NCBI RefSeq assembly: GCF_030295385.1
Contig: NZ_AP027079.1
Location: 2,976,001-3,040,000 of the forward strand
Length of the DNA: 64,000 bases
Source of the DNA: Geothrix oryzae
GTDB taxonomy: Bacteria; Acidobacteriota; Holophagae; Holophagales; Holophagaceae
Direction: 5' to 3'
In this document: in pieces, positions 1-64,000 of the stretch
Position numbering within the stretch: position 1 is the stretch's first letter
How the letters are laid out: every line of letters begins with the position of its first letter
Position numbers and translations under genes: made by a program
The notes under the pieces: generated by a model
What the model saw: the letters and a program-made list of their open reading frames with translations, nothing else
Told to the model about the DNA's origin: nothing
Databases searched by the model: none

Positions 1-535
1 ACCAGGGGGACTGCTCCGGCCACGCGCCGATGGCCTTCAGCACCTTGTCCAGAGTGTTCCGGTCGAGCCCCTTGGGAAGCCCCTCTGCCTTCCGGTCCTC
101 CAGGGGCCGCCGGCCCAGGCGCCGGTCCAGCGCGCTCTGGTCCAGGCTCTCCCCGCGCCGGATCATGTGCCGGGTCTCGCGGTAGTGTTCGAGCGCCTGC
201 TTGAGACGCTCGAACTCGAAGGGCTTGATGAGGTAGTCCACCGCACCCAGCTTCAGGGCCCGGTCGATGGTCGCCGTGTCTCGGGCGGCGGTCACGAAGA
301 TCACATCCGCATCCAGGGCCTGCCTCCGGATTTCACGCATGAGGTCGATGCCACTCTGCCCGGGCATGAAAATGTCCAGCAGCAGCAGGTCCACCGGACG
401 CTCCTGGAGCAGCGCCAGTGCCTCGGGGGCGCTGCGCACGGACGCCACGATCTCGAAGCCGCCCATCCGGCTCAGGTACATCCGGTTCAGCTCCGCCACC
501 ATCGGATCGTCTTCGACCAACAGCACCCGGATCAT
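1..535 (-). CDS. Response regulator, CitB/DcuR/DpiA type (C-terminus cut by window edge)
   Basis: Cytoplasmic response regulator partner of the adjacent sensor kinase. Only the first 178 residues are in the window. The receiver domain fills residues 1-120, with acidic Asp9/Asp10, phospho-acceptor Asp54 in the DIFMPG motif, Thr82 and Lys104 in the IKPF motif. The linker after 120 leads toward a DNA-binding domain that lies off the left edge. The start ATG at 535 overlaps the kinase stop as ATGA, so the two are translationally coupled. CitB/DcuR family members control uptake and use of C4-dicarboxylates or citrate; the target genes here are not visible. The first codons were read directly from the reverse strand. 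Confidence 0.9.
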   Translation of the reverse strand, partial: MIRVLLVEDDPMVAELNRMYLSRMGGFEIVASVRSAPEALALLQERPVDLLLLDIFMPGQSGIDLMREIRRQALDADVIFVTAARDTATIDRALKLGAVDYLIKPFEFERLKQALEHYRETRHMIRRGESLDQSALDRRLGRRPLEDRKAEGLPKGLDRNTLDKVLKAIGAWPEQSPW

Positions 536-2133
536 GGTTCCTCCCCCGGAAACAGGTTCAGTGAGGCGGTGAAGACCGCGCCCCCCTCCTCCCGGTTCCG
601 GCCCACCAGCCGGCCACCCCGGGCCTCAATGGTTCGGGCGGCCTGCCACAGCCCGAAGCCGCGGTTCTCGCCCTTGGTGGAGAACCCCAGCGTGAAGGCT
701 CGGGCCAGGACCTCCTCGGGCAGGCCGGGGCCGCTGTCCTGGACGGACAGGTGCAGCTGGGTGCCCTCCGGCCGGAGGGAGACCTGGATCTCCCGGCGGG
801 GTCCTTCTCCGATGGCCTCGACCGCGTTCTCCAGCAGGTTGCCGAGGACCGTGACGAGGTCATGGGAGACCGAATCGTCCGGGCAGGGGGGTAGTGAGGC
901 GTCCTGATCCAAGGTCATGAGGATGTTCTGCTCGCGCGTCGACGAGAAGCGGGCGAGCAGGAAGCCCGCGACGACGGGATCCTTGATCCGCTGGACCACG
1001 AAGCCCACCTCGTCATCCAGCCGGCCGGCCACGCCGGTGATGAAGGTCTTGAGCCGCTCGTACTCCTCCAGCCGCACCAGACCGAGGATCACATGCAGCT
1101 TGTTCATGAACTCGTGGGTCTGGGCCCGGAGGGCATCGGCATAGAAGCGGACCCCCGTCAGCTGCTCCGCCAGCCGGTTCATCTCCGTGATGTCGCGGAA
1201 AGTGGCCAGGGCCCCGGTGATGCGCCCCTCGACCACCACCGGGACCCGGTTCGTCAGGATCTTCAGTCCCAGGATGTCGCCCTCCTGGTCGTACTCCGCC
1301 TGCCCTGTCTCGATCACGGTGCGGAGCCTCGAGCTGGGGAGGACCTCTTCGACCGGATGGCCCACCAGCTCGCCGCGGCTCCCCGCCAGCGCGAACAGCC
1401 GCAGGGCCTCCTCGTTGACGATGGTGACCACCAGGTCCCGGTTCACCCCGATGATGCCCTCCCGCACCGAATGCAGCATGGCGCTGCGCTGCTGAAGCAG
1501 GGTCGAGATCTCCTGGGGCTCCATCCCCAGGAGGATCTTCTTGATCCGGCCCGCGAGGTACATGGCACCCAGGATCCCTGCCGCGAAGCCGATGATCCCC
1601 CCCAGGACGATGCGCTTCCGCACGCTCACGACCGTGCGGTCCACGCCCGACTGGAGGATGCCCACGGCCACGGCCCCCACCTGCCGGTCCCCCTTCCATA
1701 CGGGCGTGAAGGCCCGCAGGGAGATGCCCAGCGTGCCCTTGGCGACGGACAGGTAGGAGCGTCCCTGGTAGACGCCCGCATCATCCCCGCCGGCGAACCG
1801 GGCACCGAGGAGCGCGCGGTTGGGGTGCGAGAGCCGCAACCCAGTCATGTCGATGACCACGACATAGTCCACGCCGGCCTCGGTCCGGATGCGTTCGGCG
1901 TAGGCCTGCACCTCGTCCGGGGGACGGAGGCCCGCCAGGCCATCGCGCACCACCTCGGCCTCGGCCGTGATCCGGGACAGCAGGATGACCTTGTCGCCCA
2001 GGGTCTCCCGGGTCTGGCGGGCCATGCGCCAGTCCACCATGACGGCGGTGACAACGAGGGCCAGACCCAGGATCAGGGTGACCAGGAGCGTGATCCTGGC
2101 CCTGAGCGGGAGAATGGGACGGAGTCGCGGCAT
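532..2133 (-). CDS. Sensor histidine kinase, CitA/DcuS family
   Basis: Membrane sensor kinase of 533 residues, the usual length for CitA/DcuS. A first membrane helix (about 12-34) is followed by an extracytoplasmic PAS/sCache sensing domain (about 35-170), a second helix (about 175-195), a cytoplasmic PAS domain (about 212-320) and the kinase core. The H-box reads RAQTHEFMNKLH with the phospho-acceptor at His340, which is characteristic of this family. N-box (GNLLENAVEA) and G-box (DSGPGLPEE, then GFGLW) follow. Known members bind citrate, fumarate or malate; the ligand cannot be read from the sequence. It is co-transcribed with the response regulator by an ATGA overlap and diverges from the gene at 2222. 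Confidence 0.93.
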   Translation of the reverse strand: MPRLRPILPLRARITLLVTLILGLALVVTAVMVDWRMARQTRETLGDKVILLSRITAEAEVVRDGLAGLRPPDEVQAYAERIRTEAGVDYVVVIDMTGLRLSHPNRALLGARFAGGDDAGVYQGRSYLSVAKGTLGISLRAFTPVWKGDRQVGAVAVGILQSGVDRTVVSVRKRIVLGGIIGFAAGILGAMYLAGRIKKILLGMEPQEISTLLQQRSAMLHSVREGIIGVNRDLVVTIVNEEALRLFALAGSRGELVGHPVEEVLPSSRLRTVIETGQAEYDQEGDILGLKILTNRVPVVVEGRITGALATFRDITEMNRLAEQLTGVRFYADALRAQTHEFMNKLHVILGLVRLEEYERLKTFITGVAGRLDDEVGFVVQRIKDPVVAGFLLARFSSTREQNILMTLDQDASLPPCPDDSVSHDLVTVLGNLLENAVEAIGEGPRREIQVSLRPEGTQLHLSVQDSGPGLPEEVLARAFTLGFSTKGENRGFGLWQAARTIEARGGRLVGRNREEGGAVFTASLNLFPGEEP

Positions 2134-2221
2134 GGTCTAGAACCATCCTAGGGCGGAAGGTGCCCGGGAGGTGAGCCGCCAGGTGGCGGGAGGCCACCCG
2201 ATTCTGGGGTAATCTGGGGCC

Positions 2222-2722
2222 ATGACCGACGAAAAGCCCGTCCTGCGACTGCCCATGCCCCTCCGCAAGCAGAAGGCGCTGAAGGCCGCCTGGAAGCCGC
2301 TGCTGATGCAGTGGCTGGTGCCGGGGGCCGGCTACTGGATGATCGGGGAGAAGGGCCGGGCCAAGGCCTTCTTCGGGGTCTGGCTGCTCTTCTGCTGCCT
2401 GGGCGCCCTCCAGATGCAGTACGGGGCCGTGGATGGCGTGAAGGGCGGCGTCTTCGTGCCCGTGGCCGGGGCCTGGCTGCCCACCCTCGGCGCCTTCGCC
2501 ACGGGGGGCATCGGCCCCATCTACGGGGTCTTCGCCTGGGCCTTCGGCGGCGCGGGCACCGAGCCCGTGCGTACCCTCACCCAGGAATACGGCGCCACCT
2601 ATGTGATGATCGCCGGCCTCCTGAACTGGCTCTGCTGCTTCGACCTCTGGGACCGCGTCACCGGCCGCTGGGTCTTCCGGTTGCCGAAGGACGAGCAGAC
2701 CCGGATCGCCAAGGGCGAGTAG
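2222..2722 (+). CDS. Small multi-helix membrane protein (DUF6677-like)
   Basis: A 166-residue protein with a basic N-terminus (PLRKQKALKAAWKP) followed by three or four hydrophobic segments. The motif VPGAGYWMIGEKGRAKAF near residues 35-52 resembles the TM2/DUF6677-type small membrane proteins known from Acidobacteria and relatives; that family assignment is from memory and tentative. No catalytic motif is visible. It starts at the ATG at 2222 and diverges from the sensor kinase gene across an 88-base gap. Function unknown. Confidence 0.75.
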   Translation: MTDEKPVLRLPMPLRKQKALKAAWKPLLMQWLVPGAGYWMIGEKGRAKAFFGVWLLFCCLGALQMQYGAVDGVKGGVFVPVAGAWLPTLGAFATGGIGPIYGVFAWAFGGAGTEPVRTLTQEYGATYVMIAGLLNWLCCFDLWDRVTGRWVFRLPKDEQTRIAKGE

Positions 2723-2744
2723 CCACCGCCTCCGCCGGGCGCCC

Positions 2745-3578
2745 CTAGCGTGGCCAGCCCAGCAGGGCGGCGCCGAGGCTGACGAGGACGACCCCGGCCA
2801 CCTGGCGCCCGCGGGGCCGCTCGCCGAGAGCCCAGCCCAAAAGGAGGGTGAACACGATGGAGGTGTTCCGGAGCGTGAGCACCGCCGCGCTGGACGAGAT
2901 GCGGAGCGCCACCAGGTAGCAGAGAAAGGCCGCCGTGCAGAGGAGACCCGCCCCCAGGGCGGGGCGCCATTCCACCGGCCCGGTCCAGGTTCCGCGCCGC
3001 ACCCGGCGGTGCAGGGCCTGGATGGGCAGGCCCACAGCCATGGAGGTGGCGAACAGGGCGGGCGGGGAGGCACCCGCCCCCAGGGCCAGCTTGTAGCAGG
3101 CGTTGAACCACGCGATGCTCCCCGCGGCGCCCAGCACATAGGGCAGGGCCCGGCGACTCCCGCGTTCCCCCGTGCTCAGCCCCAGGAGCCCGAGGCCCCC
3201 GAGCATGCCGGCCACGGCGAAAATCGCCAGCCCATCGATCCGTTCGCCCAGGAGCAGCCCGACGGGCCACGCGACCAGCAGGGCCCCGCCCCGCATCCAG
3301 GTGTAGGACCAGCCCAGGGGGGCCCGCTCCAGGCTGCCCACCAGGCCGATGAAGTAGCCGCCCTCCCCGACCCCCGCGGCCAGGGCCCAGCCCAGGGCCG
3401 CCGCCCGGGGGAAGGCCGGCCCCGGCCAGACGAAGGCCAGCAGGGCCGTGACGACGAGGGCTGTCGCAAAGACCACGACGGAGGCGTCGTCCAGATTCTT
3501 CGACCGCTTCAGAAGCGCGTTCCAAACCGCGTGGAGGAGGGCGGAGGCCAGGGTGAGGCCGAGGGCCGCGGGCGCCAA
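2745..3578 (-). CDS. EamA/DMT-superfamily transporter
   Basis: Inner-membrane permease of 277 residues with about ten hydrophobic segments arranged as two similar halves of five, the drug/metabolite transporter layout. The second half carries the family-typical stretch SSSAAVLTLRNTSIVF, followed by a GE motif in the last loop (GWALGERP). Substrates of this superfamily are very diverse (amino acids, sugars, drugs), so the substrate cannot be named. The only workable start is a TTG at 3578, eleven bases after the prfB stop, so it is probably read through from prfB and poorly initiated. Confidence 0.85.
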   Translation of the reverse strand: MAPAALGLTLASALLHAVWNALLKRSKNLDDASVVVFATALVVTALLAFVWPGPAFPRAAALGWALAAGVGEGGYFIGLVGSLERAPLGWSYTWMRGGALLVAWPVGLLLGERIDGLAIFAVAGMLGGLGLLGLSTGERGSRRALPYVLGAAGSIAWFNACYKLALGAGASPPALFATSMAVGLPIQALHRRVRRGTWTGPVEWRPALGAGLLCTAAFLCYLVALRISSSAAVLTLRNTSIVFTLLLGWALGERPRGRQVAGVVLVSLGAALLGWPR

Positions 3579-3588
3579 GGCGGGTCTC

Positions 3589-4698
3589 TTACCCTTCGGC
3601 CTTCAGGCTCTTGGCCAGCAACTGGGTGCGGATGAAGGCATCGATGTCCCCATCCAGCACTTTCTGGGTCTGGCTGGTCTCTTCGCCGGTGCGGTGGTCC
3701 TTCACCATCTGATAGGGCTGCAGCACATAGCTGCGGATCTGGCTGCCCCAGGCCACATCGGCCTTGTCGCCGCTGGCCGCGGCCACCTTGTCCAGGAACT
3801 TCCGCTGCTCGAGTTCGTACAGCCGGCCCTGCAGCACCTTCAGGGCCGTCGCGCGGTTCTTGATCTGGCTGCGCTCGTTCTGGCAGCTCACGACGATGCC
3901 CGTGGGCAGGTGGGTGAAGCGCACGGCGGATTCGGTGCGGTTCACATGCTGGCCGCCGGCGCCGCTCGCGCGGAAGACATCGATCTTCAGATCCTTCTCG
4001 GGGATGTCCACATTGATGGTGTCGTCCAGCTCGGGGCTCACATACACCGCCGCGAAGCTGGTGTGGCGGCGCTTGGCCGAATCGAAGGGGCTGATGCGCA
4101 CCAGGCGGTGGACGCCGGCCTCGGCCCGCAGGTAGCCGTACGAGAACGGCGCATCGACGATGAAGGTGGCGCCCTTGATGCCGGCCTCCTCCCCGTCCTG
4201 GTAGTCGATCATCTCCGTGGCCCAGCCCTTGGATTCGCAGAAGCGCAGGTACATGCGCAGGAGCATGGCGGCCCAGTCCTGGCTCTCGGTGCCGCCCGCG
4301 CCGGGCGCGATGGCCACGATGGCGTGGTTGCTGTCCAGGTCGCCGCTGAGCATCATGCGCAGCTCGGCGTCCTCCACCGCCTTGCGGAGGTCCGCCTCGA
4401 CGGTCTCGACTTCCACCAGCATGTCCGCGTCTTCCCGGGCGAGTTCCAGCCCGGTGTCCAGGTCCTCGATTCCGCCCGACAGGCGTTTCGCCAGGGCGAT
4501 GTCGTTGGTGATGGAGCCCCGCTTCTGGAGGAGGGGCTTGGCGGCGTCGGGGTCGTCCCAGAAGCCCGGAGCCGTGGTGCGCTCCTCGATCTGTTCCAGC
4601 TCCAGGGCCTTGCGCTCCGGATCAAGGTGGGCGACCAACTGCTGGACGCGGGGCTCCAGCTCGTTCTTGGCTCGCACCAGGGTCTCGAAATCCATCAT
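3589..4698 (-). CDS. prfB: Peptide chain release factor 2
   Basis: RF2 recognises UAA and UGA stop codons and triggers peptide release on the ribosome. The 369-residue product matches the usual length. The anticodon-like tripeptide SPF lies at 203-205, and the catalytic GGQ at 248-250 within the SGAGGQHVNRTESAVR signature. Unlike prfB of E. coli and most bacteria, the reading frame is continuous from ATG: the usual in-frame UGA and +1 slippage site near codon 25 are absent, so the classical frameshift autoregulation is lost here. Two adjacent ATGs open the gene and either could be used. The EamA gene follows 11 bases downstream. Confidence 0.97.
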   Translation of the reverse strand: MMDFETLVRAKNELEPRVQQLVAHLDPERKALELEQIEERTTAPGFWDDPDAAKPLLQKRGSITNDIALAKRLSGGIEDLDTGLELAREDADMLVEVETVEADLRKAVEDAELRMMLSGDLDSNHAIVAIAPGAGGTESQDWAAMLLRMYLRFCESKGWATEMIDYQDGEEAGIKGATFIVDAPFSYGYLRAEAGVHRLVRISPFDSAKRRHTSFAAVYVSPELDDTINVDIPEKDLKIDVFRASGAGGQHVNRTESAVRFTHLPTGIVVSCQNERSQIKNRATALKVLQGRLYELEQRKFLDKVAAASGDKADVAWGSQIRSYVLQPYQMVKDHRTGEETSQTQKVLDGDIDAFIRTQLLAKSLKAEG

Positions 4699-4785
4699 CC
4701 GCCTCTCCGGCCCCAGGTTCGGCGCCGGGGAACCTTCAACTTTAATGCAATCCGTGGGATTCCAGGCTCACGGTATTCTGGGGGG

Positions 4786-5790
4786 ATGCCCGAGTTCATC
4801 CCCGTGATCCCTGCCGACCTGGAGCCCACCTTGCGTGGGGTCCTGACCGGCCACGGCGGCCTGCCCCTGGCCTGGGCGCGCTGGGAGCACCCCGAGCCCA
4901 AGGGCCGGGTCGTGATTTCCCACGGCTATGGCGAACACGGTGAACGGTACCGGCACACGGCACACTGGCTGCACGACCTCGGCTGGTCCGTCTCCAGCCT
5001 GGATCACAGCGGCTTCGGCCGCTCCGGCGGAATCCGGGGCGACGCCGCCGGCGGCATCCGGGCCTTCGTGGACGACTTCGCCCTCTTCCTGCGCCAGGAG
5101 CGCCGCCACGACGCGGAGCGCACCGGGGCCACGGCCCGCGTGGTGGAAGGCGTCCCCATGCCGCCCCTGCCCGTGTGCCCCCAGGTGGTCCTGGGCCACA
5201 GCTTCGGGGGCCTGGTGGCCCTGCTGACGCTGCTCTGGCATGCCGACACCCTCGACGGCCTGATCCTCTCCAGCCCCAGCGTGGCCGTGAGGTCCAATTC
5301 CAAGGCGCTGATCCTGCTCTCCCGGCTGCTGCGCTGGGTGATGCCCCACCGCCCCATCCAGCTCCACGGGGACAAGAGCCAGGTCTGCTCCGACCCGGTC
5401 ATCGTCCAGCGCTACGAAACCGACCCCCTCTGCCACCGCTGGGCCACCGCCGCCTTCGGCGCCGCCCTGGAGGAGGGCCGGGCCGAGCTGCTGCCCCTGG
5501 GACACGAGTTGGACCGGCCCATCCTGCTGCTGGAGTCCGGCACGGACACCGTGGTGGATCCCGATGCCTCGGAGGAACTCTGGTCCGCCGTGAAGCCCGG
5601 GCTGCTGGAACGCCACCGTCTGCCCGCCTTCTACCACGAAGTCTTCCACGACCGGCACCGGGGCCAGGCCCAGGCCCTGGCCGAACCCTGGCTCGAGAAG
5701 CTGCACCAGGCCTGGAATCCTTCCCACCGCCCCTGGAACCCTTCCCATTGTCCCGCCATGTCTGAAGTGTTGTCCCCGGAGTCCGCATGA
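4786..5790 (+). CDS. Alpha/beta hydrolase, monoacylglycerol-lipase/lysophospholipase type
   Basis: A 334-residue serine hydrolase of the Hydrolase_4 group. The oxyanion region is SHGYGEHGERY (about residue 45), the nucleophile elbow is GHSFGG, the acid is in ESGTDTVVD and the base in YHEVFHD, the same order as in monoglyceride lipases. Acyl-ester substrates such as monoacylglycerols or lysophospholipids are expected, but specificity is not visible. The open frame extends far upstream through the antisense of prfB; the ATG at 4786 is chosen because the conserved N-terminus begins there and prfB occupies the upstream DNA. Its stop overlaps the bamD start as ATGA. Confidence 0.88.
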   Translation: MPEFIPVIPADLEPTLRGVLTGHGGLPLAWARWEHPEPKGRVVISHGYGEHGERYRHTAHWLHDLGWSVSSLDHSGFGRSGGIRGDAAGGIRAFVDDFALFLRQERRHDAERTGATARVVEGVPMPPLPVCPQVVLGHSFGGLVALLTLLWHADTLDGLILSSPSVAVRSNSKALILLSRLLRWVMPHRPIQLHGDKSQVCSDPVIVQRYETDPLCHRWATAAFGAALEEGRAELLPLGHELDRPILLLESGTDTVVDPDASEELWSAVKPGLLERHRLPAFYHEVFHDRHRGQAQALAEPWLEKLHQAWNPSHRPWNPSHCPAMSEVLSPESA

Positions 5791-6716
5791 AGCGCATCCT
5801 CATCGCCCTCACCCTGACCGCCGCCTTGGCGGGCCTGGGCCTGGGCTGCCGCAAGCCGAAGGGCATCGACAAGACCATCCAGTCCTCGGAACTGCTGGCC
5901 ACGGCGGACAAACAGCTGAAGCAGGGGAAGTTCAATGACGCCCGGCTCACCCTCCGCCACCTGGAGCAGTACCTGCCCGGCTCCCCCGAGTTCCCCAAGG
6001 CCAAGCTCATGCTGGGCGACAGCTACTTCTTTCAGCCCAGCCCCAGCTACCCCGAGGCCGAGGTCGAGTACGCGAGCTTCCTGAACTACTTCCCCCGCCA
6101 TGAGCTGCGGGACTACGCCCTCTACCACCGCGCGCTCTGCCACTTCTCCTCCATCGAGGGGGCCGAGCGCGACCAGGCGGAGACCCGCAAGGCCCTGGAC
6201 GGCTTCCAGGTGCTGCTGGCGGAGGCCCCCGGCAGCCCCTACGCCGGCGAGGCCCGGGCCAAGATCCTGCAGTGCTGGCGGCGCATCGCCGAGCACGAGC
6301 TGATCGTGGGCGTGTTCTATGTGAACACCTACTACTACCCGGGTGCCGAGCGGCGGCTGAAGTCCCTGCTGGAGACCTACCCCGACTATGTGGACCGCGA
6401 GCGCGCCTACTTCTACCTGGGCGAGGCCCTGCGCCAGCGCCTGCTGACCCCGGAGGAGCTGACCCAGTTCAACAAGGACTACGCCGTCAAGCTCCAGAAG
6501 GAGGACCTCAAGGACCTCACCAAGGAACAGATCAAGCAGTACTCCAAGGACTCCGAGGAATTCAGCAACGAGCGCATCAAGGTCTTCCGCGCCGAGGCCA
6601 AGAGCTACTACCAGAAGCTGGTGGAGAGCTACCCCGGCTCCGAGTGGGCCCGCCGTGCGGCCGATCGCCTGGTGACCATGGGCACCGCCGGCGTGAAAGA
6701 GGAGCTGGACAGCTAA
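5787..6716 (+). CDS. bamD: Outer-membrane assembly lipoprotein BamD
   Basis: BamD is the essential TPR lipoprotein of the BAM complex that inserts beta-barrel proteins into the outer membrane. The 309-residue product has a signal peptide ending in GLGLGC (lipidated Cys21), then TPR-like repeats: KQGKFNDARLTLRHLEQYLPGSPE, the stretch SYPEAEVEYASFLNYFPRHE, and a third around YYPGAERRLKSLLETYPD. These are the tight spacing and helical patterns of the YfiO/BamD family. It is slightly longer than E. coli BamD because of a Lys/Glu-rich insert at about 225-262. It is coupled to the hydrolase gene upstream by an ATGA overlap. Confidence 0.9.
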   Translation: MKRILIALTLTAALAGLGLGCRKPKGIDKTIQSSELLATADKQLKQGKFNDARLTLRHLEQYLPGSPEFPKAKLMLGDSYFFQPSPSYPEAEVEYASFLNYFPRHELRDYALYHRALCHFSSIEGAERDQAETRKALDGFQVLLAEAPGSPYAGEARAKILQCWRRIAEHELIVGVFYVNTYYYPGAERRLKSLLETYPDYVDRERAYFYLGEALRQRLLTPEELTQFNKDYAVKLQKEDLKDLTKEQIKQYSKDSEEFSNERIKVFRAEAKSYYQKLVESYPGSEWARRAADRLVTMGTAGVKEELDS

Positions 6717-6791
6717 CCATCTGAGACGACAGCCGGGGGCCCCCGGGATGGTTTACCATGCGGGTGGAAGTCCCTGATTAGGATGCCCGCC

Positions 6792-7880
6792 ATGACGCTT
6801 CTCCTCCGCGCCCTGTCCCTCCTTGCGCTCCTGGGGAGCCTCGCCTGCGGCGGCGGCAGTTCCTCCAACGGCGGGGGCGGCCTCCACCTCAGCCAGACCA
6901 TGACGACCATGCTCACGGAGGACGGCTTCCAGTTCTCCGCGACCAACGACGCCGGGCAGCCCCTCAGCGTCAGCTGGGCCGTGGTCGAGGGCGCCCCCGG
7001 GGGCACCATCGATGCCCAGGGCTACTACACGGCCCCCGCCACCGTCGGCACCTACCATGTGACCGCACGGCGAGGGGAGAACCAGGCCACGGCGGCCATC
7101 CAGGTGGTGGCCGGCACGCCAGAGATCTTCATCACCCCGAGCGGCCCCCTGCACCTGGCCGTGGGCGGCTCCCAGCTGTTCAGGGCCCCCCTCAACAACC
7201 TGGGGAACCACGCGGTCGCCTGGAGCCTGAGCGGCGCCGGCCAGCTGGACGCGGACGGCTTCTTCACGGCGCCGTCCGTTCCCGGCACCAGCACGATCGC
7301 TGTCACCAGCCTGGCGGACCCGAGCCTTAAGAAGACCGTGCAGGTGATCGTGGAGGCCCCGAGCCAGCCGGCTTTCCATGTTCTGTTCGGAGGGGGCAGG
7401 TTCCCCGGTGCCACCACGGTTTCGCTCACCCAGGGGCTTTCGGGCATCTCCGACACCCGGCTCGCCTGGACGATCACGGGCGGAGGGAGCGTGAACCCCG
7501 ATGGCGTGGTGACCCTTCCCGACCAGCCCGCCACGGTCCAGGTCCAGATGCGCAGCATTGCGGCCCCGGCGCTGGTTCAGACCTCCCCCATCGAGGTGTT
7601 CGCCGCCACGACTCCCGTGAAGGCCACTGTCCAGATCAGCCCCGCCACCCTTTCGCTCGCGCCCGGCGCCACCGCGACCTTCACGGCCACCGTGGGGGGC
7701 CTGCCGCCCCGCCAGCGGCCCGTGGAGTGGTGGATCCTCGAGGGCCGGGGCATCGGCGGCATCCTCACCAGTGACGGCCGCTACACGGCCCCGGCCACGC
7801 CGGGAACCTACCATGTGGTGGCCACCCCCCTGGCGGAGATGCGGATCCGGGCCATCGCCACGGTGGTGGTGGGCCCCTGA
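6792..7880 (+). CDS. Surface lipoprotein with repeated Ig-like domains
   Basis: A secreted 362-residue protein. The signal peptide ends in GSLACGGGSSS, so Cys19 is probably lipidated, with a Ser/Gly linker. The rest is a chain of four Ig-like (BIG2/BACON-type) modules, each with a recurring signature: a Gly-rich turn, D-x-x-G-xx-T-A-P, then GTYHV. Examples are DAQGYYTAPATVGTYHV, DADGFFTAPSVPGT and SDGRYTAPATPGTYHV; the third copy is degenerate. Such domains mediate adhesion or act as structural stalks. The ATG at 6792 is preferred over 6783 because AGGA lies eight bases before it. No ligand or enzyme motif is present. Confidence 0.8.
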   Translation: MTLLLRALSLLALLGSLACGGGSSSNGGGGLHLSQTMTTMLTEDGFQFSATNDAGQPLSVSWAVVEGAPGGTIDAQGYYTAPATVGTYHVTARRGENQATAAIQVVAGTPEIFITPSGPLHLAVGGSQLFRAPLNNLGNHAVAWSLSGAGQLDADGFFTAPSVPGTSTIAVTSLADPSLKKTVQVIVEAPSQPAFHVLFGGGRFPGATTVSLTQGLSGISDTRLAWTITGGGSVNPDGVVTLPDQPATVQVQMRSIAAPALVQTSPIEVFAATTPVKATVQISPATLSLAPGATATFTATVGGLPPRQRPVEWWILEGRGIGGILTSDGRYTAPATPGTYHVVATPLAEMRIRAIATVVVGP

Positions 7881-7915
7881 TCCGACGCTGCCAGACTGGA
7901 GCCGGAGGTCCCCTC

Positions 7916-8905
7916 ATGCAGCTGAGCACCCTCGGCCTCGGCACCTATCTGGGCCCATCCACGGACGCGGCCGATGCCGCCTACGCCGAGGCCGCCCGGG
8001 CCTTCCATGCGGCCGGGGGCACGGTCTTCGACACGGCCGCCAACTACCGCGGCGGGCGGTCGGAGCGGGCCCTGGGCGCGGCCTTCCGGCACCTTCCCCG
8101 CGATGCGTTCTTCATCTCCACCAAGGCGGGCTACCTCCCCATGCCGGAAGGGGGAACCGAGGAAGGCCCCCGGGCCTGGTTCCACCGGGTGCTGGAGGAG
8201 CCGGGCATCCTCTCCGTGGACGATCTGGTGGACGGCTGCCACGCCCTGACGGCGAGGTACCTGGGGCATCAGCTGGACATCAGCCGGAGCGCCCTGGGTC
8301 TCGAGACGCTGGACCTGTTACATCTGCACAACCCCGAGCAGCAGTTGCCCCACCTGGGACCGGAGGCCTTCTACGCCATGATCGGGCGGGCCTTCGAGGC
8401 CTGCGAAGGCTTCGTGGCCGCTGGGAAGATCCGCGCCTACGGCGTGGCCACCTGGAACGGCTTCCGGGTGCCGCCCGGGCAGGATGGGCACCTGAGCCTC
8501 GCCCGCCTGCTGGCGGCCGCCCAGGCCGCCGGGGGCCGGGACCACCACTTCCGCTGGATCCAGCTGCCCCTCAACCTGGCCCTGCCGGAAGCCTTCCTGG
8601 CCCCCACGCAGCTGATGGACGGCACGGCCATGACGCCCCTGGCGGCCGCCCAGGCCAGCGGCCTCTCCGTCCAGACCTCCGCCTCCATCATGCAGGCCCG
8701 CATCCTGCGGCAACTGCCGGACGGGTTCGCCGAAGCCCTGGGGGTCCGCACGCCCGCCCAGGCGGCCCTGCAGTTCACCCGCTCCTGCCCCGGCGTCACC
8801 ACGGCCCTCTGCGGCATGGGGCGGGCGGAGCATGCGGTCGAGAACGCGGCGATCATGGCCGCCCCCAAGCTCGATCGCGCCGCGCTGGAGAGCCTCTTCG
8901 GATGA
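7916..8905 (+). CDS. Aldo/keto reductase family protein
   Basis: A 329-residue TIM-barrel oxidoreductase of the aldo/keto reductase superfamily, expected to use NADPH. Visible landmarks are GTVFDTAANYRGGRSE (Asp and Tyr of the tetrad), FISTKAGY (the Lys), LDLLHLHNPE (the His region) and the C-terminal cofactor region GVTTALCGMGRAEHAVEN. It has an insertion around residues 80-105 compared with minimal members. Substrate unknown. A clear GGAGG lies upstream of the ATG at 7916. The stop overlaps the next start (ATGA), which pairs it with the ThiE/TenI-like gene. Confidence 0.88.
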   Translation: MQLSTLGLGTYLGPSTDAADAAYAEAARAFHAAGGTVFDTAANYRGGRSERALGAAFRHLPRDAFFISTKAGYLPMPEGGTEEGPRAWFHRVLEEPGILSVDDLVDGCHALTARYLGHQLDISRSALGLETLDLLHLHNPEQQLPHLGPEAFYAMIGRAFEACEGFVAAGKIRAYGVATWNGFRVPPGQDGHLSLARLLAAAQAAGGRDHHFRWIQLPLNLALPEAFLAPTQLMDGTAMTPLAAAQASGLSVQTSASIMQARILRQLPDGFAEALGVRTPAQAALQFTRSCPGVTTALCGMGRAEHAVENAAIMAAPKLDRAALESLFG

Positions 8906-9468
8906 TCCTCCTTGCCATCACCCCGGGCCTGGGCTTCGACCGCAATCGCTGGTCGGCCGTGCTGCGCTCCGGGGTAGATGCCTTCCTCATCCGCGAGAAG
9001 CAGCTGGAGGCCCGCGCCCTGCTGGACGCCGCGCGGTGGTGCCAGGACGAGGCGCCCGGCGTCGAGCTCTGGGTGGCCGGACGGCTGGATGTGGCCTTGG
9101 CCGCGGGGTGCGGACTCCACGCCCCCGAGGCCTATCCCGGGGCCCATCCCGAGGTGGAGCCGGGGCTGGTGCCCCTCTCGCGCCCCCTTCATCACGAGGA
9201 TCAGTGGGATGCCCGGCGCGGTTCCGACCAGCTGCTGGTGTCGCCGATCTTCCCCAGCCCCGGAAAGGGCGAACCCTGGGGCCCGGAGCGGCTGCACCGG
9301 TTTCTCGATCCGCTTCCCCCGGGAGGTCCCCGGCTGCTGGCCCTGGGTGGCGTGGATCCGCGGAACGCCCCCGCCCTCTCGCACCCTCGGCTGGTGGGCC
9401 TCGCCGCCATCCGGCCCTTCTGGGAGGGCGAGCCCGCGCGGGCCGTGGCGCGTTTCCGGGAGCGATGA
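8902..9468 (+). CDS. Thiamine-phosphate-synthase/TenI-like protein
   Basis: A 188-residue TIM-barrel protein of the ThiE/TenI group. It shows FLIREKQLEARALLDAA (the LRxK-like region), LDVALAAGCGLH, LLVSPIFPSPGKG (the phosphate-loop region) and LLALGGVDPRN. The strict ThiE motif with Asn-Asp before the DVALAAG helix is replaced by VAGRLDVALAAG and several Mg-pyrophosphate residues are missing, so true thiamine-phosphate synthase activity is doubtful and a TenI-like or regulatory role is possible. It overlaps the aldo/keto reductase stop by four bases. No other thiamine gene is nearby. Confidence 0.7.
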   Translation: MILLAITPGLGFDRNRWSAVLRSGVDAFLIREKQLEARALLDAARWCQDEAPGVELWVAGRLDVALAAGCGLHAPEAYPGAHPEVEPGLVPLSRPLHHEDQWDARRGSDQLLVSPIFPSPGKGEPWGPERLHRFLDPLPPGGPRLLALGGVDPRNAPALSHPRLVGLAAIRPFWEGEPARAVARFRER

Positions 9469-9484
9469 GCGTATCCTCTTCCCC

Positions 9485-10906
9485 ATGTTTCGCGACTTGA
9501 GGGAGAAGGTCAGCGCCCCGCGCCGGATCGCGGCCTGGGTGCTGCTCGGCCTGCTGCTGCTGGCGGCGGCCTTCGTCCTGCCCCGCACGAGCTCCCACCC
9601 CATCATCCACCGCGCCGCCGATGTGATCCTCTGGTCCGTCCTGGCCTACGGGGCCATCCGGCTGGTCTCCTTCCTGCTGCTCGACCCCCTGTTGAGCCAG
9701 CGGAAGACGGCCACGCCCGGCTTCGCGCGGGATCTCCTCGTGGTGGTGCTCTACCTCGTGGCGGCGGGCGGCATCCTCCGCCAGGTGCTCCAGGTGAGCC
9801 TGGGCCAGCTGCTGGGCACCGGCGCCATCGCCGCGGCCGTGGTGGGCCTCAGCCTCCAGGAGGTGCTGGGCAACCTCTTCGCCGGCATCTCCCTCCACCT
9901 GGATCCGGCCTTCCAGGTGGGCGACTGGGTGGAGATCACCGGCACCCTGCGCGGCGGCCCCGGCCGGGAGACGCTCATCGGACAGGTGGAGAGCATGACC
10001 TGGCGCACGGTGCAGCTCCGCACCGAGAACGGCGACATGGACATCCTGCCCAACCGCGCCATCGCCCAGGCCGTGGTGACGAACCTCTATGTACCCTCGG
10101 GCCTGCACCGCCGCACGGCCAAGGTCATCGTCGAGCCGCGCCCGGACCTCCATGCCGCCCTGGAGCACCTCACCCGGGCCCTCGCGGGCCTGCCCCACCC
10201 GGCCCAGCATCGGCCCGAGGTGGTGGTCCACAGCTCGGACCTGGGCGGCGCCGTGCTGGAGATGCGCTTCTGGGCGCTGGGATTCCGCCACGGGCGCCAG
10301 GCCGCGTTCCAGGCCACGCGCCTGGCCGCCACCGTGCTGCCGCGGGAGGGCTTCCGGCTCATGGGCCCCCACGGCCCGACCCCGCTGGTGGCGCGACAGG
10401 AGCCGCTGCCGGAACCGGCCCTGATGCACGATCTCGTCCGCCAGCTGGGTCTGCCGGACCACTGGGCCGAGGATCTCCGCGGCCACCTCCGCCTGCGGGC
10501 GCTGGCCCCCGGGGAGGGCGTCATCCGGGAAGGCGATCCCGGCCATTCGCTCTTCGCCGTGCACCGCGGCACCCTCCAGGTCGTGCGGGCCGAGGAGCGG
10601 CTGGAGCCCTACACCGGGATCTTCTGGAAGCCCCTGGCGGAGCTCGGCCCGGGCCAGTGGTTCGGCGAGGCCAGCCTGCTCACGGGCGCTCCGCGGAACG
10701 CCACGGTGGTCGCCCTCACGGAAGCCGAGGTCGCCGAGCTCCCGAAGGAGGCCTTCGAGGCCTCCCTCAAGCGGGAGCCGGAACTGCTGGAACGGCTGCT
10801 GGACCTCATCGAGCACCGGGCCCTCGACGCGTCCGGGACCTCGGCGCCGAAGGAGTCCCGGCGGGCCCAGTGGTCGCGGCAGATCCGGGCCTGGTTCGGC
10901 TTGTAG
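9485..10906 (+). CDS. MscS-family channel with C-terminal cyclic-nucleotide-binding domain
   Basis: Inner-membrane protein of 473 residues. Three to four helices precede the pore-lining MscS helix, about 107-136, with GTGAIAAAVVGLSLQEVLGNL and the typical FAGISLHLDPAFQVGDWVEI beta-domain entry. The cytoplasmic MscS domain runs to about 300. A cyclic-nucleotide-binding domain follows at about 325-440, with phosphate-binding cassette FGEASLLTGAPRNATV (393-408) retaining the Gly-Glu and Arg that bind cNMP. This is the architecture of the cyanobacterial bCNG-type channels, which can be gated by ligand rather than tension. The ATG at 9485 is chosen over a much longer upstream frame that overlaps the previous gene. 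Confidence 0.9.
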   Translation: MFRDLREKVSAPRRIAAWVLLGLLLLAAAFVLPRTSSHPIIHRAADVILWSVLAYGAIRLVSFLLLDPLLSQRKTATPGFARDLLVVVLYLVAAGGILRQVLQVSLGQLLGTGAIAAAVVGLSLQEVLGNLFAGISLHLDPAFQVGDWVEITGTLRGGPGRETLIGQVESMTWRTVQLRTENGDMDILPNRAIAQAVVTNLYVPSGLHRRTAKVIVEPRPDLHAALEHLTRALAGLPHPAQHRPEVVVHSSDLGGAVLEMRFWALGFRHGRQAAFQATRLAATVLPREGFRLMGPHGPTPLVARQEPLPEPALMHDLVRQLGLPDHWAEDLRGHLRLRALAPGEGVIREGDPGHSLFAVHRGTLQVVRAEERLEPYTGIFWKPLAELGPGQWFGEASLLTGAPRNATVVALTEAEVAELPKEAFEASLKREPELLERLLDLIEHRALDASGTSAPKESRRAQWSRQIRAWFGL

Positions 10907-10949
10907 GGTCTGTCCGGAACGACTGGTATCCTGGAGGGGCGGAGGTCCC

Positions 10950-11210
10950 ATGGAATTGCCAGAGCACCTTCACCATCTGGTGAGCGAGCTGGGGGATTCC
11001 TTGGTCAAGGCCCTGGCGGAAGACGACCACTGCCGGGATCTCACCTTCCAGATCCAGGCCCAGGGCTACGGCCTCATGCTCATCCTCGAGGCCTCCCCGA
11101 TGGGGACCCGGTCGCGGGAGATCGTGGCTCCGGGGGACGAGGACGCCGACCTGCCCTTCTCCGAGGATGACAAGCGCCTGATGAAGTCCTTCAAGATCCG
11201 GATGGACTAG
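10950..11210 (+). CDS. Small acidic protein, function unknown
   Basis: An 86-residue soluble protein with no recognised family. It has an amphipathic helical N-terminus (LHHLVSELGDSLVKALAEDD), a beta-like centre (LTFQIQAQGYGLMLILEA) and an acidic C-terminus. GGAGG sits seven bases before the ATG. It ends two bases before the rlmN start, so the two are probably co-transcribed. Codon use matches the neighbours, supporting a real gene. Confidence 0.65.
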   Translation: MELPEHLHHLVSELGDSLVKALAEDDHCRDLTFQIQAQGYGLMLILEASPMGTRSREIVAPGDEDADLPFSEDDKRLMKSFKIRMD

Positions 11211-11212
11211 CG

Positions 11213-12442
11213 ATGGTTCAGCCCTGGGATCTCCCGGCCCCCGAAGCCGGCTCGGCTCCGCGTCCCAACGCCGCAGGCCTGGACCTGGCGGCCCTGAAGG
11301 CCCTGGTCGCGAGCTTCGGCGAGCCCGCCTGGCGCGGCGCGCAACTGTTCGAGGGGCTCTACCGGCAGCGCTGGACCCGCTGGGAGCAGTTCACCCACCT
11401 GCCGCAGGCCCTCCGGACCCGGCTGGCGGCCGAGGTGGAGCTCGCCTGGCCCACCATCGTGCAGAGCCAGCCCTCCTCCGATGGTTCGACCAAGCATGTG
11501 TTCGAGCTCGCCGACGGGAAGCAGGTCGAAGGCGTCCACATGCCTTATGTCGTCCGGGGGTCCGGTCTGCGACCTACACCCCCGGAGCCCCCGCGCCCGG
11601 GCCAGGCCGAGCCTGTCCCCGGGCTTTCCGTCCGGGGGTCAGGTCTGAGACCTACACCCCCGGTCCTGGACCCTGAAGACCTCGACCGCGTCACCCTCTG
11701 CCTCTCCAGCCAGGTGGGCTGCGCCATGGGGTGCACCTTCTGCGCCACGGGCCAGATGGGCATCATCCGCAACCTCAGCGCGGCGGAGATCGTGGGCCAG
11801 GTCGTGGCCATGCTGAACCACCACGGCCATCCCGCGGAGCGCCCCGTCAACTTGGTGTTCATGGGCATGGGGGAGCCCCTGCACAACCTCGATCATGTGA
11901 TGACCGCCTTCGGTCCGCTGACCGATCCCAAGGGCCTGGCCATCCCGCCGAGGCGCATCACCCTCTCCACCTCGGGCCTGGTGAGCGGCATCGAGCGCCT
12001 GGGCGCCTTCGCCCGCCGGCCCCGGCTGGCCTTGAGCCTGAATGCCACCACGGACATCCACCGCTCCCTGATCATGCCCGTGAACCGGGTGTGGAACCTG
12101 GAGGCCCTGGCGACGGCGCTCGCGGCCTTCCCCCTGCAGTCCGGCGAGCGCATCACCCTCGAATATGTGCTGCTGAAGGGCGTCACCGACAGCCTGGAGG
12201 ATGGCCGCCGCCTGGCCGCCTTCGCGCGCCGCTTCCCCGCCAAGATCAACCTGATCCCGTTCAATCCGCACGAGGGCAGCGGCTTCGAGCCCCCGGAGGA
12301 GTCCCGCGTCGGCGCGCTCTGCCGGCTGCTCTCGGATGCGGGGCTGCCCGTGAGCGTCCGCCGCAGCCGCGGGCAGGATGTGGCCGGAGCCTGCGGCCAG
12401 CTGGTAAGGGAAGGCCAAGGCCGGCACCCGAAACCGCGCTGA
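11213..12442 (+). CDS. rlmN: Dual-specificity RNA methyltransferase RlmN, with an in-frame insertion
   Basis: Radical-SAM enzyme that makes 2-methyladenosine at 23S rRNA A2503 and in some tRNAs. The 4Fe-4S cysteines are C170, C174 and C177 (CAMGCTFC). The two mechanistic cysteines match C163 (RVTLC) and C394 (VAGACGQL). GMGEP and LNATTD motifs are intact. The product is 409 residues, longer than the E. coli protein (384), because residues about 114-150 are an extra Pro/Gly-rich stretch carrying RGSGLRPTPP twice. It lies just before the conserved DRVTLC and is encoded by a copy of the window's hairpin repeat. All catalytic residues are retained, so the enzyme is probably active. Confidence 0.95.
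   Translation: MVQPWDLPAPEAGSAPRPNAAGLDLAALKALVASFGEPAWRGAQLFEGLYRQRWTRWEQFTHLPQALRTRLAAEVELAWPTIVQSQPSSDGSTKHVFELADGKQVEGVHMPYVVRGSGLRPTPPEPPRPGQAEPVPGLSVRGSGLRPTPPVLDPEDLDRVTLCLSSQVGCAMGCTFCATGQMGIIRNLSAAEIVGQVVAMLNHHGHPAERPVNLVFMGMGEPLHNLDHVMTAFGPLTDPKGLAIPPRRITLSTSGLVSGIERLGAFARRPRLALSLNATTDIHRSLIMPVNRVWNLEALATALAAFPLQSGERITLEYVLLKGVTDSLEDGRRLAAFARRFPAKINLIPFNPHEGSGFEPPEESRVGALCRLLSDAGLPVSVRRSRGQDVAGACGQLVREGQGRHPKPR
11553..11663 (+). repeat. Bipartite hairpin repeat, copy R1, inserted in rlmN
   Basis: A 111-base block (exactly 37 codons). The first stem is TCCGGGGGT (11553-11561) with ACCCCCGGA (11578-11586), enclosing a small GGTC-TGC-GACC hairpin. The second stem is GCCCGGG (11595-11601) and CAGGC with GCCTG and CCCGGGC (11618-11624) around loop CGA. 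A second half-copy of the first stem follows: TCCGGGGGT at 11631, ACCCCCGG at 11656. The same two-hairpin design occurs between genes elsewhere in the window. Here it is in frame and free of stops. Confidence 0.85.
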
Positions 12443-12461
12443 CTTCGGTCATGCTGGACGG

Positions 12462-13064
12462 GTGCAGCCCGCGCCGAAACCCTTCTTCGAAACCCTCCAC
12501 GCCCTGCTCGACGCGGAGGGTGAGATCACGCTGGGCGAACTGCTGGATGCCGCGGGCGAGCAGACTTACGGCCTCCTGACGCTGCTGCTCTCCCTGCCGA
12601 GCCTGGTCCCGGGCCTGAACATCGGGCTGGCCCCGGTGGGCGGCATCGGCCTCATCGCCCTGGGCTCCCAGCTGGCCTGGGGGACCGCCCATCCCTGGGT
12701 GCCCCGCCGGGTGCAGGACCAGGCCATCCACAAGGGCCGCATCAAGAACGCCCTCGCCAAGCTCGAGGCGCAGCTGGACCGCTTCCGCTGGCGCGGCGCC
12801 GAGCGGCGCCCCCTCAACCACCGCTGGGTGGGCGCCTGCATCACCTGGACCGGCTTCCTGCTGGCCATCCCCGTGCCCCTGCCCTTCGGGAACCAGCTCC
12901 CCGCGGCCATCCTCTGCCTCCTGGGCGCCGCCCTCCTGGAGGAACGGCCCACCTGGGCCTGGATCGGCGCGGCGGCCTCCCTCGGCAACACGGTCTACTT
13001 CGCCTCCAGCTTCGGCCTCATCGCCCGGGGCTTCCTGAAGGCCTTCCACGCCCTGGTGCAGTGA
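12462..13064 (+). CDS. ExoD-family membrane protein
   Basis: A 200-residue integral membrane protein of the ExoD (exopolysaccharide synthesis) family. It has the characteristic N-terminus LGELLDAAGEQTYGLLTLLLSLPSLVP, followed by about four hydrophobic segments and the IPVPLPFGNQLPA motif. ExoD of rhizobia affects exopolysaccharide production and alkali tolerance; the biochemical role is not established. It starts at a GTG (12462) 19 bases after rlmN and its stop TGA shares one base with the trmD start, so rlmN, this gene and trmD probably form one transcript. Confidence 0.82.
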   Translation: MQPAPKPFFETLHALLDAEGEITLGELLDAAGEQTYGLLTLLLSLPSLVPGLNIGLAPVGGIGLIALGSQLAWGTAHPWVPRRVQDQAIHKGRIKNALAKLEAQLDRFRWRGAERRPLNHRWVGACITWTGFLLAIPVPLPFGNQLPAAILCLLGAALLEERPTWAWIGAAASLGNTVYFASSFGLIARGFLKAFHALVQ

Positions 13065-13855
13065 TGCGCATCGATGCCCTCACCCTCTTCCCCGAGTTCT
13101 TCGAGACCGCCCGCCTCGGCATCACCGGCCGGGCCTTCCGGGAGCTGGGACATGGACTGCACACCCACAGCTACCGGCCCTTCGCCGGCAATGCCTTTGG
13201 CCATGTGGACGACGCGCCCTTCGGCGGCGGCCCGGGCATGGTGCTGCGGCCGGAGGTGCTGCGGGACACCCTGGCCTCCGTGCCCCGGGAGGGCGCGGGG
13301 CGCATCATCCACTTCAGCCCCGCGGCCCCGCCCCTCACCCATGCCAAGGTGCTGGAGCTGGCCCGGCTCGACCAGCTGATCCTGGTCTGCACCCGGTACG
13401 AGGGCCTGGACCAGCGGGCGGTGGAGGCCCTCGTGGACGAGGAGCTCAGCATCGGCGAGGCCGTCCTCAGCGGCGGCGAGCTCCCGGCCCTCTTCCTCAT
13501 CGATGCCGTCTGCCGCTGGCTGCCGGGCGTGCTGGGGAACGGGGCCTCCGCCGAGGAGGACAGCTTTGCCACCGGCCTGCTCGACCACCCTCACTTCACC
13601 CGCCCGGCCACCTTTGAAGGGGCGGAGGTGCCGGCCGTCCTCCAGGGGGGCGACCACGGGGCCATCCGGCTCTGGCGCCTGCGGGAGGCCATGGCCCGGA
13701 CGAAGCGCCTGCGGCCCGACCTGTGGGCCCTCTACCTGAGGGACCGCCTGCGGGACCTGGACCGCCCCGCCCAGTGGTGCGCCTGGCAGGTGGAGCATCC
13801 GGGGGACTGGGAGCGGCCCAAACCGAAGGGCTGGAAGGGCTATCGCCTTGAATGA
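13064..13855 (+). CDS. trmD: tRNA (guanine-N1)-methyltransferase TrmD
   Basis: SPOUT-class enzyme making m1G37 in tRNAs, needed to prevent +1 frameshifting. The 263-residue protein shows the N-terminal MRIDALTLFPEFF, the GGGPGMVLRPE loop, TRYEGLD (a CGRYEGID variant with Thr for Gly) and the knot motif SIGEAVLSGGELPALFLIDA. A longer frame would start at a GTG three bases earlier; the ATG at 13064 is preferred by homology. rplS follows after 109 bases, the conserved trmD-rplS order, but rpsP and rimM, which usually precede trmD, are not present. Confidence 0.96.
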   Translation: MRIDALTLFPEFFETARLGITGRAFRELGHGLHTHSYRPFAGNAFGHVDDAPFGGGPGMVLRPEVLRDTLASVPREGAGRIIHFSPAAPPLTHAKVLELARLDQLILVCTRYEGLDQRAVEALVDEELSIGEAVLSGGELPALFLIDAVCRWLPGVLGNGASAEEDSFATGLLDHPHFTRPATFEGAEVPAVLQGGDHGAIRLWRLREAMARTKRLRPDLWALYLRDRLRDLDRPAQWCAWQVEHPGDWERPKPKGWKGYRLE

Positions 13856-13964
13856 CCCCTTCCCTTTTCCGGCCCATCGGATACACTGACTGACTCCCCA
13901 TCCGGGGACTTTCGAGCCATGTCCGCCTGATCGTAGGCTTGGGACCGCTGGCCCAGGAGCCCAC

Positions 13965-14324
13965 ATGAGCCACATCATCGATCAACTCGAAGCCAGCCTG
14001 CTTCGCAGCGACCTTCCCCGCATCGCCCCCGGCGACACCGTCAAGGTGCATGTCAAGGTGAAGGAAGGCGAGAAGGAGCGCATCCAGCTCTTCCAGGGCA
14101 TCGTCATCGGCATCAAGGGCGGCGGCATGCGCACCTCCTTCACCGTCCGCAAGGTCGCGAGCGGCGTGGGTGTGGAGCGCATCTTCCCCCTGAACAGCCC
14201 CACCATCGACAAGCTGGAAGTCGTGCGCCACGGCAAGGTCCGCCGCGCCAAGCTCTACTTCCTGCGCGAGAAGCTCGGCAAGGCCGGTCGCCTCAAGGAG
14301 CGCCGCGCGGACAGCGCCCAGTAG
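13965..14324 (+). CDS. rplS: 50S ribosomal protein L19
   Basis: L19 sits at the 30S-50S interface. The 119-residue product has the standard length and signatures: PGDTVKVHVKVKEGEKERIQLFQGIVIG, the IKGGGMRTSFTVRK stretch, and GVGVERIFPLNSP. The C-terminal KLYFLREKLGKAGRLKERR is basic and RNA-binding. It is preceded by AGGAG and followed by a strong intrinsic terminator, so it ends the rlmN-trmD-rplS transcription unit. Confidence 0.98.
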   Translation: MSHIIDQLEASLLRSDLPRIAPGDTVKVHVKVKEGEKERIQLFQGIVIGIKGGGMRTSFTVRKVASGVGVERIFPLNSPTIDKLEVVRHGKVRRAKLYFLREKLGKAGRLKERRADSAQ

Positions 14325-14345
14325 GTCGAATCCTTCCCTTTGGAA

Positions 14346-14369
14346 AGGCGCCCACCCGGGCGCCTTTTT
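14346..14369 (+). terminator. Intrinsic terminator after rplS
   Basis: A perfect seven-base-pair stem GGCGCCC / GGGCGCC (14347-14353 and 14358-14364) with loop ACCC, followed directly by TTTTT. This is the clearest rho-independent terminator in the window. Confidence 0.93.
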
Positions 14370-14531
14370 CATGGAAAGAATAGCGCTACCACGAACGATC
14401 TAACCCAAGCTGGTCCTTTAATTCTATCTCATCTTTTGGATCCGGCGCGGGATGCGGCAAGGCTGCGGTCATGCGAACATGGTCCCGTGCCATGGCCGAT
14501 CCCCCGGGTCGGCCGGCCCCCGGGAGGAACC

Positions 14532-15065
14532 ATGCTGACCCTGTCCCGTCTGACCCTGGCCACGCTGGCCGCTGCCGCCCTGTCCCTCGGGGCCGAGGCC
14601 CCGCGCTACGGCGTGCAGGGCCTGGTGAACCTCCCCCTGGGCGACCTGAAGGACTTCGTCGACAACAAGCCTGGCCCGGGCATCGGCGTCCACGGCACCT
14701 TCGACCTGGGCGATGGCCACATGGTGCGACCCCGGCTGGATTACAGCATCTACCCCGAGGCCACCTTCGGCTCCGTGAAGCAGACCGCCTCCAACCTCAG
14801 CCTGGGCGGCGACTACCTCTACTTCGTCGCCGGCAAACCGGAGGGGCTCTACCTCACGGGAGGTCTCGCGGCCGTGCGCTGGTCCTTTGAATCCAAGCTC
14901 GGCGCCCTCAAGGAGACCAGCGACACCACCAAGTTCGGGTTGGCCGCCGGCGTGGGCTACCAGTGGAATGCCACCGTGGGCACCGAAGCCCGCTTCCTGC
15001 ATTCCCGCATCACCAAGGGCTTCCAGGCCAACGCCCTGCAGGCGGGCGTGACCGTCCGGTTTTAA
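14532..15065 (+). CDS. Small outer-membrane beta-barrel protein
   Basis: A 177-residue exported protein with an N-terminal signal peptide (LTLATLAAAALSLGAEA). The rest alternates hydrophobic and polar residues in strand-length blocks (YGVQGLVNLPLG, GIGVHGTFDLG, VRPRLDYSIYPEA, SLGGDYLYFVAG, GLYLTGGLAAVRWSF, KFGLAAGVGYQWN), consistent with an eight-stranded barrel like the OmpW/OmpX porins. It ends in VTVRF with a terminal Phe, the usual BAM recognition signal. GGAGG lies six bases before the ATG. No specific function can be assigned. The hairpin repeat R2 begins five bases after its stop. Confidence 0.8.
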   Translation: MLTLSRLTLATLAAAALSLGAEAPRYGVQGLVNLPLGDLKDFVDNKPGPGIGVHGTFDLGDGHMVRPRLDYSIYPEATFGSVKQTASNLSLGGDYLYFVAGKPEGLYLTGGLAAVRWSFESKLGALKETSDTTKFGLAAGVGYQWNATVGTEARFLHSRITKGFQANALQAGVTVRF

Positions 15066-15070
15066 TACTC

Positions 15071-15138
15071 TCCGGGGGTTCCGCGCTGCGCGCACACCCC
15101 CGGACCCCCGCGCGATGCCCGGCACAGCCGGGCCTCGC
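15071..15138 (+). repeat. Bipartite hairpin repeat, copy R2a
   Basis: First stem TCCGGGGGT (15071-15079) with ACCCCCGGA (15096-15104) enclosing GCGC-TGC-GCGC. C-rich spacer. Second stem GCGATGCCCGGC (15112-15123) with GCCGGGCCTCGC (15127-15138), one mismatch, loop ACA. It begins five bases after the stop codon of the upstream barrel gene. Confidence 0.88.
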
Positions 15139-15190
15139 TTTGCTCTCCGGGAGTTCCCCCCACCACGCATGTGTGGCGGGGATCTATGGG

Positions 15191-15259
15191 CGCGCTGCGC
15201 GCACACCCCCGGACCCCCGCGCGATGCCCGGCACAGCCGGGCTTCGCTTTGCTCTCCGG
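15191..15259 (+). repeat. Bipartite hairpin repeat, copy R2b (tandem partial duplicate of R2a)
   Basis: This 69-base block matches 15082-15150 with a single difference (C to T at the base corresponding to 15134). It lacks the left G-run of the first stem but keeps the second hairpin (15221-15232 with 15236-15247, loop ACA). The whole R2 pair is bracketed by inverted GGGGTTCC (15075) and GGAACCCC (15258). Between the copies lies a further small inverted repeat, CCACCAC-GCATGT-GTGGCGG. Confidence 0.88.
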
Positions 15260-15279
15260 AACCCCTGACCTGACGCGGG

Positions 15280-16749
15280 TCAGAGCCCGTATTCCTTCCA
15301 GCGCTTGCCGAGGCGGTCCAGGATCTCGTCGGGGAACACCAGGTCCCGCGGCCATTCGCGGGTGAAACCGTCCCAGGGGCGGTTCTTGCGGGTGGCGTCG
15401 ATGCCCACCTTGGAGCCGAAGGCGAAGCGGTCGGCGGAGTGATCCAGGACATCCAGCGGGCCCTCGGTGAAGAGCATGTCGCGCTTGGGATCCACATTGC
15501 TGGTGAGGCGGAAGAGCACCTCGTTCAGGTCGTGGGGATCGATGTCCTCATCCACCACCACGATGCCCTTGGTGAACATGATCTGGCCCGTGCCCCATAT
15601 GGCGTTCATCACCTTCTGGGCGTGACCGGGGTATTCCTTCTTGATGGAGAGGATCACCAGGTTGTGGAAGGCGCCGGCGGCGGGCAGGTGCATGTCCCGG
15701 ATCTCGGGCAGCACCATGCGGAGCAGCGGCAGGAAGATCCGCTCCGTGGCCAGACCCAGGTAGGCGTCCTCCTGGGGCGGGCGGCCCACGATGGTGGCGG
15801 GGAACACGGGGTTCTTCCGCATGGTGATGGCTTCGACATGGAGCACGGGATAGTCGTCGGCCAGGGAGTAGTAGCCCGTGTGGTCGCCGAAGGGGCCCTC
15901 CCGGCGCAGCTCGCCAGGGTTCACATAACCCTCGATGACGAGCTCCGAATCGGCGGGCACTTCCAGATCGTTGGTCACGCAGGACACCATCTCGATGCCC
16001 TCGCCCCGCAGGAAGCCCGCGAACATCACCTCGCTGAGGAAGGGCGGCAGGGGCGCCGTGGCGGCATAGGTCAGGGCCGGGTCGCCGCCGAAGCTCACGG
16101 CCACGGGCATGCGCTCGTCCCTGCCGTAGCCGTGGCGGTTGCGGGCGCCGTCGTGGTGCAGCTGGGTGTGGAAGCCCAGGGTGCGGTCGTCGTAGACCTG
16201 CAGGCGGTAGAGGCCCATGTTGCGGTGGCCCGTCTGCTTGTTGCGGGTGTGGCTCATGCCGAGCGTGATGAAGGGGCCGCCGTCCTCGGGCCAGGTGGTG
16301 AGCACGGGCAGGTCCGACAGCTTCACCTGATCGCCCTTCAGCACGATCTCCTGGCAGATCCCCTTGCGGACGGTCTTGGGCATCCAGTTGCCGACCTCGG
16401 CCAGCACGGGCAGCTTGGCCAGCTTCTCGAAGAAGCCCGTCCCGGGCTTGGGCATGGCTTCCTGCACCAGCTTCTCGATGCGGTCGGCGATGGCGTCGAG
16501 GCCGCGGGGCTCCCGGTCCACGCCCAGGGCCATCTCCATGCGCTTCAGGCTGCCGAAGGCATTCATGGCCACGGGCATGGCCTTGCCCTTGGGCCGGTCG
16601 AAGATCAGGGCCCTGCCCCCCCCGGGCTCCTTGGAAACCCGGTCGGCGATGGCCCCCATCTCCAGGAAGGGATCGACTTCGGCAGCCACGCGGCTCAGGT
16701 CGCCGGCGGCCTCGAGCTGCTTCAGGAAGGTCTGGAAATCGCGGCCCAT
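15280..16749 (-). CDS. UbiD-family prenylated-FMN decarboxylase
   Basis: A 489-residue decarboxylase of the UbiD family, which uses prenylated FMN made by a UbiX partner. The length matches UbiD (about 490). Conserved regions include the N-terminal FLKQLEAAGDLSRV, the Asn/His-rich NMGLYRLQVYDDRTLGFH, EGPFGDHTGYYS with the catalytic-region Glu and Asp, and VVGRPPQEDAYLG. It most likely acts on a quinone precursor (menaquinone or ubiquinone route), but other aromatic acids are possible. The frame stays open upstream to 16941; the ATG at 16749 with GGAG eight bases before it is the supported start, leaving room for the divergent rplU promoter. Confidence 0.9.
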   Translation of the reverse strand: MGRDFQTFLKQLEAAGDLSRVAAEVDPFLEMGAIADRVSKEPGGGRALIFDRPKGKAMPVAMNAFGSLKRMEMALGVDREPRGLDAIADRIEKLVQEAMPKPGTGFFEKLAKLPVLAEVGNWMPKTVRKGICQEIVLKGDQVKLSDLPVLTTWPEDGGPFITLGMSHTRNKQTGHRNMGLYRLQVYDDRTLGFHTQLHHDGARNRHGYGRDERMPVAVSFGGDPALTYAATAPLPPFLSEVMFAGFLRGEGIEMVSCVTNDLEVPADSELVIEGYVNPGELRREGPFGDHTGYYSLADDYPVLHVEAITMRKNPVFPATIVGRPPQEDAYLGLATERIFLPLLRMVLPEIRDMHLPAAGAFHNLVILSIKKEYPGHAQKVMNAIWGTGQIMFTKGIVVVDEDIDPHDLNEVLFRLTSNVDPKRDMLFTEGPLDVLDHSADRFAFGSKVGIDATRKNRPWDGFTREWPRDLVFPDEILDRLGKRWKEYGL

Positions 16750-16847
16750 GGGAATCTCCGGATCCCGATCATCCCATCCCGGGCCGGTCCCCGGAACCCA
16801 ATGTCCCCTCGCCGCAGGCCAACCGCCCCTGGCTTCAGGAATTTCCC

Positions 16848-16876
16848 TTGAGGTGACAGGGCTTTCCCCGCATACT
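16848..16876 (+). promoter_or_regulatory. Predicted sigma-70-type promoter for rplU-rpmA-obgE
   Basis: TTGAGG (16848-16853), a 17-base spacer and CATACT (16871-16876). Transcription would begin near 16883 and give a leader of roughly 70 bases before rplU, long enough for a ribosomal-protein leader structure. Position and spacing are good; no experimental support. Confidence 0.6.
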
Positions 16877-16955
16877 GATGGGCCTTGCCCTGGCCGTGGG
16901 CTCCCAAGCGCGTCCGATGGACTGCCGCCCACACGCCCCAACTGAAGAGGTTTTC

Positions 16956-17267
16956 ATGTTCGCAATCATCAAGACCGGCGGGAAGCAGTACCGCGTCGCC
17001 GAGGGCGACATCCTCCGCGTGGAATTGCTCGAGAAGGATCCCAAGCAGGCCGTGACCTTTGAGGAAGTCCTCCTCATCGACAACGACGGCGACCTGAAGG
17101 TGGGCAAGCCCACCGTGGCCGGCGCCAAGGTCGAGGCCGAGGTCATCACCCATGACCGCGCCAAGAAGGTGATCATCTTCAAGAAGAAGAAGACCACCAC
17201 CTACCAGCGCACCCAGGGCCACCGCCAGGGCTACACGGAAGTTCGGATCAAGAGCATTAAGGCCTAG
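16956..17267 (+). CDS. rplU: 50S ribosomal protein L21
   Basis: L21 binds 23S rRNA domain I. The 103-residue product begins MFAIIKTGGKQYRVAEGD and ends with the family signature KKKKTTTYQRTQGHRQGYTEVRI. A frame extends upstream to 16878, but the ATG at 16956 is chosen from homology and the AGAGG six bases before it. It heads the standard rplU-rpmA-obgE-nadD-rsfS order. Confidence 0.98.
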   Translation: MFAIIKTGGKQYRVAEGDILRVELLEKDPKQAVTFEEVLLIDNDGDLKVGKPTVAGAKVEAEVITHDRAKKVIIFKKKKTTTYQRTQGHRQGYTEVRIKSIKA

Positions 17268-17349
17268 TCCGGCTGTTTTCGCCTCAGGCGCAACCAGGTA
17301 GAGAAAAGCCTTTTCATTCCATTCGACATCAAGCTTAAGAGGTACTTCC

Positions 17350-17610
17350 ATGGCTCATAAAAAAGGCGTCGGTTCCAGCCGCAACGGTCGTGATTCCCAT
17401 TCCCAGCGCCTCGGCGTGAAGGAGTTCGGCGGCGAAGTCGTCCCCGGCGGCTCCATCCTCGTCCGCCAGCGCGGCACCAAGTTCAAGGCCGGCATCAATG
17501 TCGGCATGGGCAAGGACCACACCCTGTTCGCCCTCATCGACGGCAAGGTGCGCTTCCAGGACAAGGGCCAGAGCGGCCGCTTCATCCACATCGACCCCAT
17601 CGAGGGCTGA
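17350..17610 (+). CDS. rpmA: 50S ribosomal protein L27
   Basis: L27 reaches into the peptidyl-transferase centre with its N-terminal tail. The 86-residue product starts [16 protein letters not shown], so the tail is already mature in length and lacks the cleaved N-terminal extension known in Firmicutes. The signature [27 protein letters not shown] is intact. A hairpin repeat (R3) begins six bases after its stop. Confidence 0.98.
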
Positions 17611-17616
17611 ATGCTG

Positions 17617-18757
<1,141 letters not shown>

Positions 18758-18758
<1 letters not shown>

Positions 18759-19372
18759 TGCGCGTCGGCCTGCTCGGGGGGGCGTTCAATCCCCCACATG
18801 AGGGGCATCTGAAACTTGCCCGACTGGCGCTGGATCACCTCGAACTGGATGAGCTGCGCTTCGTGCCCACCTTCGTCAGCCCCCACAAGCCCGACCCCGG
18901 CGGCCCCGGCGGCGAGGCCCGCCTGCACCTGTTGACCGAGGCCCTCCGGGCCTTCGATCCGCGTTGCCGGGTGGAGTGCCTCGAGCTGGACCGCGGCGGC
19001 ACCAGCTACACCGTGGACACCCTTGAGACCCTGGCGGTCCGGGAGCCCGGCACGGCCTGGATCCTCGTCATGGGCAGCGATCAGCTGCCGGGCCTGCCCC
19101 GCTGGCGGCAGCCCGAGCGGGTGTTCCAGCTCGCCTCCGCCGCGGTGGCCCTCCGGCCCGGCGCGCCCGGCACGATCCCCGAAGTCCCGGGCCTGCGGCC
19201 CGCCGCATCCTGGTCCGGCCACCCCGGAGAGCTGGTCTGGCTTCCCGCCACGGAACTGGACCTGGCCTCGACGGACCTCCGCCTTCGTCTGGCGGCGGAT
19301 CCTGCCCAGGATCCGGGGGGCATTCCGCCCCAAGTTATGGCTGCCATCCGCACCGAAAACCTGTATCGTTAG
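18758..19372 (+). CDS. nadD: Nicotinate-nucleotide adenylyltransferase
   Basis: Converts nicotinate mononucleotide and ATP to deamido-NAD in NAD synthesis. The 204-residue product shows the nucleotidyltransferase motif GGAFNPPHEGHL, FVPTFVSPHK, the SYTVDTLE substrate region and MGSDQL. The distal ISSTxIR motif is degenerate (LDLASTDLRLRL), as in many NadD proteins. It starts at a GTG inside the obgE stop (TAGTG), so it is translationally coupled. Confidence 0.93.
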
Positions 19373-19389
19373 CCTGCTCTGGAGCCCGC

Positions 19390-19767
19390 ATGACCCTTGA
19401 TTCCCGGCTTGCGACCGTCGTCGACGCCGCCCGGTCCAAGAAAGCCTTCCGCATCCGCCTCCTGGACGTGAAGGACATCGCCAGCTTCACCGACACCTTC
19501 GCCTTCATGAGCGGCGGCAGCGATCGCCAGAACCGCGCCATCGCCGAGGCCATCGAGGACGCCCTGAAGCTGGCGGATGGGGAGCGCCCCATCTCCCGCG
19601 AAGGCGAGACCAACGGCAACTGGGTGCTGCTCGATTTCGGCAACCTGGTCGTCCATGTCATGGACGAGGAGACCCGCCGCCACTACAACCTCGAGGAACT
19701 CTGGAACGCCGGCCGCGAGCTGGAACTGCCCGCCGAGCTCCCCCCCGCCTCCGATGCCCGCCCGTAG
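19390..19767 (+). CDS. rsfS: Ribosome silencing factor RsfS
   Basis: RsfS (DUF143) binds L14 and blocks subunit joining when nutrients are low. The 125-residue protein contains the diagnostic FTDTFAFMSGGSDRQNRAIAEAIEDAL and GETNGNWVLLDFGNLVVHVMDEETRRHYNLEELW. It follows nadD by 17 bases, the conserved pairing of these genes across bacteria. Confidence 0.95.
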   Translation: MTLDSRLATVVDAARSKKAFRIRLLDVKDIASFTDTFAFMSGGSDRQNRAIAEAIEDALKLADGERPISREGETNGNWVLLDFGNLVVHVMDEETRRHYNLEELWNAGRELELPAELPPASDARP

Positions 19768-19779
19768 GAGATGACCTCC

Positions 19780-21033
19780 ATGCCCATCGACCAGACCAAC
19801 GCCTTTGAGGCCATGCAGGCCCGTCTGCGGGTCGCCTCCCAGCTCTACGGACTGGACGATGCGCTCTTCAAGGTGTTCATGGCGCCCAGCCGCTCCATGA
19901 TCGTCAGCCTGCCCGTGCTCATGGACAACGGGCACTGGGAGGTCTTCACCGGCTACCGCGTGCAGCACAATGTGGCGCGCGGACCGGCCAAGGGTGGCAT
20001 CCGCTACGACCTCAATGTCACCCTCGACGAGGTCAAGGCCCTCGCGGCATGGATGACCTGGAAGTGTGCCGTGGTGGATGTGCCCTTCGGCGGCGGCAAG
20101 GGCGGCATCGTCTGCGACCCCACCCGCCTGAGCCTGGGCGAGAAGGAGCGGCTCACTCGACGCTACATCGCCGAGATCATGGACATCATCGGCCCCGACC
20201 GTGATGTGCCCGCCCCGGACATGGGCACCGATGCCCAGACCATGGCCTGGGTCCTCGACACCTATTCCATGCATGTCCGCCGTACCGAGAACGCCGTCGT
20301 CACCGGCAAGCCCCTGGGTCTGGGCGGCAGCCTGGGCCGCGCCGAAGCCACGGGCCGCGGCATCCTCATCACCGCCCGCGAGGCCATGCAGCGCCTGGGC
20401 AAGCCCCTGGCCGGGGCCACCGTGGCCGTGCAGGGCTTCGGCAATGTGGGCAGCCAGGCCGCGCGGCTGCTGCATGAGGCCGGGGCCCGCGTCGTGGCCA
20501 TCAGCGACATCCAGGGCGCCGTCAAGAACGACCGGGGCCTGGACATCCACGCCCTGCTCAAGCATGTGGCCGAGGCCCGCACCGTCGCCGGGTTCCGGGG
20601 CGCCGAGCCCCTGGATCCCAAGACCCTCCTGACCCACCCGGTGGACATCCTCGTGCCCGCCGCGTCGGAGAACCAGATCACCGAGGCCAACGCCGCCCAG
20701 GTGCGCGCCAAGGTCATCGTGGAGGGTGCCAACGGCCCCACCACCCCCGAGGCCGATCCCATCCTGCTGGAGCACGGCGTCCTCGTGGTGCCCGACATCC
20801 TGGCCAATGTCGGCGGCGTCACCGTCAGCTACTTCGAGTGGGTGCAGAACCGCCAGGGCTTCTACTGGCGGGAGCGCGAAGTCAACGAGCGCCTGGTGGA
20901 CTACATGACCCATGCCTTCCAGGCCACCTTCGCCACCACCGACAAGTACAAGACCAACCCCCGCATCGGCGCCTACATCCTGGCCCTCGACCGCGTGGCC
21001 CAGGCCATGAGATACCGCGGATTCTACGCGTGA
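19780..21033 (+). CDS. Glutamate dehydrogenase, Glu/Leu/Phe/Val dehydrogenase family
   Basis: Oxidative deaminase linking glutamate and 2-oxoglutarate with NAD(P). The 417-residue length fits the hexameric GDH group. Motifs are KGGIRY (substrate Lys), DVPFGGGKGGI with the catalytic-region Lys, PAPDMGT (catalytic Asp), GRGILIT, the dinucleotide site VAVQGFGNVGSQAA and ANGPTTPEAD. ATG at 19780 is preferred over the ATG at 19771 because GGAG at 19767-19770 lies nine bases before the former and abuts the latter. The stop overlaps the start of the VirK/YbjX-like gene as GTGA. Confidence 0.94.
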   Translation: MPIDQTNAFEAMQARLRVASQLYGLDDALFKVFMAPSRSMIVSLPVLMDNGHWEVFTGYRVQHNVARGPAKGGIRYDLNVTLDEVKALAAWMTWKCAVVDVPFGGGKGGIVCDPTRLSLGEKERLTRRYIAEIMDIIGPDRDVPAPDMGTDAQTMAWVLDTYSMHVRRTENAVVTGKPLGLGGSLGRAEATGRGILITAREAMQRLGKPLAGATVAVQGFGNVGSQAARLLHEAGARVVAISDIQGAVKNDRGLDIHALLKHVAEARTVAGFRGAEPLDPKTLLTHPVDILVPAASENQITEANAAQVRAKVIVEGANGPTTPEADPILLEHGVLVVPDILANVGGVTVSYFEWVQNRQGFYWREREVNERLVDYMTHAFQATFATTDKYKTNPRIGAYILALDRVAQAMRYRGFYA

Positions 21034-21959
21034 TCCAAAGCTACATCAGGGTCTCCCGGAAGGCTTGGCACTACAGCACGCAAGCCTACGAGACCGGCCC
21101 CGACGAGCGGAAGAAGGTCAAGCGGCACCTCCGTTGGGCCGCCTTGGCCGTCCTCCGGGAGGTCTCCGTCCAGGGCTGGTTCGCCTTCCTGGATGCCCCG
21201 GTCATCCGCCCCTTCGTGGAGGCCAATCCCCGCTTGGCCTTCCGCCCCATGGGCACCTACATGTCCCGCCGGTGGAACTGGTCCAGACGCTTCAAGGTCA
21301 TCCGCGACACCTACCTGTTCGTGAACGCCAAGGGCGGCGAGTTCCAGGCGGCCATGCTCCGGGAGGGGGGCCTCCTGCTGGCCCGGATCCCCCTGGACAA
21401 GGCCGGGACCATGAGCCTGCGGATGCGCGCCGACGCCCAGTTCCGCAAGGAGGGTGAAATCGGCGTCTTCCTCGAGCTCGAGGGCACCAGCGGGGCCATC
21501 AGTTCGTTTGCCTTCTCCCTCGAGCACCTTCCGGAGGGCTGGTCCTGTGTCGTCGGGGCGCTCCAGGGCCGCAAGGGCGGGGACGAGGAGACCATCAAGC
21601 TCGCCACCAAAGCCATGCATGGCCTCCGCCCCAAGGCCCTCATGGTCTTCGTGGCCCAGGAGGTTGCCCGCTCCCTGCGGGTGGCCCATCTGCTGGGCGT
21701 GGGAAACGACATCCATGTGGCCCGGGGCCGGATCCTCGGGCCCGGCAAGAAAATCCTCTTCGACTACGACGACCTGTGGATCGAGGCGGGCGGCGAGCGG
21801 CAGCCCGACGGCTGGTTCCGTCTGCCCCTGAAGGCGGCCCGACGCTCCGGCGACGAGATCAAGCCCAACAAGCGGTCCATGTACACCAAGCGCTACGCCT
21901 TGATGGACGCCCTCTCCCGGCAGATCCGGACGGTGCTCACGGCCTCGGGATCCCGGTAG
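21030..21959 (+). CDS. VirK/YbjX-family (DUF535) protein
   Basis: A 309-residue soluble protein resembling the DUF535 family that includes Shigella VirK and E. coli YbjX. Family-type stretches are LVFVNAKGGEFQ-like TYLFVNAKGG, LVGALQG-like CVVGALQGRKGGDE, ATKAMHGLRPKALMVFVAQEVARSL and the end region WFRLPLKAARRSGDEI. The biochemical role of the family is unknown; members have been linked to surface-protein export and peptide resistance. It starts at a GTG overlapping the GDH stop, so it is translated together with GDH, an unusual partner. The longer frame upstream is antisense-like overlap with GDH and was discarded. Confidence 0.8.
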   Translation: MIQSYIRVSRKAWHYSTQAYETGPDERKKVKRHLRWAALAVLREVSVQGWFAFLDAPVIRPFVEANPRLAFRPMGTYMSRRWNWSRRFKVIRDTYLFVNAKGGEFQAAMLREGGLLLARIPLDKAGTMSLRMRADAQFRKEGEIGVFLELEGTSGAISSFAFSLEHLPEGWSCVVGALQGRKGGDEETIKLATKAMHGLRPKALMVFVAQEVARSLRVAHLLGVGNDIHVARGRILGPGKKILFDYDDLWIEAGGERQPDGWFRLPLKAARRSGDEIKPNKRSMYTKRYALMDALSRQIRTVLTASGSR

Positions 21960-22013
21960 CCGCTTCCGACTTCGCGATTCCCGGCCCGCCGGGATCGCAG
22001 GCATCATGGGAGG

Positions 22014-23435
22014 GTGAATTCCCTCCGTCGCTGCCCGTCCCAGATCCTGCTCTGGTGCTGCCTCGCCAGTGCGGGAGGGGGCATGCTGTCGGCCCAGACC
22101 CCCATCGGCACCCTGATCTCGGAGCAATCCCGCACCAACTTCACCGTCCAGGGGGCCGGAGCCCGCGCCATGGGGCTGGGCGGGGCCTTCATCGCGGTGG
22201 CGGATGACGCCACCGCCGTCTCCTTCAATCCCGCCGGCCTGGCCCAGCTCCTCCACCCCGAGGTGAGCTTCGTGGCGCGTGGAACCCAGCGCTCCGTCGG
22301 CTACGAGGACTTCGAGACCTCGAGCCGGAGCCGCGTCCTGGCCGTGAGCGATGCCCTCGTCAGCTCCACGCGCTTCGATCCCCTGTTCATCTCCGCGACC
22401 GCCCCGCTGCAGGCGGGCGGCCGGAACCTGGTCCTCCAGCTGTCCATCCAGCGGGCCTTCGCTCTGACCGACCACACCCAGCGGACCCTCACGGAATCGC
22501 CCCTCACCACCGCTTCCGGCTTGCCGGTCCAGCTGGCCCAGGACATCACCCAGACCGGGCAGATCGACCTCTACTCCCTGGCCGTGGCCTACGAAGTGTC
22601 CCAGCGCATCCTGCTGGGCCTCTCCTACAACCAGTGGCGCGGACGCTGGGACCTCGCCTCGGCGAGCCTCCGCACCACCGGGACGACCCAGGCGGCCGTG
22701 GCCTTCCGCCAGACGAATGCCATGGATGGCGAGAACCTCAACCTGGGGCTCATCTGGCGCTGGCCCACCTGGAGCTTCGGGATCGTCCACCGCACGGGGT
22801 TCCACGCCGACTACACCTTCGCCACGCAGCTCTCCACCAGTTCCGGCTCGGGAGGCTTCACCGGCGCGCCCATGACCACGGGGCTCCATTGGCCCGCAGG
22901 GACCGGCCTCGGTTTCGCCTACCGCCCCTCGGACCTGTGGCTGATCACCGCGGACCTGTCCCACACCCTGTGGTCCACCACCCGGTACATGTCCACCTCC
23001 CCGCGGCTCAACGGCCAGAGCTTCTTCGATTTCGACAAGGGGGACCGGACCCCGAACGCCACGGATGTCCACCTGGGCATCGAATACCTGAAGATCACTC
23101 AGGACGGCACCGTGATCCCCCTCCGGGCCGGGCTGAGCCGCGAACCCCAGCCGGTGGTCGATGCGATCACCGGCACCCAGAGGGTGATGAACCATGTCTC
23201 CCTGGGCAGCGGCCTCAAGCGGGGAGCCATCGGCGTGGATGTGGCCTACCGGTACGGCTGGTCCAGCCGGCGCGCCTCGCAGTCCCTGGAGGTGGATCAG
23301 ATCCTGACGCGGACCGGAACCCCGTCCGTGGGGACGGAACACATCCGAGAGCACCGGCTCGATGTCTCCACCATCCTCCAGTTCGACCGGCACCCGCTCG
23401 AGCGGGTTCTCCGCCATCTCTTCGTGGGGGACTGA
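22014..23435 (+). CDS. FadL/OMPP1/TodX-type outer-membrane transport protein
   Basis: A 473-residue exported beta-barrel. After the signal peptide (LLWCCLASAGGGMLSAQ) comes the family hallmark GAGARAMGLGGAFIAVADDATAVSFNPAGLAQL, the N-terminal hatch of FadL-like channels for hydrophobic compounds. The rest is strand-rich. Substrate unknown (fatty acids or aromatic hydrocarbons are typical). It does not end in Phe (LFVGD), which is unusual for a BAM substrate. The start is a GTG at 22014 with GGGAGG abutting it; spacing is tight and the start is uncertain. The kinase gene follows by two bases. Confidence 0.85.
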   Translation: MNSLRRCPSQILLWCCLASAGGGMLSAQTPIGTLISEQSRTNFTVQGAGARAMGLGGAFIAVADDATAVSFNPAGLAQLLHPEVSFVARGTQRSVGYEDFETSSRSRVLAVSDALVSSTRFDPLFISATAPLQAGGRNLVLQLSIQRAFALTDHTQRTLTESPLTTASGLPVQLAQDITQTGQIDLYSLAVAYEVSQRILLGLSYNQWRGRWDLASASLRTTGTTQAAVAFRQTNAMDGENLNLGLIWRWPTWSFGIVHRTGFHADYTFATQLSTSSGSGGFTGAPMTTGLHWPAGTGLGFAYRPSDLWLITADLSHTLWSTTRYMSTSPRLNGQSFFDFDKGDRTPNATDVHLGIEYLKITQDGTVIPLRAGLSREPQPVVDAITGTQRVMNHVSLGSGLKRGAIGVDVAYRYGWSSRRASQSLEVDQILTRTGTPSVGTEHIREHRLDVSTILQFDRHPLERVLRHLFVGD

Positions 23436-23437
23436 GC

Positions 23438-25072
23438 GTGGGTTCCCGGATTCGTGCCGTGCTGGGGCTGGGGCTGGCGCCCCTGCTGCTGGCGCAGGCG
23501 TACTCCACCTTCTATTCGGCCTACCAGGATGGGCTCGAGGCCGAGCGCCAGGGGCAGTGGAAGACGGCCGCCGCGGCCTACCGCCGGGCCATCGAGCTCC
23601 GGCCCGCCTCGGCGGCGCGGGTGGTCATCTACGGAAACAACCTGCTCACCAACTACTCGCCCCACACCCACCTGGCACACTGCCTCCTCGAAGCCGGAGA
23701 TGCGGCCGGCGCCCGGGCAGCCCTCGAGAAGGCCGCCTTCTACGGAGAGCCGAAAGCGGAACGGGAGGCCTTGAGCCACGCCATCGGCCAAAGGGATCAG
23801 GCTGTCGTGCCCCCCAAGGGGCCCCTCTCCTCAGCCCAGCCCACGGAGCCCGTTCCCGGCCCCCGCCATCCGACCCCACCTCCAGCCACGGAGCCCGCGC
23901 CGACGCCGGCCCCAGCCTCAGCCCCGTCGCCAGGACCGTCGCATGGACCGTCGCCGATGCCAACGCCGGCCCAGGCCCCCGCCCAGACCTTCCCTACACC
24001 TGCCGCCGCTTCGTCCACTCCCGCCAAACCCCAGGCGGGCCTCCCGGCCCCGGCCGAAGCAGCCGTTCCCACCTCCGCACCAGGTCCGGTCCCTGCCATC
24101 ACGCCCGCCCCTCAGGCACCCTCAGGGACTCGCGGTGAAACGGGCCTTGCCTGGAGGTGGATCTGGCCCCTCGGGGCCTTCCTGGGCCTGGTCGGGGCGA
24201 TCCTGATCAATCGGAGGCGGCATCGCACCCTCCACGAATCCTCCTTCCGGGATCCGGAGCAGCTCGGTCCCTACCGGATCGAACGCCTGCTGGGGCGGGG
24301 CGGGTTCGCCAGCACCTACCTGGCCCACCATGCCGCGACCAAGGCGCCCGTGGCCCTCAAGCTGCTCCACCCCTATCGCCACGATGATCCCGAGTTCCTC
24401 CGCCGCTTTCGGCAGGAGGCGAAACTGGGCACCATGCTGAACCATCCCAACCTGGTGCGGATGCTGGATCCCGGGCCCGAGGCGGGCCCCCCCTGGCTGG
24501 CGATGGAATACATCGCCGGCCGGCGCCTCGACCAGGTGCTCCGGGAGGATGGGCCCCCGACCCTGCCCTGGTTCCTCCGCGTCGCGCTCCAGATCGCCGG
24601 CGCCATGGCCCACGCCCACCGCCTGGGCATCGTCCACCGCGACCTGAAGCCCGGCAATGTGATCTTCGATGGGGATCAGGCCAAGGTGATGGATTTCGGC
24701 ATCTCCCGCATCGTGGATTCCAATACCCTGACCACCACCTATGCCTTCCTCGGAACGCCCCGGTACGCCGCGCCCGAGGCCCAGCTCAAGGCCCAGGTGA
24801 CCTCGGCCGCCGATCGCTACGCCTTCGGGATCATCCTCTTCGAGATGCTCGCCGGGCACCCGCCCTTCGACGGCGAAACCCCCTTCGAGATCCTCGAACA
24901 GCACCAGCGGGCCCCCCTGCCGGACCTGGCGGCCCTCCGTCCGGATCTCCCCGCCGAACTCGTGAACCTCATCGAACGGCTCTGCCGGAAAGATCCGGAC
25001 GAGCGCCCCGACGACCCGGAGGTGATCGAGGTTCTCGAGCGCCTCCTGCTGGAGTCTTCATCACAAGGATGA
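23438..25072 (+). CDS. Membrane Ser/Thr protein kinase with N-terminal exported TPR-like domain
   Basis: A 544-residue Hanks-type kinase. The N-terminus is a signal-like helix ending AQA (about 1-21), then a TPR-like pair of helices (25-120), a long Pro/Ala-rich linker (about 125-235), a membrane helix (241-258) followed by NRRRHR, and a C-terminal kinase domain (279-540). The kinase has Gly-loop GRGGFAS, Lys308 in VALKLL, HRDLKPGN (400-407), DFG (419-421) and APE (445-447), so it should be active. The topology is the reverse of PknB-like kinases, whose sensor is C-terminal. GTG start at 23438, two bases after the porin gene; SulP follows by three bases. Confidence 0.92.
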   Translation: MGSRIRAVLGLGLAPLLLAQAYSTFYSAYQDGLEAERQGQWKTAAAAYRRAIELRPASAARVVIYGNNLLTNYSPHTHLAHCLLEAGDAAGARAALEKAAFYGEPKAEREALSHAIGQRDQAVVPPKGPLSSAQPTEPVPGPRHPTPPPATEPAPTPAPASAPSPGPSHGPSPMPTPAQAPAQTFPTPAAASSTPAKPQAGLPAPAEAAVPTSAPGPVPAITPAPQAPSGTRGETGLAWRWIWPLGAFLGLVGAILINRRRHRTLHESSFRDPEQLGPYRIERLLGRGGFASTYLAHHAATKAPVALKLLHPYRHDDPEFLRRFRQEAKLGTMLNHPNLVRMLDPGPEAGPPWLAMEYIAGRRLDQVLREDGPPTLPWFLRVALQIAGAMAHAHRLGIVHRDLKPGNVIFDGDQAKVMDFGISRIVDSNTLTTTYAFLGTPRYAAPEAQLKAQVTSAADRYAFGIILFEMLAGHPPFDGETPFEILEQHQRAPLPDLAALRPDLPAELVNLIERLCRKDPDERPDDPEVIEVLERLLLESSSQG

Positions 25073-25075
25073 GCC

Positions 25076-26938
25076 ATGGCCCGAACGCGGTTCCAGGATG
25101 CAGGTGACGGTCTCCCGCTGAAGGCCCTTCCCGCCGCCGCGCTCCGCGCGGTGCTGGCCGAGGGCTATTCGGGGCGACAGTTCCGGCAGGACCTCACCGC
25201 GGGCTTCCTGGTGGGCATCGTGGCGCTGCCCCTGGCCATGGCCCTGGCCATCGCCGTGGGCGTGCCGCCCCAGCAGGGACTCTACACCGCCATCGTCGCC
25301 GGGTTCTTCACGGCGCTGCTCGGGGGATCCCGCATCCAGGTGGCGGGGCCCACCGCGGCCTTCATCGTCGTGCTGGCTCCCTTGTACGCCCGCTTCGGCC
25401 TGGCCGGGCTGCTCATGTCCGGCCTCATGGCGGGCCTGATCCTCATCGGCATGGGCGCCCTGCGCCTGGGCCGCCTCATCGAATACATCCCCTTCCCCGT
25501 GACCACCGGCTTCACCACGGGCATCGCCACGGTGATCGCCGCCCTCCAGCTCAAGGATCTCTTCGGCCTGAGACTCGAAGGGAACCCCGACCACTTCTTC
25601 GAGCGGCTCGGCGCCATGATCCAGGCCCGGGGCACGGCCTCGCCCTGGGAGTTCCTGGTGGGCCTGGGCACCCTGGCGATCCTCCTCCTCCCGAGGCTGC
25701 CCAAGCGCTGGCTGGTGCGGCTGCCCCGCCCCCTGCGCAAAATTCCGGCGCCCCTCATCGCCCTGCCCCTGGCGGCGGTGGTCGGCTGGGGCCTTCCCCA
25801 CCTCATCCCTGGCTTTTCGGTGGATACCATCGGCACCCGGTTCCACACCCTGATCGGCGGGCGGATGGTGGACGGCATCCCCCAGATCCCCCCTCTGCCC
25901 ATGTGGCCCTGGCACGCGCCGGGGCCCGGCGGCCAGCCCCTGGGGATGAACCTGGGCACCCTGCGGATGCTGCTCCCCAGCGCCTTCGCCGTGGCCATGC
26001 TCGGCGCCATCGAGTCGCTGCTGTCGGCCGTGGTGGCCGACGGCATGGCCCGCACCCGCCACGACCCCGATGCCGAGCTGATGGCCCTCGGCGTGGGCAA
26101 TGTGCTGGCCCCCTTCTTCGGCGGCATCCCGGCCACGGGCGCCATCGCGCGGACGGCCACGAATTTCCGCTATGGCGGGCGCACGCCCATCGCCGCCATG
26201 ACCCACGCCCTGACGATCCTCCTGGCCATCCTCCTGCTGGCCCCCCTCATCCGCTTCCTGCCCATGGCCAGCCTGGCCGCACTTCTGCTGCTGGTGGCCT
26301 GGAACATGTCGGAGGCTGAGCACTTCCTCCACACCCTCAAGGTCGCCCCCAAGAGCGATGTGGCGGTCCTCCTGACCTGCTACTTCCTCACGGTGGTCTT
26401 CGACATGGTGATCGCCGTGACCGTGGGCATCATGCTGGCCTCGCTGCTCTTCATGCGCCGCATGGCCGGCCTGTCCGGCGGCCAGGTCACCCACCCGGAC
26501 CACCGCGCCCTGCCGGGTCCCCTGCCTGAGGGCGTGGTGATCTACGACCTGGCGGGCCCCCTCTTCTTCGGCGCGGCCGAGCGGGCCATGGGCGCCATGC
26601 GGGCCATCGGCGCGGATGTCCGCGTCATCATCTTCCGCATGGAGCAGGTCCCCAGCGCTGATGTGACGGGCCTGGTGGCCATGGAGGGCGTGCTCCGGGA
26701 GATGGCGCGGCAGGGGATCAAGGCCATCATCGTGGGGCTCCACGGCCAGGCCCGGGAGGTCTTCGCGCGCGGCGGCATCCATGGGAAGGCCGACGAACTT
26801 GCCATCTGCGACACCATGACGGATGCCTTCCGGATCATGAAAGCCAAGCTCCACACCTACCGGCGCCTGGAGCTCGGACCCATCCGCTTCCAGGTGCTGC
26901 ACCGCGAGAAGGCGAAGATCCGGAAGGCCCCGAAGTAG
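25076..26938 (+). CDS. SulP-family anion transporter with STAS domain
   Basis: Inner-membrane transporter of 620 residues with about 12-14 helices (35-470) and a C-terminal STAS domain (about 485-590). SulP signatures include VGIVALPLAMALAIAVGVPPQQGLYTAI, LLGGSRIQVAGPTAAF and GGIPATGAIARTATNFRYGGRTPIA. Family substrates are sulfate, bicarbonate or, for E. coli DauA, C4-dicarboxylates; the general layout recalls DauA but substrate is not certain. The STAS domain reads DLAGPLFFGAAERAM, typical. It closes a tightly packed run after the porin and kinase genes, so kinase control of transport is possible but unproven. Confidence 0.9.
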   Translation: MARTRFQDAGDGLPLKALPAAALRAVLAEGYSGRQFRQDLTAGFLVGIVALPLAMALAIAVGVPPQQGLYTAIVAGFFTALLGGSRIQVAGPTAAFIVVLAPLYARFGLAGLLMSGLMAGLILIGMGALRLGRLIEYIPFPVTTGFTTGIATVIAALQLKDLFGLRLEGNPDHFFERLGAMIQARGTASPWEFLVGLGTLAILLLPRLPKRWLVRLPRPLRKIPAPLIALPLAAVVGWGLPHLIPGFSVDTIGTRFHTLIGGRMVDGIPQIPPLPMWPWHAPGPGGQPLGMNLGTLRMLLPSAFAVAMLGAIESLLSAVVADGMARTRHDPDAELMALGVGNVLAPFFGGIPATGAIARTATNFRYGGRTPIAAMTHALTILLAILLLAPLIRFLPMASLAALLLLVAWNMSEAEHFLHTLKVAPKSDVAVLLTCYFLTVVFDMVIAVTVGIMLASLLFMRRMAGLSGGQVTHPDHRALPGPLPEGVVIYDLAGPLFFGAAERAMGAMRAIGADVRVIIFRMEQVPSADVTGLVAMEGVLREMARQGIKAIIVGLHGQAREVFARGGIHGKADELAICDTMTDAFRIMKAKLHTYRRLELGPIRFQVLHREKAKIRKAPK

Positions 26939-26968
26939 CGGCCTTCCGGACCCCGGTACGGGTGGGGC

Positions 26969-28123
26969 TCAGAGCCCCAGGTTCACGGTCACGGTCGCAC
27001 CCGAAGCCACCGTGGCCGTCTGGACCGTCGAGGCGGACTGGGTGGTGGTCCCGTCGGCATTCGCGGTGAAGCGCAGGGCCTGAACGCTGTAGGCGCCCGC
27101 CGGGACGGCCGTGAAGCCGTAAGTCTCCGCCGCCGTGCCCACGGTGGCCATCGTTGTCTGCACGATGAAGGTGTGACTTCCCGACGGCGTGGTCAGGGAC
27201 TGGAGCAGGTTCACCCGGTCGCTCTGGCTGCTGGTGGCCACCGGCGTGAGGCCGCCCGCCACGCCCCCGAGGGCGGCGTTGGCGGTGAAGGCCGCGCTGT
27301 AGCTGAACACGGGGGCCATCGCGGTGAGGGCGAAGCCGTCGCTGGCCTTGGCATCATAGGCCTTGAAGGTGGGTGCCGCCCCCGTCACGGGCTGGCTCAC
27401 CACGAAGTAGGTCGCGCCCACGGGAAGCAGATCCAGGGTGTAGGCACCGGCGGCATCCGTCACGGTGCTGCGCGCGAGGACGGCATTGCCCGAGCCATCG
27501 AGGGTTTCCGCATAGACCAGGACCCCCGGCAGCGCCGCCGAAGTCGCGGCGTCCGTCAGCGTCCCGTGGATGGAGCCCGTGACGAGCTTGTCGCAGGCCC
27601 AGACCGTGGGGCGCAGGTGATACTGGCCCGACATCCCCGCCTGCACCACCTGGATGGAGTGGGCCGCATCGAAGTCGATCCACACATCCTTCGTGGTACC
27701 CGCGGCCACATCGAAGTTCACGATGAGCTTGATGCCCGTCTGGAGCCCCGAGGGCACGGTCAGGTCATGGACGGTGCCATCCGCCAGCTTCACGGTGTTG
27801 CCGGCGCCCAGGATCAGGCGCATCTGCCCATAGTGGCCCGCGGGCAGCGTCGCGCCGGCCGCCAGCGTCTCGTCCACGCCACCCACGAGGCTGAGCAGGT
27901 TCAAGGTCTTACGGGGCGTGCCGAGGGTGATCCAGCCGCCGTTGCCGGCGATCTCCACGGTCTGGATGTTGACATTGATCTCCTGGTAGCCCGAGATGGG
28001 CCCGTCGACCAGGTGCACATTCATGGTTCCCGTGCCGGAACCCGAGGAAGAGCCGCCGCAGCCCAGGATGAGCATCCCTCCAAGCGTGGCTGCGAGCAGA
28101 AGCGCGGTGCGCCATCGAAGCAT
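26969..28123 (-). CDS. DUF4382 lipoprotein with carboxypeptidase-regulatory-like domain
   Basis: A secreted 384-residue protein. The signal peptide ends in LILGCGGSSSGSG, giving lipidated Cys22 and a Gly/Ser linker. Residues 35-175 match the DUF4382 pattern: MNVHLVDGPISGYQEINVNIQTVEI, then LLSLVGGVDETLA and LPAGHYGQMRLIL. Residues 183-270 form a CarboxypepD_reg-like beta sandwich (GSIHGTLTDAATSAALPGVLVYAE, AGAYTLDLLPVG). The C-terminal part is Thr/Ala-rich. No enzymatic motif; a surface-exposed structural or binding role is likely. AAGGAGG lies before the ATG. Confidence 0.85.
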   Translation of the reverse strand: MLRWRTALLLAATLGGMLILGCGGSSSGSGTGTMNVHLVDGPISGYQEINVNIQTVEIAGNGGWITLGTPRKTLNLLSLVGGVDETLAAGATLPAGHYGQMRLILGAGNTVKLADGTVHDLTVPSGLQTGIKLIVNFDVAAGTTKDVWIDFDAAHSIQVVQAGMSGQYHLRPTVWACDKLVTGSIHGTLTDAATSAALPGVLVYAETLDGSGNAVLARSTVTDAAGAYTLDLLPVGATYFVVSQPVTGAAPTFKAYDAKASDGFALTAMAPVFSYSAAFTANAALGGVAGGLTPVATSSQSDRVNLLQSLTTPSGSHTFIVQTTMATVGTAAETYGFTAVPAGAYSVQALRFTANADGTTTQSASTVQTATVASGATVTVNLGL

Positions 28124-28290
28124 GGGACCTCCTTAGCAAGAGGAGGAAACCATAGCTTCCCCGCCGCCGCCCGCAACCGCCGGGCCCAACCGCAGCCATG
28201 CTTGCAGTAGCACCCGGCCGCGGCCGCGCCTCGGCCCAAAATGACTCTCAAGTGTTTATTTTTTATATAGATCCATCGAACTAAGCTCGT
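28124..28290. other. Intergenic region with AT-rich island
   Basis: This 167-base gap separates two minus-strand genes. Positions about 28240-28275 are AT-rich (TGTTTATTTTTTATATAGATC on the + strand), in sharp contrast to the flanking GC-rich DNA, and would serve on the minus strand as the promoter zone of the DUF4382 gene (TATATAAAAAAT as an AT-rich -10 region). No clear -35 match and no terminator hairpin were seen. Confidence 0.45.
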
Positions 28291-30804
28291 TCAGAACACC
28301 CTGAGCAGCGCGATGAAGCCGTTCACCGTCTTGACCCCCGCGATGTCGCTCTGGACGCCGAGGCCCAGGTCCACGCGCACGGCGGTGAAGAGCCAGAACC
28401 CCGGCAGATCCCCGGCGAGTCCCACACCGCTCACGCCATAGGTCTTCTGGTCATCCAGGCTGCGGGCCCGGGCATGCTCGAGGCTCACGGAGAGGCGCAG
28501 GTTCGGCCCCGTGGGGATGGCCAGGGCCGTCTTCGCATAGACCAGCCGGTCCGCCGTGATGGCGTTGGCCCGGATGCCCGCGATGCGCACGGCCCCCCCG
28601 AGACCGCCCACATCCAGGGCCTTGAAGCGGTCGAAGGCGCGGCCCGAAGCCCAGCCGGCCTCGCCGTGGAACCAGAACCCCGGCCGCACCTCGCGGTCCA
28701 GGCCGAGGCTGCCGCCCCAGCGTCGGAAGTCGCCCCCTTCGGGAACCAGCTGGGGATCCGTGGCCAGGCCGTAGGTGCCCTCGGGGCGCCGGCCCCACCC
28801 ATGGAAGGCCCGCACCTGGAAGCCCCGGTAGAGCCAGGAGCCCTGGAGGGTGCCCACGCGCGTCAGGCCCGAGGGCGGCAGGAGGTAGCCCGGGGTGCGG
28901 TACTTGCTGTCGCCCTCGCTGAAGTCGTCGTACTCGAAGTCCCCGCGTCCTTCCAGGCGGAAGCCCAGCCCCAGGTCGCGTCCCAGCTCCAGGCCCACCT
29001 TTCCGAAGCGCCGGCCCACGCCGTCCTTGTCGGACAGCCGCCCGTTCTCCACCGGGCGCTCGGTGCCCTTGATCAGCAGGGCCGTGGCGTCGGCGCTCAC
29101 ATCAAAGCTGCCCAGGCCCCGCGGAATGGCCAGGCTCGCGGTGTTGAACAGGATCGCCGTGAGGGCGTTGAGCTGGATGCCCTTGCCGAAGGCGTTGTAG
29201 TCGAAGTAGAGGAAGCCCCCCAGGGGCGCCACGGGCGGCGTCAGGCCCGGATCCACGAGCACCACGGCCGCCAGGGCCCGGCCGCTGCTCTTGGGCTTCT
29301 CCTCGATCTTCCGCGTGCCGTCGCCCTGCCGCGTGAAGTAGCGGGCCCCTTCCGGCGTCACCTTCAGCATGGTGGAACCAGAGGTCCTCGCCGCCGTGCG
29401 GGCGGTCTCGAAGCCGCCGCCGTTCACCTCGAAATCGCGGTAGGTGAAGCGCCGCTGGACCTGCACCACGCCATCGGCGCTCACCCAGCGCTCAAAGGTC
29501 TGCACCGAGGTCGGCCGCCAGGCGTCCGGCGCCACCTGCCCATAGGTCAGGATCTCCCGCTCGCTCTTCACCGTGCCCGGCAGGTTGGTCCGCTCGCGCC
29601 GCTCCATCAGGATCCGCCCCGAGGCCTCCTCCACCTCCAGCTCGCCCGAGTACAGCAGGGGATCCGCCCCCACGGGTTCGAAGCGCAGCCGGCGGCGTCC
29701 AGGGCCCGCCGGGCCGCCGTCGCGGTAGCGGTAGCGCTCCGTCAGGCCCAGCGCCACGGGCAGGGACATGGACTGGCGGCTTTCGATGAGGGGCAGCTGC
29801 ACCTCCCCGTCGAGCTTCGCGGTGACGCCGTTGAAGCGCACCTCCTTCTGCAGCAGTTCGGGCCATTCGCCGGCTTTCTCGAAGTAGGCGAAGCGGAAGC
29901 CCAGATCCCCGCCCGGACCCCGGCCCCCCTGCAGGTGCAGATCCAGATCCGCCTTGGCCTGCACGGTCTTCACGGCGGCCCGGGACCGCAGCTGGGTCGC
30001 CCGCACCTTGGCCAGCAGGGCGCCCACATCGTAGGCTTCGGCGGCCGTCACGGCCACTTCGTGGCGGTCCTTCGGCAGGGGGGCCGGAGACCAGGCCCCC
30101 TCCGCGAACACCCAGCGCCGGGATTCGCCTTTACGGTTGCGCAGGGTCAGGTCGCCCGGCCCCCCTTCCACCTCCGTGAAGCCCGGCGGCAGGGCCTCCG
30201 CCAACCGGGCGGCCGGGCCCCCGGCGGGCACCACCGCGCGCCCGCCATCGCCCATGAGGACGGAGAGCAGGGGCCCGGGGTCCGAGGGCAGCCACAAGGT
30301 CCAGGGGCGCCCGGGGAAGGTGTCCTGGGCCCGGGTGAGCTGGCCCCGCCAGGCCTCTGGATCCGGGTTCAGGTCCGCGGCCACCAGGGCGCCGCCGTCC
30401 ACGGCCCCCCAGGCGGTCTCCTCCAGCAGGGGCATCGCCTGGGGATCGAAAGCGACATAGAGCCGCTGGGCCGGGGCCTGGGCCTTCAGGGCCTGGGCCG
30501 CGGCCAGCAGCAGGGAGACCCGCCCCTCGCCGGTCGGCAGCAGCAGGCGTACCGCCGGAGCCCCCTTCAGACCTGCGACCAGGGGCGCCCAGCGCTGGCG
30601 GACGGCCTCGGCCTGGGCGGCGTCCCGGTTGTCCTTCGGCACCAGCTGGGTGCCGTCCACCCCGCGGAGGTCGAGGGAAACGGGCTCTGGCACCACGCTG
30701 CGAAGGGGCGCCCCGGGCGCGTTCTGGGGCAGCGCCTGGGCGGCGAGGGGAAACGCCAGGGTGCAGGCGAGGACAGGGAACAAGGCGAACGAACGGCGCG
30801 GCAC
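28291..30804 (-). CDS. Large exported protein with C-terminal outer-membrane barrel, unknown function
   Basis: An 837-residue protein with a signal peptide (FPVLACTLAFPLAAQA). Residues about 20-240 are an alpha/beta region with no recognised motif; 255-500 is a beta-rich periplasmic-like region in which outer-membrane lipoprotein-type segments recur (VKTVQAKADLDLHLQG, SGRILMERRERTNLPGTVKSEREILTYGQ). The last 300 residues are strand-rich with alternating aromatic girdle residues and end in LLRVF, a BAM signal. It starts with GTG, GGAGG five bases before it. It may be an acidobacterial outer-membrane enzyme or receptor; no function can be given. Confidence 0.72.
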   Translation of the reverse strand: MPRRSFALFPVLACTLAFPLAAQALPQNAPGAPLRSVVPEPVSLDLRGVDGTQLVPKDNRDAAQAEAVRQRWAPLVAGLKGAPAVRLLLPTGEGRVSLLLAAAQALKAQAPAQRLYVAFDPQAMPLLEETAWGAVDGGALVAADLNPDPEAWRGQLTRAQDTFPGRPWTLWLPSDPGPLLSVLMGDGGRAVVPAGGPAARLAEALPPGFTEVEGGPGDLTLRNRKGESRRWVFAEGAWSPAPLPKDRHEVAVTAAEAYDVGALLAKVRATQLRSRAAVKTVQAKADLDLHLQGGRGPGGDLGFRFAYFEKAGEWPELLQKEVRFNGVTAKLDGEVQLPLIESRQSMSLPVALGLTERYRYRDGGPAGPGRRRLRFEPVGADPLLYSGELEVEEASGRILMERRERTNLPGTVKSEREILTYGQVAPDAWRPTSVQTFERWVSADGVVQVQRRFTYRDFEVNGGGFETARTAARTSGSTMLKVTPEGARYFTRQGDGTRKIEEKPKSSGRALAAVVLVDPGLTPPVAPLGGFLYFDYNAFGKGIQLNALTAILFNTASLAIPRGLGSFDVSADATALLIKGTERPVENGRLSDKDGVGRRFGKVGLELGRDLGLGFRLEGRGDFEYDDFSEGDSKYRTPGYLLPPSGLTRVGTLQGSWLYRGFQVRAFHGWGRRPEGTYGLATDPQLVPEGGDFRRWGGSLGLDREVRPGFWFHGEAGWASGRAFDRFKALDVGGLGGAVRIAGIRANAITADRLVYAKTALAIPTGPNLRLSVSLEHARARSLDDQKTYGVSGVGLAGDLPGFWLFTAVRVDLGLGVQSDIAGVKTVNGFIALLRVF

Positions 30805-30901
30805 GCGGCCTCCAGGTGATGACCAAGACTACTTTCCCAGGGAACTCGCCTTAGGGGGGCCGGCGGAGTTCCAGCTATCCTCAAAGTCTGTCCAGGTGCC
30901 C

Positions 30902-32089
30902 ATGCGATTCACGGTCCGGCTCACCCATTCCAACGGCGAGGTCCTGACCCGGGACTTCGAGGCCGATAACGCCGAAGCCCTGCGGGCCCGCGTGCTGGCC
31001 GAAGGGGGCTTCCCCCTGGACATCACCCGCACGGACACGGCCTTCCGGAGCCGCGCCCAGCTGAAGACCGAATCGCTGGTGCTGTTCAACCAGGAACTGC
31101 TGGCCCTGCTGAAGGCGGGCATCCCCCTGCTCCAGTCCCTGGAATTGCTGGTGGGCCACGGCAAGGATCCCCTGCTGCGCCGCAGCCTGACCCAGGTGGT
31201 GGAGCTGGTCCGCGAGGGCATGTCATTCTCCGACGCCCTGGAGCAGGCCGGCACCTTCCCGGCGGTCTACCGCAGCAATGTGGTGGCCGGCGAGCGCAGC
31301 GGCACCATGCCCGAAGTCCTGGCCCGCTGGCTGGCCTTCCAGAAGTTCGCGCAGACCAGTCGCCGCCGCATCATCGAGGCCCTGTTCTACCCGGCCTTCC
31401 TGGTGATGGTGCTGGTCCTCGCCATGGGCGTGATCTTCAATGTGGTGCTGCCCCGCTTCGCCGAGTTCTATGCGGGCGGCGACATCGAGATGCCCCTGTT
31501 CACCCGTGTGCTGCTCAACATGGGCAAGGTCATCAGCTCCACCCTGTGGCTCCAGGGCCTGGCCGTGATCGGGCTCGTCGTGCTCATCCGCTGGATGGTG
31601 GCCTCCGAGGCCGGCCGCAAGCTGGCGGAGCGGCTGCTGTTGATGCTGCCCAAGATCGGCACCCTGTACCGCATGTACAGCTCCAGCGTCTTTTCCCGCA
31701 CGCTGGGCGTGCTGCTCGCCGGCGGCATGCCCGCCGTGCAGGCCCTGGAGGTGGTGCAGCGCACCAGCCCCAGCGAGCGCATGAAGACCGGCCTGCGCCT
31801 GGTCACCGACAAGGTGCGCGCGGGCAGCAGCCTGCATCAGGCTCTGGAGCAGGCGAAGCTGCTGGATCCCCTGGCCGTCGAGATGGTGCGGGTGGGCGAG
31901 CAGAGCAGCGCCCTGCCCGAGATGCTCGACCATGTGGCCGACTTCTTCGATCAGGAGGTCGAGAAGGCCACCACCGTGGTCACCAGCCTCATCGGCCCCG
32001 TGCTCATCCTCTTCATGGGCGTCGTCGTCCTCGCCCTGCTGCTCGCCATCTATGTGCCGCTCTTCAACGCCAGCAGCGTGGTGCGGTAG
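30902..32089 (+). CDS. Type II secretion / type IV pilus inner-membrane protein, GspF/PilC family
   Basis: Polytopic platform protein of 395 residues, the usual length. It contains the tandem T2SSF domains (about 60-185 and 265-385), each ending in a membrane helix pair. Signatures are LVLFNQELLALLKAGIPLLQSLELL, VAGERSGTMPEVL, and the repeat LGVLLAGGMPAVQALEV with MVRVGEQSSALPEML. Partners would be a GspE/PilB ATPase and pseudopilins, none of which are nearby, so this gene is an orphan within the window. Frame extends upstream through antisense of the barrel gene; ATG at 30902 is chosen from homology. Confidence 0.92.
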   Translation: MRFTVRLTHSNGEVLTRDFEADNAEALRARVLAEGGFPLDITRTDTAFRSRAQLKTESLVLFNQELLALLKAGIPLLQSLELLVGHGKDPLLRRSLTQVVELVREGMSFSDALEQAGTFPAVYRSNVVAGERSGTMPEVLARWLAFQKFAQTSRRRIIEALFYPAFLVMVLVLAMGVIFNVVLPRFAEFYAGGDIEMPLFTRVLLNMGKVISSTLWLQGLAVIGLVVLIRWMVASEAGRKLAERLLLMLPKIGTLYRMYSSSVFSRTLGVLLAGGMPAVQALEVVQRTSPSERMKTGLRLVTDKVRAGSSLHQALEQAKLLDPLAVEMVRVGEQSSALPEMLDHVADFFDQEVEKATTVVTSLIGPVLILFMGVVVLALLLAIYVPLFNASSVVR

Positions 32090-32177
32090 TCCCATCCATG
32101 TCGCGCAGGCCGAAACCTTCAGAGGAATGAAAGCGGGGCGCGGCTGGGCCGCGTCGAGCGCGGAACCCCCGGACTAA

Positions 32178-33335
32178 CTACCGGTACCGCCTTTTCAGCC
32201 ACTTCTGAGGGTCCTGGGGCTGGGCCTGGTGGCGGATCTCGAAGCCGAGGCGGGGGCCATCCACGGTGTCGCCCACGGCGCCCACGGCCTCGCCGGCCTT
32301 CAGCACCTGGCCCTTGGCGACCTGGAGGCCCAGGAGGTGGGTGTAGAGGCTGAACCAGCCGCCGCCATGGTCGAGGATCACCATGGGGCCGTAGCTCTGG
32401 TAGTAGTCGGCGAAGGCCACCTTCCCATCGGCCACCGCGTTCACCGGCGCGCCGCCGCTGGCCGCGATGAGCAGGCCGCTCTGCAGGGTCTTGGTGCGGA
32501 AGCGGGGATGCAGGTGCTCGCCGAATCCCAGCGCCAGAGTTCCTTCCACGGGCTGGGGCAACTCCCCGCGGAGGTTGGCGAAGGCCACGACCGCCTCGAA
32601 GGCCTCGCCCTTGGGCTTGGCCAGTAGGCCGGCCAGCAGGCGCTCCAGCTGCACGGCCTCCTCTGCCAGCTCTGCCTGGGCCTGCTTCTGGGCGACCTCG
32701 TCCTTCTGCAGGCCGTCGAGAAATCCGTTGAGCTTCTCCTCCTGGAGCCGCAGGGCGGCCTGGAGCTGGGCGGCTTCGCGCTCCTCGCTGGCCAGGCGCG
32801 TCAGGACCTCCTTCAGGGCCTTTTCCTTGGCGCTGAGGTCACCCTGCAGGCGATGGATGTGGTCCAGGCGCTTGCGCTCCTGCAGGCGCACCCAGGCCAG
32901 CATGCGGCCCTCCACCAGCCACGCCTCCAGGTCCCGGAAGGTCGAATAGAACCCCAGGTCCCCCATGGGTCCAAGGGCCTGCATCCACCGCACCTGCTTC
33001 CGCAGATCGCCCTGGAGCTTCAGCACCTCGCCCTGGATGCGCGTCTGTTCCCGGCTGATGGTCTGGACTTCGCTCTGGGCCTGGTCCCGCCGCAGCCGGG
33101 CGCCCTCCACCTGCGCCTTGGCCCGGTCCCGCTGCAGCGAGATGCCCTGGATCTCCACCAGCACGCCCTTGCGCCGCTTTTTCAGGACCTCCAGCTGCCG
33201 GTCCACCTGTCCCAGCCGGCCCTGGATCGCCGCCAGCTTCTGGCGCAGCTCCGCCGGGTCCTGGGCGCTCTGCGCCACGAGGAGCGCCGGGAGAAGGAGC
33301 CCGAGGCTGCGGCGCACGGATCTACTTCCGCCCAC
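32178..33335 (-). CDS. EnvC-like murein hydrolase activator (degenerate M23/LytM)
   Basis: Exported 385-residue protein: signal peptide (RRSLGLLLPALLVAQSAQ), a long coiled coil (about 25-250) and a C-terminal LytM domain (270-385). The LytM fold is clear (VNAVADGKVAFADYYQSYGPMVILDHGGGWFSLYTHLLGLQV), but the zinc ligands are lost: the HxGxD site is TLQSGLLIA and the HxH site is LGFEI with Gly for the first His. It should therefore activate amidases rather than cut peptidoglycan, as E. coli EnvC does with FtsEX. The GTG start lies inside the end of the upstream membrane-protein gene (14-base overlap). Confidence 0.85.
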   Translation of the reverse strand: MGGSRSVRRSLGLLLPALLVAQSAQDPAELRQKLAAIQGRLGQVDRQLEVLKKRRKGVLVEIQGISLQRDRAKAQVEGARLRRDQAQSEVQTISREQTRIQGEVLKLQGDLRKQVRWMQALGPMGDLGFYSTFRDLEAWLVEGRMLAWVRLQERKRLDHIHRLQGDLSAKEKALKEVLTRLASEEREAAQLQAALRLQEEKLNGFLDGLQKDEVAQKQAQAELAEEAVQLERLLAGLLAKPKGEAFEAVVAFANLRGELPQPVEGTLALGFGEHLHPRFRTKTLQSGLLIAASGGAPVNAVADGKVAFADYYQSYGPMVILDHGGGWFSLYTHLLGLQVAKGQVLKAGEAVGAVGDTVDGPRLGFEIRHQAQPQDPQKWLKRRYR

Positions 33336-34065
33336 CGCCCGCGGGAAGGAGCATGGCCAGCGCGCCCAGCACCAACGGACCGCCGATGGAGAGGGGCAGG
33401 GCCAGCGGCGAGAAGGGGTCCGAGGGCAGCTGGGCCATGGGCAGCAGGCGGACGAAAACCTCCAGCACCTTCACCTGGCCGGCGCTCCAGCCCAGGTCCT
33501 GGCCGAAATCCAGGAAGAAGCTCAGCTTCGGCCCCAGTTCGCGGAGCAGCAGCGTGAGCAGCAGGGCCAGGCCCGCGCTGGACTTCAGCAGCCGCGAGAG
33601 CAGCACCGCCCACAGCAGCATCTGGAGGCCCAGCAGCAGGCCGTGCAGATCCGCCCGCAGCAGCTCCGGCGGCCAGGCCTCGCCGATGAGGCGCCAGCTC
33701 AGAACCCACACCGGGATCAGCGCCACCTGGGACAGGAACAGCCCGTGGACGAACCCCAGGCCCGTGCCCGCGAAGAAGCCCTTGAGGCGCTCCCCCCGGG
33801 CCGCGGCCGCCGTCCACTGGCTCACTGGGCCGAAGGCGCCCAGCAGCACCACCAGCGAGACCACCCAGTACATCACGCCCTGGAGGTTGCCCAGGACATA
33901 GGACCTCAGCGAGTCCGCACCCAGGGGCACCTGCGTCCCGAAGGCGATGATCTGCGAGCCCTCCGCCCCCTGCTGTCCCCGGACGCCCATGGCCACCAGC
34001 CCCGCGAGGAACAGGCAGACCAGCGTCCAGCCGATGCGCAGCTTCGAACTCCCGAAACGATCCAT
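33322..34065 (-). CDS. Polytopic membrane protein of unknown function
   Basis: A 247-residue protein with about six hydrophobic helices (for example IGWTLVCLFLAGLVAMGV, YWVVSLVVLLGAFGPV, VHGLFLSQVALIPVWVLSW, LHGLLLGLQMLLWAVLLSRLL, and a final glycine-rich GGPLVLGALAMLLPAGGG). No motif of a known family was recognised; an ABC-type permease is possible. It overlaps the EnvC-like gene by 14 bases, so the two are co-translated. EnvC proteins usually work with the FtsEX complex in the membrane, which makes this protein a candidate partner, by context only. Confidence 0.75.
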   Translation of the reverse strand: MDRFGSSKLRIGWTLVCLFLAGLVAMGVRGQQGAEGSQIIAFGTQVPLGADSLRSYVLGNLQGVMYWVVSLVVLLGAFGPVSQWTAAAARGERLKGFFAGTGLGFVHGLFLSQVALIPVWVLSWRLIGEAWPPELLRADLHGLLLGLQMLLWAVLLSRLLKSSAGLALLLTLLLRELGPKLSFFLDFGQDLGWSAGQVKVLEVFVRLLPMAQLPSDPFSPLALPLSIGGPLVLGALAMLLPAGGGRK

Positions 34066-34233
34066 GAAAGCTCCCGAGGAGCGTCCAGTCTACGGCAGGC
34101 GCCTGGGAGCCGTGAAAGGCCAGGAGGGTCGGCGGGAACCGTTGCCAGTTCCCGGGGCGGATTCAATCCTGTTAACCGGCCCGGTCTTCCAGGTGTCTGC
34201 ATGGAGACGGGCCGAATCCCGGGAAGGATCCCC

Positions 34234-34737
34234 ATGCTGCACCTGCTCTACGAAACCCTCCAGATCGTCGCGATCCTCTGCTTCATGGGCTTTCTGGCCT
34301 GGCTCTGGGCCCAGCGCGCCCGGCGCCAGATGGAGCTGCACCAGCTCCACCTCCTGGGCCGCAACCGCCTTCTGGAGAGCTTCGAATCACCTCGAGCCCT
34401 CCTGGATTTCGCCGACACGGAGACGGGCCGGGCCCTGCTGGGGCCGCCAGCTCCCGCTCCGTGTCAAGCCCATCGGCCCCAGCGAGAAGGGCTCCTGCTC
34501 ATCCAGACGGGCCTGGTCGCCCTCTTCTCGGGCCTCGGGCTCAGGTCGACCTACTACATCGCCATGAACTGGAGGGCAGCCAACCTGACCCTCAACGAGA
34601 CGGAGGCCTGGAGGCGGGCCCTGAGCCTTGCCCAGTGGGGCCAGATCGGCATCTGGCTGGGATCGGCCCTCATCCTCGGCGGTGCCCTCGCCGCCCTCCT
34701 GGCCCACCTGGGCACGAGGCCGGAACCCAAGCCCTGA
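34234..34737 (+). CDS. Two-helix membrane protein, unknown
   Basis: A 167-residue protein with an N-terminal membrane helix (LYETLQIVAILCFMGFLAWLWA) followed by basic residues, a soluble middle and a C-terminal pair of hydrophobic stretches (LLLIQTGLVALFSGLGL and IGIWLGSALILGGALAALLAHL). The ATG at 34234 is preferred to the upstream ATG at 34201 because GGAAGG lies six bases before it. It precedes the ECF sigma gene by six bases and may belong to the same operon as a signalling membrane component. Confidence 0.7.
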   Translation: MLHLLYETLQIVAILCFMGFLAWLWAQRARRQMELHQLHLLGRNRLLESFESPRALLDFADTETGRALLGPPAPAPCQAHRPQREGLLLIQTGLVALFSGLGLRSTYYIAMNWRAANLTLNETEAWRRALSLAQWGQIGIWLGSALILGGALAALLAHLGTRPEPKP

Positions 34738-34743
34738 TCCTGG

Positions 34744-35280
34744 ATGGAACCCTCCGCCTTCAAGACCTGCTTCGAAACCTCCCGTGCGCCCCTCCTGGCG
34801 TACCTGGTGAGGGCCTCGGGGAATCCGGACCTGGCCGAAGAGGTGCTCCAGGAGGCCTATGTGCGCCTGCTGAACGCCTCCCCCCGGGACCTCCGCCCCG
34901 AGGCCCTGCGCGGCTGGCTCCTCACAACCGCCACGCGCCTATTGCGGGATCACTGGAGGCGGCACCGCCGCCTCCAGTGGTGGCCCTGGGGCTCCGACGA
35001 GGGAGACGAACCGGGGCCCGCGGAACCCGTTTCCCCGGAGCCCCCCGCAGACCTTCGGGCCCAGGAAAGGCAACTGGTGGCCCACGGCTTCTCCCGCCTG
35101 AGTCCCCGCCAGCGCAGCCTCCTCTGGCTGGCCTATGTGGAAGGCCTGGATCACGCTGAACTCGCCCGGGCCCTGGGTCTGGGCCAGGGCAGCGTGAAGG
35201 TGCTGCTGCACCGGGCCCGCCAGCGCATGCAGGGGGCCCTCCTGGAGCTCGAGAATCCTTTCTTTGGAGGTGGATCATGA
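34744..35280 (+). CDS. ECF-type RNA polymerase sigma factor
   Basis: A 178-residue sigma-70 family protein with region 2 (FETSRAPLLAYLVRASGNPDLAEEVLQEAYVRLL, then LRGWLLTTATRLLRDHWRR) and region 4 (FSRLSPRQRSLLWLAYVEGLDHAELARALGLGQGSVKVLLHRARQRMQ), joined by an acidic Pro-rich linker. It lacks sigma-1.1 and region 3, the ECF layout. The downstream small membrane protein overlaps as ATGA, and such a partner is commonly the anti-sigma factor. Its target promoters are unknown. Confidence 0.93.
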   Translation: MEPSAFKTCFETSRAPLLAYLVRASGNPDLAEEVLQEAYVRLLNASPRDLRPEALRGWLLTTATRLLRDHWRRHRRLQWWPWGSDEGDEPGPAEPVSPEPPADLRAQERQLVAHGFSRLSPRQRSLLWLAYVEGLDHAELARALGLGQGSVKVLLHRARQRMQGALLELENPFFGGGS

Positions 35281-35606
35281 ACCGACCTTCGGCCGATCCG
35301 CTGGCCCAACGCCTGGAGGCCTGGGGCCATGAGGAGATCCGGCACACGACCGTCCGCTGGACCCCCGAGTTCCTGCAGCTGAGGGCTTGGCTGGCCCGAG
35401 GCCAGGACCGTACGAACCTGGTGCGCCGCATTGAGCGGGGGACCTGGATGCTGACCGCCGCCGCGGGAGCGGCGGGCCTTGGGTTCGGTTGGCCCCTCGG
35501 GGGGTGGGCCACGGTCACCCAGGCCCCGCTCCTGGTGCTCCCTCCCTTCCTCAGCCTCGGCCTGCTGGGCCGGAGCCTCTGGGTCCTGATGGAGGCCGAA
35601 ACCTAG
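35277..35606 (+). CDS. Small membrane protein coupled to the ECF sigma gene (candidate anti-sigma)
   Basis: A 109-residue protein with a soluble N-terminus (about 1-55) and two C-terminal hydrophobic helices (WMLTAAAGAAGLGFGWPLGG and LLVLPPFLSLGLLGRSLWVL). It lacks the HxxxCxxC zinc motif of ZAS-type anti-sigma factors. Translational coupling to the sigma gene through an ATGA overlap and its membrane location make an anti-sigma role plausible, but sequence support is contextual only. Its TAG overlaps the argR stop on the other strand (CTAG). Confidence 0.65.
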   Translation: MNRPSADPLAQRLEAWGHEEIRHTTVRWTPEFLQLRAWLARGQDRTNLVRRIERGTWMLTAAAGAAGLGFGWPLGGWATVTQAPLLVLPPFLSLGLLGRSLWVLMEAET

Positions 35607-36022
35607 CGTGCCGCCAGCACCTGCGCCAGATGCGCCTTCACTTCGGCCAGGCGCTCCGGCAGGACCGCCACGAACACCGTGTCGTCGCCGGCGAGGGTGC
35701 CCATCTGCCCCGGAACAGGTTCCGCATCAACGGTGAGCCCCAGGGCCTGGGCGAAGCCCGGGGCCGTGCGCAGCACCAGCAGGTTGGGCGGCACCTCGGT
35801 GAGGGTGACCTCCGGCAGGATCTGGGCCGAGCCCTCCACGCGGCGGTAGCGGCCCTGGACCTTGAGAATCCCCAGGCGCTTCAGGCGACGGGACAGGGTG
35901 GACTGCGTGAGTTCGTGGCCTTCGGCCGACAGCCGCAGCAGCAGATCCGTCTGGTCCGCGATGGGGTGGGCCTCCAGGAGCCGCAGGATGAGCTGGTCCA
36001 AGTCCATGCATGAAGATTGCAT
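35603..36022 (-). CDS. argR: Arginine repressor ArgR
   Basis: A 139-residue transcription factor that senses L-arginine. The N-terminal winged helix contains LTQSTLSRRLKRLGI, the ArgR recognition helix, and the C-terminal trimerisation and Arg-binding domain reads VDAEPVPGQMGTLAGDDTVFVAVLPERLAEVKAHL, including the conserved GTxAGDDT motif. Translation may begin at ATG 36022 or ATG 36007. The gene is divergent from the argD cluster and its own start lies within TGCATGAA direct repeats, so autoregulation is expected. It is shorter than E. coli ArgR (156). Confidence 0.92.
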   Translation of the reverse strand: MQSSCMDLDQLILRLLEAHPIADQTDLLLRLSAEGHELTQSTLSRRLKRLGILKVQGRYRRVEGSAQILPEVTLTEVPPNLLVLRTAPGFAQALGLTVDAEPVPGQMGTLAGDDTVFVAVLPERLAEVKAHLAQVLAAR

Positions 36023-36046
36023 GAAATTGCATGAATTTGCAAGCTC
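36008..36046. promoter_or_regulatory. Phased TGCATGAA direct repeats at the argR start (candidate ArgR sites)
   Basis: TGCATGAAGAT, TGCATGAAAT, TGCATGAATT and TGCAAG follow one another on the + strand with 10-11 base spacing, one helical turn. They cover the argR start codon and resemble half-sites of arginine boxes (the Bacillus consensus begins CATGAAT and ends ATKCAAK). Confidence 0.6.
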
Positions 36047-36083
36047 TTCACAAACATGTTTCTGAATTTCATAGAAATAATGC

Positions 36084-36112
36084 TTGATTCAATCTCGTAG
36101 GTCTTGCATATT
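36084..36112 (+). promoter_or_regulatory. Predicted argD promoter
   Basis: TTGATT (36084-36089), a 17-base spacer and CATATT (36107-36112), in the only AT-rich stretch of this part of the window. The leader to the argD ATG at 36171 is about 50 bases. A TATTAT with 19-base spacing is an alternative -10. Confidence 0.5.
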
Positions 36113-36121
36113 ATGCATTCA
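36105..36121. promoter_or_regulatory. Candidate ArgR operator over the argD -10 region
   Basis: TGCATATTATGCA (36105-36117) is a perfect inverted repeat around a three-base centre and runs into ATTCAAG, which matches the 3' half of the Bacillus arginine box (ATKCAAK). Overlap with the predicted -10 suggests repression of the arginine cluster by ArgR. Confidence 0.55.
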
Positions 36122-36170
36122 AGCGTTTGGATATGCACACCCCATGCGCGCATATGCACAGGATCCCCGC

Positions 36171-37319
36171 ATGACCACCCCCCTTCCGGTCCCCGCCCTG
36201 CTCCCCACCTACGCCCCCTATCCCTTCCTCCTGATCCGGGGCGAGGGCGACCGGGTCTTCGACGACCAGGGCCAGGCCTGGTGGGATTTCTACGGCGGCC
36301 ACTGCGTGTGCGCCACGGGCCACAGCCACCCCGCCGTCGTGAAGGCCGTGGCCGATCAGGCCGCCTCGCTGCTCTTCTACTCGGCCGCGGCGGCCCTGCC
36401 GGTGCGGGACGCGGCCGCCGCGCAGATCACCGCGTTCGCCGGCATGGATTCAGTCTTCTTCTGCAACAGCGGCGCCGAGGCCAACGAGAACGCCCTGAAG
36501 ATGGCGCTGCTCCTCACGGGCCGGAAGAAGCTGGCGGCCTTCGAGGGCGGCTGGCACGGGCGCACCCTCCTGGCCCTGTCCGTCACGGATGATCCGAAGA
36601 TCACCGCGCCCTTCGCCGACCAGCTCGTGCCCTGCCTCCGCCTGCCCTTCGGGGACCTCGCCGCGCTCGAAGCGGCCGACTTCTCGGACATCGCCGGCGT
36701 CATCCTGGAGCCCATCCAGAGCATGGCGGGCGTGAAGACCGCGGCCGCCGACTGGTTCTGGGCCCTGCGGGCCAAGTGCGATGCGGCCGGCGCCCTGCTC
36801 ATCTTCGACGAAGTGCAGACCGGCATGGGTCGCCTCGGCACCCCGTTCGCCGCCCAGTTTTACGGCGCTCGCCCCGACCTCATCACCTCCGCGAAGGGTC
36901 TCGCGTCGGGCGTGCCCATGGGCGCCCTGCTCATGACGGCCGCGGTGGCCGCGAGGCTCAAGGGTGGAGACCTGGGCAGCACCTTCGGGGGGGGGCCCCT
37001 GGCCTGCGCCGCCCTGATCGCCACGCTGGGCGTGATCGAGGGCGAGAGCCTGATGAAGAACGCCACGACCGCCGCCGCGCGCCTGCGGCAGGAGCTGAAG
37101 GGCTCCGTGGTGACGGAGGTCCTCGGAGAGGGCCTGCTCCTGGGCCTCCGCAGCTCCCACGCCGCCGCCCTCAAGAAGCACCTGCTGGCCCGCCGCATCC
37201 TCGTGGGCGGCTCGGGCGACTCCACGGTGCTGCGCCTCATGCCGCCCCTCAACATCAGCGGAGAAGCCCTCATCGCCCTCATCACCGCCATCCAGTCCTT
37301 CGTGCCGGAGCAGAAATGA
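36171..37319 (+). CDS. argD: N-acylornithine aminotransferase
   Basis: PLP-dependent class III aminotransferase that makes N-acylornithine from the N-acylglutamate semialdehyde with glutamate as donor. The 382-residue protein shows WWDFYGGHCVCATGHSHP, the phosphate-binding FFCNSGAEANENALKMA, GGWHGRTLLALSVT, FDEVQTGMGRLG with the cofactor Asp, and the Schiff-base Lys in ITSAKGLASGVPMGALL. In this cluster the acyl group may be succinyl rather than acetyl (see the transcarbamylase). ATG 36171 is chosen (AGG eight bases upstream); an in-frame ATG at 36144 would add nine residues. Overlaps the next gene as ATGA. Confidence 0.94.
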   Translation: MTTPLPVPALLPTYAPYPFLLIRGEGDRVFDDQGQAWWDFYGGHCVCATGHSHPAVVKAVADQAASLLFYSAAAALPVRDAAAAQITAFAGMDSVFFCNSGAEANENALKMALLLTGRKKLAAFEGGWHGRTLLALSVTDDPKITAPFADQLVPCLRLPFGDLAALEAADFSDIAGVILEPIQSMAGVKTAAADWFWALRAKCDAAGALLIFDEVQTGMGRLGTPFAAQFYGARPDLITSAKGLASGVPMGALLMTAAVAARLKGGDLGSTFGGGPLACAALIATLGVIEGESLMKNATTAAARLRQELKGSVVTEVLGEGLLLGLRSSHAAALKKHLLARRILVGGSGDSTVLRLMPPLNISGEALIALITAIQSFVPEQK

Positions 37320-38308
37320 AGCACTTCACCCGCATCTCGGACCTCGGACCTGAAGGGGTCCAGCAGATCCTGGCCAAAGCCGCCACCTGGAAACGGGAGC
37401 GGCCCGGCGCCATCTTCACGGACCGCATCCTGGGCATGGTCTTCTTCAATCCCAGCCTGCGGACCCGGGCCAGCTTCGAGGCGGCCATGCTGCGCCACGG
37501 CGGCCACGCCATCGTGCTGGAAGTGGGCGCGGGCACCTGGAAGCTGGAGGACCGCGACGGCGCCGTCATGAACGGCGACCGGGCGGAGCATGTGCGCGAG
37601 GGCGTGCCCGTGCTGGGCCGCTACGCCGACCTGCTGGCCGTGCGCACCTTCAGCGGCGGCGAGGGCGATGCAGTGGATGAGACCGATCCCGTCATCAACG
37701 CCTTCCGGCGCTTCTCCACGGTACCCGTGCTCAGCATGGAGAGCGCCCGGGAGCACCCCCATCAGGGCCTGGCGGACCTGCTCACCATCCAGGAGACCCA
37801 CGGCAGCACGAAGGTGCCCGTCACCCTCACCTGGGCGCCCCACATCAAGCCCCTGCCCAAGGCCGTGCCGAACTCCTTCCTCCTGACGGCCGCGGCCTGC
37901 GGGGCCGACATCCGCGTGGCCCACCCCAAGGGCTACGAGCTGGCGCCGGAGGTCCGCGCCGAGGCCGAGGCCTACGCCGCGGCCACCGGCGGGAAGATCA
38001 CCTACACGAACGACCAGGATGCCGCCCTGGAGGGCAGCGCCGCCGTCTACGCCAAGGCCTGGGGGCCTTCCACCAGCTCCGGAATCGAAGCGGCACCCAT
38101 GGCCGATCTGGCGGCCTGGATGCCCACCGCCGCCCACCTGCAGAAGGCCTCGAGGGAGGCCATCTTCATCCACTGCCTGCCCGTGCGCCGCAACCTCGAA
38201 GTCCACGACAGCGTCCTCGACGGGCCCTGGAGCCGCGTGGTGGACGAGGCCGAGAACCGCTTCCATGTGCAGCGGGCCACCATCCACTCCCTGCTGTCGC
38301 AGTCCTGA
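37316..38308 (+). CDS. N-acylornithine transcarbamylase, N-succinylornithine type
   Basis: A 330-residue transcarbamylase of the AOTCase/SOTCase branch, not ordinary ornithine transcarbamylase. It has the carbamoyl-phosphate site FFNPSLRTR (43-51), GTWKLE (73-78), LTWAPHIKPLPKAVPNSF (171-188), the YAKAWG proline-loop region and HCLPVRR (286-292). By memory of published sequences it shares more with the Bacteroides N-succinylornithine enzyme (WKLE, TWAPH-PLP-AVPNSF, HPxGYEL) than with the Xanthomonas acetyl enzyme. Position 90, Glu92 in Xanthomonas and Pro90 in Bacteroides, is Ala here, which fits a succinyl substrate. A PSTSSG insert (251-256) is noted separately. Coupled to argD by ATGA. Confidence 0.92.
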   Translation: MKHFTRISDLGPEGVQQILAKAATWKRERPGAIFTDRILGMVFFNPSLRTRASFEAAMLRHGGHAIVLEVGAGTWKLEDRDGAVMNGDRAEHVREGVPVLGRYADLLAVRTFSGGEGDAVDETDPVINAFRRFSTVPVLSMESAREHPHQGLADLLTIQETHGSTKVPVTLTWAPHIKPLPKAVPNSFLLTAAACGADIRVAHPKGYELAPEVRAEAEAYAAATGGKITYTNDQDAALEGSAAVYAKAWGPSTSSGIEAAPMADLAAWMPTAAHLQKASREAIFIHCLPVRRNLEVHDSVLDGPWSRVVDEAENRFHVQRATIHSLLSQS

Positions 38309-38344
38309 GTCTTCAGTCTTCAGTCATCGATCCCCGAGGTTGTG

Positions 38345-39289
38345 ATGCCCCTGTCCCCCAATCCCTACGCCGCCCTCAAGGAAGCCTCCCGCTATGTCCG
38401 CCTGTTCCGCGGCAAGACCTTCGTGGTGAAGGTCGGGGGCGAGGTGCTGACGGAACCCAAGATCCGCAAGGCCCTCTGCGAGCAGATCGCCCTGCTCTGG
38501 TCCTTCTCCATCCGCGTGGTGGTGGTGCATGGCGGCGGGGCCGAGCTGGACGCCGTCTGCAAGGCCATGCACATCCCCGTGCAGAAGGTGGCGGGTCGCC
38601 GCGTGACGAGCCCCGAGGTGCTGGATGCCGCCAAGATGGTCTTCGCGGGCCAGGTCCACATGGACCTCCTGGCGGACCTGCAGGCCGCGGGGGTTCCCGC
38701 CGTGGGCCTCACGGGCCTCGATGCCGGCCTGCTGAAAGCCAGCAAGCGGCCGCCGGTGGCCGTGGTGCCGGACGGCGCCACCGAACCCCAGCTGGTGGAC
38801 TTCGGCCTGGTGGGCGACATCGACGCCGTGGATCCCCATGTCCTCAGCCACCTGCTGGACGGCGGCTTCGTGCCCGTGGTGGCGCCCCTGTCCGGCGGCG
38901 AGGACGGCGCCATCTACAACACCAATGCCGACACCATCGCGTCGAGCCTGGCCTCGGCCCTGGGCGCCGAAAAGCTCTTCTTCCTGCTTTCCGTGCCGGG
39001 CCTGCTGAAGGATGTCGCCAAGACCTCCTCCCTCATTCCCCACGCCACCCTGGATCAGCTCGCGGCCTTCGAGGCCAAGGGCATCATCAGCGGCGGCATG
39101 CGGCCCAAGGCGGCGGCGGTGAAGGCGGCGATCCAGGGCGGCGTTCCCAGCGTCCACCTGGTCAGCGGCCTCGCGCCGGACGCCCTGCTGGCGGAGGTCT
39201 TCACCAACGAGGGCAGCGGGACGATGATCGTGGCCGCCCAGCCCGCCACCGGATCTTTGGCCGCGCCCGCCGGCGGAGCCAAGCCATGA
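38345..39289 (+). CDS. argB: N-acylglutamate kinase
   Basis: Phosphorylates N-acyl-L-glutamate, the second step of arginine synthesis. The 314-residue amino-acid-kinase-fold protein has FVVKVGGEVL, VVVVHGGGAELD, GLVGDIDAVDP, NTNADTIASSLASALGAEKLFFL and KGIISGGMRPKAAAVKAAI, the AK-family nucleotide and substrate sites. N-terminal residues 1-25 add a helix typical of arginine-sensitive hexameric forms, so feedback inhibition is possible. ATG 38345 with GAGG six bases before is chosen over the adjacent GTG. Overlaps the next gene as ATGA. Confidence 0.93.
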   Translation: MPLSPNPYAALKEASRYVRLFRGKTFVVKVGGEVLTEPKIRKALCEQIALLWSFSIRVVVVHGGGAELDAVCKAMHIPVQKVAGRRVTSPEVLDAAKMVFAGQVHMDLLADLQAAGVPAVGLTGLDAGLLKASKRPPVAVVPDGATEPQLVDFGLVGDIDAVDPHVLSHLLDGGFVPVVAPLSGGEDGAIYNTNADTIASSLASALGAEKLFFLLSVPGLLKDVAKTSSLIPHATLDQLAAFEAKGIISGGMRPKAAAVKAAIQGGVPSVHLVSGLAPDALLAEVFTNEGSGTMIVAAQPATGSLAAPAGGAKP

Positions 39290-40353
39290 GCCCCGCCGAA
39301 CTGCTGACGCTCCTGGTCGGCACGCCCAGCGTGTCCGGCGAGGAGGGCCCCCTGGCCGACCTCGTGCAGAGCCTGGTCGCGGCGCAGGGCTTCGAGGTCC
39401 ACCGGCAGGGGAACAACCTCTGGTTCACCTTCGGGAAGCCGGGCGGGTCGCGCCTGCTGCTCAACTCGCACCTCGACACGGTGCCCCCCAGCACCGGCTG
39501 GGAGGGCGATCCCTTCACGCCCGTCTGGCACGGTCCGCGGCTTCAGGGCCTGGGCGCCAACGATGCCAAGGGCTGCGTGGCGGCCATCCTGTTGGCGGCC
39601 TTCGAGCTCTCGAAGCGGCCGTTGGAAGGCGAAGTCGTGGTGGCGCTCAGCGCCGAAGAGGAAACCGGAGGCCAGGGCATCGCCACCATCCTCGATCAGC
39701 TGGGCCCCCTCGATGGCGCCGTCGTGGGTGAACCCACGGGCCTGCGCATCTGCGCCGCCCAGCGGGGCCTGCTGGTGCTGAAGTGCACGGCCCGGGGCCA
39801 GAGCGGCCATGTGGCCCACGCCCAGATGCTGGGTGCCGAGAACGCCATCCACAAGGCGGCCCGGGACATCTCCAGGATCGCCGCCATGGACTTCCCGGCC
39901 CATCCGCTGCTGGGCTCCCAGAAGGCCCAGGTCACGCAGATCCAGGGCGGGTTGCGGCGCAACCAGGTGCCGGATGCCTGCGAGTTCTTCATCGACCTCC
40001 GCACGGGACCCGACCAGGACCACGACGAGCTGGCCGCCGACTTCCAGCGCCAGTTGGAAAGCGAAGTGACCCTGCACTCCAAGCGCTACCTCCCCAAGGG
40101 CACCGATCCCGCCCATCCCATCGTCCGCGCGGCCCTGCAGGCCGCCGGCAAGGCGGGGCCCGTGGGCTCGGGCACGACCTCGGACTGGGCCTTCCTCGGC
40201 GACATCCCGGCCGTGAAAGCGGGGCCCGGCGACACCTTCCGCAGCCACCGGCCCAACGAATACCTGACCCTCCCCGAACTCGAGTCCGGCGCCGCCTTTT
40301 ACGCCTCTCTCGTCCCGGCTTTCTTCAAGATGCAGGTGCCGCATGAGGCCTGA
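39286..40353 (+). CDS. M20-family N-acylcitrulline/N-acylornithine deacylase
   Basis: Zinc peptidase-fold deacylase of 355 residues. Metal and catalytic motifs are LLNSHLDTVPP (His and Asp), GANDAKGCVA (bridging Asp), SAEEETGGQG (catalytic Glu plus ligand), VGEPTGL and the last His ligand in FRSHRPNEY. In pathways that carbamoylate acylornithine, the deacylase acts on N-acylcitrulline, so this is the expected ArgE' partner of the adjacent transcarbamylase, probably removing succinyl. It resembles acetylornithine/LysK-type enzymes and the exact substrate is inferred. Starts inside the argB stop and overlaps argH by 11 bases. Confidence 0.88.
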   Translation: MSPAELLTLLVGTPSVSGEEGPLADLVQSLVAAQGFEVHRQGNNLWFTFGKPGGSRLLLNSHLDTVPPSTGWEGDPFTPVWHGPRLQGLGANDAKGCVAAILLAAFELSKRPLEGEVVVALSAEEETGGQGIATILDQLGPLDGAVVGEPTGLRICAAQRGLLVLKCTARGQSGHVAHAQMLGAENAIHKAARDISRIAAMDFPAHPLLGSQKAQVTQIQGGLRRNQVPDACEFFIDLRTGPDQDHDELAADFQRQLESEVTLHSKRYLPKGTDPAHPIVRAALQAAGKAGPVGSGTTSDWAFLGDIPAVKAGPGDTFRSHRPNEYLTLPELESGAAFYASLVPAFFKMQVPHEA

Positions 40354-41701
40354 AGCCACCACCCTCTGGGCCAAGGACCTGCCCCTGGACGCGGCCATCC
40401 ACCGCTTCACCGTGGGCGAGGACCCCGATACGGACCTGTCCCTCCTGGCCTGGGATGCCCTGGGCAGCGCTGCGCACGCGAAGATGCTGGCGGCCCAGGG
40501 CCTCATCCCCGAGGCCGATGCCGTCTCCCTGGTGCGGGGTCTGCGGCGCATCGCCAACCTGGCCCGCCAGGGCGCCTTCCCCATCCCGCCCCACATGGAG
40601 GATGGCCACACGGCCATCGAGGCCGACCTCACGCGCAATCTGGGGCCCGCGGGCGCCCGCATCCACCTGGGCCGGTCCCGGAACGACCAGGTGATCCTCG
40701 CCCTGCGCCTCTACCTGCGGAACGCCCTGGTGACCCTCGGCCTCCGGGTGGCCGACCTCGCCGAGGGCTTCCTCACCTTCGCCCGCGCCCACCAGGACAC
40801 GCCCCTGCCGGGCTACACCCACCTGCGGCGGGCCATGCCCAGCACCTTCGGCCTCTGGGGCGCGGCCTTCGCCGAGGGCCTCCTGGAGGAGCTCGAGGCC
40901 CTGCAGGGCGTCTACGGGCGCCTGGACCGCTGCCCGCTGGGATCGGCCGCCGGCTTCGGCGTGCCCCTGCCCATCGACCGAGAGCTCACCGCCAGCCTGC
41001 TGGGCTTCTCGAAGGTGCAGCGCAGCCCCATCGATGTGCAGAACAGCCGGGGCCGCCACGAGACCGCCGTGCTCCAGTGGGCAGCCTCCACCGGCGGCGT
41101 GCTCGAGAAGTTCCTGTGGGATGTCTCGCTCTTCAGCACCGAGGAATTCGGCTTCCTCAAGCTGCCGGACGCCTTCACCACCGGATCCAGCATCATGCCC
41201 CAGAAGAAGAACCCCGATGTGGTGGAGCTGGCCCGGGGCCGCTGCCGGGAGCTGCGCGGCACCGCGGCCCTCATCGACCAGATCGCCGCGGGCCTGCCCT
41301 CCAGCTACCACCGCGACCTGCAGCTGCTGAAGCGGCCCCTCGTCCACGGGCTGCGCAGCGCCGACGACCTCTTCGCCGTGCTCAAGCCCCTCCTGCCCGC
41401 CCTCCAGGTGCAGGCCGAGGCGGCGGCCGCAGCCTCCAGCGATGACCTCTACGCCGCGCACCAGGCCTATGTCTTCGTGCAGGAGGGCCTGCCCTTCCGC
41501 GAGGCCTACCGCAAGGTCGCCCAGCAGCTCCAGGACGGCACCTTCGCGCCCGACCGCGCCGCCCTCACCGCCACCCACCTCGGCGGCGCCGGCAACCTGG
41601 CCCTGGACGACCTGGCCGCCGAACTCGCCGCCGCCCGCGGCTGGATCGAGGCCAAGCAGCAGATCCATGCCCGAGCCGAGGAGAGCCTGTGGGCCCATTG
41701 A
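40343..41701 (+). CDS. argH: Argininosuccinate lyase
   Basis: Final step of arginine synthesis, cleaving argininosuccinate to arginine and fumarate. The 452-residue product carries EADLTRNLGPAGARIHLGRSRNDQV, PLPGYTHLRRAMP (catalytic-region Thr-His), and the fumarase/lyase signature GSSIMPQKKNPD with the catalytic Ser. Its ATG lies 11 bases before the stop of the deacylase gene, so the genes are coupled. It ends the first arginine operon block; a repeat element follows before argG. Confidence 0.96.
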   Translation: MRPEATTLWAKDLPLDAAIHRFTVGEDPDTDLSLLAWDALGSAAHAKMLAAQGLIPEADAVSLVRGLRRIANLARQGAFPIPPHMEDGHTAIEADLTRNLGPAGARIHLGRSRNDQVILALRLYLRNALVTLGLRVADLAEGFLTFARAHQDTPLPGYTHLRRAMPSTFGLWGAAFAEGLLEELEALQGVYGRLDRCPLGSAAGFGVPLPIDRELTASLLGFSKVQRSPIDVQNSRGRHETAVLQWAASTGGVLEKFLWDVSLFSTEEFGFLKLPDAFTTGSSIMPQKKNPDVVELARGRCRELRGTAALIDQIAAGLPSSYHRDLQLLKRPLVHGLRSADDLFAVLKPLLPALQVQAEAAAAASSDDLYAAHQAYVFVQEGLPFREAYRKVAQQLQDGTFAPDRAALTATHLGGAGNLALDDLAAELAAARGWIEAKQQIHARAEESLWAH

Positions 41702-41714
41702 ACATGCCAAAGAC

Positions 41715-41793
41715 GGTTCACCGCAGAGGACGCGGAGGGCGCAGGGAAAAAATCTCTCTTCTCTGCGAACTCCGTGATCTCTGTGGTTTCAAA
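41715..41793. repeat. CCGCAGAG-type imperfect palindromic repeat, copy 1
   Basis: The left arm contains CCGCAGAGGACGCGGAG and GGGCGCAGGG. The right arm, CTCTGCGAACTCCGTGATCTCTGTGG, is its near reverse complement, separated by an A-rich and TCTCTT-containing loop. The whole would fold into a long imperfect hairpin with GGTTCA / TTTCAA flanks. A second copy with the same arms lies at 44094-44170. Sequences of this AACCGCAGAG type recur in many environmental genomes, a statement from memory. Confidence 0.8.
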
Positions 41794-41828
41794 TCCGTGC
41801 GTCCTGCTTCAACCATGAAAGGCCTCCC

Positions 41829-43016
41829 ATGAGCAAGCTCGCCGTTCTCGCCTTCTCCGGCGGCCTCGACACTTCCTTCTGCGTCCTCTACCTCAAGGAG
41901 CAGGGCTACGAGGTGGCCACGGTCACCGTCAACACCGGCGGCTTCTCGCCCGAGGAGCTGGCCCGTATCGAGGCCGCCTCGCCACGCTTGGGCGCCGTGA
42001 GCCACACCACGGTGGACGCCCGCGCCGGCCTCTTCGAGGGCTACCTGCGCTACCTGGTCTACGGCAATGTGCTGCGCGGCCAGATGTACCCGCTGTCCGT
42101 CTCGGCCGAGCGGGTCTGCCAGGCCCGGGCCGTGGCGGAACTGGCCAAGGAGATGGGGGCGGCGGCCATCGCCCACGGCTCCACGGGCGCGGGCAACGAT
42201 CAGGTGCGGTTCGATGTGGCCTTCCGGGCCCTGGCGCCGGAGCTCGAGATCCTCACGCCCATCCGCGACCTGGGGCTGTCCCGCGCCGAGGAGATGGCCT
42301 ACTGCGCCGAGCGAGGCGTGGTGTTCCCGGAGAAGACCAAGGACTACTCCATCAACGAAGGCATGTGGGGCACCAGCGTGGGCGGCCGGGAGACCCTGGA
42401 CGCCTGGACCACCCTGCCGGAAGCGGCCTTCCCGGGCGGCGTCATCGGATCCCTCGCGCCGAAAACGCTGACCATCAGCTTTGACGCCGGCGTGCCCGTG
42501 GCCCTGGACGGCAACGCCATGGACCCCGTCACCCTCATCGCCCAGCTCAATGCCCTCGGGCGACCCTACGGCATCGGCCGCGGCGTGCACCTGGGCGACA
42601 CCATCCTCGGCATCAAGGGCCGGGTGGGCTTCGAGGCCCCGGCCGCGCACCTGCTCATCGGCGCCCACCGGGAGCTGGAGAAGCTGGTCCTCAGCGGCAA
42701 GCAGCTCTTCTGGAAAGAATCCTTGGGCAACCTCTATGGCAGCCTGCTCCATGAAGGGCATTTCTTCGATCCCCTGGCCCGCGACCTGGAGGCCTTCCTG
42801 GAGTCCAGCCAGGACCGCGTCCGCGGCGAGGTGCGCCTCACCCTGCACCCCCGGGCCTTCGTGGTGGAGGGCGTACAGTCCCCCTACTCGCTGATGGATC
42901 CCCGCATCGCCACCTACGGCGAAGCCAACAAGCTCTGGACCGGCGCCGAAGCCGCGGGCTTCGCCAAGGTCTTCGGCGTCCAGCAGACCCTCACCCTCAA
43001 AGCCAAGTCCAACTGA
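41829..43016 (+). CDS. argG: Argininosuccinate synthase
   Basis: ATP-dependent ligation of citrulline and aspartate. The 395-residue protein has the PP-loop AFSGGLDTSFC (residues 8-18), AIAHGSTGAGNDQVRFD, a citrulline/aspartate-binding KTKDYSINEGMWG, and IGRGVHLGDTILGIKGR. It differs somewhat from common ArgG near the C-terminus but retains nucleotide and substrate sites. GGCCTCCC precedes the ATG with no strong GGAGG. It starts the second arginine block with DUF1611 and argC. Confidence 0.93.
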   Translation: MSKLAVLAFSGGLDTSFCVLYLKEQGYEVATVTVNTGGFSPEELARIEAASPRLGAVSHTTVDARAGLFEGYLRYLVYGNVLRGQMYPLSVSAERVCQARAVAELAKEMGAAAIAHGSTGAGNDQVRFDVAFRALAPELEILTPIRDLGLSRAEEMAYCAERGVVFPEKTKDYSINEGMWGTSVGGRETLDAWTTLPEAAFPGGVIGSLAPKTLTISFDAGVPVALDGNAMDPVTLIAQLNALGRPYGIGRGVHLGDTILGIKGRVGFEAPAAHLLIGAHRELEKLVLSGKQLFWKESLGNLYGSLLHEGHFFDPLARDLEAFLESSQDRVRGEVRLTLHPRAFVVEGVQSPYSLMDPRIATYGEANKLWTGAEAAGFAKVFGVQQTLTLKAKSN

Positions 43017-43028
43017 TCCGAGGTTCCC

Positions 43029-44084
43029 ATGATGCGCATCCATGTCGATAAGCTTGCCTCGGTCACCCGCAACCTGCGGCTGGGCCGCACGCTGACTCTC
43101 TCTCCCGAGATCCTGCTGGAGGAGGGCTCCGTCCTCGCCTGCCGGGTGAAGGGCGAGAAGAGCACCTACAACCAGCTGGAGGATCCCCACGGCCGCATGA
43201 GCACCCTGCACGACGGCGACATCCTCGTGGGCGCCCTGGGTCACCGCAACGCGCTGCAGGGCTACGAGGGCGTCATGCCCAAGGCCCTGAAGCCCGGCGA
43301 CACTGTGAACCTGCTGAACATGGGCGGCGTCATCGGCCAGTGCCTCTCGCACAATCCCGATGTGGGCAAGCCCTTCGACCTCGAGGTGCTGGGCCAGGTG
43401 CTGGTCTTCCCGGAATTCCAGTCGCGCGCCGGCCAACCCGCCCACATCCGCATGGGCGCGCTCAAAGGCACGGGCCTCTCCGCCCACTGCCCCGTGGTCT
43501 ATGTGGCGGGCACCTGCATGAACGCCGGCAAGACCGCCGCCGCCTGCGCCGTCATCCGCCAGCTAAGCCGCGCGGGCTACCGGGTGGGCGCCTGCAAGCT
43601 CACGGGGGTCTCGCTCATGCGCGACGCCCTGGCCATGCGCGACTACGGCGCGGAAGTGGCCCTGGATTTCACGGACGCCGGCATCGTGTGCACGGACGCG
43701 GGCAGCGCCGCGGGCGTGTCCCGGATCATCTTCTCGGAGCTGGCGGCCCACGGCGTGGATGTCATCGTGGCCGAGACCGGCGACGGCATCATGGGTGAGT
43801 ACGGCGTCCAGGCCATCCTCCAGGATCCCGATCTGAAGGCGCTGAGCGGCACCTTCATCCTCTGCGCCAACGATCCCGTCGGGGCCGCGGGCGGCGTGGC
43901 CAACCTGAAGGCCGCCTTCGGCATCCAGGCCGATCTCATCGCCGGCCCCGCCACGGACAACCGGGTGGGCGAGCGGTTCGTGGCTACGCTGGGCCTGCCC
44001 GCCCGCAACGCCCGCGCCGACGCGGATGCCCTCGGCAAGTTCGTGCTCGGCCTCGTCGAGCCCAAGATAACGGCCAAGGTCTGA
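43029..44084 (+). CDS. DUF1611 / DgcN-related P-loop protein in the arginine cluster
   Basis: A 351-residue member of the DUF1611 family with an N-terminal domain (about 20-140) and a C-terminal P-loop domain beginning VVYVAGTCMNAGKTAAACAVI (Walker A GTCMNAGKT, 161-169). Later motifs are GACKLTGVSLMRD, DIVAETGDGIMGEYGV-like VIVAETGDGIMGEYG, and CANDPVGAAGGV. The characterised relative DgcN is a D-glutamate N-acetyltransferase, known from the literature. Its position between argG and argC, 12 bases after argG, and the lack of argA/argJ here make it a candidate N-acylglutamate synthase or regulator; that is inference. Codon use is like its neighbours. Confidence 0.85.
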   Translation: MMRIHVDKLASVTRNLRLGRTLTLSPEILLEEGSVLACRVKGEKSTYNQLEDPHGRMSTLHDGDILVGALGHRNALQGYEGVMPKALKPGDTVNLLNMGGVIGQCLSHNPDVGKPFDLEVLGQVLVFPEFQSRAGQPAHIRMGALKGTGLSAHCPVVYVAGTCMNAGKTAAACAVIRQLSRAGYRVGACKLTGVSLMRDALAMRDYGAEVALDFTDAGIVCTDAGSAAGVSRIIFSELAAHGVDVIVAETGDGIMGEYGVQAILQDPDLKALSGTFILCANDPVGAAGGVANLKAAFGIQADLIAGPATDNRVGERFVATLGLPARNARADADALGKFVLGLVEPKITAKV

Positions 44085-44093
44085 ACCCGATGT

Positions 44094-44170
44094 TTAACCG
44101 CAGAGGGCGCAGCGTTCGCAACGGATGGCCCCTGTCTCCGCTAGCAGTTCTCTGCGTGCTCTGTGGTTGG
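44094..44170. repeat. CCGCAGAG-type imperfect palindromic repeat, copy 2
   Basis: TTTAACCGCAGAGGGCGCAG on the left is matched by CTCTGCGTGCTCTGTGGTTGG on the right, an imperfect inverted repeat of about 19 bases per arm with a roughly 36-base centre. It shares arms with copy 1 at 41715-41793 but not the centre. It fills the gap between the DUF1611 gene and argC. Confidence 0.8.
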
Positions 44171-44192
44171 ACCTCTTTCCCCGGACCTTTCC

Positions 44193-45191
44193 ATGACCCC
44201 AGTTGATGTCCTCATTCTCGGCGCATCGGGCTACGGCGGCGGGGAGCTGCTGCGCTGGCTCTCCCTCCACCCGGCCGTGACGACGATCCGCGGCACGGCC
44301 CGCAGCCATGCGGGCAAGCCCTTCCACGCCCAGCACCCGAACCTGCGGGGCCTCGTCGAGGGCATCTTCGAGGCCGCGCCGGACTGGGCGGCCTTGGCCA
44401 AGAGCCCGCATCCGGTGCTCTTTTCCGCCCTGCCCCACGGCGAACTGGGCAAGCAGTGGTCCGACCTCGAAGCGGCGTGGAAGGTCCACGGCCTGACGGA
44501 CCGGCTCACGGTCATCGACCTCTCGGCGGATTTCCGCCTGGACCCCGCCTGGACCTACGGGCTGGTGGACTGGAAGCCGGAGCGCATGAAGGGCGCCCGT
44601 CGCATCGCCAACCCGGGCTGCTTCGCCACGGCCCTGCAGCTGGCCCTGCTGCCGCTGGCCGGGTGGAAGCCTGCCTTCGTGGCCGTCACCGCCGCCACGG
44701 GTTCCTCGGGATCAGGCGCCGCCGCATCGGACACCACCCACCATCCCACCCGCGCCAACGACTTCCGCGCCTACAAGATGCTCGGCCACCAGCACGAGGC
44801 CGAGGTCCTGCGCACCCTTGCGGCAGAAGGCTGGGAGGCCCCCCTCAGCTTCATCCCCCAGAGCGCGCCCATGGTGCGCGGCATCTTCGCCACCCTTCAA
44901 TTCCCCCTTCCTGCGGGCATGGAAGCCGGGGACCTTCGGGCCCACTACGAGGCGTTCTACCGGGACCGCTTCTTCGTGCGGATGGTGGACGGGTCCCCGC
45001 GCGTGGCCGCCACCACCGGCAGCGCCTTCGCCGACATCGGCGTCGCCGCCCGCCACGGCCACGGCGCCGTGATGGTCGCCCTGGATAACCTCGGCAAAGG
45101 CATGGCGGCCCAGGCCGTGCAGAACCTCAACCTGGCCCTGGGCCTGCCGGAATGGACGGGGTTGAAGGTGGCGGGCGGCTACCCCAGCTAA
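44193..45191 (+). CDS. argC: N-acyl-gamma-glutamyl-phosphate reductase
   Basis: NADPH-dependent reduction of N-acylglutamyl phosphate to the semialdehyde. The 332-residue protein has the N-terminal dinucleotide site LILGASGYGGGELLRWL, SALPHGE, DLSADFRLD, and the active-site Cys in RIANPGCFATALQLALLPL. GSSGSGAAASD matches the conserved substrate loop and HQHEAEV carries the catalytic-region His. ATG at 44193 is selected, the upstream GTG frame at 44163 overlaps the repeat. It completes the local arginine set. Confidence 0.95.
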   Translation: MTPVDVLILGASGYGGGELLRWLSLHPAVTTIRGTARSHAGKPFHAQHPNLRGLVEGIFEAAPDWAALAKSPHPVLFSALPHGELGKQWSDLEAAWKVHGLTDRLTVIDLSADFRLDPAWTYGLVDWKPERMKGARRIANPGCFATALQLALLPLAGWKPAFVAVTAATGSSGSGAAASDTTHHPTRANDFRAYKMLGHQHEAEVLRTLAAEGWEAPLSFIPQSAPMVRGIFATLQFPLPAGMEAGDLRAHYEAFYRDRFFVRMVDGSPRVAATTGSAFADIGVAARHGHGAVMVALDNLGKGMAAQAVQNLNLALGLPEWTGLKVAGGYPS

Positions 45192-45278
45192 GGGGAGCGG
45201 CCAATGAGCGACCCGTAGGTCCATTTATAGACAACACTTCGGGCCGTGGGATGATGGGATCCCTATCCCGGAGCACCC

Positions 45279-46655
45279 ATGAATCCTTCCCTTCTCACCC
45301 GCGAGGCCCTGGGCCAGTTCGCCCGCGAAAGCCGCGCGGCTTTCGAGGCGGAGCTGAAAACCCTGGTGGAGATCCCCTCCATCAGCGCGGACCCGGCCCG
45401 CCAGGGCGATGTACGGCGCTGCGCCGAGGCGGCCCGGGCCCTCTTCGAGCGGCACGGCGGCAAGGCCGAGATCCTGGAGACCAGCGGCAATCCGCTCATC
45501 CACGGCTGGTTCGGCGAGGATCCCAGCCAGTCCACCATCACCGTCTACAACCACATGGATGTCCAGCCCGCCAACGAGCCCGAGTGGACGGCGGAGCCCT
45601 TCTCGTTCGTCGTGGACGGCGACACCTACCGCGGCCGCGGCAGCACGGACGACAAAGGTCCGGCGGTGACGGCCCTCTTCGGCGCCCTGGCCGCCCGGCG
45701 GGCGGGCGTGCCCCTCAACATCCACTTCCTGTGGGAGCTGGAAGAGGAAATCGGATCCCCCAGCTTCGAGGGCGGCCTGAACCGCCACAAGGACCGCCTG
45801 AAGACCGATGCCATCGTGGTGAGCGACACGGTCTGGATCACCCGCGGCAAGCCCAGCACCCCCGCGGGTCTGCGCGGTCTCAAGGGCTTCCGCCTGACCC
45901 TGGAGACCGCCGACCATGACCTGCACAGCGGCGTGGTGGGCGGCGCGGCCCGCAACCCCCTGGCCGAGCTCATCAAGGTCGTGGCCACCATGATGGACGG
46001 CGAGACGGGCAAGGTGCTGATCCCCGGCTTCTACGACGATGTGGTGAAGCCCTCCAAGCAGGAGCTGGAGGAGTGGGCCCATGCGGGCTTCAGCGTGGAG
46101 ACCTTCAAGAAGGACCACATGATCACCGGCATGCGCACGGAGGATCCCATCAAGGTCATGAAGCGCGTCTGGGGCCGGCCCACGATGGAAGTCCACGGCG
46201 TGGTGGGCGGCTACACGGGCCCCGGCATCAAGAGCGCCGTGCCGCCCCGGGCCGAAGTGAAGCTGAGCTGCCGCCTGGTGCCGGACATGGATGAGCACAA
46301 GACCATCGACCTGATCCGCGCCTTCGTGGCCAAGCACTTCCCCGATGTGCAGTTCCACGAGGAGCACGGCCTGGCGCCCTTCAAGGGCCATGTCACGGGC
46401 CCCTACGCCGAAGCCATCAAGGATGCCTACCGCTTCGCCTTCGACGCGCCCTGCTCCTTCACCCGCGAGGGCGGCAGCATCGGCGCCGTGAAGACCATGG
46501 AGGACATCCTGGGCTGCGAGGTCTTCTTCCTGGGCCTCAGCCTCCCCAGCCACGGCTACCACGCCCCCAACGAGAACTACGACTGGGAGCAGGCCTCCGG
46601 CGGCATGGCGGCCTTCGCCCACTACTTCGAGACAGTGAGTTCGTTCAGGAAGTAG
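45279..46655 (+). CDS. M20-family dipeptidase
   Basis: A 458-residue metallopeptidase of the M20A/carnosinase-like group. Motifs are TVYNHMDVQPA (His and Asp ligands), GRGSTDDKGPAVTAL (bridging Asp), LWELEEEIGSPSFE (catalytic Glu plus ligand), the dimerisation lid around HDLHSGVVGGAARNP, and the C-terminal His in SLPSHGYHAPNE. It probably cleaves cytosolic dipeptides; the length fits. It is 88 bases after argC and has its own RBS (GGAG six bases upstream), so co-regulation with arginine synthesis is uncertain. A strong bidirectional hairpin follows. Confidence 0.9.
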   Translation: MNPSLLTREALGQFARESRAAFEAELKTLVEIPSISADPARQGDVRRCAEAARALFERHGGKAEILETSGNPLIHGWFGEDPSQSTITVYNHMDVQPANEPEWTAEPFSFVVDGDTYRGRGSTDDKGPAVTALFGALAARRAGVPLNIHFLWELEEEIGSPSFEGGLNRHKDRLKTDAIVVSDTVWITRGKPSTPAGLRGLKGFRLTLETADHDLHSGVVGGAARNPLAELIKVVATMMDGETGKVLIPGFYDDVVKPSKQELEEWAHAGFSVETFKKDHMITGMRTEDPIKVMKRVWGRPTMEVHGVVGGYTGPGIKSAVPPRAEVKLSCRLVPDMDEHKTIDLIRAFVAKHFPDVQFHEEHGLAPFKGHVTGPYAEAIKDAYRFAFDAPCSFTREGGSIGAVKTMEDILGCEVFFLGLSLPSHGYHAPNENYDWEQASGGMAAFAHYFETVSSFRK

Positions 46656-46669
46656 GGGTCGTTCATGGC

Positions 46670-46700
46670 GGAAACCGCCGGCCGTTGGCCGGCGGTTTCC
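46670..46700. terminator. Perfect bidirectional hairpin between convergent genes
   Basis: Stem GGAAACCGCCGGCC (46670-46683) with GGCCGGCGGTTTCC (46687-46700), 14 perfect pairs and loop GTT. It lies between the dipeptidase and SDR stop codons, and ends one base before the SDR stop. There is no long T-tract on either side; it may act as a strong stem barrier or rho-assisted terminator. Confidence 0.75.
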
Positions 46701-46701
46701 G

Positions 46702-47490
46702 TTAGAAGGTGCCTTGGACGAGGCCTCCGTCCACCAGCAGGCTCTGGCCGGTGACATAGCTCGCCGGGGCGCCGCACAGGAAGGCGATGACGGCGCCGAT
46801 CTCGGCGGGTTCCCCGATGCGCCTCGCCGGGATGGCGGCGGCCTGGCGGGCGAAGTGCTCGGACACGGTGATGCCCTCGGCCTTGGATTTCACCTCGGCC
46901 AGGTGGTGCTGCCGGTCCGTCATGATGTGGCCCGGGAGCAGGGCGTTGACGGTGATGCCGTCGGCGGCGGTTTCCATGGCGAGCGTGCGCGTCAGGCCGG
47001 ACAGCCCCGCCCGCAGGGTAGAGCTGATGGTGAGCAGGGGATAGGGCTGCTTGGCCACGAGGCTGGTGATGTGGATGATGCGCCCCCACTTCCGGGCCTT
47101 CATCCCCGGCAGCACCAGGCGGGTCATCCGCACCGCGTTCATGAGGGTGGAGTCCACCCCATCGGCCCAATCTGCATCGGAAAGGCCCTCGAAGGTGGCC
47201 GCCTTGGGACCGCCGGTGTTGGTGACCAGGATGTCCACCGCACCCAGGACCGAGACCGTGGCCTGATGCCACCGGGCCAGGTCCTCCGTCTTGGCGACAT
47301 CGGCCACCACCGCGAGGGCGGGCACTCCCAGGGCCTCCAGCTCCGTCTTCGCCGCCTGCAGCGCCTCGGCGCTGCGTCCGCAGATCGACACGGCGCAGCC
47401 CTCGGCCCCCAGCGCCAGGGCCGCGGCCCGGCCCAACCCCTTGCTGCCCGCCGCCACCATGGCCACCTTGCCGCGAATGCCCAGATCCAT
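46702..47490 (-). CDS. Short-chain dehydrogenase-fold protein with altered active site
   Basis: A 262-residue Rossmann protein with the SDR cofactor site [15 protein letters not shown] (TGxxxGxG pattern variant), ADVAKTEDL, and [10 protein letters not shown] in place of NNAG. The usual catalytic Tyr-x3-Lys is replaced by ISSTLRAGL, that is Ser for Tyr and Arg for Lys, while the preceding Ser region [10 protein letters not shown] remains. It resembles a known subfamily of 3-oxoacyl-reductase-like SDRs lacking the YxxxK. Enzymatic activity therefore may be lost or use another residue. The AGGAGG before ATG 47490 supports the start chosen over a longer frame. Confidence 0.85.
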
Positions 47491-47550
47491 GTCGTCCTCC
47501 TGACCCCCCAGCATAGGCGGAGCAATCCACCCTCGGGCTCTCGGCAGGGC

Positions 47551-47579
47551 TTGACGCGATACCAATGTGATATCATATT
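47551..47579 (+). promoter_or_regulatory. Predicted promoter and operator of the SPFH-RHH unit
   Basis: TTGACG (47551-47556), 17-base spacer and CATATT (47574-47579). A palindrome TGATATCA (47568-47575) overlaps the spacer and the -10, with near-symmetric flanks (ATG-TGATATCA-TAT). Such a short palindrome is a typical MetJ/Arc ribbon-helix-helix operator, suggesting autorepression by the RHH product at 48479. Confidence 0.6.
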
Positions 47580-47599
47580 GAGATCTCTTGGAGGCTCCC

Positions 47600-48469
47600 A
47601 TGCTCAAGGAACGCCCGGCATTTGCCTTTCCCGGCCTGCCCATCCTGCTGCTGGATCTGCTGGTGGTCCTGGGGGCCCTGGCCCTGACGATCCAGGGCGG
47701 CCTGCAGAACGATCCCGGCCGCTTCTTCTACACCGTGCCCGTGCTGGTGCTCGGCCTCTTCGTCCTGACGGGCCTGTTCGTGGTGAACCCCAACGAAGCG
47801 GCCGCCCTGCAGCTGTTCGGGGCCTACCGCGGCACCGTGCGCTCGGCGGGCATGGCCTGGGCCAATCCCTTCCTCACCAAGCGGAAGATCAGCACCAAGG
47901 CGCGCAGCTTCGAGAGCCAGCGCCTGAAGGTGAACGACCTGGACGGCAACCCGGTGGAGATCGCCGCCATCGTCGTCTGGCGGGTGGTGGACACGGCGGA
48001 GGCCCTGTTCGAGGTGGAGGACTGCGAGAAGTATGTGACGGTCCAGAGCGAGGCGGCGCTGCGCGCCCTGGCCTCCCACTTCCCCTACGATGCGCACGAG
48101 GAGGGGCAGCGCTCCCTGCGGGGCAGCATGGACGAGGTGGCCGCCAAACTGAAGCAGGAACTCCAGCGCGTCCTTTCGCAGGCCGGCGTCGAGGTGCAGG
48201 ACGCCCGCATCAGCCACCTGGCCTACGCACCGGAGATCGCCCAGGCCATGCTGCAGCGCCAGCAGGCCTCGGCCATCATCGCCGCCCGCCAGAAGATCGT
48301 GGAGGGGGCCGTGGGCATGGTCGAAATGGCCCTGGAGCTGCTCGAGCAGAAGGGCACCGTGCGCCTCGACGAGGAGCGCAAGGCCGCCATGGTGTCCAAC
48401 CTGCTGGTGGTGCTCTGCAGCGAGCGCGCGGCCAATCCCGTGGTGAATGCGGGCACTCTGTACCACTGA
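47600..48469 (+). CDS. SPFH/Band-7 domain protein
   Basis: A 289-residue membrane-anchored protein. Two N-terminal hydrophobic helices (about 10-35 and 45-62) precede an SPFH domain ([18 protein letters not shown], then [34 protein letters not shown] and [17 protein letters not shown]), with a coiled-coil helix ([32 protein letters not shown]). SPFH proteins form membrane rings or rafts that organise proteases or transporters. It is the first of three tightly packed genes with an RHH regulator and an unknown protein. ATG 47600 with GGAGG five bases before it is used, not the upstream ATG at 47588. Confidence 0.9.
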
Positions 48470-48478
48470 GGTTCTTCC

Positions 48479-48658
48479 GTGGCCGAACGCAAACCCTTCC
48501 TCCTCCGGATGGATCCGGAGCTGCTGGCCAAGCTGCAGAGCTGGGCCAGCGAGGATCTGCGCAGCCTCAACGGACACATCGAATTCCTGCTGCGGCAGGC
48601 CCTCCAGCGGGAGGGACGCCTCGGCCCCGAGAAGCCCCCCCCAAAGGCCCCCGAATGA
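48479..48658 (+). CDS. Arc/RHH-type DNA-binding protein, 59 aa
   Basis: Below the usual size cutoff. GTG start at 48479, with GAGG at 48468-48471. The protein begins [42 protein letters not shown]. The beta strand KPFLLRM followed by two helices is the ribbon-helix-helix fold of Arc/MetJ repressors. The pattern [30 protein letters not shown] closely resembles the small Arc-like proteins found downstream of SPFH genes in other bacteria (from memory). The stop overlaps the ATG of the next gene (ATGA). Probable autoregulator of this unit. Confidence 0.85.
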
Positions 48659-49476
48659 ACCCCCTGGCCCTGCAGCTCGCCGCCGACCTGGGCGGATCCC
48701 TGCTCACCGCCCCGGGAGGGAGTCTCGTCCTGGCGGAACGGATCCAGGGCCACGGCCTACCCCAGGTCCTGGTGCTGGGGCGGTCGGCGGCGGACCTGCG
48801 GGAGCCGCTGGAGGCCGCGGACACCGTCCAGGCCCGGGGCGTGGCCCTGAATGTCCTCGGCCTGCTTCCCCTGTCCCAGGCGGATCAGGCCGATCCAGAT
48901 CTGGCGGCGGCCCTGGCCCTCCACCGCCGCCGCCTGGGCGCCCTGGTCTGCGCCCTCGACGCGGGCCTGCCCTGGCTGGCGGGAAAGCCCATGCTCGTGC
49001 GGCGCCTGCCGGGCCGTCTGGCGCGGCCCGTCCCCGTGGCCCTGGAGAAGGCCCCCATGGGCCCCCTGGAAAAGGCGGAGCTGAAGCTCTTCCTGCCGGA
49101 CTGGGACAAGGCCCGCCGCAAGATGACCTTCCGGCGGCCGGAGTGGCGCGAGGCGCCGGATCACGCCGAGCACGGCGGCTTCGAGGTGGACCTTTGGTCC
49201 GGCGTGCCCGTGCCCGCCGGAGCGGAGCTCCGCGTGCCACCCCTGGTGCTACCGGAATCCACGCCGCTCACCGAGGCCCTCCGGTCCGCGCTGCGGACGG
49301 CCCTGGGCCAGCCCATCCCCGTCCTGCCCCTGCCGGGGGATCCCGCGCCCCTGCATGCGCTGCGGAGCCTCACGCCAGAGGCCACCGCCTTCCGCGGGCC
49401 CGTACGGGCCTGGGAGCTGGCCTTCGAGCGGCTGGCGCAGCTACCCGCCCCGCCCCATTTCTGCGCGCGGTGCTGA
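48655..49476 (+). CDS. Unknown protein in the SPFH-RHH unit
   Basis: A 273-residue protein, with no family recognised. It is soluble, Leu/Ala/Pro-rich, with a hydrophobic N-terminal half ([27 protein letters not shown]) and a C-terminal PPHFCARC tail with two Cys. No Walker, protease or nucleic-acid motif was found. It begins by ATGA overlap with the RHH gene, making it the third gene of a coupled unit. Position after a SPFH protein and its regulator suggests a membrane-associated function. A much longer overlapping frame upstream is antisense to the SDR gene and was rejected. Confidence 0.75.
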
Positions 49477-49526
49477 GGGCCGGGTCGGAACAGCCCCGGG
49501 GGGAGTGCGACTCTCTCCAAACGACT

Positions 49527-49550
49527 GGAAGGCCGCTAGTGCGGCCCTCC
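49527..49550. terminator. Hairpin between convergent genes
   Basis: GGCCGC (49531-49536) and GCGGCC (49541-49546) around TAGT, with one mismatch then further pairing (GGA / TCC) outward. Lies between the unknown gene and the multicopper oxidase stop at 49570. No T-tract, so strength is uncertain. Confidence 0.55.
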
Positions 49551-49569
49551 GGTCTTGGGCTTTGGGATC

Positions 49570-51360
49570 TCAGAAAGTGATCTCGAACGGTCGCATCATG
49601 TCGTTCTCTTCGTGCTCAAGGATGTGGCAGTGGTACACATAGGTGCCGAAGGTCCGGGTCCTGAAATCCATGTCCAGCACCGAAGTCCAGGGGAGATCGA
49701 ACTTGGCCCGGACCCTCGTGACGAAGCCCGGATAGGCCTTCACGGTGTCCTTGCCGCCCATCTCCTCGGGGGCCGGCGGGACGGGCGGGCCCAGGGTGAG
49801 GAAGCTGCTGAGGACCGGCTTCAGGGCGGGCAGGCGCCCCGACGCCAGATAGGCATCCCAGGCGGCTTCGTAGCCGTCCACATCGAAGGGCTGGCGATCC
49901 AGAACCTGGAAGGACACCAAGTGGATGTGCATGGGGTGCGCGTCCCCGGTGAGGTTGATCCATTCCCAGGTCTCCGTCGATCCGGCCTTGATGAAATCGG
50001 TGGTCGGATCCATGGAGCCGTAGCCGTTGAACTTCACCCCGATCGGCGTGTCCGTGGCGGGATCGGCGGTCTCCTGGCCCACCACCTCCCGGTGCGCCAG
50101 GTGGGGGGTGGGAATCAGGCGGGGAACCGCCGGCAACTTCAGGGCGGCCGCGGGCACGCTGAGGTCGGCGCCCGCCAGCGGGGTGTTGACCGCGATCTGC
50201 ATCAGCTCCGGGATGTCGGACATCCCGCCGTCGGGATAGGGCGCCAGGGCCGAGTTCTTCACCGTGATCTTGGTGCCCAGCGGCAGGCCCGTGAAATCCA
50301 CGATGACATCGAAGCGCTCGCCAGGGGCGATCAGCAGGTTGGTCTTGGGGACCGCCGCGGGCAGCAGGCCCTGCTCGGAGCCGATCACATGGAAGGGCAG
50401 CGCGGTTCCGTCGTGATCGAAGGTCAGGTCGTAGAACCGGGCCTGGGAGCCGTTCAGGAGCCGGAGCCGGTAGCGCCGCGGCTCGGCATCCAGGCGCGGG
50501 TAGGCCTTGCCGTTGATCACGGGGGTGTCGCCGAAGAATTCGGGCACCCAGATCGGATGGACGGAGTTGTTGCCCTGGGTGGGGTAGAACAGCGTGCCAT
50601 CCGAGTTGAAGACCTTGTCCTGGAGGACGATCGGAAGGTGGTAGTTGCCGGAGGGCACCTTCTGGCCGTTGATGGTCGTCCCCGTATCGACCTTGTCGAA
50701 GATCAGGTAGGCCGCCGCGAGCCCCAGGTAGGGGTTGAACCGGGTGGCGCCCATGGAATGGTCGTGGTACCAGAGAAGGGCCGCGGGTTGTTCGTTCGTG
50801 TAGGTGAAGGTGTCCGTGACGAAATCCGGTCCCTTCTGTCCCGTGGCGGTCCACCACTGGCCGGGGGTGCCGTCGAAGCGGGCCGCGGTCTTGCCGCCGT
50901 GGAGATGGGGGATGGCGCGGCCGGTGGGCAGGTCCGCGCCCATGATCGTCGGGTCGATGGAATCCTTGAGCGGGAAGGTGTTCGGGTCATTGGGAAGCTG
51001 GTTGATCCACTTCACGATCACCGGACGGTCCCGGTGGGCCACGATCGTCGGCCCCAGGTAGATGCCAGGCTGGCCCTTCATGCCATAGGTCCACACAGTC
51101 GCCGGCCCGAGCTCCGAATGGAACCGGTGCTGGTGCTGGGTCATGGCGATCTCGTAGTAATCCGCAAGTTCCGAGAACCCGCGCACGAATCGGGGCGTCG
51201 CGGCGGGCGGGACCGGCAGGGGATCCACATACTTGGTCAGGATGGGACTGACGCCCAGCATGGGGGGCTCCGCCGCCAGGGGGAGGGTCGCGGGTCCCGC
51301 GGCAAGGCCTGCCACGAGCAGGGCGGTCCAGAGGATCGATCGGGGTTGAGGCGTATGCAC
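49570..51360 (-). CDS. Multicopper oxidase, CotA/bilirubin-oxidase type
   Basis: Exported 596-residue cupredoxin protein with a signal peptide (LLVAGLAAGPATLPLAAEP). All four copper motifs are present: HLHGG, WYHDHSMG, HPMHIH and HCHILEHEENDMM, including the Type 1 Cys-His-Met set. Length and the motif spacing match CotA-like spore-coat laccases and bilirubin oxidases. Likely substrates are phenolics or Mn(II)/Cu(I), not decided. CotA-type proteins are commonly exported by Sec or Tat; no twin-Arg is visible here. About 175 bases upstream contain no clear promoter. Confidence 0.94.
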   Translation of the reverse strand: MHTPQPRSILWTALLVAGLAAGPATLPLAAEPPMLGVSPILTKYVDPLPVPPAATPRFVRGFSELADYYEIAMTQHQHRFHSELGPATVWTYGMKGQPGIYLGPTIVAHRDRPVIVKWINQLPNDPNTFPLKDSIDPTIMGADLPTGRAIPHLHGGKTAARFDGTPGQWWTATGQKGPDFVTDTFTYTNEQPAALLWYHDHSMGATRFNPYLGLAAAYLIFDKVDTGTTINGQKVPSGNYHLPIVLQDKVFNSDGTLFYPTQGNNSVHPIWVPEFFGDTPVINGKAYPRLDAEPRRYRLRLLNGSQARFYDLTFDHDGTALPFHVIGSEQGLLPAAVPKTNLLIAPGERFDVIVDFTGLPLGTKITVKNSALAPYPDGGMSDIPELMQIAVNTPLAGADLSVPAAALKLPAVPRLIPTPHLAHREVVGQETADPATDTPIGVKFNGYGSMDPTTDFIKAGSTETWEWINLTGDAHPMHIHLVSFQVLDRQPFDVDGYEAAWDAYLASGRLPALKPVLSSFLTLGPPVPPAPEEMGGKDTVKAYPGFVTRVRAKFDLPWTSVLDMDFRTRTFGTYVYHCHILEHEENDMMRPFEITF

Positions 51361-51534
51361 GGCAGCCTCCTCGGAGGGATGGAGCCTTAAGGTACGGGCC
51401 CATCCCTCCCCAGCCCATGGGGAGTCCCACCCAATTGGTGCAGGGAGTTCTAGGTATAAAGGACTATCTGCCCGGCCAATATCCGACAGGGCCGCGGCCG
51501 AAGCCCGGCAGGCGGGTCTTCCGGGCTTCCGCCC

Positions 51535-52938
51535 CTACATGTTCAGGGCGCGCCCGTAGACGGCCCGCGCCGCCTCGGGGAACACCTCGTTGAGGCTGGG
51601 GTGGGGATACATGGTGTTGATCAGCTCGTTCACCGTGTACTCGCCACCCATGAGCGCCACGCTGGAAGCCACCAGCTCGGTGGCCTTGGGGCCCAGGATG
51701 TGGATGCCGAGGATCTCGCCGTATTTCTTGTCCGCCACGATCTTGATGAAGCCGTGGGGCTCGCCCACGATGTTGGCCTTCGCCATGGGCGCGAAGGGGA
51801 AGGTGCCCACCTGCACCTCATGACCCTTGGCCTTGGCGGCCTTCTCGCTGAGGCCCACGGTGCCCACCTCGGGATCGCAGTAGGTGCAGGCGGGGAAGCG
51901 GTCGTAGCGCACCGGATGGGGATGCGCGTCCTTGCCCAGGCTCTGGGCCGCATGCTCGGCGGCCACGATGCCCTCGTCGCTGGCCACATGGGCCAGCCAG
52001 GGCGTGCGCACGATGTCGCCGATGGCGTAGAGGCCGGGCTCGCCGGTCTGCATGAACTTGTCGATCACGACGCAGCCGCGGTCCACCTGCGCCTTGGTCT
52101 TCTCCAGGCCGATGCCCTCCACGCGGGGGGCGCGGCCCACGGCCACTAGCAGGTGACTCCCCACCACTTCGCCCGGCGTCTCGCCCTCCAGGTGGCACAC
52201 CACGCCGTCGGCCCGCTTCTCGATGCGGGTGATCTTGGTCTTGGTGCGCACATCGATCTTGTAGGTCTTGCGGAAGATCTTGGTCAGCTCGAGGCCGATG
52301 TCCTCGTCCTCGAGGGGCAGGATCGTGTCCATGAACTCCACCAGCGTCACCTTGGAGCCCAGACGGCTGAACACCGAGGCGAACTCCACGCCGATGGCGC
52401 CCGCGCCCAGGATCACGAGGTGGCTCGGCAGCTCGGTCATGTCCAGGATGTGGTCGCTGTTGAGCACCCGGACGCCATCCGTTTCCAGGCCGGGGATGTC
52501 CTTGGGGGCCGAGCCCGTGGCCAGGATGATGCGCTTGGCCTCGTGGACCTCGCCCGCCACCTCCACCTTGCCGCCGCCCAGCAGCTTCCCCAGGCCCTTG
52601 AGCACGGTCACCTTGTTCTTCTTCATGAGGAACTCGATGCCCTTGGCGTTCTTCAGGACGATGCGGCCCTTGCGCTTCACGATGGTGGCGAGGTTGGGCT
52701 TCAGGGCCTTGGCGTCCACGCCGTCGATGCCGTAGTCATCGGCCACCTGCATCTGCTCGAAGCGGTGGGCGCTCTCCAGCCAGGTCTTGGCCGGGATGCA
52801 GCCGCGGTGCAGGCAGGTGCCCCCCAGCGCGGGGTCCTTCTCCACCAAGGCCGTGTTCAGGCCCAGCTGCGCCGCGCGGATGGCGGCGATGTACCCGCCG
52901 GGGCCGGAACCGATGACGATGAGATCGAAGGAAGCCAT
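51535..52938 (-). CDS. lpdA: Dihydrolipoyl dehydrogenase
   Basis: E3 flavoprotein of the 2-oxoacid dehydrogenase and glycine-cleavage complexes, reoxidising dihydrolipoamide with NAD. The 467-residue protein shows the FAD site VIGSGPGGYIAA, redox-active cysteines C42 and C47 (GGTCLHRGCIP), NAD-binding GAGAIGVEF, and the C-terminal His-Glu pair in HPHPSLNEVFPEAA. No E1/E2 genes are near, so it may serve several complexes. ATG at 52938 with GGAG ahead is used instead of a 4-codon longer frame. Confidence 0.96.
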   Translation of the reverse strand: MASFDLIVIGSGPGGYIAAIRAAQLGLNTALVEKDPALGGTCLHRGCIPAKTWLESAHRFEQMQVADDYGIDGVDAKALKPNLATIVKRKGRIVLKNAKGIEFLMKKNKVTVLKGLGKLLGGGKVEVAGEVHEAKRIILATGSAPKDIPGLETDGVRVLNSDHILDMTELPSHLVILGAGAIGVEFASVFSRLGSKVTLVEFMDTILPLEDEDIGLELTKIFRKTYKIDVRTKTKITRIEKRADGVVCHLEGETPGEVVGSHLLVAVGRAPRVEGIGLEKTKAQVDRGCVVIDKFMQTGEPGLYAIGDIVRTPWLAHVASDEGIVAAEHAAQSLGKDAHPHPVRYDRFPACTYCDPEVGTVGLSEKAAKAKGHEVQVGTFPFAPMAKANIVGEPHGFIKIVADKKYGEILGIHILGPKATELVASSVALMGGEYTVNELINTMYPHPSLNEVFPEAARAVYGRALNM

Positions 52939-52996
52939 GCTGCGCTCCAAAGAACGGGGGATTCATGATCCCACAGCCCGGGGGGGCCTGTCGGGC

Positions 52997-54148
52997 CTAG
53001 GCGTACACCAGCGCAGACCGCACTTCGAGCCGGGCCGCCCGCCACTCCGCCCAGGCCGCCTTCAGCTCCGCGCGGTGGGTCGCCACGGAGGCCCGCCACT
53101 CCGCCTTGGCCTCTCGCCAGGCCTCGGCCCTGGCCAGCCCCTTCGCCCGCCATTCCACCTTCTTCTGGTTCCAGGCCTCGTGGCGGTCATGCAGCGCGGC
53201 CAGGGCGGCATCCAGCTTCAGGCGGGCCGCCACCAGCCGGGCCTGCATGGGGGTGGCGCTGCCGGGGCTGGCCAGGCTGAGCCGCTCGTGGAGGCGCTTT
53301 TCCTCCATGTGGAGCCGGGCCCGGGTCATCGCCGCCGCGGAAACGCGCCGGAACTGCCCCACCAGGCCGAACCAGCCCAGCACATTGAGCAGCCACTTGG
53401 TGGTGTCCCACTGGTACCAGAGGGCCCCGTTGCGGTAGTCCCACTGCCAGAGGTGGTGGAAGTTGTGATAGCCCTCGCCGTAGGTGAGGGGCGCCAGCAG
53501 CCAGTTGTCCCGGGCGGTGTTGGCGTCGGTGTAGGGCCGGCTCCCGAACATGTGGGCCGCGCTGTTGATGAAGAAGGTGGTGTGGTGCGTCATGACGATG
53601 CGCAGCGCCACGCCGAAGACCAGGTGGCCGAGGAGGTTGCCGGTGGCCAGTCCGATGGCCAGCGGGATCGAAGCCACCACGGCCCCGATGAGGAAGTGGT
53701 TCCGGTGCTGCCAGCGCACCAGGGGATCCTTCTCCAGGTCGGCCACCCCGGCCAGCGGCAGGCTCTTGGCCTCCATCACCCAGGTCCAGTGGGCGTACCA
53801 GAAGCCCTTGCCGATCTGGTAGGGGTCCCTCTCGGTGTCCACATGCTGGTGATGCACCCGGTGATCGCTGGCCCACTTCAGGGCCGAGTTCTCAAAGGCG
53901 GCGGCGCCGAAGCACAGGAAGAGGAAGCGCACGGGCCAGGAGGCCTTGTAGGCCCGGTGGCTGAAGAGCCGGTGGTAGCCCCCGCTGATGGAGGTGCCCA
54001 CGAGGAAGATCATGGCCAGGAAGACCAGAGCCTCGCTCCACGCCAGGCCGGAGGTAGCCAGCCGCCAGGGCACCAGCACCAGCGCCGCGGCCAGCGTGCC
54101 CGTCAGGAAAAGCGTGTTGAGCAGATTCCATCGCTTGGGTTGGGGCAT
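52997..54148 (-). CDS. Acyl-CoA/fatty-acid desaturase with C-terminal helical tail
   Basis: Membrane di-iron desaturase of 383 residues. Three His boxes: HRLFSH, HRVHHQH and HNFHH (plus GEGYHNFHH context), typical of delta-9 stearoyl-CoA desaturases. Membrane helices are around 14-60 and 165-200. Residues about 290-383 form an extra Ala/Arg/Trp/Glu-rich helical region with repeated AEWRA-like units (AEWRASVATHRAELKAAWAEWRAARLE), not part of the core family. ATG 54148 with GGAG eight bases upstream is the chosen start. Together with SerA and symporter genes it forms a housekeeping stretch. Confidence 0.9.
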   Translation of the reverse strand: MPQPKRWNLLNTLFLTGTLAAALVLVPWRLATSGLAWSEALVFLAMIFLVGTSISGGYHRLFSHRAYKASWPVRFLFLCFGAAAFENSALKWASDHRVHHQHVDTERDPYQIGKGFWYAHWTWVMEAKSLPLAGVADLEKDPLVRWQHRNHFLIGAVVASIPLAIGLATGNLLGHLVFGVALRIVMTHHTTFFINSAAHMFGSRPYTDANTARDNWLLAPLTYGEGYHNFHHLWQWDYRNGALWYQWDTTKWLLNVLGWFGLVGQFRRVSAAAMTRARLHMEEKRLHERLSLASPGSATPMQARLVAARLKLDAALAALHDRHEAWNQKKVEWRAKGLARAEAWREAKAEWRASVATHRAELKAAWAEWRAARLEVRSALVYA

Positions 54149-54203
54149 TCCATTGACTCCAAAATGAAGCTCAATTCTACCGGAGGTTAGGAAGGGATGT
54201 CCC

Positions 54204-55541
54204 ATGCCAAACTTGCCCCATTCCTATGAGGTTTCTGTGACCGTCAAGCGCCCCTGGTACCGCTCCAGCACTTTCTGGATCTTCGTGGGTCTGCTCATGG
54301 GCGTGGTGCTCGGCGGGTTCCTGCCCCAGGACCAGTACCCCTGGGCCTACGATGCGTTCCGCTTCCTGTCGAAGGCCTTCATCAGCCTCATCAAGGGCCT
54401 GATCGTGCCCCTGCTGCTCTCCACTATCATCGTGGGCATCGCACAAACCGGTGACATCCGGGCCGTGGGCCGCATGGGTGCGAAAGCCCTCATCTATTTC
54501 GAAGTCGTCACCACCCTGGCCCTGTTCATCGGCCTGGGCGTGGCCAACTGGCTGAAGCCCGGCGCCCACCTGCCCATGGACATGGGCGCCCACGCGGCGG
54601 TGGCAGCGGTCAAGGCGAAAACGGGCTGGGAGATCGCCCTCCACATGTTCCCGTCGAACCTCATCCAGCATGCGGCGGAGGGGGACATCCTCCCCGTGGT
54701 GATCTTCGCGACCATCTTCGGCATCGCCCTCACCAAGGTGGGCGAGCGCGGCAAGCCCGTGCTCGCCTTCTTCGATGGCGTGGCCCAGACCATGTTCAAG
54801 TACACGGACTTCGTCATGAAGCTCACGCCCCTCGGGGTCTTCGGCGCCATGGCCTACAATGTGAGCCACATGGCGGCAGGGCACACCGTCAACGGCGCCG
54901 TGATCAAGGGCTGGCCCGCCGTGTTCCACCTCCTCAAGCAGTACAGCCTCCTGGTGGGCAGCCTCTACCTTGCCCTGACCCTGCTGTTCGTCCTGGTCTT
55001 CGTGCCCGTGGCCTGGCTCGCGGGCATCCGCGTCCTCGGCTTCGTGAAGGCCATCAAGGACCCGGCCCTGACCGCCTTCAGCACCGCCAGCAGCGAGGCC
55101 GCCCTGCCCAAGCTCCTGGAGGAAGTGGTGCGCTTCGGCGTCCCGCGCCAGGTGGCCAGCTTCGTCATCCCCACGGGCTACAGCTTCAACCTGGACGGCT
55201 CCACCCTGTATCTGGTGCTGGCCAGCCTCACCATCGCCCAGGCGGCCGGCATCCACATGAGCCTGGGCCAGCAGCTGCTCATGGTGTTCACCTTCATGCT
55301 CACCAGCAAGGGCGTGGCCGGCGTGCCCCGGGCCACCCTGGTCATCATCGCCGCCACCTGCGGCAGCTTCGGCCTGCCGGGCGAGGCGGGCATCGCCATG
55401 CTGTTGGCCGTGGACGAGATCATGGACATGGCCCGCACCACGGTCAATGTCATCGGCAACGGCCTCGCCAGCGTGGTCGTGGCCCGGTGGGAAGGCGTGT
55501 TCGGCACGGACCCCGAGCCCCTCCCCGACCAGGAGCTCTAG
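54204..55541 (+). CDS. Dicarboxylate/amino acid:cation symporter (DAACS), Glu/Asp-like
   Basis: Inner-membrane secondary transporter of 445 residues. Family motifs: KGLIVPLLLSTIIVGI, the HP1 Ser-rich loop FSTASSEAALPKL, the NLDGSTLY substrate region, and DMARTTVNVIGNG near the C-terminus. The Asp of DMART aligns with GltPh Asp394, which binds the amino group, and is replaced by Ser in DctA; this favours glutamate/aspartate rather than C4-dicarboxylates. The following Arg and Asn are conserved. It begins 56 bases after the start of the divergent desaturase. Direct pairing with the CitA-type kinase at the left end is not supported. Confidence 0.88.
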   Translation: MPNLPHSYEVSVTVKRPWYRSSTFWIFVGLLMGVVLGGFLPQDQYPWAYDAFRFLSKAFISLIKGLIVPLLLSTIIVGIAQTGDIRAVGRMGAKALIYFEVVTTLALFIGLGVANWLKPGAHLPMDMGAHAAVAAVKAKTGWEIALHMFPSNLIQHAAEGDILPVVIFATIFGIALTKVGERGKPVLAFFDGVAQTMFKYTDFVMKLTPLGVFGAMAYNVSHMAAGHTVNGAVIKGWPAVFHLLKQYSLLVGSLYLALTLLFVLVFVPVAWLAGIRVLGFVKAIKDPALTAFSTASSEAALPKLLEEVVRFGVPRQVASFVIPTGYSFNLDGSTLYLVLASLTIAQAAGIHMSLGQQLLMVFTFMLTSKGVAGVPRATLVIIAATCGSFGLPGEAGIAMLLAVDEIMDMARTTVNVIGNGLASVVVARWEGVFGTDPEPLPDQEL

Positions 55542-55603
55542 ACGCCACAATCAAGATTCAGCGGATCCGGCCGAAAGAGATCGCATCCTTCCAAGGAGCA
55601 GTC

Positions 55604-56059
55604 ATGAACCGCCGCTTCCTCTCCGCCCTCCTCCTCCCCGCCCTCTGCCTGACCCTGGCCGCCCAGGAGGCCACCCCCGCCGAAACGGAAGGCCTCGTGA
55701 AGGAGGCCATCGCCTTCGCCAAGGCCAATGGCCGGGAGGCGGCCTTCAAGGAGATCACCCGAATCGGTGGCCGGTTCCACAAGCACGGCGGCGAACTCTA
55801 TGTCTTCGTCTACGACATGGACGGGAAGGTGCTCGCCCACGGCCAGGGGGCCTCGAAGGTCGGGGTCAACCAGATGAAGGCCAAGGACCCGGACGGCGTC
55901 GCCTTCGTCGAAGACCGCGTCAAGCTGGCCAAGACCAAGGGCAAGGGCTGGCACGACTACAAATACATGAATCCCAAGGATGGGAAGAAGGAGCCCAAGA
56001 CCAGCTACATCGAGGTCTGGGACGGCCTGATCTTCGGCGCCGGCATCTACAAGAAATAG
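55604..56059 (+). CDS. Exported single-Cache-domain protein, paralog 1
   Basis: A 151-residue secreted protein: signal peptide (FLSALLLPALCLTLAAQ) then a small Cache-type (sCache_2-like) domain with KHGGELYVFVYDMDGKVLAHGQG and KGKGWHDYKYMNPKDGKKE, ending in SYIEVWDGLIFGAGIYKK. The same fold forms ligand sensors of chemoreceptors and kinases, but here it stands alone and may be a periplasmic binding protein. It is one of a tandem pair with identical length, see the next gene. AAGGAG precedes the ATG; an upstream in-frame extension to 55487 was rejected because the signal peptide begins at 55604. Confidence 0.83.
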   Translation: MNRRFLSALLLPALCLTLAAQEATPAETEGLVKEAIAFAKANGREAAFKEITRIGGRFHKHGGELYVFVYDMDGKVLAHGQGASKVGVNQMKAKDPDGVAFVEDRVKLAKTKGKGWHDYKYMNPKDGKKEPKTSYIEVWDGLIFGAGIYKK

Positions 56060-56064
56060 GCCCG

Positions 56065-56096
56065 CCCCCCCCCTGTTTCGGATCTAGCCCCCCCCC
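56065..56096. other. Two nine-base C tracts between the Cache paralogs
   Basis: C9 runs at 56065-56073 and 56088-56096 lie in the 133-base gap between the two paralogs. They are the longest homopolymers in this part of the window and sit outside coding sequence. They could be slippage-prone sites or sequencing artefacts. Confidence 0.7.
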
Positions 56097-56192
56097 GCAT
56101 AGGGGACGGGCAATCCTCCCGGGGGACCCGCCGACATCCTTCAACCTTCCATAGAATCCTGCCGAAAGATGAATCTCATCCAAGGAGGACCC

Positions 56193-56648
56193 ATGCGACC
56201 GAACCTCGCCGCCCTGCTCTGCCTTCCCGTGATCTGCATGCCCATGGCCGCCCAGAACGCCACTCCCGCCGAGGCGGAAGCCCTGGTGAAGGAGGCCATC
56301 GCCTATGCCAAGACCCACGGCAAGGACGCCGCCTGCAAGGAGATCACCCGGCCCGACGGCTCGCTGCGCAAACATGGCGGTGAGCTCTATGTCTTCGTCA
56401 ACACCATGGATGGAAAGAACCTTGCTCACGGCATGGGGGCGAGGTTCGTGGGCGCCGACCAGTCGAAGGCGAAGGACCCCGATGGCGTGGAGTACATGCA
56501 GGAACGAATCAAGCTGGCCAAGACCAAGGGCAAGGGTTGGCACGAGTACAAGTACCTGAACCCCAAGACGGGCAAGAAGGAAACCAAGGCCAGCTACATC
56601 GAGGTCTGGGACGGCCTGATCTTCGGCGCCGGCATCTACAAGAAATAG
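56193..56648 (+). CDS. Exported single-Cache-domain protein, paralog 2
   Basis: A 151-residue secreted protein that aligns with paralog 1 without gaps; the last 30 residues are almost identical (IYKK end, WDGLIFGAG). The signal peptide reads LAALLCLPVICMPMAAQ. Conserved positions include KHGGELYVFV, MDGK-LAHG-GA and KTKGKGWHEYKYLNPK. Differences concentrate in residues 45-60 and 78-95, where ligand contacts would lie, suggesting changed specificity. GGAGGACCC precedes the ATG at 56193; the 5' region is also duplicated (GCCGAAAGA... CATCC/ATCC-AAGGAG). Function unknown. Confidence 0.83.
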   Translation: MRPNLAALLCLPVICMPMAAQNATPAEAEALVKEAIAYAKTHGKDAACKEITRPDGSLRKHGGELYVFVNTMDGKNLAHGMGARFVGADQSKAKDPDGVEYMQERIKLAKTKGKGWHEYKYLNPKTGKKETKASYIEVWDGLIFGAGIYKK

Positions 56649-56749
56649 GCCCGGCCTCCCCCGAACCGTCCTTGTCCCATGAGGCCCTCGCCGCTATGGT
56701 GAGGGATTCCCTTTACGCCGACTTGGATCCGAACCCGACGGGGGACGCC

Positions 56750-58345
56750 ATGAAGATCATCGTGACCGACGAGGTGACCGGCGAGGGTCTAGCCCTCCTG
56801 AGGGAGGATCCGCGCATCAGCCTCGATGTCCGGCTGGGCCTGTCCATCGAGGCCCTCCATGCCTGCATCGGCGAGTACGACGCCATCATCACCCGCAGCG
56901 GCACCACCGTGGACAGGGCCCTGCTGGACGCCGCCACGAACCTGAAGATCGTGGCCCGGGCCGGCGTCGGCATCGACAATGTGGATGTGGACTACGCCAG
57001 TTCCAAGGGCGTGATCGTGGTGAATGCCCCCTTCGGCAACACCAACAGCGCGGCCGAGCACACCCTGGCCCTCCTGCTGTCCGCCTGCCGGCATGTGCCT
57101 GCGGCCAACGCCAGCCTGAAGGGCGGCGAGTGGAAGCGGGCGAAGTTCACCGGCGTCGAGTTGAAGGGCAAGGTCGCGGGCGTCATCGGCCTGGGCAAGG
57201 TGGGCGGCCGGGTGGCCACGCGGCTCAAGGCCTTCGAGTGCGAGGTGCTGGGCTGCGATCCCTACATCAGCGCCAAGCGGGCCCATGACCTGGGGGTGCG
57301 CCTGGTGGATCTCGCCGACCTCTGCCGCAGCTGCGACATCCTCACGGTGCACACGCCCCTGAACGAGGAGACCAGGGGCATGATCGGCCCCGATCAGCTG
57401 GCCCTCATGAAGGAGGGCATCATCCTCCTCAATGTGGCCCGGGGCGGCATCCTGGACGAACCGGCCCTGCTGGCGGCCCTCCAGTCCGGCCAGGTGAGCC
57501 TGGCGGCCGTGGATGTGTGGTCCGAGGAGCCTCCCAAATCCGAGGTGCTCAAGGCCCTCATCGCCCAGGAGCGCCTGGTGGTGACGCCGCACCTGGGGGC
57601 CAACACCCAGGAGGCCCAGGTCAATGTGGCCATCGATGTGTCGAAGGAGATCCTCGCCTACCTGGACCGCGCCCCCCTGGAGAACGCCGTGAACCTGCCG
57701 CGCTTCGATCCGGCCGTCATGGACCAGATGCGTCCCTACTTCAAGCTCATGGCCGTCCTCGGCGAGTTCGGCCTCCAGCTCATGAAGGGCAACCTGGACC
57801 GGGTCACCTTCGGGTTCAGCGGCGCCATCGCCCACCTCGACTGCTCCCCGCTCACGGTGAGCGGCCTGGCTGCCCTCCTGGGCCGCGTGGCGGACCAGCC
57901 CGTGAACATGGTCAACGCGGGCCTCGTGGCCGAACGCATGGGCCTGGTCGTGGAGGAGCGCAAGTCCACCCTGGGCGGGGCCTTCTCCAACCTGGTGACC
58001 CTGACCCTGGAGGGCCCGGGCGGCGCCCGGACCGTGTCCGGCACGCTCTTCGAAGGCACCCCCCGCATCGTGGGGCTCCGCGATTACGCCATGGACTTCA
58101 TGCCCGAGGAGCACATGCTCCTGCTGAGCTACGCCGACCGCCCCGGCATGATCGGGAAGATCGGCACCGTGCTGGGCCAGCACGACATCAACATCGCGTT
58201 CATGAACCTGGGCCGCCGCGAGCGGAAGGGCGAGGCCATGGTGGTGCTCTCGGTGGACTCCCCGGTTCCGGCCCCGGTCCTCGAGGAGTTGCGGAAGGCC
58301 ACCGAGGCCACCTTCATCCAGGCCCTGCACCTGCCTTCGGCCTGA
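56750..58345 (+). CDS. serA: D-3-phosphoglycerate dehydrogenase (long form with ACT)
   Basis: First step of serine synthesis. The 531-residue protein has substrate and NAD domains (RAGVGIDNVDV, GLGKVGGRVATRL), catalytic NVARGGILDE, and TPHLGANTQEAQVNVA with the catalytic His. An allosteric-substrate-binding domain (about 320-450) and a C-terminal ACT domain (about 455-531, LLSYADRPGMIGKIGTVLGQHDINIAFMNLGRRERKGEAM) indicate serine feedback inhibition. The ATG at 56750 is chosen; the ORF extends upstream into the Cache paralog. A hairpin repeat (R4) starts five bases after its stop. Confidence 0.96.
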   Translation: MKIIVTDEVTGEGLALLREDPRISLDVRLGLSIEALHACIGEYDAIITRSGTTVDRALLDAATNLKIVARAGVGIDNVDVDYASSKGVIVVNAPFGNTNSAAEHTLALLLSACRHVPAANASLKGGEWKRAKFTGVELKGKVAGVIGLGKVGGRVATRLKAFECEVLGCDPYISAKRAHDLGVRLVDLADLCRSCDILTVHTPLNEETRGMIGPDQLALMKEGIILLNVARGGILDEPALLAALQSGQVSLAAVDVWSEEPPKSEVLKALIAQERLVVTPHLGANTQEAQVNVAIDVSKEILAYLDRAPLENAVNLPRFDPAVMDQMRPYFKLMAVLGEFGLQLMKGNLDRVTFGFSGAIAHLDCSPLTVSGLAALLGRVADQPVNMVNAGLVAERMGLVVEERKSTLGGAFSNLVTLTLEGPGGARTVSGTLFEGTPRIVGLRDYAMDFMPEEHMLLLSYADRPGMIGKIGTVLGQHDINIAFMNLGRRERKGEAMVVLSVDSPVPAPVLEELRKATEATFIQALHLPSA

Positions 58346-58350
58346 CGCGG

Positions 58351-58439
58351 TCCGGGGGGGGGACCGCCTGCTCGCTGACGCTCGCGAAGCCCCCCCGGAG
58401 TCCCCCACCGTGCGGCAGGGCCAAGCCCTGCCGCACGGT
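58351..58439 (+). repeat. Bipartite hairpin repeat, copy R4
   Basis: G9 run (58354-58362, TCCGGGGGGGGG) pairs with C7 run (58390-58396) closed by CCGGA. The second hairpin is a perfect 15-base-pair stem ACCGTGCGGCAGGGC (58407-58421) / GCCCTGCCGCACGGT (58425-58439) with loop CAA. It shares the 15-mer GGGGACCGCCTGCTC with R5 but has a wholly different second stem. Confidence 0.9.
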
Positions 58440-58467
58440 CTGCCATCATGGAGAGGTGGAGGCCTCT

Positions 58468-59118
58468 TTGAAACTCATCGCCTGGGACTTCGACGGCACG
58501 CTGGTGGACAGCCGCCCCCTCATCGAGGCCGGCATGGCCCACGCTCTGGATGCCCTGGGCCAGCCCCGATCCGTCATGGCCGAATGGCTGAAGTATGTCG
58601 GCCTGCCCGTGGAGGCCGGCATCCGGAACACCTTCGGCCCGCTGGGCCTGGACAACGACACCGTCCTGAAGGCCTACCGCAGCTTCGGCCACCTCGAACA
58701 CGAGCACCTGCTCCAGCCCTTCGAGGGCATTCCCGAGCTGCTGGACGAGCTCCGGGCCAGGGGCCAGCGCATGGGCGTGGCCACCTCCAAGCGGACAGCC
58801 CCCCTCCTGCGCCAGATGGCCCGGTGGGGCTGGGAGGCCTACTTCGACCCCATCATCACCCCCGACGATGTCACCCACGGCAAGCCTCATCCTGAGTCCC
58901 TGCAGCTGATGCAGACCCGAACGGGCCTCGCCGCCGAGGACATCCTCATGGTGGGCGACACCCCCTTCGACCTGGACATGGCCAAGGCCGCCGGGGTGCC
59001 CAGCCTGGCCGTGGGCCACGGCTTCTACCCCGAGGAGGCCCTGGCCGCCTGCGGCCCCCGGGCCTATGCGCCGGACACGGCCGCCCTGAGGGACATCCTC
59101 CTGGCCTGGAGTGAGTGA
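58468..59118 (+). CDS. HAD-superfamily phosphatase, phosphoglycolate-phosphatase-like
   Basis: A 216-residue HAD enzyme. Motif I is AWDFDGTLVDS, motif II VATSKRTAP, motif III KPHPE and motif IV DILMVGDTPFDLDMAKAAG. It has a four-helix cap of the C1 type (residues 15-80), typical of phosphoglycolate phosphatase and beta-phosphoglucomutase relatives. Substrate unassigned. A TTG start at 58468 is favoured, because GGAGG lies five bases before it; the GTG at 58456 is an alternative. It is flanked by hairpin repeats on both sides. Confidence 0.88.
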   Translation: MKLIAWDFDGTLVDSRPLIEAGMAHALDALGQPRSVMAEWLKYVGLPVEAGIRNTFGPLGLDNDTVLKAYRSFGHLEHEHLLQPFEGIPELLDELRARGQRMGVATSKRTAPLLRQMARWGWEAYFDPIITPDDVTHGKPHPESLQLMQTRTGLAAEDILMVGDTPFDLDMAKAAGVPSLAVGHGFYPEEALAACGPRAYAPDTAALRDILLAWSE

Positions 59119-59123
59119 TGCTG

Positions 59124-59198
59124 TCCCGGGGGGACCGCCTGCTCATGTCCCCCCCGGGATCCCCTGCCGCAGCCTCAGGCGAAGCCTGAGGCTGCGGC
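59124..59198 (+). repeat. Bipartite hairpin repeat, copy R5
   Basis: First stem TCCCGGGGGGAC (59124-59135) with GTCCCCCCCGGGA (59147-59159). Second perfect 15-base-pair stem GCCGCAGCCTCAGGC (59166-59180) / GCCTGAGGCTGCGGC (59184-59198), loop GAA. Lies between the HAD phosphatase stop and the moaC start. Confidence 0.9.
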
Positions 59199-59222
59199 CT
59201 TCCTCCTCGATCAGGAGCCGGC

Positions 59223-59723
59223 ATGGCTGAACTCACGCACCTCGATCCCGAAGGCCGCCCCCAGATGGTGGATGTCTCCGCCAAGGCCGTGACCCGGCGG
59301 ATGGCCGTGGCGGCCGGCTACCTGGAACTGGATGCCCCGGCGGCCGAGGCCTTGTCCAGGGGCGGCGGCCCCAAGGGCGACCCCTGGTCCGTGGCCCGCA
59401 TCGGCGCGGTGGGGGGGGTCAAGCGCACCTCGGACCTGATCCCCCTGGCCCACCCCCTGGCCATCGAAGCCGTGGAGGTGGCCCACCACTGGGACCCCGC
59501 CACCCGTCGCGCCTGGCTCCGGGTGTCCGTGAGCTGCGAGGGCCGGACGGGCATCGAGATGGAAGCCCTGGCCGGCGTCACCGTGGGTTTGCTGGTGCTC
59601 TACGACATGCTCAAGGCCGTGAGCCACGGCATGGCCGTCGGCCCGGCCCGGCTCCTCCGGAAGGAGGGGGGGCGCCGGGGCACCGTCACCCTGCCCTGGG
59701 AGGGATGCCCCTGGGCGCCCTGA
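59223..59723 (+). CDS. moaC: Cyclic pyranopterin monophosphate synthase MoaC
   Basis: Second step of molybdenum cofactor synthesis. The 166-residue protein has MVDVSAKAVTRRMAVAAG, KRTSDLIPLAHPL (Ala in place of the usual Cys of the LCHPL motif), the active-site region GRTGIEMEALAGVTVGLLVLYDMLKAVSHGM, and RLLRKEGG. The length matches the family. No other moa gene is near. ATG 59223 has GGAG five bases upstream. Confidence 0.95.
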   Translation: MAELTHLDPEGRPQMVDVSAKAVTRRMAVAAGYLELDAPAAEALSRGGGPKGDPWSVARIGAVGGVKRTSDLIPLAHPLAIEAVEVAHHWDPATRRAWLRVSVSCEGRTGIEMEALAGVTVGLLVLYDMLKAVSHGMAVGPARLLRKEGGRRGTVTLPWEGCPWAP

Positions 59724-59944
59724 GCCGGACCTGCCAGGTCGGGCATTCCAGGTCCCTCTCCCCTCGACCCTCCCCACATCGGGGCGGGCTCCCGAGCCAG
59801 TTGGAAAACATTTGCATGTTCAAGGCCGCCTCGACCCGGTAGGATGAGTCTTGACTGTTCCTATTCATCACTGACCCGGGGTCACGACCCCCCCAAGGAG
59901 GCCTAGCGAAGCAGGCTTTTCCGTTCCAGCCGGGAGTTACCCCC
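59724..59944. other. Intergenic region with palindromes
   Basis: This 221-base gap between moaC and the LysM-M23 gene contains a small inverted repeat GACCTGCCAGGTC (about 59730) and TGACCC-G-GGGTCA (59872-59884), a perfect 6+6 palindrome that could be an operator. A TTGACT at 59851-59856 has no convincing -10 at the usual distance. No RNA gene was recognised. Confidence 0.5.
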
Positions 59945-61030
59945 ATGCGTCTTGCCGCCCTGACCCTCGTTCTCGCGTCCCTCAGCCTCGGCCTTCAGGC
60001 CGCTCCGAAACGGACCTCCAAGAAGACCTCCCCGCGACCCGTCGCCCGCCAGGCAGCCCGCCTGGAAGAGGGTTCGGTGCATGTGATGCGCAAGGGCGAG
60101 ACCGCTGCGGCGGTCGCCCGAGCCACCGGCTTGAGCCTGGCGGAGTTGAAGGCCCTGAATCCCGGCCGGAACCTCGGCAGGCTCGCCGTCGGAGATCGCC
60201 TGAAGGTGCCGGCCCCCCGGTCGGCGGCGCCCGCCCTCGCGGAAGCCGTGCCCGCGGAGGCCCCGGCTGCTCCGGCGCTCGTTTCCCGGCCCGCCCTGGC
60301 GGCCCTGCCGGTCTCCCCGGTCGTCTCCCCCGCCCCCATGCCGCACCTCGAGCGGCTCCTGCCCTATCAGGTGCGGGCCGCGGTCCCGACCCTGGGCCCC
60401 GTGGCCTCCGCCCACAGCGAGACCCACCAGACCCCCGGAACGCCCTCGCAGCTCCTCGCCCGCATGCAGTCCGTCCTCCCCCCGGTCAGCGAGGCCGAGT
60501 TGAAGGCCCTGCTGCCCACCTTCGCCCCCGCCGATCCGGAACGCCTGGACCTGCTCTGGCCCGTGGAGACCCGGACGATCAGCTCCGCCTGGGGCCCCCG
60601 GATGCGCACCAAGACCGTGCGCGTGAAGAACCAGCGCAAGAAGCGGGTTCGCTACAAGGGTCGCCACCGGGGCATCGACCTGACCGCCCCCGTCGGCGCC
60701 GCCGTCTTCGCCGCCCTCGACGGGCAGGTGATCATGGCCGGCCGGCACAAGCAGTACGGCAACTATGTGGTGGTCGATCACGGCAATGGGGTTGCCACCC
60801 TGTATGCCCACCACAAGCTGAACCTGGTCCAGGAAGGCGACATCGTCCGCCGGGGCCAGAAGATCGCGGAAGTCGGCCGGACCGGGAACGCCACGGGGCC
60901 CCACCTCCACTTCGAGCTCAAGGTCGACGGGCTCCAGCGGAACCCCCTGCCGGTCCTCAACGACGAAGAGGAGATCTCCTCCGAACTCGCCGCCCAGAAC
61001 ACCCTGATCGGAGCCGGCGCGCGGCGCTGA
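59945..61030 (+). CDS. LysM-M23 peptidoglycan endopeptidase
   Basis: A 361-residue exported protein. Signal peptide (LTLVLASLSLGLQAAP), LysM domain (VMRKGETAAAVARATGLSLAELKALNPGRN, about 45-95), a Pro/Ala-rich linker and a C-terminal M23 domain (about 225-335). Zinc and catalytic motifs are intact: HRGIDLTAP, YAHHKL and HLHFEL. Gap AWGPRMR and QYGNYVVVDHGNGV are typical of active LytM enzymes. It should bind peptidoglycan and cut cross-bridges, in contrast to the inactive EnvC-like protein at 32178. Confidence 0.93.
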   Translation: MRLAALTLVLASLSLGLQAAPKRTSKKTSPRPVARQAARLEEGSVHVMRKGETAAAVARATGLSLAELKALNPGRNLGRLAVGDRLKVPAPRSAAPALAEAVPAEAPAAPALVSRPALAALPVSPVVSPAPMPHLERLLPYQVRAAVPTLGPVASAHSETHQTPGTPSQLLARMQSVLPPVSEAELKALLPTFAPADPERLDLLWPVETRTISSAWGPRMRTKTVRVKNQRKKRVRYKGRHRGIDLTAPVGAAVFAALDGQVIMAGRHKQYGNYVVVDHGNGVATLYAHHKLNLVQEGDIVRRGQKIAEVGRTGNATGPHLHFELKVDGLQRNPLPVLNDEEEISSELAAQNTLIGAGARR

Positions 61031-61139
61031 ACTTCCACCCCGCCCGCGGCACTGGAAGGAAGCGCCTGCCCCCATCCCGGCGCGGGATCGGCTCTGGGCG
61101 CCATGCTAGACTTGATCCTTTCGCCGTTTTGAGGTGGTC

Positions 61140-63077
61140 ATGCCGTTGTACCGAGCTTCCCTCCGGGCCCTGGGGGCCGTTGCCCTTCTGGCCGTGGCGC
61201 TGGCCTGCGGAGGAAAGAAGAAGGAGGACGCCGCATCGGCCAATAGCGTGAACATCGCCGGCACCGTCACCTATGCGAGGGTGCCCCTGGCCAACGACGC
61301 CAACGGCGTTCCCACCGGCCTGGTGGACAGTTCCGTGGCGGCGAACCTGCAGACGAAGCCCGCCCGGGGCGTGCTGATCCGCGTCTACCAGCTCAATGAC
61401 CAGCTCGGTCCGGACGGCGTCACCAAGACTCCGGTCTGGCTCCTCAAGAGCTCGGGGTTTACGGACGCCAACGGGCTCTACCTCCTGGCGGTCCCCAAGG
61501 ACAAGCCCCTGATGGTCGAGCTGATGAGCACCTTCGATGGCGGGGGCGGCCATTCCGTCAACCTCATCGGGGATCCCGCCGGCATCGCCAGCGCCACCCC
61601 CCAGTCCGATCGGTACCGCTACGCCATGCGGAAGGCCTTCGACGGCACCGCCCCCGCGGGCAACCCCACCCCCGCCTCCGTCCCCGCCGGGGATGGCATC
61701 GTCAATTTCACCGTGGGCCTCTCGGACAAGTGGTGGCTGGTCAATCCGACCTATGACCGCGGCAGCCTCGTGGCCACCGCCGCCGGCAGCCCCGTGGACG
61801 AGACGACCCTGGCCGGTCGCAGCACCGGCACGGGCAGCCGCGTCCTCGCCATCGGCGATACCGTCGCCAGCTTCAAGGGCGTGTACGGCACGGCCACCCC
61901 CGGCGCCACGCTGGATCTCCACTACGCCCCTGGCGTCTCGTCGGCGCGCGGCTCCTTCATCGAATACGACCGCACGGTCTACCCCCTGGCCTTCGATGCC
62001 TACCTGTCCAGCCTCCATTACTTCGGATCGATCCAGGGCGGGCCGGCCAACGATGATGCCTTCGACGAAGGGGTGATCCTGCCCCTCCTCGGCCGGAGCC
62101 TGCTCTGGGCCGGCAACAACGCCCGCACCTTCTCCACCCCGCTCGCGCCCCTGTTCCCCGTGGCCGCCGCCCTAACGGACCTGAGCCCCGACATGGCCCG
62201 CATCGAAGGGCTGGCCGAGGCCATGGCCGCCAATGTCCTGAAGACCCCCTACCTGGCGGACACCCAGGGCACCGCCCTGGCCGCGCCCGCGGTCGACATC
62301 CGGAACATCACCGGCCTCAGCGCCGCGCAACTCTCGCCCTATTCCGCGCCGGCCATCCGCGCCCTCGCCTGGGAGATCATCCTCAAGGCCAGCAGCGTGG
62401 CCAGCCCCGGCAACCCCACCACCTGGACCAACAGCATCAACCCCCTCGCGGCCGCCCGGTTCTTCCAGGCCCCCGCCGGCTTCACCAACGGCGCCACCGA
62501 TGCCACGGGCCGCGACACCGAGCCCCTCAACATCTACAACCAGCTCACCCGGCTCAAGGAATCCAAGAACCTCGGGGAACCCGCGGATCTCGTCACCATC
62601 TTCACCGATGCCACCCTCACGACCCTGACCGCGCCCTTCGGCGTGCCCTGGCCGCGGCCCACCACCGGGGCCACCGCGGTGTTCGTCTCCAGCTGGGGCA
62701 CGGATCCCAACGCCCTGACCACCCCGCTGGCCCCCTTCACCCTCAGCATGGCCAAGGCCATGCAGGTGCGCGGAAGCTACCCGAACGCCTCCGAGGGCGA
62801 GGTGTTCTACAGCGGCTTCAGCCTGAGCGCCGACAAGCGCTACATCCTCTCCGTGGCCATCTCGCCCGCCCTGGATGCGGCCAGCCAGATCGACCTGGAC
62901 CTGCCCCAGCTCGGCCGGACCTTCTCCTTCACGGGAGCCGGTGGCTCGACGGCGGCCCTCACGCTTCCCGTCGCCAACACGGCGCCCTTCTACCACCCGG
63001 TCCGGGTCCGGTTGAAGAGCCCCGCGGCCATCCAACCGGATGTGTCCGTGACCGTGAGTTTCACGCCGAGCCTCTAG
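61140..63077 (+). CDS. Large secreted lipoprotein, unknown function
   Basis: A 645-residue protein with a signal peptide ending AVALACGGKKKED (lipidation at the Cys about residue 23). An N-terminal Ig-like or carboxypeptidase-regulatory-like module (NIAGTVTYARVPLAND, RGVLIRVYQLND, SSGFTDANGLYLLAVPKDKPL) is followed by a large Ala/Thr-rich region with no recognised domain; FIEYDRTVYPLAFDAYLS and LAWEIILKASSVAS look helical. Similar large lipoproteins are numerous in Holophagae. GAGG lies before the ATG at 61140. No function is suggested. Confidence 0.7.
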   Translation: MPLYRASLRALGAVALLAVALACGGKKKEDAASANSVNIAGTVTYARVPLANDANGVPTGLVDSSVAANLQTKPARGVLIRVYQLNDQLGPDGVTKTPVWLLKSSGFTDANGLYLLAVPKDKPLMVELMSTFDGGGGHSVNLIGDPAGIASATPQSDRYRYAMRKAFDGTAPAGNPTPASVPAGDGIVNFTVGLSDKWWLVNPTYDRGSLVATAAGSPVDETTLAGRSTGTGSRVLAIGDTVASFKGVYGTATPGATLDLHYAPGVSSARGSFIEYDRTVYPLAFDAYLSSLHYFGSIQGGPANDDAFDEGVILPLLGRSLLWAGNNARTFSTPLAPLFPVAAALTDLSPDMARIEGLAEAMAANVLKTPYLADTQGTALAAPAVDIRNITGLSAAQLSPYSAPAIRALAWEIILKASSVASPGNPTTWTNSINPLAAARFFQAPAGFTNGATDATGRDTEPLNIYNQLTRLKESKNLGEPADLVTIFTDATLTTLTAPFGVPWPRPTTGATAVFVSSWGTDPNALTTPLAPFTLSMAKAMQVRGSYPNASEGEVFYSGFSLSADKRYILSVAISPALDAASQIDLDLPQLGRTFSFTGAGGSTAALTLPVANTAPFYHPVRVRLKSPAAIQPDVSVTVSFTPSL

Positions 63078-63096
63078 CCCCGATCCAGGAGCCGCC

Positions 63097-63912
63097 ATGA
63101 CCGCCTCCGCCGCCCTCCAGGCCCTTCAGGCCCGGGCGCCCTTTGTGCCTGACCTCGCCATCGTCCTCGGCTCCGGCCTGGGGGCCCTGGCCGACAGCGC
63201 CGAGGCCCGGGCTGGCGTGAGCATTCCCTTCACGGATCTGCCCGGTTTCCCGGCGCCCACCGTGGCGGGCCACGGCGGCAAGCTCGTCTTCTGCGAATTC
63301 GAAGGTCGGAAGGTGGTGCTCCAGGCGGGCCGCTTCCACTTCTACGAGGGCCATCCCATGTCCCTCGTCGTCACGCCCATGCGCCTCTACGGACGGCTGG
63401 GCGCGAAGGCGGTGCTGCTGACGAACGCCGCGGGAGCCCTCAATCCCGAATTCGGCGTGGGCGAGCTCATGGCCCTCACCGACCACATCAACCTCTTCGG
63501 CACCAACCCCCTCATCGGACCCAATGTGGAACCCGGCCCCCGCTTCCCGGACATGACGGCGGTCTACGACCCGGCCTTCCGCCAGCGCCTCGCGGCCTGC
63601 GCCGCCGGCCTCGGCCAGACCCTCCGCCAGGGCGTCTACCTGGGATTGACGGGCCCCAGCTACGAAACACCCGCCGAAATCCGCGCCTTCCGCGTCCTGG
63701 GCGCAGATGCCGTGGGCATGAGTACCGTGCCCGAGGCCATCGTGGCCCGGCACGAGGGGATGCGCGTGGCCGGGATCTCCTGCCTGTGCAACATGGCCGC
63801 CGGCATCCTTCCCCAGGCCCTCACCCACCAGGAAGTGCTCGAGGCCGGAGCCGCCGCCGCCGGCCGCTTCGAGGCGCTGGTCCGGGCGTTCGTGCGGGAT
63901 CTGCAGCTGTAG
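63097..63912 (+). CDS. punA: Purine nucleoside phosphorylase, PNP/MTAP family
   Basis: Phosphorolysis of inosine and guanosine (trimeric PNP class). The 271-residue protein shows IVLGSGLGALAD (phosphate site), VAGHGGKLVF, QAGRFHFYEGH, LTNAAGAL, LTGPSYETPAEI with the substrate Glu, and GMSTVPEAIVARH, all typical of mammalian-like low-molecular-mass PNPs. It begins 19 bases after the lipoprotein and ends with a strong hairpin (63935). Confidence 0.94.
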   Translation: MTASAALQALQARAPFVPDLAIVLGSGLGALADSAEARAGVSIPFTDLPGFPAPTVAGHGGKLVFCEFEGRKVVLQAGRFHFYEGHPMSLVVTPMRLYGRLGAKAVLLTNAAGALNPEFGVGELMALTDHINLFGTNPLIGPNVEPGPRFPDMTAVYDPAFRQRLAACAAGLGQTLRQGVYLGLTGPSYETPAEIRAFRVLGADAVGMSTVPEAIVARHEGMRVAGISCLCNMAAGILPQALTHQEVLEAGAAAAGRFEALVRAFVRDLQL

Positions 63913-63934
63913 CCGAGCCAAGCGGACCGGAAAA

Positions 63935-63963
63935 GCAAAAGCCCGGCTCTGCCGGGCTTTTGC
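63935..63963. terminator. Intrinsic terminator of punA, also hairpin 2 of repeat R6
   Basis: GCAAAAGCCCGGC (63935-63947) and GCCGGGCTTTTGC (63951-63963) form a perfect 13-base-pair stem with loop TCT. In + orientation the A-tract before and T-tract within the stem give a classic intrinsic terminator. In the opposite orientation the loop reads AGA and the apex is GGC-AGA-GCC, the signature of the repeat family. Confidence 0.85.
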
Positions 63964-64000
63964 GCGGGGGCCCGAGGGTGTGCGCATCGCGCACCGCTAG
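63935..64000 (-). repeat. Bipartite hairpin repeat, copy R6 (inverted, cut by window edge)
   Basis: Read on the minus strand from the window edge: inner hairpin GTGCGC-GAT-GCGCAC (63980-63994), ACCCTCGGGCCCCCGCGC C-rich module, then the 13-base-pair hairpin with loop AGA. It aligns with R2/R3 (GCGCAC-ACCCxCGxxxCCCCCGCGC). The G-run arm of the first stem is beyond 64000, so the element belongs to a gene or gap to the right of the window. Confidence 0.75.

Follow-up and report, generated by a model that had tools for sequence, protein, structure and literature searches.

What are the two hairpin repeats that bracket a phosphatase gene at this locus, and what has placed each of them directly behind a stop codon? 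The window, a stretch of 64,000 nucleotides, covers bases 2976001-3040000 of the single 3,265,981-base contig of the source genome (G000). On its + strand, a serA-like D-3-phosphoglycerate dehydrogenase gene (56768..58345; Pfam 2-Hacid_dh, PGDH_inter and ACT) is followed by repeat R4 (58351-58439), a HAD_2 family phosphatase gene with a TTG start (58468..59118; PF13419, E 1.4e-38), repeat R5 (59124-59198) and a moaC gene (59223..59723; Pfam MoaC, 7.7e-42). Both genes preceding a repeat end with TGA (58343-58345 and 59116-59118), and R4 and R5 each start 5 nt past that stop. The preliminary description, in which the two repeats flank the phosphatase gene in the same orientation and begin within six bases of the upstream stop, agrees with these coordinates. 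Among named relatives, Geothrix species and Holophagaceae assemblies come closest to the phosphatase locus. Upstream of the serA-like gene, two adjacent open reading frames have a 300-nt stretch in common (55628-55927 and 56217-56516, 74% identity), apparently the result of a tandem gene duplication.

Each repeat consists of a first hairpin, a C-rich linker and a second hairpin. Hairpin 1 of R4 (58351..58399, +) reads TCCGGGGG...CCCCCGGA, and its core, GGGGACCGCCTGCTC, is also present in hairpin 1 of R5 (59124..59159, +), where the inner loop is shortened; the common first module reported earlier is thus real. The second stems do differ in sequence, ACCGTGCGGCAGGGC-CAA-GCCCTGCCGCACGGT in R4 (58407-58439, +) and GCCGCAGCCTCAGGC-GAA-GCCTGAGGCTGCGGC in R5 (59166-59198, +), yet their architecture is common, with exactly 15 bp and an NNA loop. 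On the sense strand, both fold far more stably than shuffled sequences (z = -4.40 and -6.63; none of 200 shuffles as stable).

R4 and R5 belong to a family with units of about 75-90 nt: hairpin 1 with a G-run and a C-run, the C-rich linker, and hairpin 2 with 15 bp and an NNA loop. An exact-pattern genome search (CCGGGGG...CCCCCGG) gave 30 forward matches versus 10 for the reversed control and was too loose alone; covariance models were used instead. Covariance model R1 was built from an alignment of 16 copies and recovers R4 (5.1e-11) and R5 (2e-9) in the window, both of them being part of its training set, and a second subfamily (type A), represented by eight copies from the R1-R3 region and elsewhere, gave covariance model R2. 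A search that assumed a three-base loop yielded 123 distinct second hairpins, of which 96 have a stem of exactly 15 bp and 120 a loop with A as its last base. When 15 copies are aligned, both sides have changed at 12 of the 15 stem-2 pairs, and 91.1% of the stem-2 cells are paired, compared with 65.0% after shuffling and 26-37% after sliding. With such strict pairing and both-sided changes, the stems of R4 and R5, previously called unrelated, are variants of one constrained structure. No Rfam family matched at gathering score within the window, and a search of the open-access literature gave no publication that describes repeats of this kind in Geothrix.

Further copies lie elsewhere in the window. 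R2 (15071..15250, +) consists of two tandem or nested type A copies directly after a TAA stop, and R3 (17617..17689, +), of type A as well, follows a TGA stop directly; the recurrence of the stop-adjacent position at these two repeats, pointed out before, is confirmed. R1 is the exception among R1-R5, being located inside an open reading frame. On the - strand, a further copy of type A, which contains a nested hairpin, occupies 63933..64000 and runs past the window end (G000 3039933-3040038). The relative G017 has a shorter version of the nested copy at this site.

Covariance model R1 (E <= 0.001) detects the element in 46 of the 47 genomes of the genus, with 0-79 copies per genome: 1-22 in most, 68 in G020 and 79 in G022. 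A class-wide search, in which fewer candidates were scored so that the copy counts are lower bounds, found it in 61 of 93 genomes (46/47 of the genus, 15/30 of other genera of the family and 0/16 of the other two families). Among the 93 class genomes searched, the element is restricted to one family, the Holophagaceae. Units can also be multiplied in place: G020 carries 99-bp head-to-tail arrays, the units of which have nearly the same second stem. In the arrays L170-L173 of this genome, the 99-bp period is a multiple of three, and the last unit is truncated in three of the four.

The position relative to stop codons was quantified on loci collected around the model hits, mostly top-scoring ones (150 hits, 127 after removal of repeats, 117 after merging of arrays). 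As the flank is no part of the models, they cannot impose the placement; codon-position GC, a crude frame caller, served to pick the upstream reading frame. In 72 of the 117 loci, the first G-run follows the in-frame stop at a distance of 2-15 nt, and in 50 at 8-9 nt. Removal of orthologous flanks left 78 independent loci, 51 of them at 2-15 nt after an in-frame upstream stop and 34 at exactly 8-9 nt; of the other 27, 18 are preceded by a gene of opposite orientation and nine are inside an open frame. Random sliding was possible for the 46 of these 51 loci with a measurable gap: all 46 are observed in the 2-15 nt range versus a mean of 15.8 and a maximum of 25 in 5000 trials. The distances, proposed earlier as the quantity to survey genome-wide because a random distribution would speak against the idea, are therefore non-random over the 78 loci covered, and the claim of stop-codon placement holds, now with numbers attached. 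In the source genome alone, 19 of 27 elements (E <= 0.01) are found 3-13 nt after a stop. A different frame caller classes 61 of the 117 loci as same-strand, 32 as lying within an ORF, 23 as opposite and one as undefined. Since most copies sit in tolerated places anyway, these positions do not discriminate between a preferred target and selection.

The sites at the phosphatase gene are filled in some relatives and empty in others (37 of 40 fetched loci processed). At the serA/phosphatase junction, readable in 31 loci, seven have both hairpins, one has hairpin 2 alone, one a remnant and one another insert, while 21 junctions are short and empty (11-47 nt). At the phosphatase/moaC junction, hairpin 1 is present in 15 of the 37 loci (12 of these with hairpin 2), and hairpin 2 alone in one; 20 are empty, several of them being stop/start overlaps, and one has another insert. 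A direct comparison is provided by G017 (94.9% identity with G000 over 203,634 of 224,000 nt), which has 14 nt in place of R5, lacks hairpin 1 of R4, and has 45 nt in place of a further copy at G000 2952152. The flanks at both phosphatase junctions are too diverged for an exact target duplication or insertion ends to be demonstrated. Longer inserts of about 280-380 nt occupy the serA/phosphatase junction in L028, L033 and L040, that of L033 having terminal inverted repeats. In L036, the phosphatase/moaC junction contains about 50 nt of the start of moaC in two places, ahead of a solitary second hairpin and at the beginning of the gene itself.

A gene at 11213-12442, which we take to be rlmN-like from its motifs, is a hot spot of in-frame insertion. 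It hosts R1 (11553..11663, +), which lies in frame and combines one unit with an additional hairpin 1 at a spacing of 78 nt. A match to the encoded protein exists in all 47 genus genomes, and 13 of 30 fetched loci contain at least one in-frame unit, complete or incomplete. The other 17 have no insert and read straight from ...MPY to D/GRVTL or DRTTL. The 13 filled loci are also those in which covariance model R2 detects the element in sense orientation (L245 as a weak partial hit, E 0.033). The units (11 by pattern, nine distinct; the pattern misses some) keep 8-13 of 13 Watson-Crick pairs of stem 2, and five of the 13 pairs show compensatory changes. A role at mRNA 3' ends is impossible in the middle of a gene, and the covariation of stem 2 hence does not require one. 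These copies form a natural control that separates causes at the DNA level from causes at the mRNA 3' end.

This bears directly on the role suggested in the preliminary description, namely mRNA stabilisation or uncoupling within operons, with hairpins retained after stops because they protect the upstream mRNA or uncouple operon genes. Some REP repeats have known roles of this kind, and the sharp position after the stop, the sense orientation, the very stable folds and the covarying stem 2 all fit such a function. In a survey of 40 genomes, passages of PMC1590033 describe high-stability stem-loops that also favour the 50 bp 3' of the stop codon. The suggestion is nonetheless unsupported by the present data: the same structure, with its covarying stem 2, occurs mid-ORF in the rlmN-like gene, most orthologous junctions do without the element, and a strict 15-bp stem with an NNA loop goes beyond what stability needs. 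Pairing kept for the mRNA would give more G-U than A-C mismatches on the sense strand, and the opposite is seen (29 G-U vs 71 A-C in 111 stems), which argues against selection in the mRNA sense. The stems are not independent, and the A-C excess is a lead: it amounts to 15 vs 37 once similar stems are removed (P 0.003) and 11 vs 23 without stem positions 4-6 (P 0.06). Such an excess would be compatible with copying that is biased to one strand or with folding of the bottom DNA strand. We therefore regard an mRNA 3'-end element as an unlikely account of the family, although a secondary effect on mRNA may exist. A hairpin right 3' of a stop codon should not, on its own, be taken as evidence of mRNA 3'-end function. 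Intrinsic transcription terminators, which GC-rich hairpins at gene ends would recall, are far less probable still: the T-run never exceeds three in the 10 nt after any of the 78 elements (also a point against the mRNA 3'-end role), a terminator scan found none at R4 or R5, and both are located within a co-directional gene string.

Two further explanations dispense with an mRNA function. Palindromes could arise in place by template-switch mutation, without any mobility; the quasipalindrome-associated form of this process (PMC7202029) would keep both arms complementary without selection for RNA. In agreement with it, the long palindrome of L024 reaches into the host flank, and the orthologous copies at the serA junction (seven species) have compensated changes at four of the 15 stem-2 pairs, both arms changing in concert. 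It is, however, a mutational process and not an element, which leaves spread and placement unexplained: the combination of hairpin 1, linker, loop rule and spacing is found at unrelated loci and across 61/93 genomes, and near-identical copies populate G020 and G022. The hairpin 1 common to unrelated loci refutes template switching as the sole cause, and as a full account it is very unlikely, but it can still explain the upkeep of the stem. Integron-like attC sites bracketing a gene cassette would likewise combine a structure conserved more than its sequence with a position after stops and a gene between two sites. The core sites of attC are paired RYYYAAC / GTTRRRY motifs. Such paired cores are present in 0/78 loci, and relatives have the serA-phosphatase-moaC order whether or not they carry the elements, so that attC sites have next to no probability.

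R4 and R5 probably represent a mobile palindrome of the Holophagaceae, REP/MITE/MIRU-like and non-autonomous, that settles directly 3' of stop codons, an element of which the architecture, the family-wide spread, the stop-codon placement, the turnover of sites, the tandem duplication and the in-frame gene insertion are observed. The palindrome would settle right behind the stop, usually with five bases between stop and hairpin, TGA or TAA being at or near its preferred target, and insertions elsewhere in genes would mostly be purged. It may move as a folded single DNA strand, with the moving enzyme supplied in trans. The pairing of stem 2 would be maintained either by rewriting of one arm from the other or by a need for pairing during movement, and not by an action of the hairpin at mRNA 3' ends.

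The recent copies of G020 add one puzzling feature. Their hairpin 1 is nearly invariant (mean of 0.12 bits per position in 17 equal-length copies), and pair 4 of stem 2 takes all four Watson-Crick states without a mismatch (CG 7, TA 6, GC 5, AT 2; 20 loci). Concerted versus one-sided changes number 13:0 at pair 4 and 8:16 at the other 14 pairs (Fisher, 6.8e-5). G022, where 29 of 30 fetched loci gave the hairpin, has TA 16, GC 6, CG 4, AT 1 and TG 2. In G076, pair 4 is mostly fixed; the four-state variation is therefore not general. No correlation between pair 4 and the flanking bases was seen by eye, and we cannot explain this concerted four-state variation in recent copies. The copying step of the mobile palindrome might alter the two arms of stem 2 together over part of their length, an improbable extension of the mobile reading. 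If true, a folded single strand would be the substrate of a transposition or replication chemistry that is new and randomises one base pair per copy. A base pair that changes in concert lets the copying mechanism be tested by sequencing. Over the loci L170-L189 and L282-L311, pair 4 occurs in all four Watson-Crick states almost without mismatch, unlike the other pairs.

Among known repeats, the element is nearest in kind to REP, RPE and MIRU repeats, as these are described in passages of the reports cited below; no parent family is named. REP/BIME sequences, which have RAYT transposases (IS200/IS605-like), resemble it as short, mostly intergenic palindromes downstream of coding regions, with covarying stems and an uneven copy number (passages of PMC2817692 and PMC3733652). 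The element is, like them, palindromic, dispersed, extragenic and multicopy. The differences lie in the tag, in the transposase and in the organization: here, two fixed hairpins per unit are arranged head-to-tail, whereas REP/BIME form inverted pairs, and the GTAG/GTGG tag convention is missing. On the sense strand of the 78 loci, GTAG is found near the left end in one and near the right end in one, and GTGG at neither end; the reverse complement of GTAG occurs in two left and one right ends, and that of GTGG in six right ends. The Y1_Tnp domain, the one transposase family searched for, is present in five of the 47 genus genomes and absent from the other 42, among them the source genome and the copy-rich G020 and G022. 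RAYT-mobilised REP/BIME were rejected on both tests, tag and transposase, and this stop-positioned repeat resides in genomes without the usual REP transposase.

CGTC-tagged REPs, including the Rickettsia palindromic elements (RPE), resemble the element in that they are reported, in passages of PMC3733652, without a dedicated transposase and inside genes, as here; in-frame gene insertions of RPE are known (passages of PMC2229807). The same account of CGTC-REPs gives an 8-9 bp stem, a 4-5 nt loop and an unpaired CGTC tag, in contrast to the 15-bp stem and 3-nt loop found here, where a three-base loop was assumed in the search. CGTC lies near the left end in 3/78 loci and near the right end in 4/78, and this class was rejected as well, the tag being rare and the geometry different (15-bp stem in 96/123). 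MITE are defined by terminal inverted repeats and a target duplication that match an autonomous transposon; in the present family, TGA at the left end together with CTG at the right end is found in 23/78 loci, and the search for an autonomous partner covered Y1_Tnp. MIRU have DTGA as their target. Insertion at a stop/start junction in gene orientation is seen here too, 51/78 elements following an in-frame stop. MIRU are described in passages of PMC12548453 as mobile units inserting at the stop/start junctions of neighbouring genes, and several of the empty phosphatase/moaC junctions here are likewise stop/start overlaps. MIRU, however, carry a coupled small ORF, and such an ORF was rejected here, as the ATG ORFs at the left end are inconsistent in frame and in stop position. 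The element is an example of a bacterial repeat with a nearly base-exact position behind stop codons, spread over one family of bacteria.
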